Notes under the pieces: generated by a model
Database searches by the model: none
Seen by the model: only the letters and a program-made list of their open reading frames with translations
Told to the model about the DNA's origin: nothing
NCBI GenBank assembly: GCA_003553485.1
Contig: PWEJ01000110.1
Span: forward strand, 1 to 38,916
Length of the DNA stretch: 38,916 bases
Reading direction: 5' to 3'
From: Halanaerobiaceae bacterium
Lineage (GTDB): Bacteria > Bacillota > Halanaerobiia > Halanaerobiales > Halarsenatibacteraceae
Part shown: piece by piece, positions 1-38,916 of the stretch
Position numbering within the stretch: position 1 is the first letter of the stretch
Layout of the letters: every line of letters begins with the position of its first letter
Program-made: the position numbers and the translations under genes

Positions 1-43
1 AGGATTTGCAGTCCTCTGCCTGACCAGACTTGGCGATGCCGCC
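1..43 (-). tRNA. tRNA-Cys (GCA), partial
   Basis: The 5' part of a tRNA on the minus strand, cut by the window edge. Read on the minus strand it starts GGCGGCATCGCC at position 43, has a D-arm and an anticodon loop containing GCA flanked by a CT...AA context, as in bacterial tRNA-Cys. The variable arm, T-arm and 3' end lie outside the window. It is the last visible member of the Asp-Phe-Gly-Cys tRNA operon, 1 nt after tRNA-Gly. Confidence 0.88.
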
Positions 44-44
44 C

Positions 45-119
<75 letters not shown>

Positions 120-127
120 AGTAGAAA

Positions 128-203
128 TGGTGGTGAGAGGCGGAATCGAACCGCCGACACGGGGATTTTCAATCCCCTGCTCTACCGACTGAGCTATCTC
201 ACC
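128..203 (-). tRNA. tRNA-Phe (GAA)
   Basis: Complete minus-strand tRNA. Acceptor stem GGTGAGA pairs with TCTCACC, the anticodon loop is TTGAAAA (anticodon GAA), the T-loop is GGTTCGATTCC, and a genomically encoded CCA is at 130-128. Second gene of the tRNA operon. Confidence 0.96.
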
Positions 204-207
204 AGGC

Positions 208-284
208 TGGCGGGGGCGACGGGATTTGAACCCGCGATCTCCGGCGTGACAGGCCGGCGCGTTGAGCCACTTCGCTACACCCCC
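208..284 (-). tRNA. tRNA-Asp (GTC)
   Basis: Complete minus-strand tRNA beginning GGGGGTGTAGC at 284. The anticodon loop is CTGTCAC (anticodon GTC), the T-arm contains GGTTCAAATCC, the discriminator is G, and CCA is encoded at 210-208. It is promoter-proximal in the tRNA operon. Confidence 0.96.
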
Positions 285-321
285 AAAAAAACAAATATGC
301 TTTTCACTGCCAGCATAAAAT

Positions 322-350
322 AGTATACACAAAGATAAGCAATTAGTCAA
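322..350 (-). promoter_or_regulatory. Sigma-70 promoter of the tRNA operon
   Basis: On the minus strand, TTGACT (350-345) is followed after exactly 17 nt by TATACT (327-322). This is a near-consensus vegetative promoter. Its start would fall about 30 nt before tRNA-Asp, as expected for a strong stable-RNA operon. Confidence 0.85.
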
Positions 351-424
351 CACCTTTAAAGACTCTCATAAACGATTAGCAGCAAAAAGCTTTGTTTAAC
401 CACCTATTACAGGCTTATACATAT

Positions 425-1795
425 TTATCTTTCTAAAGCCATGAAGTCAAGGGAAACCTGCCGGTGGATACGAGCAAACCGAACGGTATTACGCATCAAA
501 TCCTGGTCTATATTGGTCATGAATAGATGATAGTCCTCCAGCAGCGATTCATAAATCTGGGGGATTAAAGCTAAATTTTCCAGACTAGAAAATTTGGTGA
601 TAAGAGCATTTACCACCTGATGTTGTCGGGAAAATCTTTCTCCTTCTCCCTCTTCCGGATTAAAAAATCGGAAGTAATTTAAAGCCTGCTCTCCATCCAG
701 AATATTTTCTCCCTTATTTAACTCTAATTCCAGGTCAGGAACCACAAACTCCTTCTCCCGCTGAATTGTTATTCCTCCAATTGTATTAATAACATTTTTA
801 AAACTATTAAAAGAGGAAGTGGCATAATAGTCTATATTTTGGGAGGTGATATTGGCAACAGCAGTTATCAGTTCTGGCAATTGTTTCTTTCTTAGCTTAA
901 TATTATCATATTCCATATAAGGAGAGATTGATTTAAATTCAACATTTACCTCTTCACTATCAAAGATAACCAACATTATGAAATCAATATTGATTTCTGC
1001 CAGGTCAAAATCAGAATAATCATATTCATCGAAGCCCACCAATAATAGATTCTTATCGGCCAGGGTTAAATCAGCAGGTAACTGCTCTCTGCTTTCTTCT
1101 TGATTGGATTCAATACCATTTTCCAGGTCATCTTCAGGCATTTCTGGAGCTTCAGGAGCATCAGGCTCTTCAGGTTCTTCTATTTCCAGTTCATCCTCTT
1201 CGTCAAAATCTTCCTCTTCTAAATCCAGATCTTCTTCCGATAAATCTTCTTCTTCCGATAAATCTTCAGGATAAACAGGAAAATCAGGGAGTGCCATTTC
1301 CAATTCCTCTAAAGATTCAAAGCCTTCTTCAGTTAATTCTTCTGGAGTTATTTCCTCCTCATCTCTTTCAATAACAATATCATCATCGCGTAAAATTTCT
1401 TCACTCTCTGGCTCTTCATCTAAAAGAATATCCTGGTCGATATCCAATTCAGCCAGAACATCAGGATCAATATCAAGTAAAACCGACTCATCGATGATAC
1501 CTGCTTCATAGGCAGTTCTTATATCTTCTGGATCTTCTATAGCTTCGTACTCCTGGATAATATCTTCGATTGTAGCTAAATCTTCAATATCTCTATCTTC
1601 CTCTTCATCCTCATCTTCTTCCTCCAAAACTATTTCCTCTTCTGATACAGGTTGAAAATGTTCCTGCTCAGTCTCTGAAATAAAAAGAAGATAATAAAGC
1701 CCTCCACTTAAAAGAAGTAATAAAAGAATTAGCAGGATTATTTTATTATTACTGAAAAAACTGCTGGTTTTTTTAGGTTTTCGTTTGTCAGACAT
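425..1795 (-). CDS. LytR-CpsA-Psr-like membrane-anchored protein with long acidic region
   Basis: A 456-aa protein. I chose the ATG at 1795 (MSDKRK) because AAGGGGGAAAG lies just upstream; an in-frame GTG at 1849 would add 18 residues without a good ribosome site. A Lys-rich N-terminus is followed by one membrane segment (about residues 17-38). Then comes a region of roughly 200 residues made mostly of Glu and Asp (about 45-240), and a C-terminal domain resembling LytR-CpsA-Psr (LCP) enzymes, which transfer glycopolymers to the cell wall. LCP-like features are an ALNYFR stretch and ERFSRQHQ near the end. The arginines of the phosphate-binding site seem to be missing: the segment that should resemble an R-x-D-T motif reads INIDFIML, and the region expected to carry S-I-P-R-D reads SISPYM. 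It may therefore be a non-catalytic or divergent LCP member. The fold assignment is moderate; substrate is unknown. Confidence 0.7.
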   Translation of the reverse strand: MSDKRKPKKTSSFFSNNKIILLILLLLLLSGGLYYLLFISETEQEHFQPVSEEEIVLEEEDEDEEEDRDIEDLATIEDIIQEYEAIEDPEDIRTAYEAGIIDESVLLDIDPDVLAELDIDQDILLDEEPESEEILRDDDIVIERDEEEITPEELTEEGFESLEELEMALPDFPVYPEDLSEEEDLSEEDLDLEEEDFDEEDELEIEEPEEPDAPEAPEMPEDDLENGIESNQEESREQLPADLTLADKNLLLVGFDEYDYSDFDLAEINIDFIMLVIFDSEEVNVEFKSISPYMEYDNIKLRKKQLPELITAVANITSQNIDYYATSSFNSFKNVINTIGGITIQREKEFVVPDLELELNKGENILDGEQALNYFRFFNPEEGEGERFSRQHQVVNALITKFSSLENLALIPQIYESLLEDYHLFMTNIDQDLMRNTVRFARIHRQVSLDFMALER

Positions 1796-1915
1796 TAATC
1801 TTTCCCCCTTCAAAAATATCCTCTCATAATAATGCTTCTTGACTTTCACTGTATATTCCTGCTTAAAGAGATTATTAACTAAAAAAAATCTAAGTTAAAT
1901 TTATTAATAGATGAT

Positions 1916-1944
1916 TTGACTAACAAAAGGTTCTTTGATAAAAT
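1916..1944 (+). promoter_or_regulatory. Promoter of the tetR-efflux operon
   Basis: TTGACT (1916-1921), 17-nt spacer, TAAAAT (1939-1944). The predicted start falls inside the palindromes at 1948-1978, so a bound repressor would block initiation. Confidence 0.65.
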
Positions 1945-1947
1945 AAT

Positions 1948-1978
1948 GTCACTCAAAGTGACAATATGAATTGTCACT
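1948..1978 (+). promoter_or_regulatory. Overlapping palindromic operator, probable TetR binding site
   Basis: Two overlapping perfect inverted repeats: GTCACT-3-AGTGAC (1948-1962) and AGTGACAAT-4-ATTGTCACT (1957-1978). They lie immediately downstream of the -10 box and 77 nt before the TetR start codon. Further TGTCA/TGACA half-sites and a GATAAT-7-ATTATC repeat follow between about 1985 and 2038. Autoregulation of the efflux operon by the TetR protein is the likely role; this is inferred from position and symmetry. Confidence 0.65.
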
Positions 1979-2054
1979 ATCAATGTCAGATGAAAATCCC
2001 GGTTTGTATGACAGATAATATGACAAATTATCAGAATAAAGAGAGGTATAATTT

Positions 2055-2666
2055 ATGGATGAAAATAAAAAGTGTTCTGCTGAGCCTAAAGATGGTCGCA
2101 AAACCAGGAAAGAAGCAAACAAACAAAAAGTTATTAAAAATTTTTTGCAGTTGATAGAAAAGAACAAATCTCTACCTACAGCTCAAAAAATTGCTCAGGA
2201 AGCAGGGTTATCTAGAAGATCAATCTTCCGCTATTTCCCTAACCTTGATGAATTAATTGAAGAGGCTTATAGTTATGCCTTAAAGGAAATAAGAGAACGT
2301 TTTCCCCCTCCTAAAAAGCCTGATTCTGCTAATGATCTCTATAATGATATTATAAAATATGTTAATCACTTGAGTTCAATTTATGAATATACCGATTCCA
2401 TTAGAGATGCCCTATCGGAGAAGGGGATGCCCCCTGAGGTTAGAAAGAGAATAAACCGGATGAGAAGTCAGACTTTAAGAGAGGAATTGATTGGGTATTT
2501 TGCTGTATATCTACCGGAACTAGAAGAAGATACATCTTTCATTTTTGCTTTAGAATCTTCTCTTTCTCCAGAGGCCTGGGATTATTTGCGAAAGATGGGG
2601 GGATTAAGCAAAGAAGAGGCTCAGAAGGCCTGGGTGGAAATGTTAGCAAGATTATTAAAAAAGTAA
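2055..2666 (+). CDS. TetR/AcrR-family transcriptional regulator
   Basis: A 203-aa protein, a normal length for the family. The start is supported by AAAGAGAGG 7 nt upstream of the ATG. The N-terminal helix-turn-helix is clear at about residues 25-65: a TAQKIAQEAGLSRRSIFRYF stretch followed by a PNLDELIEEAY helix, typical of TetR. The C-terminal ligand-binding half is divergent, as usual, so the inducer cannot be read from sequence. It is the first gene of an operon with an adaptor, an RND pump and an outer-membrane channel (18-nt gap, then overlapping genes). This makes it a local repressor of multidrug-type efflux, probably acting on the palindromes at 1948-1978. Confidence 0.9.
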   Translation: MDENKKCSAEPKDGRKTRKEANKQKVIKNFLQLIEKNKSLPTAQKIAQEAGLSRRSIFRYFPNLDELIEEAYSYALKEIRERFPPPKKPDSANDLYNDIIKYVNHLSSIYEYTDSIRDALSEKGMPPEVRKRINRMRSQTLREELIGYFAVYLPELEEDTSFIFALESSLSPEAWDYLRKMGGLSKEEAQKAWVEMLARLLKK

Positions 2667-2684
2667 AAGAGAGAGGTGACCAGG

Positions 2685-3977
2685 GTGAAAAGAGTAGCAA
2701 GACCAAAGGTGCAGGCCCATAAAGTAATAGGACTGATAATAATAATATCTTTAATATTAATGGGTCTTTTTTGGCAGGATAATACCATATTAGTAACAGC
2801 AGCAGAGGAGAAGGAAAATGAGGAAACGACTGAAGAAAGTATTGAGGTTATTCAGACTGATTCCGAAGGAGTTGCAGATTATCAGACTTTTGCAGGTTTT
2901 ACAGTGCCAGGCGATATATTACCTGTAGTACCGGGCACTGGAGGAGAGGTAGAAGAACTTCATGTTGAGACTGGTGAGCAAGTGCAAGAAGGAGAGTTGC
3001 TCTTGGAGTTGGAAGCAGAAGAGCTTGATCTCAGCATTGAAGAAGGCCAGGCTGCCTTAGAGCAGGCTAAACTGGAGTTAGAGATGGCTGAAACCGGAGC
3101 TAGAGCAGAAGAACTGGCCATGGCTGAAACCCAGCTGGAAGCTGCTGAAGAAAGTTATGAGCTGGCTCAGGAGACCTATGAGAGGGTTGAATATCTTTAT
3201 GAAGAAGGTGTAGCTCCTAAGTCAGACTTAGATGAGGCAGAAGGAACTCTAATTGAGGCTGAAGCTAAGTTAGAGACAGCTGAGCAAGAGCTGGCAATGG
3301 CTGAGACTGGTGCCAGACCGGAGGAGATTGCTATAGCCGAAAAAGGAATCTTAGAGGCAGAGAAAGCTCTGGATATTGCCAGACTGGGTCAGGATGATTT
3401 GCAGGTCAATGCACCTGCCTCAGGTGTTGTAGCTGAACTGGACCTCAGTGAAGGAGAGCTTATTGATGGAGAGAGTATGGCTATGGCTTTGCTGGATTTA
3501 GAAGAAATCGTCTTTGAAGTGGAGGCTCCAGCAGAGAGAATAACTGAAATAGCAACTGGTCAGCAGGCTGAAGTGGAGTTTGATTCCCAGCCTGAAGACA
3601 TATTTATTGGAGAGGTCACAGCCATTTCTCCTACTGCTGATGATGACAGTGGATTATTTAACTTTGAAATAACTATTCCCAATAGAGATCTGCGATTAAA
3701 AGCTGGTGAATTTGGTCAGGCCAGAGTCCAGACGGGCAGAGAGGAAGAAGGATTCTGGGTTCCCCGGGAAGCAGTCTCCACTGCAGAGCAAGAAGATTAT
3801 ATCTTTGTGGTAAGAGATCAACTACTGCGAGAAGTTGAGATTACAATTCAGGAAGAGGAAAATGATAGGTTTCTCATTACCGGTGATCTCAATGCAGGTG
3901 ATCTGGTAGCTGCTGAATACCGCGATGAATATTACAGTGGTTATGAAGCAGAATTATTAGAGGTGATAAGCTGGTGA
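2685..3977 (+). CDS. RND efflux membrane fusion (periplasmic adaptor) protein
   Basis: Adaptor that links the inner-membrane RND pump to the outer-membrane channel. About 430 aa from the GTG at 2685, preferred because AGAGGTG sits 6-7 nt upstream; another GTG at 2676 would add three residues. It has an N-terminal signal/anchor segment (about residues 14-35) and a first half-lipoyl strand pair (VEELHVETGEQVQEGE). A long alpha-hairpin (about 110-235) follows, in which a segment containing LEMAETGAR recurs as LAMAETGAR, then the second lipoyl half (VNAPASGVVAELD) and a beta-barrel/membrane-proximal region. This order is that of the HlyD/AcrA family. The protein is very acidic. Its stop codon overlaps the start of the RND gene (GTGA), which indicates translational coupling. 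Confidence 0.9.
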   Translation: MKRVARPKVQAHKVIGLIIIISLILMGLFWQDNTILVTAAEEKENEETTEESIEVIQTDSEGVADYQTFAGFTVPGDILPVVPGTGGEVEELHVETGEQVQEGELLLELEAEELDLSIEEGQAALEQAKLELEMAETGARAEELAMAETQLEAAEESYELAQETYERVEYLYEEGVAPKSDLDEAEGTLIEAEAKLETAEQELAMAETGARPEEIAIAEKGILEAEKALDIARLGQDDLQVNAPASGVVAELDLSEGELIDGESMAMALLDLEEIVFEVEAPAERITEIATGQQAEVEFDSQPEDIFIGEVTAISPTADDDSGLFNFEITIPNRDLRLKAGEFGQARVQTGREEEGFWVPREAVSTAEQEDYIFVVRDQLLREVEITIQEEENDRFLITGDLNAGDLVAAEYRDEYYSGYEAELLEVISW

Positions 3978-6900
3978 AGTTGCCAAAATTTGCCGTAGAA
4001 AGACCAGTTGCAGTTACCATGATAATCCTGCTTTTAGTATTATTGGGCGGAATTGGGGTTAGCAATCTGCCCTTAGAATTGATGCCTGACCTTGATATGC
4101 CTGTCGTGGTAGTTATGACAGAATTTCCCGGGGCCGGACCCTCAGAAGTGGAAGATTTAGTTTCTCGACCCTTAGAAGAGGGCATCCAGGCTGTTACTGA
4201 TGTATCTTCAGTCTCTTCAATATCCCAGGAAGAGGAGTCGTTAATAATTATTGAATTTGACTGGGGGACTGATCTGGATTTTGCTATCCAGGATGTACGA
4301 GAGCAGGTAGATGTAGTCCAGCCGCTGTTGCCTGACGAGGTGGAAGACCCCTATGCCATGCAGTTTGATCCCACAGAAATCCCAGTGCTTGATTTTGGAG
4401 TAAGTGGGGCTGAAGAGCTGTCTGAGATTCGTCAGGTAGTGGAAGATGATATCGTTCCTGAATTAGAAAGGTTAACTGGAGTTGCCCAGGCAGAAGTTTC
4501 TGGAGCTCAAGAACGGGAAATTCAAGTGGAGATGGATCCGGCCCGAATTCAGCGCCATGATATTGGAGTAAACCAGGTCATGGAGGGGATCTATGCTGCT
4601 AATCAGGATCTGCCCGCTGGTGATGTCACTTTAGGTGGTCAGGAGACCCTCCTGGTTAGAACTTTAGGTCAGTTTGAAAGCTTAGAAGAAATCGGAGATG
4701 TGCCAGTGGCAGGGTCTGCCGGCTTTTATTATCTTGCTGATTTAGCAGATATTTATGATGGTTTAACAGATCAGGATTTAATAGTAAGGCAGGATGGAGA
4801 AGAAAGTCTGGCTTTATCGATACAGCAAGAGGCAGATGCTAATACTGTTGAGACAGTAGAAGGGGTCCACCAGGAATTAGAGAACCTGTTGGCAGAGCTT
4901 GACCAGGAGATAAGCTTTACAACCATCCAGGATCAGGCTGAATATGTCAATGTTGCCATCGAAACTGTAATTTCTAATGCCGTGGTTGGTGGAATATTAG
5001 CTGTTGTCATATTGTTTTTGTTTTTGGGCAGCATTTCATCAACTATAATTGTTGGTCTTACTATCCCGGTGGCTATTATCGCCACATTTTTCCTTCTTTT
5101 CTGGGCAAATCTAAACTTGAATATGATGACCCTGGGTGGATTGGCTCTAGGAACAGGGATGTTGGTAGATAACTCAGTGGTGGTGACAGAGAATATCTTC
5201 CGGATGCGAGAAGGGGGTAAAGATATAAAACCCTCCTCCATTGAGGGAGCTGCTGAGGTGGGGGTTCCCATTGCTTTCTCCACCCTGACTACCACAGCAG
5301 TATTCTTGCCGGTGGTGTTTATCGAAGGAATTGCCGGGGAAATATTCCAGGACCTTTCCTTCAGTGTGGCTTTCTCTTTAGTTATCTCTCTTTTGGTAGC
5401 TTTAACACTAATACCGATGTTATCAATTAAATTACTGGCCAAAACTGATCTGGAGAAGTTACGTGAGAGACAGAAAAATAGTCGGGTAAATAGATTGCTC
5501 AATTCTTTAAAGTCTATCTATGATAAAGTTATTAGAAAGGCAATAAATTATCGTCTCTTTACTGTAATAGCTATCGCCCTAATTTTTGCCGGCACCCTCC
5601 TTTTGGCAGGACTAATGGGTCAAGAATTTTTGCCAGAATTGGATGAGGGCCTGGTTGCTGTCGATCTGGAAATGGAACCAGGCACCCCGCTGGCCGATAC
5701 AGAAAGAGAAGTTGAAAAGCTCGAAGATGAAATTAGCCAGTGGCCTGAAATTGAGTATATCCAGGCCGAGGTTGGGGCAGAGGGGCTTTCTTCTAGAGCC
5801 AGCATGACTTTAGCCCTAGTAGACCTTGAGGATAGAGAGAAAAGCACCATGGATGTAGCAGCTGAAGTCAGAGAGTTATCTGAACTGGTGCCCGAGGCTG
5901 ATTTAGAAGCTACTAATCTTTCTCTAATCACCGGCGGCGATGAAGAAACAGGAGGAGCTGCCATAGAGGTTAATTTGCTGGGCTCAGACTTAGAACAGAT
6001 TACAGAATTAGGTGAAGAAGTAACAGAAACCATGGAAGATATGGATATTTTAACCGATGTAAGCTATGGAGTCGATGATCCCAGACCGGAGCTGCAGGTT
6101 GAGGTTGATAGAAAAAAAGCCGGTAATTATGGATTTACCGCTGGTGAGATTGCCCAGGGGGTAAATACCGCCATAGATGGGGAAGTAGTAACCCGCTACG
6201 ATGAAGGAGATGAGGACCAGATAGATGTTCGCTTACGCTATGGACAGGGGGTAAGAGAAAATCTGGATGAAATTGAAAGAATGCCCCTGGCCAATGCCGA
6301 AGGACAGGTCTTCCCCCTGGATAATATGGCTTCCATAACCAGAGGAGAAGGGCCGGTAGAGATAAACAGAACAGACCAGACTCGTAGCGTAAGCGTCTAT
6401 GCGGATTATGAAGATGTTGATATGGGCACGGCTGTAGAGGAGGTTGAAAGGGAGATTGCAGCTCTAGAGCTCCCGGAAGAAGTTGATTTTCAATTTGGTG
6501 GAGAAACAGAGTGGATGCAGGAAGCCTTTGATGATCTCTTTCTGGCTTTAATGTTAGCGATAGTGATTGTTTTTATGTTATTGGCAGGCCAATTTGAATC
6601 TTACTGGCAGCCCCTGGTTATTATTTTAAGCGTTCCCTTTGGCCTGGTGGGCGTGGTTTTGGGGCTTTTACTCACCGGGCGGAGCTTAAATGTAGCTTCC
6701 TATATTGGTGTGATTATGATGGTGGGTATAGTTGTCAATAATGCCATTGTATTGCTGGATTATATTAATATTAGAGTTGAGAGCAGTGACTCTCGTCTTG
6801 ATGCCATTTCGAAGGCCTCCCAGATTAGGTTAAGGCCTATCTTGATGACCACTTTAACTACTGTGCTGGCAATGTTCCCCCTTTCCCTGGGGATTGGAGA

Positions 6901-7057
6901 GGGAGCAGAGATTCAGGCCCCCATTGCCACGGCAGTAATTGGAGGATTATTAGTTTCTACAATTTCAACTCTGATAGTATTGCCAGTTTTGTATACGATA
7001 TTTGCTGATCTCAGCCAAAAATTAAGCAACTTAGGAGGAAATCAAGATGGCTCATAA
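3974..7057 (+). CDS. RND-family efflux transporter (AcrB/HAE-type)
   Basis: Proton- or ion-driven inner-membrane export pump, 1027 aa, close to the 1030-1050 aa usual for AcrB-type pumps. The N-terminus (FAVERPVAVTMIILLLVLLG) is the classic first RND helix. Two large periplasmic loops (about residues 30-330 and 555-855) alternate with two groups of membrane helices. The TM4 segment reads GTGMLVDNSVVVTENIF, so the AcrB Asp-Asp pair is here Asp-Asn, common in Firmicute-type members. The TM10 segment is GIVVNNAIVLLDYI. It starts with GTG overlapping the adaptor gene by 4 nt and ends 11 nt inside the channel gene. Substrate is unknown; multidrug or lipid export are both possible. Confidence 0.95.
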   Translation: MKLPKFAVERPVAVTMIILLLVLLGGIGVSNLPLELMPDLDMPVVVVMTEFPGAGPSEVEDLVSRPLEEGIQAVTDVSSVSSISQEEESLIIIEFDWGTDLDFAIQDVREQVDVVQPLLPDEVEDPYAMQFDPTEIPVLDFGVSGAEELSEIRQVVEDDIVPELERLTGVAQAEVSGAQEREIQVEMDPARIQRHDIGVNQVMEGIYAANQDLPAGDVTLGGQETLLVRTLGQFESLEEIGDVPVAGSAGFYYLADLADIYDGLTDQDLIVRQDGEESLALSIQQEADANTVETVEGVHQELENLLAELDQEISFTTIQDQAEYVNVAIETVISNAVVGGILAVVILFLFLGSISSTIIVGLTIPVAIIATFFLLFWANLNLNMMTLGGLALGTGMLVDNSVVVTENIFRMREGGKDIKPSSIEGAAEVGVPIAFSTLTTTAVFLPVVFIEGIAGEIFQDLSFSVAFSLVISLLVALTLIPMLSIKLLAKTDLEKLRERQKNSRVNRLLNSLKSIYDKVIRKAINYRLFTVIAIALIFAGTLLLAGLMGQEFLPELDEGLVAVDLEMEPGTPLADTEREVEKLEDEISQWPEIEYIQAEVGAEGLSSRASMTLALVDLEDREKSTMDVAAEVRELSELVPEADLEATNLSLITGGDEETGGAAIEVNLLGSDLEQITELGEEVTETMEDMDILTDVSYGVDDPRPELQVEVDRKKAGNYGFTAGEIAQGVNTAIDGEVVTRYDEGDEDQIDVRLRYGQGVRENLDEIERMPLANAEGQVFPLDNMASITRGEGPVEINRTDQTRSVSVYADYEDVDMGTAVEEVEREIAALELPEEVDFQFGGETEWMQEAFDDLFLALMLAIVIVFMLLAGQFESYWQPLVIILSVPFGLVGVVLGLLLTGRSLNVASYIGVIMMVGIVVNNAIVLLDYINIRVESSDSRLDAISKASQIRLRPILMTTLTTVLAMFPLSLGIGEGAEIQAPIATAVIGGLLVSTISTLIVLPVLYTIFADLSQKLSNLGGNQDGS

Positions 7058-8705
7058 AAAAATTAAGATCTTCTTGTTAGTTTTCCTATTGATATTAACT
7101 AGTTTTACTTTTCAAGATAAGGTATCGGCTTCTGGAATGGCTCTGGCAGAATTAATTGAACTGGCCAGAGAAAATAATCGACCTTACCGCCAATTAGAAC
7201 AGGAGTTACAGGAGGCTGAAGCTCAGGAGGGACAGTTAGAATCCGGTCTGGACTGGCGAGGAGATGTGGTTGGTGACCTTGATATTCAGGAGACCCCAGA
7301 GGTTTTAAAGAGCTTCTACGATAGAACTGAGGAAGATATTGATGATACTCTAGCAATGGCCAGCCTGACTGTGGCCCTTAGCCGAGATCTGCTGGCTGAT
7401 CCCGAGACTGAGTTTCAAAGGGAGGCTATAGCTCTTGATATTAAAGATTCTCTGCTGGCCCTGGAGCGGGAAGAGCAGGAACTAATTGTTTCAATAGCTG
7501 AGGCCTATTATGAACTTCTCCAGGCTCAGGTAGGCTTAGAATTGGCCCGGCAGGCAGAGGAAGTTAGCAAAGAACAGGTGGAGGCTAAAGAGGTTTTGCT
7601 TGAAGCAGAGGAAGCTACTGAAACTGACCTAAAGGAAGTGGAGTTAGAGGTTCAGGAAGCTAAAAATGCCAGAGAAGAGGCAGAAGAAATGGTTAGTTTA
7701 GCCCGGGAAAACTTGCAGCGGGAACTAGGTGAAGAGCCACTGCCTGAGGTTAGTGCTCCATTACCTTTGACTGCAGCTGAGGAACTGGAGTTGCCGGAAA
7801 AAGCCTCTCCCTGGCCCTGGGATTTAACTACCAGCAAAGAAATAGCCCGGGAGGAAAGAATTGAAATAAAGAGATTAGAGCAGGCTCTAAAGCTCAGTCA
7901 GGCTGAAGAAGAGAGGATTGTGGGAGAAAATAGGCCAGATTACCGCGCTGACTTTATTTATAATCCTGAAGATATAGATATCTTTTTAAATGCCAGCCTG
8001 GATGAAAGCGGCCGGCTGATCACTGGCTTGACCAGAACCGAGAGCAACCTGCCGGACTTTCCAGGAGTTGAAGACCTGGAAGATGAAGATATTGAAGAAA
8101 TTTTGGAGGAAATTGCCGATTATATTTCAGATGAATTAAATGGATTTCCCTCTATCCCGGAGGTTGATGGTGATAACAATGCTCCCCTGGCTGATTATAA
8201 TTATTCCGTGGCTGAAGCTGCGGCCGAAAACAACAACAATACCAATAATGACAATGATAATGGAGGCCTTATATCTGCGGGGAATAATTCTTCTTTCTGG
8301 CAATTAAGCTTTTCTGTGGAGTATAATTTTTATGACTCTGGCCTGGAAGAAGAGGAAATAAAGGAAGTGGAGGCCAGAAAAAGAGGACAGGAAGAAGAGT
8401 TAGCCGAAGCTAAAGAAGGAATTGCCCTGGAAGTAGAGGCTCAATGGCAGGAATTAGAATCTGCTTACCGGGAGCTGCAAAGAGATAAGTCCAATCTGGA
8501 CTTAAGCAAAAGCAGGCTTTCCGATGGTGAGCATATGCTAGAGACTGAGATGATAACGGAGTATGAATTTAATATGCTGGAGTTAAATTATTATCAGGCT
8601 GCCTCAGAAGTAATAAACAGTTACTATGATTTCAGACAGGAGCAGGCTGAACTGGCCTTAGCCCTGGGTTTAGAAGCAGACTGGTATAAAGGAGAACTAG
8701 AATAA
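7047..8705 (+). CDS. TolC-like outer-membrane efflux protein
   Basis: Outer-membrane channel of the tripartite pump, 552 aa, with an AGGAGG ribosome site 7 nt before the ATG. A signal peptide occupies about residues 1-28 (IKIFLLVFLLILTSFTF core, cleavage near VSASG). Two OEP-type repeats rich in long amphipathic helices follow (about 30-235 and 260-552). An unusual low-complexity insert of Asn, Asp and Gly lies at about residues 390-412, between the repeats. It marks the organism as a diderm. Its start lies within the end of the RND gene. Family assignment is firm; the partner is given by the operon. Confidence 0.88.
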   Translation: MAHKKIKIFLLVFLLILTSFTFQDKVSASGMALAELIELARENNRPYRQLEQELQEAEAQEGQLESGLDWRGDVVGDLDIQETPEVLKSFYDRTEEDIDDTLAMASLTVALSRDLLADPETEFQREAIALDIKDSLLALEREEQELIVSIAEAYYELLQAQVGLELARQAEEVSKEQVEAKEVLLEAEEATETDLKEVELEVQEAKNAREEAEEMVSLARENLQRELGEEPLPEVSAPLPLTAAEELELPEKASPWPWDLTTSKEIAREERIEIKRLEQALKLSQAEEERIVGENRPDYRADFIYNPEDIDIFLNASLDESGRLITGLTRTESNLPDFPGVEDLEDEDIEEILEEIADYISDELNGFPSIPEVDGDNNAPLADYNYSVAEAAAENNNNTNNDNDNGGLISAGNNSSFWQLSFSVEYNFYDSGLEEEEIKEVEARKRGQEEELAEAKEGIALEVEAQWQELESAYRELQRDKSNLDLSKSRLSDGEHMLETEMITEYEFNMLELNYYQAASEVINSYYDFRQEQAELALALGLEADWYKGELE

Positions 8706-8779
8706 TAGTATAAAATTTCTTGAAATTTACTTGATTATATTGAAAAAATATGGCATTCTTAATGGTAGGAGGTGGAGAT

Positions 8780-9442
8780 ATGTCAAAAGTAGTTAGCCTA
8801 ACTGAAATAATGGCAGAAATAGAATCGGGCCAGACAGTAATGATAGGGGGATTTTTAGCTGTAGGCACCCCGGAGAGCTTCATCACCGGGATGCTGGAAA
8901 AAGAGGTTACAAATTTAAAGATTATTGCTAATGAAACCAGTTATCCTGACCAGGGTATCGGCCGGCTGGTGGCAGCCAGGCAGGTTGATAAGGTCACAGT
9001 ATCTCATATAGGCACCAATCCTGAGACGGGCAAGCAGTTTAATAGTGGAAAGCTTGAAGTTGAACTGGTTCCACAGGGCACATTAGTTGAGAGGATTAGA
9101 GCTGCCGGGGCCGGGCTTGGCGGCATCTTAACTTCTGTAGGAATTGGCACCAGGGTAGCTGAAGGTAAAGAGGTTTTAGAGATAGAGGGAGAGAAATATT
9201 TATTGGAACTACCATTGGAGGCAGAAATAGCCTTATTAAAGGCTTGGAAGGCCGATAAAAAGGGTAATCTCGTCTATCGGAAGGCCGCCCGTAACTTTAA
9301 CCCTATTATGGCCACGGCAGCCTCCAGGGTCTTAGTTGAAGTAGATGAGCTGGTAGAGGTTGGAGATATTGACCCGGACCAGGTACATACTCCTGGTAAC
9401 TTTGTTGATAAAGTCTATGTCAGGGGGGAAAGCAATGAATAA
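8780..9442 (+). CDS. atoD: CoA-transferase subunit A (AtoD/CtfA-like)
   Basis: Alpha subunit of a family I 3-oxoacid/acyl-CoA:acetate CoA-transferase, 220 aa. The start at 8780 (MSKVVSLTE) is set by TAGGAGGTGG just upstream; an in-frame ATG at 8750 has no ribosome site. Family I features include the early glycine-rich MIGGFLAVGTPESF segment and GAGLGGILTSVGIGT. The enzyme moves CoA between acetate, butyrate or acetoacetate in the cytoplasm. The stop overlaps the next start by 8 nt, as usual for A/B pairs. Exact acyl specificity cannot be told. It lies 74 nt after the efflux operon on the same strand and may or may not be cotranscribed. Confidence 0.9.
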   Translation: MSKVVSLTEIMAEIESGQTVMIGGFLAVGTPESFITGMLEKEVTNLKIIANETSYPDQGIGRLVAARQVDKVTVSHIGTNPETGKQFNSGKLEVELVPQGTLVERIRAAGAGLGGILTSVGIGTRVAEGKEVLEIEGEKYLLELPLEAEIALLKAWKADKKGNLVYRKAARNFNPIMATAASRVLVEVDELVEVGDIDPDQVHTPGNFVDKVYVRGESNE

Positions 9443-10094
9443 AGAAGAAAAAAGAAAGATTATAGCTAAAAGAGTGGCCCAGGAGTTAGAAGATGGTGAT
9501 GTTGTAAATCTTGGAATTGGTATCCCAACTAAAGTTGCTGATTACATACCTGCAGGCATAGATATTACCCTTCATTCAGAAAACGGTTTTGTCGGCCTGG
9601 GTACTGCCCCTGAACCAGGAGAGGAAGATGAAAATTTGATTAATGCCGGCGGAGAGCCAGTCACCATTAACCCTGGCGGAGCCTTTATGAACAGTGCTGA
9701 TTCCTTTGTTCTGGTGCGGGGCGGTCATCTAGATGTCACCGTTCTGGGGACATTGCAGGTAGATGAACAGGGGAATATAGCTAACTGGATGATTCCTGGT
9801 AAGTTTGTCCCTGGTATGGGAGGTGCCATGGATTTAATTGTAGGAGCTAAAAAGGTAATTGTGGCTACAGAACATACCATTAAAGGAGAAAAGCCCAAAA
9901 TTTTAAAAGAGTGTACCCTGCCCTTAAGTGGTAAAGGTGAAGTTGATCTGATAGTGACTGAGATGGCGGTCATAGATGTAAGTGATAGGGGATTGATTTT
10001 ACGAGAATACAATCCAGAGTTTGAAATTGAATACATTAAAGAGATGACAGAGGCTGATTTAAAGGTCAGTACTGAGCTTGCAGAAATGGTTTAA
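9435..10094 (+). CDS. atoA: CoA-transferase subunit B (AtoA/CtfB-like)
   Basis: Beta (catalytic) subunit, 219 aa, starting at the ATG at 9435 behind CAGGGGGGAAAGC. The HSENGFVGLG segment holds the catalytic glutamate that forms the gamma-glutamyl-CoA thioester intermediate in family I enzymes. The start NLGIGIPTKVADYIP and the NPGGAFMNSADSF region are also typical. It pairs with the upstream alpha subunit, translationally coupled through an 8-nt overlap. Likely roles are interconversion of acetate/acetyl-CoA with butyrate or acetoacetate derivatives. Confidence 0.92.
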   Translation: MNKEEKRKIIAKRVAQELEDGDVVNLGIGIPTKVADYIPAGIDITLHSENGFVGLGTAPEPGEEDENLINAGGEPVTINPGGAFMNSADSFVLVRGGHLDVTVLGTLQVDEQGNIANWMIPGKFVPGMGGAMDLIVGAKKVIVATEHTIKGEKPKILKECTLPLSGKGEVDLIVTEMAVIDVSDRGLILREYNPEFEIEYIKEMTEADLKVSTELAEMV

Positions 10095-10131
10095 GTAATT
10101 AACTTTTATTTGCTATCCTCCTGCAAAAACT

Positions 10132-10173
10132 AACTATTTATGATACAATAGTGATGGTTAACCACAAATAGTT
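10132..10173 (+). promoter_or_regulatory. Extended -10 promoter with nested palindromes before the APC-UspA gene
   Basis: TGATACAAT (10141-10149) fits an extended -10 box; I see no good -35. The perfect palindrome TGGTTAACCA (10155-10164) covers the expected start. Both are enclosed by an 8-nt inverted repeat, AACTATTT (10132-10139) and AAATAGTT (10166-10173). Operator function is inferred from the symmetry only. Confidence 0.4.
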
Positions 10174-10220
10174 TAAGTTGTCTATTAAATTTACTAGTTT
10201 TTAAAATATAGGAGGTAACT

Positions 10221-10934
10221 ATGTCTGATAATCCAAGTCAAGACTTTCAATCATCAGGAGAATTAGCAAAAGAACTGGGCTTAAAAGAAGCTTTAACAAT
10301 AGGTGTTGGGACAATGGTTGGTGCAGGTATCTTTGTCCTGCCCAGATATGCTATTGAAATGGTAGGCCCTGGAGCTATTTTTACGTATATTTTAGCAGGG
10401 CTTATCTGTATTATAACAGCTAGCAGCATAGCAGAACTAGCAACGGGAATGCCGAAAAGTGGTGGAACCTATTCCTTTTTATCCAGATCATTAGGAAAAT
10501 TTGCCGGGACTATTTCTGGGTTATCCCTCTGGTTAAGCTTAACATTTGCTGTTTCCTTTTATTTATTAGGGTTTGGAGAATATTTAGCATTATTTATTCC
10601 AGTAAATGATACCATTCTGGCTTTAATCGCAGGAATATTTTTTACTTACATTAACTATATAGGAGCTAAAGAGACCGGAAAAACCCAGAATATAAATGTT
10701 GTAGATGGAATTATTTCTCAGACAAAAGAGGAAGATTATGAACTTATGATTGTTGGAGCTTCTAAAGAGTGGAGATTTAAAAACCTCTTATTTGGTTCAA
10801 TACCAGATTTAGTAGCTGAAGAAACCAACTGTTCTGTATTAATGGTTCGTCAGTATGGTTCCCAGCTTGAACTTGCTGAGACAGATTTGGAAGTTGATTT
10901 CGACGAGACTGATGAAAGCCCTGCGAAATTATAA
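10221..10934 (+). CDS. APC-family permease fused to UspA-like domain, with the middle deleted
   Basis: A 237-aa protein with a TAGGAGG site upstream of the ATG. Residues 1 to about 155 are the first helices of an amino acid-polyamine-cation permease (TIGVGTMVGAGIFVLP, then IAELATGMPKSGGTYSFLSR, and later YINYIGAKETGKTQNINV). From about residue 158 the sequence jumps to the end of a universal stress protein domain (EEDYELMIVGASKEW, then LLFGSIPDLVAEETNCSVLMV). Full APC-UspA fusions are expected to be about 600-750 aa with 12 helices; here the rest of the permease and the first part of the UspA domain are absent, yet the frame is open. It is probably a remnant of an in-frame deletion and unlikely to transport. 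It precedes trkA by 55 nt. Confidence 0.75.
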   Translation: MSDNPSQDFQSSGELAKELGLKEALTIGVGTMVGAGIFVLPRYAIEMVGPGAIFTYILAGLICIITASSIAELATGMPKSGGTYSFLSRSLGKFAGTISGLSLWLSLTFAVSFYLLGFGEYLALFIPVNDTILALIAGIFFTYINYIGAKETGKTQNINVVDGIISQTKEEDYELMIVGASKEWRFKNLLFGSIPDLVAEETNCSVLMVRQYGSQLELAETDLEVDFDETDESPAKL

Positions 10935-10989
10935 CTAGAGAAAAAATTAAAACTTAACTTTATGATATATCTGTAAAGGAGGCAGGCTC

Positions 10990-11637
10990 TTGAAGCAATT
11001 TGTAGTTATTGGTCTGGGAAGATTTGGTTCCAGTGTAGCTGCTAAGTTAGCCCAAAATGATAATGAGGTTTTAGCTATTGACCTTTGTGAAGACTGTGTG
11101 GATAGGATGAAAAATTTGGTTACCCAGGCTATTGAAGCTGATGCCACCAACAAAGAAGTGCTGGAATCTTTAGGGGTAGGAAATTTTGATGTAGCAGTTG
11201 TTAGTATTGGTGATGATAAACACTCCAGTATTTTAACCACTTTATTACTTAAAGAAATGGGTGTTCCTAAGGTGGTTTCTAAAGCAGTCAGTGAATTGCA
11301 TGGAAAAATATTAAGTAAAGTAGGGGCTGATGAAGTTGTTTTTCCTGAAAGAGACATGGGAGAGAGAATTGCCCGGCATTTAATGACCTCAAATCTACTT
11401 GATTTTATAGAGTTCACTGACAAACACAGTATTATTGAATTAATAGCTCCTGAAGATATGGCAGGAAAAACTTTGAAGGAAATAAATTTTCGCTCCAGGT
11501 TCCAGGTTACTATCATGGCGATTAAAAGAGGTGAAGAGATTAATCTGGCTCCTGGTGGAGATGATAAAGTTTTAACCGGTGACATTTTAGTGGTTGTGGG
11601 TGAAAACGAGCACCTTGATATTCTTCAGGAAGAATGA
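10990..11637 (+). CDS. ktrA: Potassium uptake regulatory subunit TrkA/KtrA (RCK domain)
   Basis: Cytoplasmic nucleotide-binding gating ring of a Ktr/Trk potassium channel-transporter, 215 aa. It starts at TTG 10990 with AAAGGAGG 7 nt upstream. The Rossmann RCK-N domain begins VIGLGRFGSSVA, with an acidic strand end (EVLAIDLCED). The RCK-C (TrkA-C) domain occupies about residues 135-215. One RCK-N/RCK-C pair is the KtrA form; the long TrkA has two. The membrane partner follows after 25 nt. In a salt-in halophile potassium uptake should be important. Confidence 0.93.
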   Translation: MKQFVVIGLGRFGSSVAAKLAQNDNEVLAIDLCEDCVDRMKNLVTQAIEADATNKEVLESLGVGNFDVAVVSIGDDKHSSILTTLLLKEMGVPKVVSKAVSELHGKILSKVGADEVVFPERDMGERIARHLMTSNLLDFIEFTDKHSIIELIAPEDMAGKTLKEINFRSRFQVTIMAIKRGEEINLAPGGDDKVLTGDILVVVGENEHLDILQEE

Positions 11638-11662
11638 ACTTGTTGGCAGGAGTTGTTAAGTC

Positions 11663-13019
11663 GTGAAAATATTTGGTTCTTCATCAAAAAATGCAATAGA
11701 TTTAACTCCAGCTAGAATAATTTTGTTAGGATATACAACGATAATCTTTCTGGGAACAATATTACTTTCTTTACCCATGGCTCGACAGGGGCCGGGTTCA
11801 GCTGATTTTATTGAAGCTTTATTTACCGCCACTTCGGCTGTTTGTGTTACCGGTTTAATTGTGGTAGATACGGCAACTTACTGGACTCTTTTTGGTCAGA
11901 TCACTATCTTGATTTTAATCCAGATCGGCGGTCTTGGTTTCATGACCTTATCAACGCTATCTTTTATGATTATTGGCAAAAGAATAACTTTCAGTGAGCG
12001 AGTATTAATAAAAGAAGATTTAGGACATTTAAATTATTCAGGATTAGTTAGACTGGTAAGATATGTGCTTATTTTAACCTTAAGTTTAGAAGCTATTGGT
12101 ACTCTGCTGTTATTTTTGAATTTTAGGCCTATCATGGATAATTTTAAAGCATTCTGGTATGCTTTATTTCATGCAGTCTCTGCCTTCAATAATGCTGGTT
12201 TCGATATCTTTGGTAATAGTTTAGAAGGTTTTACCACTGATATAGGTGTTAATATAACTATAATGAGTTTAATAATTTTTGGTGGCTTGGGCTTTACAGT
12301 TATCGCTGAATTTTTTAAAAAGTCCAGAAAAGTCCAGAGAAAATTTTCTTTACACACTAAATTGGTAGTATTTATGACTGTATTTTTACTATTCCTGGGG
12401 TTTTTGACTGTTTTGGGCTTGGAATATAATAATCCTGACACTCTGGGAGGACTGGATTGGCTTGGTAGAGTGACAGGGTCCTTTTTCCTGTCAGTAACCT
12501 CAAGAACAGCTGGTTTTAACACCGTGCCAACTGGTAATTTGCAAAATGGCACTTTATTTTTTGCAATTATCCTCATGTTTATAGGTGCTTCTCCCTGCTC
12601 TACTGGTGGAGGTGTAAAGACCACAACCATGGGAGTTTTTTATAACTATGTGATAACCTCAATCCGGGGAGATGAAGAGGTTTCATTTTTTTTCCAGGCG
12701 ATTAAGTTATAAAACAGTCAATCAAGCTGTAGCTATTATTTCTCTTTCAGGACTTTTAGTGGTAATAACCACCTTGATATTGTCGACTATTGAGCCCTTT
12801 TCCTTTATCGAAGTACTATTTGAATCTGTTTCAGCCTTTGCAACTGTGGGATTATCAACCGGTATCACCTCGGAACTTTCTTTTAACAGTAGAATTATGC
12901 TTATAATAACAATGTTAGCTGGAAGGATAGGCCCTCTGACCTTTTTTGTCTCTCTGGGTGACTTAAAACCTAAGAGCAAAAACATCCGTTATCCTAAAGA
13001 CGATTTGATGATAGGTTAA
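11663..13019 (+). pseudogene. ktrB: Potassium channel-transporter KtrB/TrkH with a frameshift at a T8 run
   Basis: Membrane subunit of the Ktr system. The first frame (11663-12712, 349 aa, GTG start) carries three of the four pore-filter loops (TATSAVCVTGL, HAVSAFNNAGFD, SRTAGFNTVPT). The fourth (ESVSAFATVGLSTG) lies in another frame that remains open to 13019. The shift is at eight consecutive T at 12686-12693; with seven T the frames join and give about 450 aa, the normal KtrB size. Without correction the product ends QAIKL and lacks the last pore-helix pair, so it should not conduct. Either a genuine mutation, a sequencing error in a homopolymer, or expression by slippage on the T run. It follows ktrA by 25 nt in one operon. 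Confidence 0.85.
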
Positions 13020-13095
13020 TAAGAAGAGGAATATATCTGTTTAAAGAGATTAATCAAATATTATATTATAGAAAATTTCGAAGGGAAGTGAAAAA

Positions 13096-13839
13096 ATGAA
13101 AATAGTCGTTTCAGGAAAAGGTGGAGTGGGGAAGACAACAATATCAGCCAGCCTGGCCAGGTATTTAAAGGATAAAGGATTTCAGGTTTATGCCATTGAT
13201 GCTGATCCCGATGCTAATCTGGCTCGGACTTTAGGAATAAAAGATGATGTAAAACCCTTAGTCGAGTTAGAAGAAGTTATTGAGGAGAAGGTGGGGAAAA
13301 AGGGTAGCTTTTATAGCTTAAATCCCAATGTTGATAGTGTGGTGGAGGATTATTCTCTGCTCCATGATGGCATCAGATTTTTAAGGATGGGTGGCGTAAA
13401 AAAGGCTAGTTCAGGATGTTACTGCCCGGAAAACAGTTTCCTCAATTCCATTATGCGCAGTCTGGTATTTTCTCGAGATGAAGCTGTTATCCTGGATATG
13501 GGAGCTGGAATTGAGCACCTTACCCGGGGAACCTCTGCCGGCATGGATGTGATGTTGATCGTCTGTGAACCCAGCAAAGTAAGTCTTGATACCGCCAGAA
13601 CCATTGAAAACCTGGCTAAAGAAGGTGGAGTTAATAAAATTAAGTTTATAGCCAATAAAGTTCGCAGTGCCAAGGAAGAGGAGTTTTTACGTAATAATTT
13701 CACCGAAGAGGAACTCCTGGGTATAATCCCCTATAGTGAAGAGCTTGTACTGGAGGGTATATCTTCAGAGGATGACGGCAGTTTATTAACAGCTGAAGTA
13801 GCAGAACTGATGGCTAAATTAGATCTGGATGATATTTAA
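13096..13839 (+). CDS. cooC: CODH nickel-insertion ATPase CooC
   Basis: A 247-aa MinD/SIMIBI-class ATPase that helps insert nickel into carbon monoxide dehydrogenase. It begins with a deviant Walker A loop (GKGGVGKTT, about residues 7-15), followed by AIDADPDANLARTLG. The Cys-x-Cys in SGCYCPEN (about residue 112) is the metal-binding dimer motif characteristic of CooC. AAGGGAAG lies 6-8 nt before the ATG. It converges on the CODH operon (13924-17703, minus strand) and is separated from it by a hairpin at 13866-13888, so cooC has its own promoter. Confidence 0.93.
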   Translation: MKIVVSGKGGVGKTTISASLARYLKDKGFQVYAIDADPDANLARTLGIKDDVKPLVELEEVIEEKVGKKGSFYSLNPNVDSVVEDYSLLHDGIRFLRMGGVKKASSGCYCPENSFLNSIMRSLVFSRDEAVILDMGAGIEHLTRGTSAGMDVMLIVCEPSKVSLDTARTIENLAKEGGVNKIKFIANKVRSAKEEEFLRNNFTEEELLGIIPYSEELVLEGISSEDDGSLLTAEVAELMAKLDLDDI

Positions 13840-13865
13840 GCTCTTAATTCAGCAAATATAAGAAA

Positions 13866-13888
13866 CCGGCCTCATTTAATGAGGCCGG
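13866..13888. terminator. Bidirectional hairpin between cooC and the CODH operon
   Basis: CCGGCCTCATT (13866-13876) is followed by its perfect complement at 13878-13888, giving a GC-rich hairpin with a small loop. It lies between converging genes. Flanking T runs are poor on both sides, so termination strength is uncertain. Confidence 0.6.
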
Positions 13889-13923
13889 CTTAAAGCTGAT
13901 TGGGTTATGCCTTGGTTATGCAG

Positions 13924-15186
13924 TTAGATAAAGCTGGTTAAATAGCTATTATTGAAGTCACTATTTAAGAGTTTATCCTTTAAGTCTTTAACATTGGTCT
14001 TTTTCTTAAGCAGTGATAAAAATATTCCTGAAGCAGAGATATCACCCAGGAGCACAAAGCCCACAATTCTGTCCTCCTGCAGATAAATCTTTCTGAGATA
14101 GCCCTCACCTTCTTTTTTTAAAACTTCTCCATTAAGCTCTCCCACTACCATCAATTTAAAATTTAGCTCCTTTAATGAATTCATGCTTAACATAGGCTGA
14201 TATTGCTGTTCCTGGCCAAGCATATTAAGCGCTGCTGTTCTACCGTGATTAACTGCAACTGGATGGAGACCGTGAGATTTTAATTCTCCGCTGAAAAAAT
14301 CTCTGGTTAGAGCTACATCCCCGGCAGCATAGATATGGTCAAAATTCGTCTCAAGTCGGCTGTTTACCGGAATACCCCAGTCGGTTTTTATGCTGGTACC
14401 ATCCAAAAACTCGATATTGGGTTTAACCCCGGTGGCAGCGATATAGATATCTCCCTGCAAGATTTGGCCTGAAGTTGTCTTTAAGCCGGTGATTTCTTCT
14501 TCCCCGAGGAATTCATTGCCTTCAGTATTGAGCAGCACATTAACCCCCTGAGACTCAAGATCTTTCACCACATAACTGGCTGTTTCTTTATCCAATAGCC
14601 GGGGCATTATCCAGCCGCGCCTATTTAATACCGAAGGCTTAATACCTAATTGAGCCAGGCAGAGAGCGATTTCCACCCCGATAAAACCTCCTCCCACTAT
14701 AATAGCCTGAGCTTCCTGTCCTTTTTCTTGGGCCAGGGCTTTAATTTTTTCAGTAGAAGAGAGGTTTTTAAAATTTAAAAGCCCTGGTTTATCGTGTCCG
14801 GTTATCACGCTGGAAATATGCAATGAGCTACCTGAAGCTATTAATAATTTATCGAAGTGATAATTGGAGTGCCTGGAGGTAAGAATATTATTCTCGGGAT
14901 CAAGCTCAATAACTGGTTCATTACGGTGTTCAACTACATGATACTTCTCAGCAAAATTTCGCCCCTTCCAAAAAAGAATATCCTCTTCGTCCTGTAAGAG
15001 GTATTCACCTAAAGCAGCAGGAGAATAGGGGGGAGAGTCCTCAGCTGAATAGAGGTGAATCTCCCCAGCAAAATTATTAGCTCGTAGGGTTTCTACCGCT
15101 GATACTCCAGCAGGTCCAGCTCCGATAATATGAATTTTTTCTTTGTCATCTGACAGCTTTGTAGATCGAGATCTATTTAAACTCAT
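13924..15186 (-). CDS. FAD/NAD-dependent oxidoreductase of the CODH operon
   Basis: A 420-aa flavoprotein of the NADH oxidase/rubredoxin reductase-like class. An N-terminal FAD fold (IHIIGAGPAGVSAVETL) is followed by a central NAD(P)H fold (AIIVGGGFIGVEIALCLAQ), the ATG motif (AATGVKPNIEFL) and the second FAD motif (HIYAAGDVALT). Its ATG overlaps the end of cooS by 4 nt, so the two are translationally coupled. A CooF-CooS-flavoprotein operon is a known arrangement in anaerobic bacteria that couples CO oxidation to NAD(P)H through the ferredoxin-like CooF. That role is inferred here from order and family. NADH versus NADPH preference is not readable. Confidence 0.88.
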   Translation of the reverse strand: MSLNRSRSTKLSDDKEKIHIIGAGPAGVSAVETLRANNFAGEIHLYSAEDSPPYSPAALGEYLLQDEEDILFWKGRNFAEKYHVVEHRNEPVIELDPENNILTSRHSNYHFDKLLIASGSSLHISSVITGHDKPGLLNFKNLSSTEKIKALAQEKGQEAQAIIVGGGFIGVEIALCLAQLGIKPSVLNRRGWIMPRLLDKETASYVVKDLESQGVNVLLNTEGNEFLGEEEITGLKTTSGQILQGDIYIAATGVKPNIEFLDGTSIKTDWGIPVNSRLETNFDHIYAAGDVALTRDFFSGELKSHGLHPVAVNHGRTAALNMLGQEQQYQPMLSMNSLKELNFKLMVVGELNGEVLKKEGEGYLRKIYLQEDRIVGFVLLGDISASGIFLSLLKKKTNVKDLKDKLLNSDFNNSYLTSFI

Positions 15187-17063
15187 ATCCCTAAAGCTTT
15201 CCTTTTATCTGCAATATGATTGATGATAAGCTCTGCTGCTTTTTGGGGGTCAGGCTCCACAGCAAAACTAGCTCCTACTATCTCCTGCAATTCAGAGCTT
15301 AAGAGGTTAACTACCTGCTGGCTGCCAAAAATCTTTGGCGGTGGACCTAAGACCGTGTAGACTCCAGAGGCGACAAAATAACTTCCGATGGTAACAGCTT
15401 TTTGAGAATACCATTCAGGAGCTGCTCCAGCTACTGGAAGTTGGTGGATGCCTACACCTAATTCTTTGGCCAGAGCACCCAGCAGCACTAAAATTCTGGA
15501 ACAGTCGACACAGGAGCCCATATGGAGAATTGGAGGCAGGTTTAAAGACTCTAGAACCGGGCGCAAACCTGGACCGGCCAGTTCACTGGCTTCAGGCTGT
15601 AGAAGGCCGGCTTTGCCTGAGGCTACAGCAGCACAACCAGTTTCTACCAGCAGAATATCATTTTTAATAAGTTCTCTGGCCAGGATCAGATGACCTTTAT
15701 CCTGTTTGATTTTAGGGTTGTTACAGCCAACTATCCCAACAGCTCCCTTTATTTGACCTTCTTTAATAGCCTCTAAAAGAGGTTCAGGACTGCCGCCAAG
15801 AGCCTGCAAAATTGCCTCCACAGAGAAACCAGCTGTCACTGGGGTGGCTTCACCAGGCAGGCTGACTCGGTCAGGATTTCTTTCTGGATAATTAGCTATA
15901 GCCCTTCTTATTATTTGTCGGGCAGTCTCCAGAGCGGTTTCAGGATGGAATTCTAGATGAGTAGCTCCTGGTATTTTTGACTTGCTGCTGGTGGTGATGA
16001 TCTCAGTGTGATAACAGTCAGCACTTTCAACCAGAGTAGGGAAGATACATTGATAATCAATAACAGTAGCTTCAACAGCCCCTGTAGCCAGCGCTAGTTC
16101 CTGGTCCAGCATGTTACCGGCCATGGGAATGCCCTGGCGCAGGAGTATCTCATTACCAGTACAGCAAAGTCCAACAATATTAATTCCCTTTGCTCCAGCA
16201 TCACGGGCCTGCTGTTTTAATTCTTCTTCTGCAGTGGCCTTGAGTATCATTTCTGATAATATAGAGTTATGTCCATGAACAATAATATTTACCATATCTT
16301 CTTCTATTACCGCTAGATTTATATTGCTTTCATTTATCTCCGGGGTGCCAAACATAACATCTCCCAGTTCAGTGGCCAGCATAGAACCTCCCCAGCCGTC
16401 GCCTAAGGCTGTCCTCAGGCCATGAAGTAACATGTTAGCTGCAGAGGCACCTACTCCCATATGAGTTCGGTGCATGGCTTCAACTATATCTCTATCGATG
16501 CTGCGGGGACTTATGCCTGCTTCCTCCCAGAGTTTAAGGGTTGCTTCCGGTGCTCTAGCGGTGAAACTTAAAGATTGAGAGCGAGTGCCAAATTCATCTA
16601 ACATTTTTTCTGCTAATTCAGCAGCAACTTCAAGGTCGGGTTTATCGGCGGAGTCAATGTTATAGATTTCAGCCAATCTTTTTAGCTTAGCACTATCGGT
16701 TATTTTATAACCGGGACTATCATTTTGAGCCATCTTATGGAAGGTCTCTAGTACTTCTCGGCCGTGGTCGGAGTGAGAAGCAGCACCGGCAGTAATGTCA
16801 GCTAAAAGATTACGAGCAACAATGAGGTCAGCATCAGCCCCACAAACACCTCGCCGGGGTCCTTCCTCAAAGGGGTCGGCCTGGCAGGGGCCCATAGAAC
16901 AGCGATTACAGCAGACACCAGTCTGGCCAAAGCCACATTGAGGCTGCTGAGCCAGTAATCTATCCCAGGCCGTCTCAAGGCCATCTTGATTGGCCTTATT
17001 TAAAGCAGCTTGAGAGAGTTTGTCTTCAGTTAAATCTTCTGGACGATTTTCTTTAAATTGCAT
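15183..17063 (-). CDS. cooS: Ni-dependent carbon monoxide dehydrogenase catalytic subunit CooS
   Basis: Cytoplasmic CODH, CO + H2O to CO2 + 2 e- + 2 H+, 626 aa, typical length. All metal ligands are visible. The N-terminal pattern has Cys 43 and 51 (D-cluster) plus 52, 55, 60 and 74 (B-cluster). C-cluster ligands are the His in VHGHNSI and the cysteines in GLCCTGNE, DYQCIFPT, VGCNNPK, ETGCAAVASG and MGSCVDCSR. A QKA lysine near the C-terminus corresponds to the acid-base region. This is the monofunctional CooS type, not the acetyl-CoA synthase-associated AcsA. cooF lies 4 nt upstream, the FAD/NAD oxidoreductase overlaps downstream, and cooC is nearby. Confidence 0.97.
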   Translation of the reverse strand: MQFKENRPEDLTEDKLSQAALNKANQDGLETAWDRLLAQQPQCGFGQTGVCCNRCSMGPCQADPFEEGPRRGVCGADADLIVARNLLADITAGAASHSDHGREVLETFHKMAQNDSPGYKITDSAKLKRLAEIYNIDSADKPDLEVAAELAEKMLDEFGTRSQSLSFTARAPEATLKLWEEAGISPRSIDRDIVEAMHRTHMGVGASAANMLLHGLRTALGDGWGGSMLATELGDVMFGTPEINESNINLAVIEEDMVNIIVHGHNSILSEMILKATAEEELKQQARDAGAKGINIVGLCCTGNEILLRQGIPMAGNMLDQELALATGAVEATVIDYQCIFPTLVESADCYHTEIITTSSKSKIPGATHLEFHPETALETARQIIRRAIANYPERNPDRVSLPGEATPVTAGFSVEAILQALGGSPEPLLEAIKEGQIKGAVGIVGCNNPKIKQDKGHLILARELIKNDILLVETGCAAVASGKAGLLQPEASELAGPGLRPVLESLNLPPILHMGSCVDCSRILVLLGALAKELGVGIHQLPVAGAAPEWYSQKAVTIGSYFVASGVYTVLGPPPKIFGSQQVVNLLSSELQEIVGASFAVEPDPQKAAELIINHIADKRKALGI

Positions 17064-17067
17064 TTAT

Positions 17068-17703
17068 TTATTCCTCCTTATTTTTTTCGCCTTGACTGGC
17101 TGGCAAAGGCCCCATTAGAGCCATTCTGTGTTGAATCTCCTGAAAAGCTCTGATATTAGCAGGTATAGCCTGGCTGGACTCACCGGCTGTTTCTAGAGTG
17201 GTTGCTATAGCTAATTTTTCTCTTCCTGCTGAGGAAATTTTGTTGATATCATCATATATGAGAGCTTCAGTGCGACAGGCAGCAGCACAGGCCGGAATTT
17301 TTCCTTGCTTTAGTCTCTCCAGACAGTCATCACACTTATAAGCTGAAGGTCCTTTTTGCTCCTCTAATTCCGGGAAATCAATAGCACTATAGGGACAGAC
17401 CATGGCACACATACCGCAGGATATACATCTTTCTCCCTGGACTAGGACAGAGTCAGTCTGTTCATCCCGATAAATAGCTCCTGTGGGACAGATATTATGA
17501 CAGGGGGCTGGTTTGCAGTGGCGACAACGGGCGGGGAAAGTGAGATAATCGATCCCCAATTTGACCTCCAGACGAGGAGGGGCTAAATTTTTAGCTGTCA
17601 GGGCTGATATTATATTACTATAACTGGAATGCTCAAGCACACAGGCTAATTCACAGTGGCGACAGCCCACACAGCGTTTGATATTAACATATACTGTTTT
17701 CAT
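17068..17703 (-). CDS. cooF: CooF-like polyferredoxin, electron carrier of CODH
   Basis: A 211-aa iron-sulfur protein with four [4Fe-4S]-type cysteine sets: CVGCRHCELAC (about residue 12), CRHCKPAPCHNICP, CISCGMCAMVCP, and CDDC with a later CAAAC. This is the CooF/HycB/DMSO-reductase B arrangement. It should take electrons from the CooS B/D clusters and pass them to the downstream FAD/NAD oxidoreductase or other acceptors. Ribosome site CTAGGAGGT is 6 nt before the ATG. First gene of the CODH operon, divergent from the ferredoxin at 17933. A palindrome ACTTCTTGAAGT at 17757-17768 in the shared upstream region could be a regulator site; that is speculative. Confidence 0.93.
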   Translation of the reverse strand: MKTVYVNIKRCVGCRHCELACVLEHSSYSNIISALTAKNLAPPRLEVKLGIDYLTFPARCRHCKPAPCHNICPTGAIYRDEQTDSVLVQGERCISCGMCAMVCPYSAIDFPELEEQKGPSAYKCDDCLERLKQGKIPACAAACRTEALIYDDINKISSAGREKLAIATTLETAGESSQAIPANIRAFQEIQHRMALMGPLPASQGEKNKEE

Positions 17704-17932
17704 AAGATACCTCCTAGCTTTTTACTTAACAGGACTGAATTTTTATGTTAATAATAACTTCTTGAAGTAATAATAATCTCCTGCGTAAAAATATTCCGAA
17801 AATAAATTAGATAACGAAAATTTAATGTTTGCAGGAATGGAGATATTTTAGTAGAATATAATAGTAATAGAGGTTAATTATAAACTTCACAAAAGAACTA
17901 AGGATTAAAAAATAGAGGAGGTGCTGAACTAG

Positions 17933-18106
17933 ATGGCCTTTGTAATCGACCAGGATGAGTGTACTTCTTGTGGGATTTGTGCCGGTGAATGTCCGGTAGA
18001 AGCAATCTCAGAGGGTAATCCCTCTTTTGAGATTGATGAGGCACTCTGTACAGATTGTGGAATCTGTGCTGATGAGTGTCCTGTTGAGGCAATATCAGCT
18101 GCTTAA
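17933..18106 (+). CDS. 2[4Fe-4S] clostridial-type ferredoxin
   Basis: A 57-aa low-potential electron carrier. It starts at the ATG at 17933, with AGAGGAGGTGC upstream. It has two classical motifs, CTSCGICAGECP and CTDCGICADECP, each Cys-x2-Cys-x2-Cys-x3-Cys-Pro, separated by about 29 residues; the two halves are a visible internal duplication. It is likely the general ferredoxin for CODH and for the NADH/ferredoxin-linked complex at 18221-26745, between which it lies on the opposite strand. A TATAAT box at 17857-17862 is a possible -10 element, but no good -35 is spaced to it. A strong terminator follows at 18145-18190. Confidence 0.96.
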   Translation: MAFVIDQDECTSCGICAGECPVEAISEGNPSFEIDEALCTDCGICADECPVEAISAA

Positions 18107-18144
18107 AAATTTACTATTTAATAAAAATTAGATCTTAAAATAAT

Positions 18145-18190
18145 AAACAAGAGGCCGGAGCTATCTTTAGCTTTCGGCCTCTTGTTTTTA
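18145..18190. terminator. Strong bidirectional intrinsic terminator
   Basis: A perfect 13-bp stem between 18145-18157 and 18175-18187, extended by AGCTA/TAGCT around a 4-nt TCTT loop. A-rich sequence on the left and T-rich sequence on the right allow it to terminate both the ferredoxin gene (plus) and the redox cluster (minus). Confidence 0.9.
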
Positions 18191-18220
18191 ATTGCCTGGA
18201 AATTTAATTATAATTTGCTT

Positions 18221-20089
18221 TTAATTTACAGCATCTGCTAGAGCTTCCAGAAATCCCTCAGAAGAATAGGTTGCTCCTGAAATAGTATCCTTTTCGATAG
18301 ATTGGGTGGCAATGACATTTTCTATCAGCTTATCGAAGGCTGGTTCAGCATTATCAGGAACATCTTCATGGGCTAACACCTGTATTTCTGTAATTAAACC
18401 ATCTTCTACTGTAACCTCAATTTCAATATCATCATAAAAGCCAGAGCCTATACCGGTGTAAGTTCCATCTGAGATGGTAAAATCAGGCTCTACATCATCT
18501 TCGGGCTCTACAGTCACATCTCTGTCAGCTAAGGCTCTTTCTACAGCTGTTATAATGGCCTCGCTTGTTTTGGTAGCACCGGAGAGCACATCAACATCGG
18601 TATCCTGATTATCAATAATTGCCTGAGGAATTTTATCAAAGGCCGGTTCACCAATATCTTCAGACTCTGAGTGTTCAATAATCTCTATTGAAGAAATATC
18701 TCCATCAGAGCCGATAGTCACCTCAACTACAAGTTCTCCACCATAACCTTCAGCGGAACCGGTCAAAACCTGCTCTCCATCATCCTCTTCTTCGGTAACT
18801 TCTGCTTCTGCTTCTTCTAAAGCTTTGTGGACTGCTTCCATGATAGCCTCACTGGTCTCTGTTACCCCGGAGACTACATCTACATCAGGGCTTTGCGTAG
18901 CAATAATTTCCTCTGGAATTTCTTCCAGGGCGGGCTCGGCAAAACCTTCAGTTTCTTTATGCTCTAAAATGTCGATGGCTATTATCTCGCCGGCAGCAAT
19001 CTCTACCTCGACAACTAATTCCCCGCCATAACCTTCAGCAGAAGTGGTTATCTTTTGACTTTCTTCCTCCACAGGTTCTTCAGGCTCAGCAGTGGGATCG
19101 AAGCCAACGTCATCCAGGATTTTTTGCACTGCCTCCATGATAGCTTCACTGGTGACTGTAGCTCCAGAAACAACATCTACCTCAGTGCTTTGAGCTGCGA
19201 TAATATCCTGAGGAGTTTCTTCTAAAGCAGGCTCGGCGATACCTTCGGTTTCACTGTGTTCGATAACTTCAATAGAAAATATCTCCTGTTGGCTAAGCTC
19301 AACCTCCACTGTCAGATCACCACCATAGGCCTCAACAGTAGCGGTTTCTATCATTGTTTCTTCCTCCACAGGTTCTTCAACTTCTTCATCGGGGTCCCAT
19401 TCTGCTTCAGCTAGGGCAATCTCCACAGCCTCCATGATAGCTTCACTGGTGACTGTAGCTCCAGAGACAGCTTCCACATCAGTGCTCTGAGCTGCAATTA
19501 TATCCTGAGGAGTTTCTTCTAAGGCCGGATCAGCAATATCCTCTGTCTCTTCGTGGTCAGTGACCTGGATATTTAAAATTTCTTCCGGTGTTAACAGCAC
19601 TTCCACCGTTAAATCACCACCGTAGGCTTCCACAGTAGCCGTATAGGTTTCTGTATCAGGCATATCAACTTCTTCTTCAGGATCAGCCTGGGCCAGGGCA
19701 TCATCCACTGCAGCTAAAAAACCTTCACTGGTGGCAGTGGCGCCAGAGACCATATCAACATCGGTGCTCTGAGCTTCCATAACAGCTTCAATTAAATCTT
19801 CAAAGGCAGGAATGGCAAAATCATCGGTCTCCTGATGCTCCAGGACCTCTATATATACAATTTCGCCATCTTTTATAGAGACTTCAACTTCCATTTCTCC
19901 GCCATAACCCTCAGCTACTCCAATAAATTTTTCAGCTTCATCAACAGGCTCCTCTTCAACGGCAGGGGAGGGCTCGGCTTCTGCTGTTGGAGTAGGCATC
20001 TGATAATCCTCTATGCCATAGATAAAGATAAAAGCAAAGACCAGTATGACTGTAAATATTATACTCAAAGTTATATTCTTTTTGAACAT
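18221..20089 (-). CDS. Membrane-anchored protein with six tandem FMN-binding (RnfG/NqrC-type) domains
   Basis: About 622 aa from the ATG at 20089 (MFKKN); a GTG at 20104 sits directly on the GGAGG and is the alternative start. One N-terminal membrane segment (residues 5-24) is followed by an acidic Pro-rich linker. Six repeats of about 80-100 residues then follow, each with a GYGG or AYGG turn, an H-x-E-(T/S) strand end, a PA(F/L) helix and a Ser-Gly-Ala-Thr site. The predicted flavinylated threonines are at about 118, 212, 311, 410, 506 and 607; repeat 4 reads SGVT, and repeat 6 has a divergent front half. In RnfG, NqrC and similar proteins ApbE links FMN to this Thr by a phosphodiester bond, so the protein could hold five or six FMNs on the outer face of the membrane. 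It is the last gene of the redox cluster and precedes the terminator at 18145. No ApbE gene is visible. Covalent flavin transfer is family knowledge; electron-wire function is inferred. Confidence 0.9.
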   Translation of the reverse strand: MFKKNITLSIIFTVILVFAFIFIYGIEDYQMPTPTAEAEPSPAVEEEPVDEAEKFIGVAEGYGGEMEVEVSIKDGEIVYIEVLEHQETDDFAIPAFEDLIEAVMEAQSTDVDMVSGATATSEGFLAAVDDALAQADPEEEVDMPDTETYTATVEAYGGDLTVEVLLTPEEILNIQVTDHEETEDIADPALEETPQDIIAAQSTDVEAVSGATVTSEAIMEAVEIALAEAEWDPDEEVEEPVEEETMIETATVEAYGGDLTVEVELSQQEIFSIEVIEHSETEGIAEPALEETPQDIIAAQSTEVDVVSGATVTSEAIMEAVQKILDDVGFDPTAEPEEPVEEESQKITTSAEGYGGELVVEVEIAAGEIIAIDILEHKETEGFAEPALEEIPEEIIATQSPDVDVVSGVTETSEAIMEAVHKALEEAEAEVTEEEDDGEQVLTGSAEGYGGELVVEVTIGSDGDISSIEIIEHSESEDIGEPAFDKIPQAIIDNQDTDVDVLSGATKTSEAIITAVERALADRDVTVEPEDDVEPDFTISDGTYTGIGSGFYDDIEIEVTVEDGLITEIQVLAHEDVPDNAEPAFDKLIENVIATQSIEKDTISGATYSSEGFLEALADAVN

Positions 20090-20179
20090 GGCTGGACAGC
20101 TCACCTCCTATTACTTTACCATCTTAAATTTATTTTTCAATCTTTTGTCTTAGCAGATCTTATTTTTGAAAAAATCTGC

Positions 20180-20917
20180 TTATACTTTTTCTTTCTCCTT
20201 TTTTTCACTGCTGAAAAAATCTGGCAGTTTAATCCTGCCGGGGCAGACAAAGGAACAGAGACCACAGCGGATACAATCATCAGGAGAAAGTCGAGCCAAT
20301 AATTCTTCCTGTTCAAACTTTACCGCCTCCATGATTAGCACGGGATAAAGATTATTGGGGCAGGCTTCAATACAATAGCCACACCTAATACAATCCTTGG
20401 GCTCACCGGAATATGAACCGCTCTCCTTGGGATATTTGGTCTTGGACTCATCAGAATCGTAGGCAAAATGCCTGAGAATAGGAAGCTTATCATGTTTTTT
20501 TGTAACATTGCTGTATATTTTGCGGAATTTTTCCGGGCTAATCCCCATTATCTCATAACGATGACCTAATTCCTGTAATTCGCAATCACCGGCCGAATCA
20601 CACATCACGCAATTACACTCATGCTCGCTTAACATAAGATCAATTAAATTACGGCGATGCCTTTCTAATTCCTCATCAAAGGCCACAACTTCCATACCCT
20701 CTTCGACCTCAGTTGTACAGGCAGGTTTTGGCCATTCGCTACCATTAATTTTTACCACACAGAGACGACAGGCAGCGGTGGGAGAGAGGCGAGGATGATA
20801 ACAGAGACCTGGTATATCAATTTCATGTTCCCAGGCCGTTTTTAACAGATTTGCCCCTTCCTCCGCTTTGATCTTTTTGTTATCTATGGTTATAGTAACC
20901 TTATTCTTTGCTGGCAT
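20180..20917 (-). CDS. NuoG-type iron-sulfur domain fused to RnfC-type ferredoxin domain
   Basis: A 245-aa iron-sulfur protein with two parts of different origin. The N-terminal half matches the start of NuoG, HydA or FDH: a [2Fe-2S] plant-type domain (Cys 39, 50, 53, 67) and a His-Cys3 [4Fe-4S] set (His 99, Cys 103, 106, 112). The C-terminal part carries CIRCGYCIEACP (176-186) and CIRCGLCSFVCP (215-225), separated by a helical LYPVLIMEAVK segment. This layout and spacing belong to the C-terminal ferredoxin domain of RnfC rather than to NuoG. It probably relays electrons between the NuoF-like flavin subunit and the membrane/catalytic fusion protein. It follows the nuoF-like gene by 22 nt, with a GAAAGGAGG site before the ATG. 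Confidence 0.88.
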   Translation of the reverse strand: MPAKNKVTITIDNKKIKAEEGANLLKTAWEHEIDIPGLCYHPRLSPTAACRLCVVKINGSEWPKPACTTEVEEGMEVVAFDEELERHRRNLIDLMLSEHECNCVMCDSAGDCELQELGHRYEIMGISPEKFRKIYSNVTKKHDKLPILRHFAYDSDESKTKYPKESGSYSGEPKDCIRCGYCIEACPNNLYPVLIMEAVKFEQEELLARLSPDDCIRCGLCSFVCPGRIKLPDFFSSEKKEKEKV

Positions 20918-20939
20918 TGATTTTCCTCCTTTCTTAACT

Positions 20940-22844
20940 TCACTTCTGGGCCACTCTTTTAACTTTTTCTGAACCCTCTTGCTGTCCCGGAATAACTGCT
21001 ATAGCCTCAAAGGGACATTCCTCGATGCAGGTTCCACAGCTAATACAAATTTTATTATCTATAACATAGGGATCACCGCCAGGCTCGCCAGCAATGGCAT
21101 CGACGGGACAGGCTCTTTTGCAGCGATCACAGGCTTTACATTCTTCAGGATCAACTTCATAATAGATGAGCTCAGGACATACTCCAGCCGGACAGGCTAA
21201 ATCATGAATATGAGCTTCATACTCATCTCTAAAGTATTCGATTGTAGAAAGCACCGGGTTAGGGGCAGAATCGCCTAAACCGCAGAGGGCAGTTTTCTTA
21301 ATGGTCTTAGAAATATCCTCTAGTTTAATCAGATCCTGTTCGGTACCCAGCCCCTCAGTAATGCGGGTAAGAATATCTAACATTTTGGGAATACCATTTC
21401 TGCAGGGAAGACACTTTCCGCAGGATTCATCTTTGAGAAAGTCCAAAAAGAACTTGGCCACATCTACCATGCAGGTATCTTCATCCATTACCACCATTCC
21501 GCCGGAACCCATCATAGAGCCAGCCTCAGAAAGCTCGTCAAAATCGACCTTTAAATCAAAGAGGTCTTCAGGGATACAACCTCCGGAGGGCCCGCCGGTC
21601 TGAACTGCCTTAACCTTTTTGCCCCCGGGAATTCCTCCGCCGATATCAAAGACAATTTTTCTCAGAGTAATTCCCATCGGGACTTCAATTAAACCGGTGT
21701 TATTTACCTTACCTACCAGAGAAAAAATCTTGGCCCCTTTACTATTTTCTGTACCTATTGACTTAAACCATTCTGCTCCATTCATAATGATTAGAGGAAC
21801 ATTACCGAAGGTTTCTACGTTGTTTAACACCGTGGGTTTACCGAAAAGCCCCTGCTGGACTGAACGCGGTGGGGTCTGACGGGGCATAGGTCTTTTACCT
21901 TCAATGGAATGCATTAAAGCTGTGGACTCTCCAGCCACGAAGGCTCCGGCTCCTTCAGCCACTTCCAGATCAAAGGAGAAGTCTGTTCCCATGATGTTAT
22001 CTCCCAGCAAGCCGTATTCTCTGGCCACCTCAATGGCCTGCTTGGTATGTTTTACAGCTAAAGGATATTCAGCTCGAACATAGATATAGCCCTGATGAGC
22101 TCCAATGGCGTAGGCAGCGATGATCATTCCCTCAATCACCAGATGGGGGTTACCCTCCAGGATACTGCGGTCCATGTAAGCACCGGGGTCTCCTTCATCA
22201 GCGTTGCAGGCCAGATACTTAGGTTCAGCTTCCTCCTGGCGACAATATTTCCACTTTTTACCGGCAGGGAATCCTGCTCCACCACGCCCTCTTAAATTAG
22301 CTTCTATTGTTTCTTCAATTACATCTTCCGGGCTCATTTCATATAATGTTTTGGCCAGAGCTGAATAACCATCAACGTTAAAATAATCGTCGATTTCAGT
22401 GGGCTCAATAAAACCATTATTTTTAAATACCAGTCTTTTTTGGTGCTTATAGAAGGGTATATCCTGTTCCTTTTCAATTTTTTGCTGTGATTCAGGATCA
22501 GTATATAGTAATCTATCCACTGATTTTTTATTTTCAATTGTTTCTTCCAGGATTTCAGGGATGTCCTCTGGTTCTAATCTGATGTAAAAGGAACCCTGCG
22601 GTCTAATGACCATGAGAGGACCCTGCTCACAAAACCCCTGGCATCCAGTTATTTTAATACCTATAGTATCACTTAAATTTCTTTTTTCAACTTCAGACTT
22701 TAATTTATCGATAACCTTTTGACAGCCTGAACCCTGGCAACCAGTGCCGCCACACATGGTGATAAAACTTTCTTTTTCTTCTTGCTTTTTTTGAGCAGCC
22801 TGCTGTAACGCTTTTAATTTTTCCGGGGAGTCAATTCTTTCCAT
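20940..22844 (-). CDS. nuoF: NuoF-like NADH/FMN subunit with extra iron-sulfur domains
   Basis: A 634-aa NADH-oxidising (or NAD-reducing) flavoprotein. It has an N-terminal thioredoxin-like [2Fe-2S] domain (CGGTGCQGSGC near 31-41, then CQGFC at 68-72). The NuoF core follows, with the GRGGAGFPAGKKW nucleotide/FMN motif (about 186-198) and the [4Fe-4S] site CGKCLPC with a later CGLGDSAPNP. Two C-terminal ferredoxin motifs (CKACDRCKRACP and CISCGTCIEECP) complete it. This long form is that of HydB and the NADH subunits of bifurcating hydrogenases and formate dehydrogenases, so electron bifurcation between NADH and ferredoxin is possible. No [FeFe]-hydrogenase gene is present; the partner here is the FdhA-like fusion. 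It overlaps the nuoE-like gene by 1 nt. Confidence 0.94.
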   Translation of the reverse strand: MERIDSPEKLKALQQAAQKKQEEKESFITMCGGTGCQGSGCQKVIDKLKSEVEKRNLSDTIGIKITGCQGFCEQGPLMVIRPQGSFYIRLEPEDIPEILEETIENKKSVDRLLYTDPESQQKIEKEQDIPFYKHQKRLVFKNNGFIEPTEIDDYFNVDGYSALAKTLYEMSPEDVIEETIEANLRGRGGAGFPAGKKWKYCRQEEAEPKYLACNADEGDPGAYMDRSILEGNPHLVIEGMIIAAYAIGAHQGYIYVRAEYPLAVKHTKQAIEVAREYGLLGDNIMGTDFSFDLEVAEGAGAFVAGESTALMHSIEGKRPMPRQTPPRSVQQGLFGKPTVLNNVETFGNVPLIIMNGAEWFKSIGTENSKGAKIFSLVGKVNNTGLIEVPMGITLRKIVFDIGGGIPGGKKVKAVQTGGPSGGCIPEDLFDLKVDFDELSEAGSMMGSGGMVVMDEDTCMVDVAKFFLDFLKDESCGKCLPCRNGIPKMLDILTRITEGLGTEQDLIKLEDISKTIKKTALCGLGDSAPNPVLSTIEYFRDEYEAHIHDLACPAGVCPELIYYEVDPEECKACDRCKRACPVDAIAGEPGGDPYVIDNKICISCGTCIEECPFEAIAVIPGQQEGSEKVKRVAQK

Positions 22845-23344
22845 TATTCTCCCTCCTCTCGTAATTCAGTTACCAGTTGTTGAACTTCTTTTTTAGAAAT
22901 TTTCCCGTGATATTCCCCATCAACTATAATTACCGGGGCTACAGCACAGGTTCCAACACAACGAGCTGTTTCTAAAGAAAACTTTTGGTCTGGAGTTACC
23001 TCTCCCACCTGAATACCCAGTGTTCTTTCCAGTTCAGAGACGAGGAGAGGTGCTCCCCTAACATGACAGGCAGTTCCTGTGCAGACCACTATATGATAAT
23101 CTCCTAAAGGCTTTAGACGAAATTCGTTATAGAATGAAGCTATACCATAGAGCGAGACTAAAGGGACGGACAGCTTCTGAGAAGCCCTGATCAGGGCTTT
23201 CTCAGGAAGCCAGCCATAAAACTTCTGTATATCCTGGAGTACAGGAAGAAGAGGAGATTTTTGTTGATCTTTACTGGCCAGATTTTCGGCAATAATTTTA
23301 TCTATAGCTTTCAACTCTTCAGTTTCAAAAGCCATAATTTTCAC
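22844..23344 (-). CDS. nuoE: NuoE-like thioredoxin-fold [2Fe-2S] subunit
   Basis: A 166-aa subunit that partners NuoF in complex I, bifurcating hydrogenases and NAD-linked formate dehydrogenases. A helical start (LPVLQDIQKFYGWLPEKAL) precedes the [2Fe-2S] domain with its four cysteines in CTGTACHVRGAP and CVGTCAVAP. It follows the large RnfD-FdhA gene by 17 nt, with a GGAGGTG site before the start, and its stop shares a base with the nuoF-like start. It forms the electron input/output module with the next gene. Confidence 0.94.
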   Translation of the reverse strand: MKIMAFETEELKAIDKIIAENLASKDQQKSPLLPVLQDIQKFYGWLPEKALIRASQKLSVPLVSLYGIASFYNEFRLKPLGDYHIVVCTGTACHVRGAPLLVSELERTLGIQVGEVTPDQKFSLETARCVGTCAVAPVIIVDGEYHGKISKKEVQQLVTELREEGE

Positions 23345-23361
23345 CTCCGTTGAAAATGAAT

Positions 23362-26300
23362 TTATGAAACAATCAGTTTTTCTTCTTGAGATATTTTTTC
23401 GATCTGACAGGGTGTGCTCTTTAATGCTGGCACTCCGGAATCCTGATCAAAAAGATCACTGGTTAATTTATTGACTGGAGATTCGGCAAAGTGAATGGGG
23501 ATAAAGACCTCTCCAGTTGCAACTCTATCTGTTATACGTGCTTTCACCGTTATCTGTCCCTGTTTAGAGTTTACTTTAACATCTTCATTATCTGAAATAT
23601 TGAGCTTATTAGCATCATCAGGGTTTATCTCTAAATAGGGCTCATTGACCTGAGCAGTTAAAGCCTCTGATCTTCTGCTCATAGAACCAGTTCTAATGTG
23701 GTAAAGACTCCGGCCAGTTATTAAAGTGAAGGGATACTCCTCATCGGTTTTTACACTGGGCGTAAATTCTACCGGCTGGAAAACAGCTTTACCATCATCA
23801 TGCATAAACTCATCTTTGTAGAGAAAATCAGTTCCATTTTTATCGGGTTTTACCGGCCACTGGAGACCTTCAGTCCAGAGGTTACGATAATTTACTCCCT
23901 GGTAGAGAGGAGTTAATTCAGATATTTCCTGCATGATATCAGCAGGTTTATCATAATCTAAATCAAAACCCAGTTCTTTGCCAATGGCAATTAAAATCTC
24001 CCAATCAGATTTAGCCTTTCCTGGTGGATCCATGGCTTTGTTAATACACTGGATTCTTCTTTCAGTGTTGGTATAGGTTCCTTCTTTTTCCACAAAGGTT
24101 GCTGCTGGCAGGACTACATCGGCTTTTTCAGCAGTTTCACTTAAGAAGGGATCGATAACAGCTAAAAAGTCCAGATTTTCTAAGGCCATATCGGCTTTCA
24201 TTTTATTGGGTTCTGAGAGGGAAGGGTTATCTCCCATTATCAGCATGGCCTTGATATTGCCAGCCATGGCTTCACTCATCATGTCAGTGGCAGTTAAGCC
24301 TTTAGCTTCTGGAAGTTCTCTCTGCCAGTAGCTGGAGAATTTATCCCGTACTTCTTTATCTTCAATACTCTGATAGCCAGGTAAATAATCAGGTAGAGAG
24401 CCCATATCGCTGGCTCCCTGGACGTTATTTTGCCCCTGGAGAGAATTAATACCAGTTGAAGCCCGGCCAACATTACCTGTTATCAGACTGAGATTTGCCA
24501 GGGATAATACATTTTTAGTGCCTGATTCATGCTGGGTCATACCGGTAGCAAAGGCTATAGAACCCTTATCTGCTTCAGCAAACAATTTAGCAGCAGCAAC
24601 AATTTTTTCAGTGCTAACTCCAGTGATTTCCGCCACCTTATCTGGAGTATAGTCATTAAGGGTTTCTTTTAAGTCGGCAAATCCTTTGGTTTTTTCGGCA
24701 ATAAACTTTTTATCAGTAAGGTCGTTATCCAAAATTACTTTCATAAGGCCGTTAATGAGAGCAGTGTCAGTGCCATTTTTCGGCCTGATCCAGTGAGTCG
24801 CCCATTTAACCAGTTCAATCTCTCGGGGATCTATAACTATCAGATCAGCTCCATGATTACGGACAGCATTTTTAATATATTGGGCTATTACTGGATGGGC
24901 AGCAGTGGTGTTTGATCCGGCAACCAGGATACAATCAGCATTTTCAAACTCGGCAATTGAGTTTGTCATGGCTCCACAACCAAAGACCTTTTCTAAGGCT
25001 TTAGCAGAAGAAGCCTGACAGAGTCGATTAGAGGTATCTATATTATTGCTGCCAATACCTGCTCGCAGTAATTTCTGGAAAAGATAATTTTCTTCGTTGG
25101 TACTCTTAGCAGAGGCAAAACCTGCTATAGCCTGAGCGCCATGTTCTGCTTTTACTTTTTTAATATTGTCGGCAATTTCTTTTATAGCTCGTTTCCAGTT
25201 GACTGGAATCAATTCACCATCTTTTCTAATTAGAGGATACTTTAACCGATCATCAGAATTTACATAGGTATGCCCAAATCTACCCTTTATACAGAGAGAA
25301 CCGAAGTTAGGCTGGGCATCAACAGCTTCAACTCTAATTAATTTATTATCTTTTGTATAGACGTTCATCTGACAACCTGTACCGCAATTACTACAGGTAG
25401 TTCTTACCTTATTGTCTGCTTCCCACTTTCGGACAGGTTCCGTGGAGATTTTCTCTGTAATTGCTCCAGTGGGACATAGTTCAAAGCAGCCACCGCAACC
25501 ATCACATTCAGAAAATCCTCTTTCACCGAGACCGGCCGTGGTAAATATGTTTGAACCTCGATCTCCTAAACCTAAAATACCCTTTTCCTGTATCTCATCA
25601 CAGGCCTTAACGCAGCGCTGGCACATGATGCATTTTGAAGCATCATAGACTAACACCGGCGAAGTGGTATCCTTGGTCAGGTCGATATCTTTACCAGGGC
25701 TGAAAGACTTTTTGCCCCTGCCAAAAGGTTCTTTGAGTCCTATTCTATCGATATAGGGAGCATAGGGGTTTAATATAACTAGAGCTACAAAGGAAGCCCC
25801 ATATAAGCCGATTAAAGTAAGTCCCATAGTTAAGAGAGCCAGTAAACCACCAAAGATATATTGTCCTTTTAAAGTGGCCGGAGTTGTCTGAGGCTCTGTG
25901 GCCATGTAAAATCCTAAAAAGATGACACTACCAGTAAAGACGTGGAAAGCAATCCTGGTAATTACAGGGCCGCCAGTAGCCAGGCCAAGTATAGCTGCCA
26001 GGATAGTCATGCCTCCAAGAAAACTCAAAGTTATTCTCCATTTCAGTTTAATCCAGTAGGCTAAAAGGACTCCTGAGAAGAGAGTAGCTATTCCTGAAGC
26101 TCCACCAATCCAGCCATGACGTTTCCAGAGAAAGAGACTCTCAGTAACGCTTAAATTTTCAGTGCCATAAAAGCCCATAACCTCACCGAGTTCCATGGCT
26201 CCCTGAAAACCTTCACCGGTGAAGAGATTATAGGCTAGATGTTCAGGATAAAATAACATCCCTGAGGCCAAAGAATCAGGCAGAAACCACATAAAGGTTA

Positions 26301-26745
26301 TAATGAATAAAACTAGCATTTTTGCTCCAGCGGCTGGATTAATAACCTTTCTGCCCACATATTTTTCCTGGGCCCATTTGAAGCCTATCATAGTTACTGC
26401 CGAGACGATTGCTGTAATCCAATAGGGAGATAATTCTCCCATACAGAGGCCAACAATCATACCAGCAACCAGTGGAGAATAGGGTGAATCATAGGTTGTT
26501 TCTCCTAGTTTTGTCCTGTCCTGGGTTTCTAATTTTTTAATAATGAAATGACAGATTACTGCAGTGACTACAGCAGATAAAATGTTGAAGAGAGCCATGG
26601 TGCCCATAGCTAATATTGCTGCCAGGGCTGGAATACACATGGCTATAAAAGTGCGCAGCATTACCTGATCCTCTGTCAGCTCAGAATGTTTTAAAGGCTC
26701 AGGTTTTTGGCGCAGTGCTAAGTCTTTTTGCTTGGGTTCTTGCAT
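23362..26745 (-). CDS. RnfD/NqrB-like membrane domain fused to FdhA-like molybdopterin oxidoreductase
   Basis: A 1127-aa fusion. Residues 30-335 form about nine or ten hydrophobic helices resembling RnfD/NqrB (VINPAAGAKM, GWIGGASGIATL, FYMATEPQTTPATLKG). I see no Ser/Asp-Gly-Ala-Thr flavinylation site in this part. Residues 368-430 are a ferredoxin domain (Cys 372, 375, 378, 382; 414, 417, 420, 424). Residues 448 onward are a molybdopterin oxidoreductase of the formate dehydrogenase type: [4Fe-4S] Cys 451, 454, 458, 485; candidate Mo/W ligand Cys 576; and an FdhA-typical GQNNVQGASDMGSLPDYLPG stretch. The catalytic His expected after Cys 576 is Gln 577. The likely reaction is formate/CO2 at the membrane, unproven. 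First gene of a tight five-gene operon; the ribosome site is an unusual GGGGGGT. Confidence 0.9.
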   Translation of the reverse strand: MQEPKQKDLALRQKPEPLKHSELTEDQVMLRTFIAMCIPALAAILAMGTMALFNILSAVVTAVICHFIIKKLETQDRTKLGETTYDSPYSPLVAGMIVGLCMGELSPYWITAIVSAVTMIGFKWAQEKYVGRKVINPAAGAKMLVLFIITFMWFLPDSLASGMLFYPEHLAYNLFTGEGFQGAMELGEVMGFYGTENLSVTESLFLWKRHGWIGGASGIATLFSGVLLAYWIKLKWRITLSFLGGMTILAAILGLATGGPVITRIAFHVFTGSVIFLGFYMATEPQTTPATLKGQYIFGGLLALLTMGLTLIGLYGASFVALVILNPYAPYIDRIGLKEPFGRGKKSFSPGKDIDLTKDTTSPVLVYDASKCIMCQRCVKACDEIQEKGILGLGDRGSNIFTTAGLGERGFSECDGCGGCFELCPTGAITEKISTEPVRKWEADNKVRTTCSNCGTGCQMNVYTKDNKLIRVEAVDAQPNFGSLCIKGRFGHTYVNSDDRLKYPLIRKDGELIPVNWKRAIKEIADNIKKVKAEHGAQAIAGFASAKSTNEENYLFQKLLRAGIGSNNIDTSNRLCQASSAKALEKVFGCGAMTNSIAEFENADCILVAGSNTTAAHPVIAQYIKNAVRNHGADLIVIDPREIELVKWATHWIRPKNGTDTALINGLMKVILDNDLTDKKFIAEKTKGFADLKETLNDYTPDKVAEITGVSTEKIVAAAKLFAEADKGSIAFATGMTQHESGTKNVLSLANLSLITGNVGRASTGINSLQGQNNVQGASDMGSLPDYLPGYQSIEDKEVRDKFSSYWQRELPEAKGLTATDMMSEAMAGNIKAMLIMGDNPSLSEPNKMKADMALENLDFLAVIDPFLSETAEKADVVLPAATFVEKEGTYTNTERRIQCINKAMDPPGKAKSDWEILIAIGKELGFDLDYDKPADIMQEISELTPLYQGVNYRNLWTEGLQWPVKPDKNGTDFLYKDEFMHDDGKAVFQPVEFTPSVKTDEEYPFTLITGRSLYHIRTGSMSRRSEALTAQVNEPYLEINPDDANKLNISDNEDVKVNSKQGQITVKARITDRVATGEVFIPIHFAESPVNKLTSDLFDQDSGVPALKSTPCQIEKISQEEKLIVS

Positions 26746-27029
26746 ATTTTTATACCCCCCGTTTCTAATGGTTTTTTCCTCTTTTGTGAATAAAAAAACT
26801 TGCCTTCAATTCTTATTATTCTATAAACATCAGTAAAGTCCTTTTTTTAATAACAATTAAATAGAAATAAATTAATCTTCTGTGAGTAATATAACATGAA
26901 TGAGGAGTTCTTTAATTTTTTACTTACTTATCATATTTTTCTCAAAAGTAATCAGTATAATTTTATCAATGAGCAATTTAATTTAATGCCAGATATTTTC
27001 TGGCAACTAAAAAACAAGGAGGTAAAAAT

Positions 27030-27527
27030 TTGTTTAAGACTAATCTTAGCACAAAGGCTTTATTAATTGCTTTGAGTTTTGCTCTTGTTTTTACTTTTTC
27101 TCCGGTTTTAGAAGCCCGGGATGACTTTAAAGCTGGAACAGTGGACCTACAAGTAGTGGTTCAATCTCATCAGGAAGCAGCAGATTTTCAGGCAGAACTA
27201 CAGCAAGAAATGATGATGCTGCAAGAAGAATTTGAAGAACAGGTGGCAGATTTGGATCCAGACCAGGATGAGGAAGAAATGATGATGATCCAACAGCAAT
27301 TCCAGCAGCAGGTGGCCATGATTGAAGAAGGGGCTGACCAGGAATTACTAAATGTTATTGAACCGGATTTAGATGAATTTAGAGAAGCTGAAGGTTATGA
27401 TCTAATACTGGCCGATATGGCTGTTATCAGTGGGGCTGAAGATGTCACCGATGAATTTTTAGAATTTATCAACGGTGAGGTAGAAGAGCCTGAGATGGAA
27501 CTGGAAATAGATGACGATGATTTGTAA
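27030..27527 (+). CDS. Skp/OmpH-like periplasmic chaperone
   Basis: A 165-aa exported protein starting at TTG 27030 behind AAGGAGGT. A signal peptide (about residues 1-30, ending near VLEARDD) is followed by the opening strand AGTVDLQVVVQSHQEA, as in OmpH/Skp. A long charged, Met- and Gln-rich helical region (about 55-110) and a short returning domain (YDLILADMAVISGAEDVTDEF) follow. Skp proteins are trimeric 'jellyfish' chaperones carrying outer-membrane proteins through the periplasm, so this supports a diderm envelope. The C-terminus is a short acidic tail. Length matches the family. Confidence 0.82.
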   Translation: MFKTNLSTKALLIALSFALVFTFSPVLEARDDFKAGTVDLQVVVQSHQEAADFQAELQQEMMMLQEEFEEQVADLDPDQDEEEMMMIQQQFQQQVAMIEEGADQELLNVIEPDLDEFREAEGYDLILADMAVISGAEDVTDEFLEFINGEVEEPEMELEIDDDDL

Positions 27528-27640
27528 GATAAAGAACTTTTAATTTAATTCTCACAGTATTATCAAATTTAAAGTATATGATTTAAATAGCATAAAATAT
27601 TAACTATAAACTTAAAAATTTTAGGGAGGCGAGCAAAATA

Positions 27641-27856
27641 ATGAGAAAACTTAGAGGTATGCATAAGGTAATGGCTTTAGCGCTGGTACTTACATTGGTG
27701 GTTTTTGCTGCAGCAGCCTGTGGAGTACCTGATGAGGAAGAGTTTGAAGAAATGGAAGAAGATCCGATAGAAGATGATTTTGGTATGGAAAATGAGATTT
27801 CTGAAGAATTGGTAGCGGTAGGTTTAGAAATGCCCACAGCCAATTCCTTGGTATAG
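27641..27856 (+). CDS. Small acidic lipoprotein
   Basis: A 71-aa protein with a GGGAGGCGAG ribosome site upstream of the ATG. A hydrophobic signal (about residues 9-26) ends in a lipobox-like AAAC (Cys near 27), followed by about 45 residues rich in Glu and Asp. It is probably lipid-anchored outside the inner membrane. No known family is recognised. It lies 113 nt after the Skp-like gene and ends 41 nt before a strong terminator, so both may share a transcript. Confidence 0.7.
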   Translation: MRKLRGMHKVMALALVLTLVVFAAAACGVPDEEEFEEMEEDPIEDDFGMENEISEELVAVGLEMPTANSLV

Positions 27857-27897
27857 CTTTTTAAATTTCAAAGCCAAAAATTAATATCAACTAAAGC

Positions 27898-27935
27898 CCC
27901 TGTCTGTTCTTTATAAAGAATAGACAGGGTTTTTA
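27898..27935 (+). terminator. Intrinsic terminator after the lipoprotein gene
   Basis: CCCTGTCT (27898-27905) pairs with AGACAGGG (27922-27929), continued inward by the palindrome TTCTTTATAAAGAA, and followed by TTTTT at 27930-27934. Confidence 0.88.
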
Positions 27936-28066
27936 CTTTAAATTTTATTCATTTATATGATATAATTACATAAGTAAATTTACTGAGGATATAATGATGG
28001 TTTTAAATTTATTTAAGTCAAATTATAAAACCATACTTGTTTATTTGTTCGGTGAGAGGATATTAA

Positions 28067-29527
28067 ATGCTGGATTTTAATTTTGATACTCTAAAATTAA
28101 TATTAATATTACTTCTTTTTATATTATTAGCTTTTTATGGTTTTAATAATTACGATTTGGGAACTCAGGAAATTATATCTGGGGAATCTAGAACTGCTCT
28201 GGATTTTGTTTTCACTGAGATTGAGCAAAATTATTTAAACTTACAATATAAAGAAGACAAATTTAATTTTTCCTGGCAGGATAAATATCTAGAGGCCCGG
28301 GCACAGTGGGAAAAAAGCAAATCTCCCCGGGAAGATTTCATGATTTTAGGAAAGATGATCAGCACTTTAAAAGATGGACATATAAGATTGAGGCCCAGGG
28401 AAAACCATGAGCAGGAACTTTTTCGAGAACATCAATATGAGGAATTGCTGGATATAAGAATGATAGAAGGTACTCCTCTAATAATATCAGCCCCCCGGGA
28501 ATTAGGCATTACTGGCTATGAACTGGTGGCCCTGGAAAAAAAGAATTTTAATGAATTGCTGGATAACGCTGTTAAGACCTGGGGAAGAGGAGGTAATGAA
28601 GCTCAGGCTAAAGAACGTCTTCTCCAGAAGGAAAAACATTATCAGCAGTACCAGTTAGAAACTGGTAACTTGCCAGAGAGTTTAACTTTAACGGTAAAAA
28701 AGGAAGGAAAAATCAGGCAGGTGGAGCTGAAGGAATCTATAGCCAGGGAAAACTTCGAAAAGGATACCCTGATACCCTTAAATCAGGGATTATATTTTCA
28801 GGATGAATCCATAGTCTTTGATTACAGTCCTGAGAAGGAAATAGGTATTCTTAGGGTTAATGATTTTAATCTACATCCGATAGAACTTAAAAATAGTTTA
28901 GATGATTGGCTTAATGAAGTTCAAGATAAAAGAGGACTTAACGGGGTAATATTAGATTTGCGATATAATAGTGGAGGTAATGAGAGTTTTCGAACCTTAT
29001 TAGAGTACTTAATTACTGAACCTAAAATAGTCGGTTATTATCGTTATAGATATAGTGATAAGTTTAAAAAATTTCATCAATTTAGAGCTCTGAACGATCT
29101 AATCTCTGGGAGAAGAAGCATTAAACCAGCAGGAGAAAATTACAGTGGCTATTGGAGCTGGCAGATATATCCAGAAGAAGAGCAAACCCTATCAGAGGTA
29201 CCAATAGTAATCCTGGCCAATTCTGCCACCTTTAGCGCCGGGGATATCTTTGTCAGGATGGCTCTATCTCATAATCTGGGGATAGTTATCGGGGAAGAAT
29301 TAGTTTTTTCCGGTCACGGATTAACTGAATACCAGAAGACACCGGAGGGTAAATTTGAGTTGGGTTTTGGCCTCCAGGAGCTAAGAGATGAAAACTGGCA
29401 GATAGTAGAAAACAAAACTTCCTCTCCTGATATAGAAGTTGAATTGACAAAAGAAGCTGTTAGAGAGGGACGAGATAATCAACTGCAGAAGGGGTTAACT
29501 ATATTAGAGGAAGCCAGGGAAGAGTAG
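28067..29527 (+). CDS. S41-family (tail-specific/tricorn-like) peptidase, membrane-anchored
   Basis: A 486-aa protein with one N-terminal membrane segment (about residues 10-26), so the enzyme probably faces the periplasm. Its S41 features are: an N-terminal helical part (FTEIEQNYLNL), the strand KEIGILRVNDF, the signature VILDLRYNSGGNES, and the nucleophile region ILANSATFSAGDIF, where the Ser of FSAGD sits where S41 enzymes carry the catalytic serine. A PDZ domain is not obvious. A TATAAT at 27961-27966 could be its -10 box. Substrate is unknown; lack of peptidase activity cannot be excluded. Confidence 0.82.
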   Translation: MLDFNFDTLKLILILLLFILLAFYGFNNYDLGTQEIISGESRTALDFVFTEIEQNYLNLQYKEDKFNFSWQDKYLEARAQWEKSKSPREDFMILGKMISTLKDGHIRLRPRENHEQELFREHQYEELLDIRMIEGTPLIISAPRELGITGYELVALEKKNFNELLDNAVKTWGRGGNEAQAKERLLQKEKHYQQYQLETGNLPESLTLTVKKEGKIRQVELKESIARENFEKDTLIPLNQGLYFQDESIVFDYSPEKEIGILRVNDFNLHPIELKNSLDDWLNEVQDKRGLNGVILDLRYNSGGNESFRTLLEYLITEPKIVGYYRYRYSDKFKKFHQFRALNDLISGRRSIKPAGENYSGYWSWQIYPEEEQTLSEVPIVILANSATFSAGDIFVRMALSHNLGIVIGEELVFSGHGLTEYQKTPEGKFELGFGLQELRDENWQIVENKTSSPDIEVELTKEAVREGRDNQLQKGLTILEEAREE

Positions 29528-29551
29528 TTATTTTAAAACAAGGAGGGTGAT

Positions 29552-29974
29552 TTGAAAGTGGCTGATTTATTGCGTTTTGGGGTTTCTATTGATAAAGAAT
29601 TATTGGAGAAATTTGATAAGATGATCCAGAATAGTTATAATAATCGGTCTGAAGCTATTAGGGATTTGATCAGGGATAAGCTGGTGGAAAAACAATGGGA
29701 TGACAGTGAGGATGTGGTGGCTGGTTCTTTGACCTTAGTTTATGACCATCATCAGAGAGAGTTATCTAAAAAAATGCTGGAAATCCAACATAAATACCAC
29801 CATCTTTTTGCTTCAAATCTCCATGTCCATTTAAATCATGACTTTTGCCTGGAAGTTATTGTTGTTAAGGGAAAGGCGCAGGAATTACAGGAAGTAACCA
29901 ACAAGCTAATTGGTTTAAAGGGGGTCCACCACGGCAAGTTAAGCATTACTTCAACGGGAGATAAGTTTAAGTAA
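29552..29974 (+). CDS. nikR: Nickel-responsive regulator NikR
   Basis: A 140-aa ribbon-helix-helix regulator. It starts at TTG 29552 behind AGGAGGGTGA. The N-terminal DNA-binding strand and helices (LLRFGVSIDKELLEKFDKMI, then NRSEAIRDLIRDKL) are followed by the ACT-like metal domain. The four nickel ligands of E. coli NikR (His 76, 87, 89 and Cys 95) are all present with exact spacing: a His in IQHKYHH, then HVH and C in HVHLNHDFC. It binds Ni(II) and represses nickel uptake genes. The only nickel enzyme in the window is the CODH, so a role in nickel supply for CooS is reasonable. No nickel transporter is seen beside it unless the next MFS gene has that role. Confidence 0.94.
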   Translation: MKVADLLRFGVSIDKELLEKFDKMIQNSYNNRSEAIRDLIRDKLVEKQWDDSEDVVAGSLTLVYDHHQRELSKKMLEIQHKYHHLFASNLHVHLNHDFCLEVIVVKGKAQELQEVTNKLIGLKGVHHGKLSITSTGDKFK

Positions 29975-30023
29975 TAGACGATTTTGCTCTTAATTGATTA
30001 CATAATTTTGTACAGGGAGACAG

Positions 30024-30041
30024 TAGGAGGTTAAGACCATC
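30024..30041 (+). promoter_or_regulatory. Ribosome site with apparent AUC start codon
   Basis: TAGGAGG (30024-30030) is a strong Shine-Dalgarno whose TAG also closes the reading frame upstream. Eight nt later the in-frame codon is ATC (30039). No ATG, GTG or TTG occurs in frame before 30225, inside the coding homology. The site therefore decides the start of the MFS gene. Confidence 0.65.
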
Positions 30042-31307
30042 GAAACAGAGAAATTAGCTCATTATCGAGGTAAAATATACTTTATACTGGCCTTTTCTTT
30101 TTTAATTGCTTTTTTTCATCGCTATTCTATAGGTGTAATATCCAATATACTTGCCAGTGATTTAGGGTTATCAGCAACTCAGTTAGGCAATCTATCCTCT
30201 CTTTACTTTTATGCCTATGGTTTTTTGCAGGTTCCAGTGGGAATTTTATCCGACAAGTATGGAGTTCGTAAGATTACTTTTATAGGTATGATATTTATCA
30301 GTATGGGTTCTCTAATTTTTGCTCTGGCCACCGGAGCAGTTACTGCTTATCTGGCTCGGCTGCTAATTGGAATAGGGTCGGCAACTTTTTTTGTTTCAAC
30401 TTTAAGAGTTATTGCCAACTGGTATCCTCCAGAATCCTTTACCAAGCTTTTAGGCTGGACTTCTTTGATAGGAACTTCTGGAGCTCTTTTAGCTGCTACC
30501 CCCTTTTCTTTATTGCTAAATCTAATCGATTGGCGCAATTCCTTTAAAATTTTCGCCCTGCTATCTCTCTTTATAGCTTTCTTAATTTGGGCCTTTGTCA
30601 GGGATAACCCCGCTCAACTGGGTATAGAAGTTAACTTTGGCTCTCAACAAGAAAACAGAAGTTTTAAAGAGATAATCCTGGGGATGTCAACTCTGGTTAC
30701 CAGCAGGCAGTTCTGGTATTATTTTATGATAGCCTTTATAATTATGGGCAGTCTGATGAGTCTTTCTGGTCTCTGGTTGGTGCCCTATATGACTCATGTT
30801 TATGAATTATCTCGTAATGCCGCTGCTAATTTTGTAGTGGTAATAACTTTAGGCATGTTGCTGGGTTCAGCTCTTCTGGGCTGGGCTGAAAATAAAATAG
30901 GCGATAGAATAAAAATGATCAGACTCACAGCCATTATTAACTTATTAATCTGGTCTTATGTTATTTTTATCTTTCAGGCAAGATTACCTTTTTCTCAATT
31001 GATTATTGTACTATTTTTAATGGGCTTTATCGGCATGTTTATTCTCACTTCTTTTGCCAATATTAAAAAAATGTTTCCTGAATTGAAAGGTAGTGCTACT
31101 GGTTTAATAAACCTCTCTCCTTTCCTGGGGACCATTGTTTTTAATTTTTTGCTGGGCTGGCGCCTGGATGCTACCTGGGAGGGAGAAATTATAGCTGGCA
31201 GCAGGGCCTATACATTAACAGGTTATCGCCAGGGATTTATTATAATCTTTATTTTTTCCCTGGTGGCTTTATTCTTGAGCTGGCAATTAGAGAGGGTGGA
31301 AGATTAG
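30039..31307 (+). CDS. MFS transporter with non-standard AUC start
   Basis: A 12-helix major facilitator of about 422 aa if read from ATC at 30039. The first canonical start (TTG 30225) would cut off helix 1 and part of helix 2, which are clearly present in the upstream reading frame (FSFLIAFFHRYSIGVISNIL and YFYAYGFLQVPVGILSDKYG). The loop 2-3 motif GILSDKYGVRK is the MFS signature. The central cytoplasmic loop is near residue 200. It is related to the broad oxalate/nitrate-like anion-cation symporter set of permeases; substrate unknown. It follows nikR by 64 nt. An in-frame stop (TAG at 30024) excludes a longer start. Either an authentic AUC start or an ATG changed to ATC. Confidence 0.8.
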   Translation: METEKLAHYRGKIYFILAFSFLIAFFHRYSIGVISNILASDLGLSATQLGNLSSLYFYAYGFLQVPVGILSDKYGVRKITFIGMIFISMGSLIFALATGAVTAYLARLLIGIGSATFFVSTLRVIANWYPPESFTKLLGWTSLIGTSGALLAATPFSLLLNLIDWRNSFKIFALLSLFIAFLIWAFVRDNPAQLGIEVNFGSQQENRSFKEIILGMSTLVTSRQFWYYFMIAFIIMGSLMSLSGLWLVPYMTHVYELSRNAAANFVVVITLGMLLGSALLGWAENKIGDRIKMIRLTAIINLLIWSYVIFIFQARLPFSQLIIVLFLMGFIGMFILTSFANIKKMFPELKGSATGLINLSPFLGTIVFNFLLGWRLDATWEGEIIAGSRAYTLTGYRQGFIIIFIFSLVALFLSWQLERVED

Positions 31308-31355
31308 AGAGATTGTTTCTTCAAAAAGATTATTGAGTTAAAGAAAGGAGATAAT

Positions 31356-32702
31356 ATGGATAAGTTTTCCAATGTAGTTATCGGTGGGGGGCCTGGTGGA
31401 CGGGCCTGTGCTAAGGAATTGGCGCAGAGAGGATTATCGGTGGCTCTAATAGAAAAGAACTATCCCGGGGGAAAGGCTATCAACCAGGGATATTTTGTCT
31501 CTAAGGTTTTTCTGGAAGGAGCTAAAAATGATAATGTAGAGACTAAAGAAGACTTTGCTGAGATAGTTAAATTGCGTAAACAAACGGCCCAGACCAGCTG
31601 GAAAATGGATTTAGAGAAGGCAGGTGTTAAAGTTTATTCCAGGGAGGCTTCTCTGCAAAGGGAAGACCCCCAAATAATTAATCTTAAAGGGGGAGAAGAT
31701 AAGCAGAGGGTAGCCGGTGAAAGAATAATTTTAGCCACTGGCAGTAAGCCTATCTCACCTCTAAATTTTGCCCTTAACCCTCAGAAGAATATTATTAGTT
31801 ACCAAGAACTTTTATCTGGCGATTATTTTGATTTAGATAAAATTGCCATTTTAGGTGGTGATGTGGAGGGCTGTGAATTTGCCACTTTATATCAAAATCT
31901 AACTGGAGTTGAGGTTTATCTCATAGAGCAGCAATCTCGATTACTACCCAATTGTGATTCAGAATTAGCCAGAATTTTAACCGAAAAGCTGGCACTTAAA
32001 GGGGTTAGAATAAATACCAACAGCACCATAAAGGATTATCAGTTAAAAGATAATAATCTCAAGCTCCAGGGCAAGAATCTAACAACTAAGGAGGATTTTC
32101 AGCTTGAAGTGGATGTCTTATTAGTGACTGGAGGAGCAGAAGCTTATTTGCCGGCTGGTAGTGAGAATCTGGGTTTTCAGTTAAATGATGAAGGTTTTGT
32201 GGAGGTCAAGGAAGATTTTGCTACCTCAGTCCCTGGTTTCTATGCCCTTGGCGACCTTATTGGAGGGATAACTTCTGCTAATGCAGCAATAATGGAAGGT
32301 AAAGCTCTGGCTGCCAGGATAGCTGGTCATGAACTTGAGGTTGATTATCGCAATCTTCCCTTTGTCTTTTTTACCGACCCCTTAGTAACAGGCATAGGCT
32401 GGCGAGAGGATGATTTAAATCAAGACCTGATTAAAAAAGAAGATATTGTGGTTAAAAAAGCAAAATTCACGGAAAATTTACGGGCCTTAACTAGAGGTGA
32501 AGGTGATGGACTTTTAAAACTGATTATTTCTCAAAGGAGGAAGACTATTTTAGGAGCTCAAGCCATTGGTCCTGGAGGAGAAGAATTACAGCCTCTTTTG
32601 ACTTTATTAGTCAGTCAACAGATTCCCTTAGAAGAAATTTCTAAGCTTCCTCTGGCCCACCCCTCCTTAGCGGAACTGATTTTACAGGCAGTTAATAATT
32701 AG
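31356..32702 (+). CDS. Dihydrolipoamide dehydrogenase-like flavoprotein lacking the redox disulfide
   Basis: A 448-aa protein of the pyridine nucleotide-disulfide oxidoreductase fold. It has an N-terminal FAD motif (NVVIGGGPGGRACAKELA), a central NAD(P)H fold (IAILGGDVEGCEFATLYQNL), a second FAD motif (VPGFYALGDLIGG) and a C-terminal dimerisation domain (LPFVFFTDPLVTGIGW, then LAHPSLAELI). The segment that in lipoamide dehydrogenases carries the Cys-x4-Cys disulfide reads GGKAINQGYFVSK here, with Ala and Tyr replacing the cysteines. It therefore cannot do classical dithiol/disulfide exchange and may be an NAD(P)H dehydrogenase with another acceptor. AAAGGAG lies upstream of the ATG. Confidence 0.88.
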   Translation: MDKFSNVVIGGGPGGRACAKELAQRGLSVALIEKNYPGGKAINQGYFVSKVFLEGAKNDNVETKEDFAEIVKLRKQTAQTSWKMDLEKAGVKVYSREASLQREDPQIINLKGGEDKQRVAGERIILATGSKPISPLNFALNPQKNIISYQELLSGDYFDLDKIAILGGDVEGCEFATLYQNLTGVEVYLIEQQSRLLPNCDSELARILTEKLALKGVRINTNSTIKDYQLKDNNLKLQGKNLTTKEDFQLEVDVLLVTGGAEAYLPAGSENLGFQLNDEGFVEVKEDFATSVPGFYALGDLIGGITSANAAIMEGKALAARIAGHELEVDYRNLPFVFFTDPLVTGIGWREDDLNQDLIKKEDIVVKKAKFTENLRALTRGEGDGLLKLIISQRRKTILGAQAIGPGGEELQPLLTLLVSQQIPLEEISKLPLAHPSLAELILQAVNN

Positions 32703-32735
32703 ACAAAAAAATTATAATATAAAGGAGTTAGTAAA

Positions 32736-33404
32736 ATGTTAGGTAAAGTAAAAAGTTATTTGTTATTATCAATTCTCGTTGCTCTCCTGTGCATCTTTGT
32801 GATTTCTCCTCTTGCTCTACAGGCAGAGGATAATGCAGAGGAACTCTATGACTGGGAAGATGAAAGAGCGGAACTAACTGGAGATATTTTTGTATTAAAT
32901 GAAGAGAGCCTGGAAGAATTATTAGAAGAAGAGGAAAGGGAGGACTTTAACCTTTATCTCACTGACCGCCTGGACTATGATCTGCGCTCTAATAGGTATA
33001 CCGACGGTCAAATTGAACTTTTAGAAGACTTTGCTGGACAGGAGTTAAATTATGATGAGGTCATAGAAGTTTCGGAATATTTTACCCTGGTAGCTATCAA
33101 GAGCACCCGGGGTTTTGATCCGGAAACAGCTGACCAACGGGTAAAACTTTATGTAAGTGAAGTCGTTGATATAGCAGCTGGCCAAATCTATCAAGATATA
33201 ACTGATTTTGAGTTTATGATCAGTGAAACTCAGCTAATAGAGGGTGACAATTTAAGGATGTTACCAGAGGGAGAGGCCATTATAGCTTATCTAATGCCGA
33301 GATTAGATACCCAGTATCTTACCGTAGAAATCCGTTCGGTGGTAGATAATGTTTATAGAAGTCATACTGCAACCTTAGAACAATTGCTCTGGGAGGAGGA
33401 ATAG
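32736..33404 (+). CDS. Exported acidic protein of unknown function
   Basis: A 222-aa protein with a signal peptide (about residues 1-30, cleavage near LQAED), AAAGGAG before the ATG, and a strongly acidic mature part (ESLEELLEEEEREDFNLYL). I recognise no family. It contains mixed alpha/beta-looking sequence without cysteines or an obvious catalytic motif. It ends 1 nt before the amidohydrolase gene, whose ribosome site lies inside it, so the two are probably translated from the same mRNA. Confidence 0.7.
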   Translation: MLGKVKSYLLLSILVALLCIFVISPLALQAEDNAEELYDWEDERAELTGDIFVLNEESLEELLEEEEREDFNLYLTDRLDYDLRSNRYTDGQIELLEDFAGQELNYDEVIEVSEYFTLVAIKSTRGFDPETADQRVKLYVSEVVDIAAGQIYQDITDFEFMISETQLIEGDNLRMLPEGEAIIAYLMPRLDTQYLTVEIRSVVDNVYRSHTATLEQLLWEEE

Positions 33405-33405
33405 G

Positions 33406-34272
33406 GTGCCTGGAGGAGAGAATAGAAGCCAGAGAGAAATTATTGACGTCCATATCCATCTTACCCCTCCAGAGGTTATAGCCCGGGAAGAAGATTATAA
33501 AAAGGAGGAACCCTATTTCGACCTTTTATCCAGTAATCCAGGGAATAAATTTGTCACCTCTGAGGATTTAATTGACCATTTAGATAAAGCAGGGATTTCG
33601 CAGGCAATTGTCTTTGGTTTTGCCTTCCAAAAACAGGAGAACTGCCGTCTGGTAAATGATTATATTATTGAGGCTATAAAAAAATACCCTGAAAGGTTAA
33701 TCGGTTTTGCTGTTGTTAATCCTTTAAAGCCTGGAGCAGCGGCAGAAATTTGCCGCTGCCATCAGGAGGGATTGCAGGGGGTAGGAGAGCTTTTTCCAGA
33801 AGGACAGGGTTTTGACCTCACGAAAAGAGAAGAGATGCAGGAGTTAACAGCAACCTGTCAGGAGCTTTCTCTGCCGATAATGATTCATTTAAATGAGCCC
33901 ATTGGCCATGATTATCCTGGTAAAACTGGTGATTCTCTGGAATCTGGCATTAAATTGGCTGAAAACTTTCCTGCCAACACTTTCATTTATTCCCACTGGG
34001 GGGGAGGCTTGATATTTTACGAATTGATGCCAGAAATAGCCAGCACCTTACAAAATGTATATTATGATACAGCTGCTAGCCCCTTTCTTTATGACAAAAA
34101 AATTTACCAGGCGGTAAAAGCAGCAGGATTGATAGATAAAGTCCTGCTGGGCAGTGATTATCCTCTGTTGTCGCCGGATAGATATTTAGCTGAGATAAAG
34201 GACACTGATCTCAGTCAAGCTGAGAGAGATAAAGTTTTATTTAGCAATGCAAAAGAATTATTTAATCTTTAG
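33406..34272 (+). CDS. Amidohydrolase-family (TIM-barrel) metal-dependent hydrolase
   Basis: A 288-aa cytoplasmic enzyme of the amidohydrolase_2 type, starting at GTG 33406 behind GGGAGGAGG. Metal ligands are visible: the His-x-His of DVHIHL (about 17), the His of IMIHLNEP, the His of YSHWGGG, and the Asp of GSDYPLL. These enzymes hydrolyse or decarboxylate small ring or carboxylate compounds; the substrate here cannot be named. Its last 15 bases overlap the 3' end of the converging ATPase gene. Confidence 0.88.
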   Translation: MPGGENRSQREIIDVHIHLTPPEVIAREEDYKKEEPYFDLLSSNPGNKFVTSEDLIDHLDKAGISQAIVFGFAFQKQENCRLVNDYIIEAIKKYPERLIGFAVVNPLKPGAAAEICRCHQEGLQGVGELFPEGQGFDLTKREEMQELTATCQELSLPIMIHLNEPIGHDYPGKTGDSLESGIKLAENFPANTFIYSHWGGGLIFYELMPEIASTLQNVYYDTAASPFLYDKKIYQAVKAAGLIDKVLLGSDYPLLSPDRYLAEIKDTDLSQAERDKVLFSNAKELFNL

Positions 34273-35973
34273 GGTCCTTAATCTATTGATGGCAGCTGCC
34301 AGCTCCTGGGGGCGAGGCATAACATAATCGCCATCCGGCTGAAAGGGTGAGATATCCTTTAATCCCTTTTTATTTAACCTGGAATATAACTCTGCAGTAA
34401 CCTCTGGCAGACTTTTTTGGCCATCGAGAATGTCCTTTTTAAGGGCATAAACTATCATATCTCCAATAGCTTTAGTCTGTCCCTGGTCGACCAGCTGCTC
34501 TAGATAGCTAAGATCAATATTTTCCCGGCCAAATTGGAGGGTATCTTTCCCCCGGGGACGGACTTTGATCTTCTTTCCTTTGCGGGGGTTAAAGCTCTTT
34601 GGTTCAGGAACTCTGCCCCTTAGCTCCGGGAAATTCTGTCCCTTTTCTTTTTTGCGCTTACTGGGAAGTTTATTTGCTATTTCGGTAGCTTCTCCGGTGG
34701 CGGCCCGGGGACGGTATTCATCCATCATGATGACTTGATCTGCTACATCAAAATAATCACCGGCCCCTCCAACTACAAGCAGAGTGGAAATACCCTGATT
34801 TTGATAAAGTCTTTCCACCTGGTCAATGAAAGGAGTTATAGGTTCTTTCTTTTTGCTCACTAGCTGTTGCATTCTAGCATCTCTGATCATCAGATTGGTA
34901 GCGCAGGTATCTTCATCAATTAACAACAATTTTGTCCCCATCTCCAGGGCTTCCATGATGTTGGCAGCCTGTGAAGTGCTGCCACTGGCATTTTCTGAAC
35001 AAAACTTTTCAGTTGTTTCTTCTTGAGGGAGGTTGTTTATAAAGGGCGAAATATTGACTTTTTCAATCCTGCGACCATCCTCTGCCCTTATTTTAACGGC
35101 ATCCTTCCTGGTGACAACATATTCTCTGCCATCCTGGGGGATATGTTCATATACACCCCGGGATACAGCTTCTAGCAAAGTTGATTTACCATGATAACCC
35201 CCTCCCACAATAAGGGTGATACCTTCTTTAATGCCTAAACCCTTAATTTTACCACTATAGGGCAGTTCAAATTCCACTTCTTCCTCTGGGGGGGAGATAA
35301 AGGGAATAGCCTCAGATTTATTCATTGGTTCTTCCGAGATACCACTTTTGCGGGGTAGGATTGAATTATTAGCAATAAAAGCAACTAAATTTTTCTCTGT
35401 CAATTTATCTCTTAAAATAGCCTGTTCTTCGATGGTTTCAACATGCTTGCGGAGAGTATCCTTAGCTAAATTTTTATAAAAAAGGCTCTGCTCCACTACT
35501 TTAGGTATTTCTTTAAAAAACATATCCTGAGCCTGATATCCCATAACAGTTCTGCCTCGAGCTGGTAATCCGACTTTAATTCTAGCTTCTATCTTTTTAC
35601 CATTGAACTCTACTGAAGTTCTTTCGATGACTTCTTGACCTGTTCTGGCAATTAATATCATGCCACTTTTTCCAGAGCCGCGATGTCCCTTAACATATTT
35701 GTTAATATTGCTAGCTATCTGTCTGGTAAGAAAATCTTCTACTGCTTTTATTCTAATATTCTTTTGCAAATACCAGTCAGGAAAATTTGCCCTATCAGCA
35801 GAGACCTGCAAAAATACACTGGAAGGCCTGGCAAAGGGGTCACCCTGGACATAGGGTATTCCCAGATTAAAATCAGCAAAGGAATACCAGTTATTTTGTA
35901 ATTTTTTATAGGCCTTATAACCGCTGCTATCTATTTTATTCAAAGTTTGGTATAGTTTATCCTTTGATTGCAT
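34258..35973 (-). CDS. Predicted ATPase of the ABC class (COG3044-type)
   Basis: A 571-aa protein. The N-terminal region (FADFNLGIPYVQGDPFARPS and DFLTRQI) and the whole order match the conserved but uncharacterised ABC_ATPase family. A Walker A loop GGGYHGKSTLL lies near residue 255, a Walker B-like LLIDEDTCATN near 345, and a Lys/Arg-rich segment near 440-490. There are no membrane helices. No function is established that I know of; a nucleic-acid role has been suggested by its basic stretches only. It has its own promoter at 36015-36043 and an ACGGAGGTT ribosome site, and converges on the amidohydrolase. Confidence 0.86.
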   Translation of the reverse strand: MQSKDKLYQTLNKIDSSGYKAYKKLQNNWYSFADFNLGIPYVQGDPFARPSSVFLQVSADRANFPDWYLQKNIRIKAVEDFLTRQIASNINKYVKGHRGSGKSGMILIARTGQEVIERTSVEFNGKKIEARIKVGLPARGRTVMGYQAQDMFFKEIPKVVEQSLFYKNLAKDTLRKHVETIEEQAILRDKLTEKNLVAFIANNSILPRKSGISEEPMNKSEAIPFISPPEEEVEFELPYSGKIKGLGIKEGITLIVGGGYHGKSTLLEAVSRGVYEHIPQDGREYVVTRKDAVKIRAEDGRRIEKVNISPFINNLPQEETTEKFCSENASGSTSQAANIMEALEMGTKLLLIDEDTCATNLMIRDARMQQLVSKKKEPITPFIDQVERLYQNQGISTLLVVGGAGDYFDVADQVIMMDEYRPRAATGEATEIANKLPSKRKKEKGQNFPELRGRVPEPKSFNPRKGKKIKVRPRGKDTLQFGRENIDLSYLEQLVDQGQTKAIGDMIVYALKKDILDGQKSLPEVTAELYSRLNKKGLKDISPFQPDGDYVMPRPQELAAAINRLRTLKIK

Positions 35974-36014
35974 TCTATCAACCTCCGTAAAAGAGTTTTG
36001 ATTTATCCTTTAGT

Positions 36015-36043
36015 ATTATAAGAAAAATATATAGTTAAATCAA
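36015..36043 (-). promoter_or_regulatory. Promoter of the ABC-class ATPase gene
   Basis: On the minus strand, TTGATT (36043-36038), 17 nt, TATAAT (36020-36015). The start would lie about 35 nt before the ATG at 35973. Confidence 0.75.
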
Positions 36044-36101
36044 CCAGGGATAAATAGTGGCTAACACCTAAATATCAGTATTATGATAGGATTTTTTATG
36101 C

Positions 36102-36130
36102 TTGCGATGTCAGGAAAAGTTTTATATAAT
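36102..36130 (+). promoter_or_regulatory. Promoter of the 36187 gene and probably cstA
   Basis: TTGCGA (36102-36107), 17-nt spacer, TATAAT (36125-36130). The leader would be about 50 nt to the TTG at 36187 or about 100 nt to the ATG at 36238. Confidence 0.65.
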
Positions 36131-36186
36131 AATTATTGAATGCATTAACATATTAAGTAGAGAATACCTTGATTAAACTGGAATAA

Positions 36187-36762
36187 TTGTCCAGAAAAAT
36201 TATTTTTCATAATTTGTTTTCTCTGGAGTTGGCGGAAATGAATAAACAGGACTACTTAAAATTAGTTCGAGAACTATATCTGGCAAATTTCAATATGGAA
36301 AAAAACAAAGAAATTGCCGGTTATTCTTTCCCTCTGTATGCCTTCTGTGAGGTTAAAAACGAGAAATTTGTGGCTCATCGCTCAATAAAAATTTATTCTT
36401 ACAGTGATTATGAACACTGTTTAGTTGATCTTCGCCAGGATTTTACAGAGGAAAACTTACATAGAGATTTTTTTTCTAGCTGTTGTCAGGAGTTAGTGGA
36501 AATAGATGAACACCATCATCAGACCTATTTAACCTATGTTATGGCCGTTGAAAAAGAGTTAACACCAGAAGAGATCAAAAAAATCAAACAAACTAAGTTT
36601 TCTAAATCATACTGGCTAGGTTTTAGAGGTTGGTGTGACCTGAGATTGATTGTGGTGGATCTGGCTACAGGAGAAGTGTATTGCAACAAAAAAGGAAAGG
36701 AGGTGGCTGGAAAATATAATCCAGATTGGTTGGAAGAAAAAGTGACTGAGCTCTATGAATGA
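36187..36762 (+). CDS. Uncharacterised soluble protein upstream of cstA
   Basis: Up to 191 aa from TTG 36187. The ATG at 36238 (MNKQDY, 174 aa) with GGAG about 10 nt upstream is an equally good or better start. No signal peptide or membrane segment. It has an aromatic-rich sequence with a His cluster (DEHHHQTY near 120) and a C-terminal strand pair (LRLIVVDLATGEVYCN). I recognise no family. It ends 23 nt before the cstA start, so the two are probably cotranscribed from the promoter at 36102-36130. Confidence 0.68.
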   Translation: MSRKIIFHNLFSLELAEMNKQDYLKLVRELYLANFNMEKNKEIAGYSFPLYAFCEVKNEKFVAHRSIKIYSYSDYEHCLVDLRQDFTEENLHRDFFSSCCQELVEIDEHHHQTYLTYVMAVEKELTPEEIKKIKQTKFSKSYWLGFRGWCDLRLIVVDLATGEVYCNKKGKEVAGKYNPDWLEEKVTELYE

Positions 36763-36785
36763 AAAAAAATAAGGAGGTAATTTTA

Positions 36786-38423
36786 ATGAATTCTGTCTGG
36801 CTAATTTTAATTGCAACTATTTGTTTTGTTATAGCTTATCTTACTTATGCGCAAAGATTGGCTGACAACTGGGGAGTTAATAATAACCAAATCACTCCGG
36901 CCCATGAAAAGGAGGATGGGATTGATTATGTACCTGCCAAATCACCGGTGCTCTTAGGCCACCACTTTGCCTCTATTGCCGGAGCTGCCCCAATTATTGG
37001 CCCTGTAACAGCTGCCGTATTTGGCTGGCTACCTGTATTTTTGTGGATTGTACTAGGTAGTATTTTTATCGGTGCAGTCCATGATATGGGTTCAATCTTC
37101 AGCTCCATAAGACATGGCGGGAGATCTATTGCCCAGGTAATTGATAAGACAATTGGCAGATCAGGTAAGCAACTTTTCAGTATCTTTGCCTGGTTAACTT
37201 TGATTTTAGTTATTGCTGCCTTTATGAATGTTACGGCTGATGCCTTTGTCAGTACCCCGGAAGCAGCTACCGCTTCAATTCTTTTTATTGGTCTGGCGTT
37301 AGTTTTTGGCATAATTCGTCAGCGCAGTGATCTATCTCTACCTGGTTTAACGGTTATTGGTGTTGCTTTATTAATGGGTTGTATTTACTTAGGAGTACAG
37401 TTTCCCATTGAAATGGCTGCTAATACCTGGATGATGATCTTTGTAGTTTATATATTTATTGCTTCAGTAACTCCAGTCTGGATTTTGCTCCAGCCGAGAG
37501 ATTACTTAAATTCATTTTTATTATATGGAATATTAATCGGTTCATTTTTAGGAATTGTAATAGGTGGGCCTGGCATAGAAATTGAGGGTTTCACCTCCTT
37601 CCAGACTGACCTGGGATATTTATTCCCAATTTTATTTGTTACAGTGGCCTGTGGAGCAATCTCTGGCTTCCATTCCCTGGTAGCCTCTGGTACCACTTCA
37701 AAACAGCTTGATAAAGAGGAAGATACCAAGATAGTTGGTTTTGGAGCCATGTTAATAGAGGGACTGCTGGCTGTTATTGCTCTCATTGCAGCGGCGGTGA
37801 TTACCTCTGGTGAAGCAGCAGAACTTATAGCAGCTGGAGGTCCAGTTTATCTCTTTGCCAATGGAGTTGGAAGTTTCCTGGCTACTTTCGGTATTCCCTT
37901 TGATGTTGGAGTTATTTTTGGTTCTTTGACAGTGGCAGCCTTTGCCATGACCACCCTGGATACTGCTACCAGGCTGGCTAGATTTATTTTTCAGGAGTAT
38001 TTTGTCCCAGAGGAAGAGCAGGTTGAGGGACAGGAGTCCAGTATTTTAGGCAATATGTATTTTGCCACCCTGGTTACCGTGGTCTTTGCAGCAGCTTTAG
38101 GCCTATCAGGGGCCTGGGCTGATATCTGGCCTATCTTTGGTTCTGCTAATCAACTGCTGGCTTCTTTAGCTCTGTTATCTTTAGCTGTCTGGCTGGCAGA
38201 GAGGGGCTTGAGAAATTTAAATGTAATTATACCGATGGTATTTATGTTTGCAGTTACTCTGTCAGCTCTAGTCTTTGTAGCTTATGACAATATCGTGGCT
38301 GGAAATTATATTCTGGCTATCCTAGCAGTAGTGCTTTTTGTCTTAGCTGTAGTCTTGGTTAAGATGGCTTCTGGTCTCTTAACTCCTCAGGAAGATCCTG
38401 GAGTTAGGGACAGCGGAAATTAA
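36786..38423 (+). CDS. cstA: CstA-family carbon starvation/peptide (pyruvate) transporter
   Basis: A 545-aa membrane protein with about 14-16 helices. The ATG at 36786 is supported by AAGGAGGTAA; an upstream in-frame ATG at 36759 has no such site. Signature CstA segments are visible: TPAHEKEDGIDYVPAKSPVLLGHHFASIAGAAPI near residue 35-70 (read as successive short blocks), GSIFIGAVHDMG near 95, ISGFHSLVASGTTSKQ near 300, and MTTLDTATRLARFI near 390. Family members take up peptides or pyruvate during carbon limitation. It is shorter than E. coli CstA (about 700 aa), as is usual in Firmicutes. Followed by a terminator hairpin. Confidence 0.94.
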   Translation: MNSVWLILIATICFVIAYLTYAQRLADNWGVNNNQITPAHEKEDGIDYVPAKSPVLLGHHFASIAGAAPIIGPVTAAVFGWLPVFLWIVLGSIFIGAVHDMGSIFSSIRHGGRSIAQVIDKTIGRSGKQLFSIFAWLTLILVIAAFMNVTADAFVSTPEAATASILFIGLALVFGIIRQRSDLSLPGLTVIGVALLMGCIYLGVQFPIEMAANTWMMIFVVYIFIASVTPVWILLQPRDYLNSFLLYGILIGSFLGIVIGGPGIEIEGFTSFQTDLGYLFPILFVTVACGAISGFHSLVASGTTSKQLDKEEDTKIVGFGAMLIEGLLAVIALIAAAVITSGEAAELIAAGGPVYLFANGVGSFLATFGIPFDVGVIFGSLTVAAFAMTTLDTATRLARFIFQEYFVPEEEQVEGQESSILGNMYFATLVTVVFAAALGLSGAWADIWPIFGSANQLLASLALLSLAVWLAERGLRNLNVIIPMVFMFAVTLSALVFVAYDNIVAGNYILAILAVVLFVLAVVLVKMASGLLTPQEDPGVRDSGN

Positions 38424-38450
38424 TGTTAATGGTTTTTATAATTAAATTAA

Positions 38451-38491
38451 AATCTCGCCTCCATTTATTTCTCTTCGATGGAGGCGAGATT
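38451..38491 (+). terminator. Hairpin terminator after cstA
   Basis: AATCTCGCCTCCAT (38451-38464) pairs perfectly with ATGGAGGCGAGATT (38478-38491) over 14 bp around a 13-nt loop. The following T content is modest. Confidence 0.75.
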
Positions 38492-38546
38492 TATTGCTGT
38501 TATTTTTCAAAATATTATAAGTATTCCTGGAGATGAGGTGGAGGAA

Positions 38547-38711
38547 ATGTACTACTATTTTATTTCAGTCCTGGGATTATTGCTGGGAATTGCCTTGATT
38601 TTTATTGACAGCTATATATTAGGAGGATTATTATTGTTTTTAAGTGGAGGACTTTTAATTGCTAGATATAAAAAATTAATTCCAGATATTAGACAGCAGT
38701 CTGATGATTAA
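38547..38711 (+). CDS. Small two-helix membrane protein
   Basis: A 54-aa protein from the ATG at 38547, chosen because GAGGTGGAGGAA lies just upstream; the in-frame ATG at 38478 falls inside the terminator stem. Two hydrophobic segments (ISVLGLLLGIALIFI and ILGGLLLFLSGGLLIA) are followed by a short charged tail. No family recognised. The 205 bases after it, to the window end, contain nothing I can identify. Confidence 0.6.
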   Translation: MYYYFISVLGLLLGIALIFIDSYILGGLLLFLSGGLLIARYKKLIPDIRQQSDD

Positions 38712-38916
38712 TAGGAATAAAGCAAAAATCAGGTTATTTTTCTAGAATTATTAATTTTAAGAAGGAGATTTCTATTTTATCTAGAAATCAATACTTGAAG
38801 GAAAAAATGTAATATTCATAATATCCTACTGTGATTAAAATAAAACAATGATTAATTTATAACAATGATATTTTTTTAATCTATTAATTATCATGATTAC
38901 TTTTGCAATAAAAAAA

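Follow-up and report, generated by a model that had tools for sequence, protein, structure and literature searches.

A putative Bfu-type NADH and ferredoxin module joined to Rnf parts in Halanaerobiaceae, with a linker subunit apparently derived from a split formate dehydrogenase

A short iron–sulfur protein encoded in the genome of a salt-loving member of the Halanaerobiaceae carries the front part of a formate dehydrogenase subunit (FdhA) at one end and the C-terminal ferredoxin domain of RnfC at the other, and its gene stands beside genes for NuoE- and NuoF-type subunits and for an RnfD-type membrane domain. We interpret this protein, hereafter the linker, as a BfuA-like subunit of a membrane-bound hybrid complex of the BfuABC type, which we name Rnf-Bfu and which would send electrons from NADH, with or without reduced ferredoxin, to RnfD and to flavins outside the membrane, a reading to which we assign a probability of roughly 0.55. 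The architecture is well supported by the sequences compared and our confidence in it is high, whereas confidence in the function is moderate, the direction of electron flow, the partners and the activity being what we infer from that architecture. The subunits of the hybrid would be in physical contact.

Results and discussion

Gene organization

The window (the whole stretch of 38,916 nucleotides that was analysed) holds five closely spaced genes on the minus strand, in the order RnfD-ferredoxin-FdhA fusion, NuoE, NuoF, linker and a protein with six FMN_bind domains, so that the linker is encoded by the fourth (Table 1). Scans for promoters and terminators gave signals near the shuffled level. 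An assembly or frameshift artefact was rejected, as orthologs with open frames and 47-68% identity occur in six other genomes. The gene of the flavinylation enzyme (ApbE) is present in the source genome.

Table 1. Coordinates of the hybrid gene cluster and of its domains in the window
Feature	Position	Strand	Basis
Linker (P0001), 245 aa, FdhA/NuoG-type [2Fe-2S] and His-Cys3 [4Fe-4S] domain joined to RnfC-type 2x[4Fe-4S]	20180..20917	minus	
Linker residues 1-122, FdhA-like N-terminal domain	20552..20917	minus	identity to FdhAs
Linker residues 172-241, RnfC C-terminal ferredoxin domain	20195..20404	minus	profile and BLAST matches
NuoF/HydB-type subunit, 634 aa: thioredoxin-like [2Fe-2S], FMN/NADH domain, C-terminal 2x[4Fe-4S]	20940..22844	minus	
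NuoE/HydC-type [2Fe-2S] subunit, 166 aa, Cys 88, 93, 129, 133	22844..23344	minus	
RnfD-ferredoxin-FdhA fusion, 1127 aa	23362..26745	minus	
RnfD/NqrB-type membrane domain of the fusion (P0002)	25708..26745	minus	
Fer4_Nqo3 (NuoG-type) ferredoxin domain of the fusion, residues 363-430	25456..25659	minus	Pfam
FdhA molybdopterin domain of the fusion	23401..25401	minus	
RnfG-like protein, 627 aa, six FMN_bind domains, six SGxT sites, N-terminal hydrophobic stretch	18221..20104	minus	

Beyond the six-FMN gene, genes for a ferredoxin subunit, a CO dehydrogenase and an FAD protein follow on the same strand (17703-13924). The wider region 13096-17703 reads as CooS, a ferredoxin subunit and a NirB/NADH-oxidase-like FAD protein on the minus strand, together with a convergent gene for a CooC-like ATPase. 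Co-inheritance of the hybrid with these genes was rejected, since CooS, the HycB-like and NirB-like proteins and CooC have no BLAST partner beside the hybrid clusters of loci L050, L052 and L053, where the sole weak HycB match is NuoF itself.

Two halves of the linker

In the linker, Pfam recognizes Fer2_4 at residues 5-77 (5e-18), NADH-G_4Fe-4S_3 at 88-123 (6e-11) and 4Fe-4S dicluster models at 172-229. Among the NCBIfam models, the N-terminal half matched best the NADH-dependent [FeFe] hydrogenase A6 (residues 7-136, 7e-40), followed by HoxU (5e-33), and NuoG was matched over residues 9-121 at 1e-28; the top hydrogenase, NuoG and formate dehydrogenase chains of a PDB search also align mainly with the N-terminal part. 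For residues 172-241 the best model was TIGR01945 rnfC (2.2e-17, 62.8 bits), matched at positions 361-430 of 435 only, with RsxC (59.3 bits) and methanogen RnfC (36.8 bits) as runners-up, and no NuoG model peaks there among the NCBIfam matches listed. The same stretch aligns with residues 361-430 of the solved RnfC 7zc6_C, and comparison with RnfC profiles by hhalign gave a probability of 99.6% for Asgard RnfC and of 99.0% for other RnfC. In BLAST comparisons of residues 160-245, six Asgard RnfCs scored 69-79 bits at 44-52% identity and five non-Asgard RnfCs 44-54 bits, whereas no FdhA ferredoxin domain exceeded 31 bits. A standard NuoG or formate dehydrogenase ferredoxin as the source of the C-terminal cluster pair is rejected by the NCBIfam ranking and these scores, which leaves in place the RnfC-type tail of the preliminary description.

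The cluster ligands are C39, C50, C53 and C67 for the [2Fe-2S] cluster and H99, C103, C106 and C112 for the His-Cys3 cluster in the N-terminal half, a pattern already described for the first 115 residues and borne out by the two Pfam domains, and C176, C179, C182 and C186 followed by C215, C218, C221 and C225 in the C-terminal half. All 16 are invariant in two ortholog alignments of six rows each. The two Cys motifs of the tail are separated in the predicted model by helices at residues 192-200 and 204-209 (local pLDDT ~80), in agreement with the helix noted there before; the pLDDT of the linker model was 48 from six rows and 74 after FdhA and RnfC rows had been added. Given the profile and BLAST matches, the invariant ligands and the helices of the model, a chance motif is ruled out. 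The fold searches with the linker model covered residues 4-126 only, and RnfC is not listed among their results. Weak similarity to RnfC (residues 317-372) extends over linker residues 117-165, and the RnfC FMN/NADH domain (PF01512) was not found in P0001.

Probable origin from a split FdhA

Linker residues 1-122 are 59-63% identical to residues 1-119 of the FdhAs of five loci (L064-L067, where the range is 60-63%, and L069), and the fusion protein, from residue ~358, matches the FdhAs of L064-L067 from residue 137-139 onward at 52-53%; three of these four loci belong to Bipolaricaulota MAGs. Because the linker front and the remainder in the fusion match consecutive stretches of the same FdhAs, both seem to come from a single ancestral FdhA that was divided somewhere between residues ~120 and 138. 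Judged from these matches, its front piece would have been joined to the RnfC ferredoxin and its remainder to the RnfD-type membrane domain. The fusion retains a NuoG-type ferredoxin domain of its own. The linker had been described as a NuoG front on an RnfC tail; the fusion and the RnfC part of that description stand, and its N-terminal half is, by sequence identity, derived from FdhA and not from NuoG.

The RnfD domain and an Asgard RnfD-RnfC module

The RnfD domain of the window is a distant member of its family. Its homologs in the same genome share about a quarter of the positions, and of 398 evenly sampled genomes of the phylum 37 have an RnfD match; the best besides the window's own is 33% identical and none, the window's own aside, lies in a long fused frame. 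Among the matches listed from a plasmid collection, RnfD reaches 24-25% only. Around the Lokiarchaeota MAG of L090, 196 genomes were searched, and in seven of them an RnfD reaches 42-49% identity to the window domain. A full RnfC follows RnfD directly in all six Asgard neighbourhoods read (L125, L126, L127, L128, L129 and L130; L124 was left out), and the tails of these RnfCs match the linker. In a tree of 38 RnfDs, the six hybrid and six Asgard sequences form one clade (100/100), apart from the 26 others. Both Rnf-derived domains of the hybrid, the RnfD domain and the linker tail, are closest to this two-gene Asgard module. Unlike the hybrid, the module has RnfD and full-length RnfC as separate genes, and a comparison with the window's FMN_bind, NuoE, NuoF and FdhA proteins showed no similar gene beside the six pairs.

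At the position of the Thr that binds FMN covalently, all 12 hybrid and Asgard RnfDs have Met or Leu, against Thr in all six others aligned; in the window this is Met184, aligned through 9eri_D with T156, the Thr concerned in Acetobacterium woodii RnfD (PMC11889175). In the predicted riboflavin pocket of the window RnfD, Asn136 is kept and the Asp is replaced by Glu284. Loss of the flavinylation site has also been described in NQR/RNF-like systems (PMC10979944). The genome has six matches to RnfA/RnfE (PF02508), all on contigs other than that of the window, and a canonical Rnf operon is rejected on this ground.

Distribution and variants of the locus

Full-length homologs occur in six of eight genomes of the family (G000, G002 and G004-G007) and in no other of 151 genomes around the window, among the matches listed in both cases. 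The whole gene set is also present in one MAG assigned to the Spirochaetaceae, the only one among 392 genomes of its phylum with this RnfD subfamily at the threshold used. A misplaced Halanaerobiaceae contig was rejected as an explanation on G+C content, which is 60.1% in the spirochaete contig and 34.9-43.1% in the window and the Halanaerobiaceae loci.

Five loci (the window, L050, L052, L053 and L131) have the full order fusion-NuoE-NuoF-linker, and the 3.9-kb contig of L051 agrees with it in showing NuoF, linker and FMN_bind protein in succession. An FMN_bind gene adjoins the cluster in five of seven loci, as a fragment at the contig end in L131, and none stands beside the cluster in L053 or L054, a point against our main reading. 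The idea of one hybrid complex, put forward in the preliminary description, gains from the conserved gene order and from the relationship of both Rnf pieces to a single Asgard two-gene module. In L054 (4162-8489), from a genome that is 77% complete, no NuoE or NuoF gene intervenes and the linker directly follows the RnfD-FdhA fusion, whose C-terminus is formed by a copy of the two-[4Fe-4S] domain found at the end of NuoF. Since this ferredoxin-type domain is fused to FdhA and NuoE and NuoF are missing beside the cluster, the arrangement suggests a version that would receive its electrons from ferredoxin only. The NADH module would then not be obligatory in L054, which counts against our main reading.

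The NuoE/NuoF core

NuoF contains PF01512 and PF10589 (FMN/NADH domain), four Cys of its N-terminal [2Fe-2S] cluster (C31/36/68/72) and eight of its C-terminal 2x[4Fe-4S] (C569/572/575/579/600/603/606/610). The ligands of the B1 [4Fe-4S] cluster are C475, C478, C481 and C521, and those of B2 are C458, T496, H545, C551 and C556, with a spacing equal to that of C438/C476(Thr)/H525/C531/C536 in NiFe-Bfu (PMC9304861); C458, H545, C551 and C556 are invariant in eight of eight rows. The B2 His is kept in nearly all BfuB proteins and absent from non-bifurcating homologs, according to PMC9304861. Judged by these positions, NuoE and NuoF carry every ligand of an electron-bifurcating BfuBC core, bifurcation itself being a prediction. 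The closest NuoFs outside the hybrids (66-67%) are encoded next to formate dehydrogenase genes in members of this bacterial family. In L053 (10152-12014), the conserved FMN-site stretch of NuoF has a four-residue gap, which counts against our main reading, and the FdhA site of the same locus is the most degraded of the set.

The active site of the FdhA domain

The FdhA domain of the fusion scores 810 bits against TIGR01591 (Fdh-alpha), above the cut-off of 666, and its catalytic positions differ from those of formate dehydrogenases. Where 34 of 34 reference FdhAs have the catalytic His, the six hybrids have Q/D/Q/Q/Q/E, and where all 32 references that cover the position have the catalytic Arg, they have Q/Q/Q/K/K/Q. 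In the window these are Gln577 and Gln770. The Mo-ligand Cys, Cys576 in the window, is kept in five of the six hybrids and replaced by Asn in L053. Two loci were kept out of the reference set, L089, whose protein is FdhA-like but has no such motif, and L068, which lies on the contig of L054; references L069 and L074 end before the Arg column. As the catalytic His and Arg are absent from all six hybrids and a further FdhA, encoded separately in the genome, shows an in-frame TGA (Sec) before the His and has LRGQ, the hybrid FdhA is probably not a formate dehydrogenase. The cofactor pocket of the window protein is largely intact, with 67 of 77 reference-invariant columns retained (49 of 77 in L053), and this counts against that conclusion.

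The same retention, the Mo-ligand Cys included, and frames that are open in six of six loci speak for a molybdenum domain that has acquired a new substrate and exchanges electrons with NAD(H), ferredoxin and the membrane. We consider this unlikely: the variable catalytic positions and the loss of the Cys in L053 point to relaxation rather than to a new conserved site. A Mo cofactor and some Mo reaction in the hybrid FdhA are nonetheless possible in view of the Cys kept in five of six hybrids and of the conserved columns, which counts against our main reading.

A membrane-anchored formate dehydrogenase, in which a Mo site with an altered second sphere would oxidize formate and feed NAD+, ferredoxin and RnfD, could be argued from the TIGR01591 score, from the Mo-ligand Cys and from ForC of Bacillus subtilis, which is active despite a His to Gln replacement (PMC8808070). 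The same source describes His and Arg as strictly conserved in the formate dehydrogenases known earlier and Gln for His as workable if the Arg stays; ForC keeps the Arg, with an adjoining His added (RGH), whereas the CQ/QGQ of the window falls outside the classes listed there. With the Arg replaced by Gln or Lys in every hybrid and a separate Sec enzyme in the genome, we regard formate oxidation by the hybrid as quite improbable.

Two further FdhA-like loci may be mentioned. At L140 (272-4450) of the window's own genome, the frame of the Sec FdhA, 1393 codons long, has an apparent internal FAD/NAD-type domain and adjoins NuoF- and NuoE-like genes. At L089 (8989-11655), the FdhA-like protein of an Anammoxibacter MAG likewise lacks the catalytic motif of formate dehydrogenases.

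Proposed electron path

The front clusters of NuoG, HydA and FdhA face NuoF. The linker would keep the RnfC piece and exchange the FMN part of RnfC for NuoE/NuoF together with such NuoF-facing front clusters. In the proposed complex, NADH and reduced ferredoxin, the latter by way of the C-terminal clusters of NuoF, would reduce the FMN/Fe-S core, from which electrons could pass to the front clusters of the linker and on to its RnfC-type clusters. These clusters would dock against the RnfD domain in the manner known from Rnf, where the two clusters of RnfC bridge the riboflavin of RnfD and the FMN of RnfC and where both RnfD termini are cytoplasmic (PMC11889175, PMC12174285, PMC9588780). From the RnfD riboflavin, electrons may continue to the covalent FMNs of the extracytoplasmic six-FMN protein, although an RnfD without covalent FMN counts against this presumed step; for multi-flavin proteins, electron transport across greater distances outside the membrane has been proposed (PMC8238504). 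The most economical path would thus lead from NADH, with or without ferredoxin, through NuoF, linker and RnfD to the extracytoplasmic flavins. The main role left to the FdhA domain would be that of an Fe-S relay and scaffold, a change that the molybdopterin domain of NuoG also underwent.

Since the operon encodes no RnfA/E, we would expect outward electron transfer and no Na+ pump of the Rnf type. A pump of Na+ or H+ by RnfD or another part during electron flow from NADH or ferredoxin, in line with the RnfD-centred pump proposed for the Rnf of C. tetanomorphum and for NQR (PMC12174285, PMC9588780), is very unlikely given the same gap and the work on A. woodii Rnf, which gives RnfD a role in electron transfer alone (PMC11889175).

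A bolder form of our main reading, still a membrane-bound member of the Bfu family, would have electrons from NADH and reduced ferredoxin merged and sent through RnfD to the flavin chain, in a complex that arose when FdhA was split around a borrowed, Asgard-related RnfD-RnfC module and then fell silent. We hold this combination to be tentative and somewhat doubtful. If true, the route that led to NuoG and to the NADH arm of complex I would have been taken a second time, independently.

Comparison with known systems

NuoG is a subunit derived from formate dehydrogenase that has probably lost the function of this enzyme. The hybrid resembles NuoEFG of complex I in having NuoE, NuoF and a formate dehydrogenase-derived subunit that is probably no longer an active formate dehydrogenase, and differs in that this subunit is split and fused to Rnf parts and that the membrane arm is RnfD. 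The repeated loss of the catalytic pair for formate would mirror the supposed history of NuoG, with living relatives that still carry formate dehydrogenases of the active type.

With the Bfu enzymes (HydABC/BfuABC; Fdh-Bfu, Nuo-Bfu), the hybrid shares the complete BfuBC ligands and, in the linker, the [2Fe-2S] and His-Cys3 front of BfuA. Its BfuA is, however, truncated and carries an RnfC ferredoxin at its end, and the arm for the third substrate is the RnfD membrane domain; Rnf is not among the Bfu functionalities listed in the pertinent passages of PMC9304861. From Rnf (RnfABCDGE), it has the RnfC-type 2x[4Fe-4S], the RnfD-type membrane domain and an RnfG-like FMN_bind protein, but its operon is without RnfA/RnfE, NuoE/NuoF replace the NADH/FMN domain of RnfC and the RnfD lacks the Thr for covalent FMN. 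NQR/RNF-like flavinylation systems likewise have an RnfD-like protein without flavinylation site, a fused cytosolic input domain and an adjoining FMN_bind protein (PMC8238504, PMC10979944); in the systems described there the fused domain is PF00175 (NqrF-type), which was not found in the RnfD-FdhA fusion (Pfam, E <= 0.001), whereas the hybrid has FdhA with separate NuoE/NuoF and a linker.

On the sequence comparison, the architecture thus appears to be a Bfu type joined to Rnf parts, apparently undescribed; no description of a Bfu-Rnf hybrid was found in the open-licence literature searched. It would illustrate how respiratory complexes are assembled from movable parts, with each half of FdhA coupled to its own half of a minimal Rnf module, and the NADH/ferredoxin core seems to have gained a wire into the membrane through the split of FdhA. 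A minimal RnfD-RnfC module in Asgard archaea also emerges from the comparison, as does a possible route by which haloalkaline anaerobes could export reducing power without an RnfA/E pump.

Partial Rnf sets are known, since a haloalkaline syntroph is reported to have no more than RnfC, D, G and NuoEFGI (PMC6295475). Elsewhere in the window's own genome, an RnfC gene stands beside an RnfD fused to FMN_bind domains (L057, 6112-9868), a further RnfC-RnfD pair is found at L058 (4311-6640), and two adjacent membrane genes of the RnfA/RnfE type, with weak family scores, open the 8-kb stretch examined at L060 (263-1403).

Follow-up and report, generated by a model that had tools for sequence, protein, structure and literature searches.

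An uninterrupted fusion of an RnfD/NqrB-like membrane domain to a degenerate formate dehydrogenase alpha domain, encoded with NADH dehydrogenase-like and multi-FMN partners in Halanaerobiaceae and Spirochaetaceae

The stretch of DNA analysed here (the window) covers positions 1 to 38,916 of contig PWEJ01000110.1 from a Halanaerobiaceae bacterium, and it holds a minus-strand operon that opens with a fusion gene and continues with four partner genes (Table 1). The fusion gene is a single 1127-residue frame that runs without a break from 26745 to 23362; the first-pass annotation had recognized this in-frame fusion but left its strand unstated. Its ATG start codon at 26745 is preceded by a GGGGGG stretch that resembles a ribosome site.

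Table 1. Positions in the window of the fusion gene, its domains and key residues, and the partner genes
Feature	Position	Strand	Basis or remark
Fusion gene, 1127 aa: RnfD/NqrB-like membrane domain, ferredoxin dicluster and degenerate formate dehydrogenase (FDH) alpha domain	23362..26745	-	
RnfD/NqrB-like membrane domain, residues 15-342	25720..26703	-	Pfam PF03116, hhalign, model
Asn136, equivalent to A. woodii N123 (non-covalent riboflavin contact), kept	26338..26340	-	
Met184, at the FMN-attachment Thr position (A. woodii T156)	26194..26196	-	
Glu284, where A. woodii has the riboflavin-contact Asp D249; every fusion has Glu	25894..25896	-	
Ferredoxin-like region with two [4Fe-4S] sites, residues 363-430	25456..25659	-	Pfam
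FDH alpha-type domain ([4Fe-4S], molybdopterin and dinucleotide-binding domains), residues 446-1112	23410..25410	-	End at residue 1112 or 1115
Cys576-Gln577: Mo-ligand Cys retained, Gln at the catalytic His position	25015..25020	-	
Gln770, at the substrate Arg position (LQGQNNVQG)	24436..24438	-	
NuoE/HydC-like [2Fe-2S] subunit	22844..23344	-	PF01257; ligands conserved
NuoF/HydB-like NADH/FMN subunit with N-terminal [2Fe-2S] and C-terminal 2x[4Fe-4S]	20940..22844	-	
NuoG N-terminal/HoxU-like Fe-S subunit (NuoG-N) with RnfC-like C-terminal 2x[4Fe-4S]	20180..20917	-	
Membrane-anchored extracytosolic protein with six FMN_bind domains, RnfG-like	18221..20104	-	PF04205 x6, TIGR01947 rnfG

The domain make-up first proposed for this protein, an RnfD/NqrB-like part joined to an FdhA-like one, is borne out by profile and structure comparisons. 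The Pfam family NQR2_RnfD_RnfE matches the membrane part over its entire profile (E 1e-38), ferredoxin/Fer4_Nqo3 families match the middle region, and Molybdop_Fe4S4, Molybdopterin and Molydop_binding match the C-terminal part; the same scan of the fusion protein returned no PF00175 NAD-binding domain, in place of which stands the FDH alpha domain with its [4Fe-4S] ligands C451, C454, C458 and C485. Against the NCBIfam models, the protein scores 810 bits for Fdh-alpha (TIGR01591, cut-off 666) and 258 bits for NuoG (TIGR01973), which is under the NuoG cut-off of 470 and far under the Fdh-alpha score. The nearest solved relatives of the C-terminal part are formate dehydrogenases, with an F420 formate dehydrogenase as the best match in the PDB (E 3.5e-177); judged by its sequence, this domain is that of an FDH and not of NuoG. 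The membrane part scores 102 bits for NCBIfam RnfD, under the cut-off of 207, and no nqrB model is among the best 25 NCBIfam families for the fusion; hhalign places it with canonical RnfDs at 99.7%, and its nearest solved relatives are the RnfD chains 7zc6_D, 9eri_D and 8ahx_D. A model of residues 1-350 (pLDDT 78) resembles RnfD/NqrB chains with Z of 26-30 and the next fold family with about 14, so that profile and fold both place these residues inside the NqrB/RnfD family. A full-length AlphaFold model built on a 7-sequence alignment reached a pLDDT of 56 and was set aside.

Among the partners, the NuoF-like subunit has the domain order of HydB, with an FMN/NADH domain between its [2Fe-2S] and 2x[4Fe-4S] regions, and residues 172-241 of the NuoG-N-like protein match rnfC (TIGR01945) with 62.8 bits. 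The last gene encodes five SGAT motifs and one SGVT motif behind a hydrophobic N-terminal segment. The Cys ligands of NuoE, NuoF and NuoG-N are conserved throughout, and the set of partner genes, judged by sequence, suggests that electrons are exchanged in the cytosol with NADH and not with formate. RnfA, RnfB, RnfE and a full RnfC are all absent from the operon; canonical Rnf clusters are present elsewhere in the source genome, as is a gene for ApbE, the flavin attachment protein needed to load the FMNs. The order fusion, NuoE, NuoF, NuoG-N, multi-FMN_bind protein is the same in the window and in two further Halanaerobiaceae genomes (G004 and G005), and a Spirochaetaceae contig (L047) repeats it up to the start of an FMN_bind-like gene, where the contig end severs it. 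The genome G006 has the first four genes and no FMN_bind gene after the fusion, and G002 has a fusion with two extra C-terminal ferredoxin motifs together with NuoG-N, and lacks NuoE and NuoF. A tie between the operon and the neighbouring CODH genes (13924-17703) was considered and dropped, CODH being absent after the operon in G004 and G005.

The same fusion occurs without interruption in the family members G002, G004, G005 and G006, with RnfD parts that are 68-76% identical, and thus in five of the eight genomes seen from the Halanaerobiaceae; among 398 genomes drawn from the phylum, the source genome alone has it. When approximately 85,000 species genomes were scanned with the RnfD part, a scan that is based on short conserved peptides and that distant copies can escape, fusions were found in two Halanaerobiaceae MAGs, which are the same records as G002 and G006, and in four Spirochaetaceae/Spirochaetales MAGs, whose sample names T1Sed, B1Sed10 and CSSed10 are those of the soda-lake sediment datasets of PMC6146748. 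Because the uninterrupted fusion recurs in four independent Halanaerobiaceae genomes and several Spirochaetaceae MAGs, the misassembly at the domain junction against which the first reading had cautioned is ruled out. In trees built without any PF00175-type NQR/RNF-like protein, each of the two domains forms one clade with full support. A single origin of the fusion is thereby supported at the sequence level, and the trees are consistent with one fusion event that would have been followed by transfer between the phyla. A tblastn search of plasmids recovered ordinary RnfDs alone (approximately 24%) and no sister group of the fusion-type RnfD domain outside the fusions, and no RnfD/NqrB-FDH fusion is described in the open-licence literature that we searched.

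To judge the formate site, we compared nine readable fusion copies (seven complete and two clipped by contig ends) with 30 free-standing FDHs (26 of them from the class, a further two from G004 and G005, and another two from spirochaete genomes with the fusion). The His that follows the Mo-ligand Cys or selenocysteine is absent from all nine fusions, which have CQ, CD, CE or NQ where every one of the free-standing enzymes has UH or CH; likewise, the substrate Arg of the RGQ motif is Gln or Lys in 9/9 fusions and Arg in 30/30 free-standing FDHs. Thus, the source genome's own selenocysteine FDH (C58, P0002) reads RLUHSST and LRGQSNVQG and the window fusion reads RLCQASS/LQGQNNVQG; the other fusions have RLCDIPS/LQGQNNIQG, RLCQTSS/LQGQNNAQG, RNCQGKT/LKGQINAQG and RINQAGG/LKDQNNDQG, with RYC[EQ]APS/LQGQNNSQG in the spirochaetes. 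In the FDH of R. capsulatus, the equivalent Arg is the presumed binding place of formate and CO2, and the changes by which nitrate reductase activity was created included both residues; nitrate reductases themselves have Met and Thr at the two positions (PMC10385643). The fusions fit neither the His/Arg pattern of FDHs nor the Met/Thr pattern of nitrate reductases.

In the FDH domain, the ligands C451, C454, C458 and C485 are kept in all seven complete fusions, and the other Fe-S ligand Cys of the fusions are kept as well, bar column 417, which is Cys, Asp or Asn. Of 250 columns that are invariant in FDHs, the window fusion keeps 192 and that of G006 keeps 155; as a control, single FDHs left out of the set match 97-100% of the columns on which the remaining FDHs agree. 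Among G000, G004 and G005, identity is 56-61% between the fused Mo domains, 74-79% between the true FDHs and 68-80% between the RnfD halves. Across genera and phyla, the RnfD half (59-80% identical) is generally more conserved than the Mo domain (41-61%), and it contains long invariant stretches. The Mo domain thus evolves faster than true FDH and has been released from part of its constraint. All parts of the fusion are nevertheless under purifying selection, with an omega of approximately 0.1-0.16 for the Mo domain (NG86, values that are indicative only with dS near saturation), so that the domain is no pseudogene.

Such a domain could still be an enzyme. Since the Mo-ligand Cys is kept in 8/9 copies, a cofactor may still bind, and a retooled Mo/W enzyme that acts on another substrate, with Cys as the metal ligand and Gln or acidic neighbours, would also accord with the purifying selection and with the many FDH-invariant columns kept in the window copy. 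We nonetheless consider this unlikely: the residue next to the Cys varies among the fusions (Q, D or E) and the site matches neither FDHs nor nitrate reductases; the Mo domain evolves faster than true FDH; and G006, which has Asn in place of the Cys and has lost both the GSN and the DPR motif, still encodes NuoE, NuoF and NuoG-N.

The RnfD half has its own losses. In the RnfD of A. woodii, FMN is attached covalently to T156 and a non-covalent riboflavin is touched by N123 and D249; both of its terminal loops, N and C, lie within RnfC on the cytosolic side (PMC11889175), which agrees with the cytoplasmic placement first proposed for the catalytic half. The FMN-attachment Thr of the [ST]xAT motif is Met or Leu in 9/9 fusions, whereas it is Thr in all seven control RnfDs from the same organisms and in both PDB RnfDs, and the position of A. 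woodii N120 is Lys in all fusions; the Asn at N123 is retained in them. The initial description of an Rnf-type membrane subunit thus holds for the RnfD/NqrB fold, but without its flavinylation Thr this is not a standard Rnf subunit. The same combination, loss of the Thr with retention of the Asn, is reported for the RnfD-like subunit of NQR/RNF-like complexes, for which Huang et al. (2024) proposed that the RnfG-like partner brings its own flavin to the non-covalent site (PMC10979944).

Another alternative is an NADH:quinone reductase, in which the RnfD/NqrB-like domain would pass electrons to a quinone in the membrane and the FMN protein would be a bystander. In its favour, NqrB forms the quinone side of NQR, and the source genome has UbiA/MenA-like prenyltransferases, one of them beside an RnfC-RnfD pair and a polyprenyl synthase; however, the domain scores as RnfD with no nqrB model in the best 25, the MenA matches fall under curated cut-offs, and an FMN_bind gene comes after the NADH genes in two phyla, so that we regard a quinone as a rather improbable acceptor. 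It is more doubtful still that the RnfD half does no more than anchor the protein in the membrane and that the FDH half is decaying as a relic: cofactor residues are indeed lost on both halves, but the better conservation of the RnfD half with its long invariant stretches, the purifying selection on all parts, and the retention of operon and Fe-S ligands across two phyla all speak against this. Least probable of all, and very improbable in itself, is the functional formate dehydrogenase coupled to an Rnf-type membrane subunit that the first-pass annotation had envisaged, which has in its favour the Fdh-alpha score, the 192 invariant columns and the nearly universal Mo-ligand Cys but is contradicted by the replacement of both catalytic residues in every fusion and in no free-standing FDH, by the role presumed for the Arg in R. 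capsulatus, and by the separate FDH that four Halanaerobiaceae genomes with the fusion also encode. A practical caution follows: an Fdh-alpha annotation well over its curated cut-off can fall on proteins that lack the formate site.

The fusion, the operon, the residue losses and the ligand conservation can be read directly from the genomes, and the explanation that we favour, with moderate confidence, is that the operon encodes a membrane-tethered NADH dehydrogenase that exports electrons, in which the disabled FDH domain serves as scaffold and wire. We infer the direction of electron flow, NADH as donor, the role of the flavin pocket and the final acceptor as follows. NADH would reduce FMN on the NuoF-like subunit, and electrons would pass along the Fe-S chain of NuoE, NuoF and NuoG-N and then through the ferredoxin and FDH-type clusters of the fusion; they would enter the RnfD domain at the non-covalent flavin pocket on the cytoplasmic side, perhaps with the RnfC-like dicluster of NuoG-N as the immediate donor, and on the outer side pass to the flavins that the multi-FMN protein binds covalently. 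In this scheme, the part that the FDH-like domain of NuoG plays in complex I would fall to the dead FDH domain, which came to it by an independent route. In A. woodii, RnfD carries electrons and Na+ passes via RnfA/E (PMC11889175); the operon has no such ion-pumping RnfA/RnfE pair, and we therefore expect it not to pump ions. Bifurcation with ferredoxin would be possible, given that the domains of the NuoF-like subunit are arranged as in HydB. This reading is supported by the preserved five-gene order described above, which extends to the Spirochaetaceae MAG as far as its contig reaches, and by the FMN_bind protein that adjoins the fusion operon in most copies. Further support comes from the loss of His and Arg in every fusion, the loss of the Mo-ligand Cys in G006 beside intact NADH partners, the nearly invariant Fe-S ligands, the faster divergence of a Mo domain that stays under purifying selection, the missing FMN-attachment Thr with Asn136 retained, the ApbE gene, and the single clade formed by each domain. 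Counted against it are the retained Mo-ligand Cys, the lack of an FMN_bind gene in G006 and of NuoE and NuoF in G002, and the changes in the riboflavin pocket (N120 to Lys and D249 to Glu).

The nearest described kind is the NQR/RNF-like flavinylation systems, whose definition calls for an RnfD-like domain joined to a PF00175 NAD-binding domain, with FMN_bind or ApbE encoded nearby (PMC8238504, Meheust et al. 2021). As in those systems (PMC8238504, PMC10979944), an NqrB/RnfD-like domain without the flavinylation Thr carries a cytosolic oxidoreductase at its C-terminal end and has an exported, RnfG/NqrC-like FMN_bind protein as its neighbour, and a one-way flow from NAD(P)H to the outside has been proposed. 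In contrast to them, the cytosolic part here is a ferredoxin and a degenerate FDH alpha domain, predicted to work with separate NuoE, NuoF and NuoG-N subunits, and the partner in the window has six FMN sites. Because the window has no PF00175 domain, the fusion operon is a new variant of these systems rather than a strict member, and it supplies the electron exporters that work across the membrane with flavins with a cytosolic input module of a new kind. With the Rnf complex (RnfABCDGE) it shares the RnfD fold, an RnfG-like FMN protein and an RnfC-like Fe-S dicluster, but it differs in lacking RnfA, RnfB, RnfE, a full RnfC and the FMN-bearing Thr of RnfD. Cytosolic NAD-dependent FDH complexes (FdhA with NuoE/NuoF-type subunits, represented here by C58, P0002) have the same subunit set and are the nearest family for the C-terminal half; they differ from the fusion in retaining Sec/Cys-His and Arg and in the absence of a membrane domain.

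The remaining comparison is with the N-module of complex I, which likewise joins NuoE and NuoF to an Fe-S-rich subunit with an FDH-like molybdopterin domain. NuoG has such a domain without FDH catalysis, where it acts as scaffold and wire, and complex I is thought to have inherited this dead domain. The domain described here is closest to FDH alpha, the NuoG-like parts are divided over two genes, and the membrane module is of the RnfD type and not a quinone-reducing one; the resemblance to NuoG is functional and not one of sequence. The operon appears to be a separate and younger case than NuoG, its genomes still holding live FDH paralogues and its relatives showing graded decay, so that the step from loss of catalysis to gain of wiring can be tested directly. 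Tentatively, and with slightly less than even confidence, we propose that an NADH input module like that of complex I arose here a second time and independently, when a soluble FDH complex gave up catalysis, retained its Fe-S wire and was joined to an RnfD-type membrane domain, the outcome being a dedicated and possibly bifurcating NADH-to-outside exporter that ends in a multi-FMN protein and has spread among Halanaerobiaceae and Spirochaetaceae in soda lakes.

The copy of the RnfD-formate dehydrogenase (FDH) fusion in the related Halanaerobiaceae genome G002 carries an additional C-terminal 2x[4Fe-4S] segment, which is 46% identical to the end of NuoF, and its operon is without NuoE and NuoF. 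It looks as if NuoF had been lost from this operon and its tail captured by the fusion.

Upstream of the fusion in G002 and in spirochaetes lies a divergent gene of ~610-630 aa, possibly a regulator. In G002 it encodes a sigma-54 activator that also carries CBS and PAS domains; neither spirochaete gene (L047, L049) has an NCBIfam match, and that of L047 has no Pfam match.

Directly downstream of the window's fusion operon is a CO dehydrogenase cluster, which is not adjacent to the fusion operon in two relatives (G004 and G005). Also in the window, the split of TrkH is a frameshift or sequencing error, and a short ORF appears to be a permease-Usp protein whose middle part has been deleted.

Elsewhere in the source genome, the selenocysteine FDH P0002 has a [2Fe-2S] site at its N-terminus and a GltD/DPD-like FAD-NAD domain, and is neighboured by NuoF and NuoE genes. 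This FDH is NAD(P)-linked and contains an unusual insertion, a pyridine-nucleotide reductase domain. The RnfC-RnfD pair on contig C93 clusters with genes for a polyprenyl diphosphate synthase and a MenA-like prenyltransferase, and no other Rnf subunits were seen adjoining it.

Coordinates of the features discussed (L-numbers, loci outside the window)
Feature	Location	Remarks
Permease N-terminal third (amino-acid permease) + universal stress domain C-terminal half	10221-10934	short ORF
TrkH, two overlapping frames	11663-13019	349 + 115 aa; match successive parts of one Pfam profile
CooC-like gene of CO dehydrogenase cluster	13096-13839	plus
CooF-like, CooS, FAD-NAD oxidoreductase	13924-17703	minus
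RnfD-FDH fusion	L037/L045:4162-7761	G002
Divergent upstream gene	L045:1682-3550	G002
Divergent upstream gene	L047:4220-6049	
Divergent upstream gene	L049:33-1880	
P0002	L029:272-4450	1392 aa; residue 850 encoded by an in-frame TGA
RnfC-RnfD pair, polyprenyl diphosphate synthase, MenA-like prenyltransferase	L031:3278-8327	source genome, C93
RnfD-FMN_bind fusion	L034:9439-11868	source genome, contig C168
RnfD-FMN_bind fusion	L039:6662-10423	
RnfD-FMN_bind fusion	L040:8691-12278	
RnfD-FMN_bind fusions	L041, L042, L043, L044	

These genomes also hold another type of RnfD fusion, in which a canonical RnfD is joined in frame to FMN_bind domains. Such proteins reach at most 1253 aa, adjoin an RnfC gene and retain the flavinylation threonine of RnfD (all three examined for that residue). 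RnfG with multiple flavinylation sites is already known.
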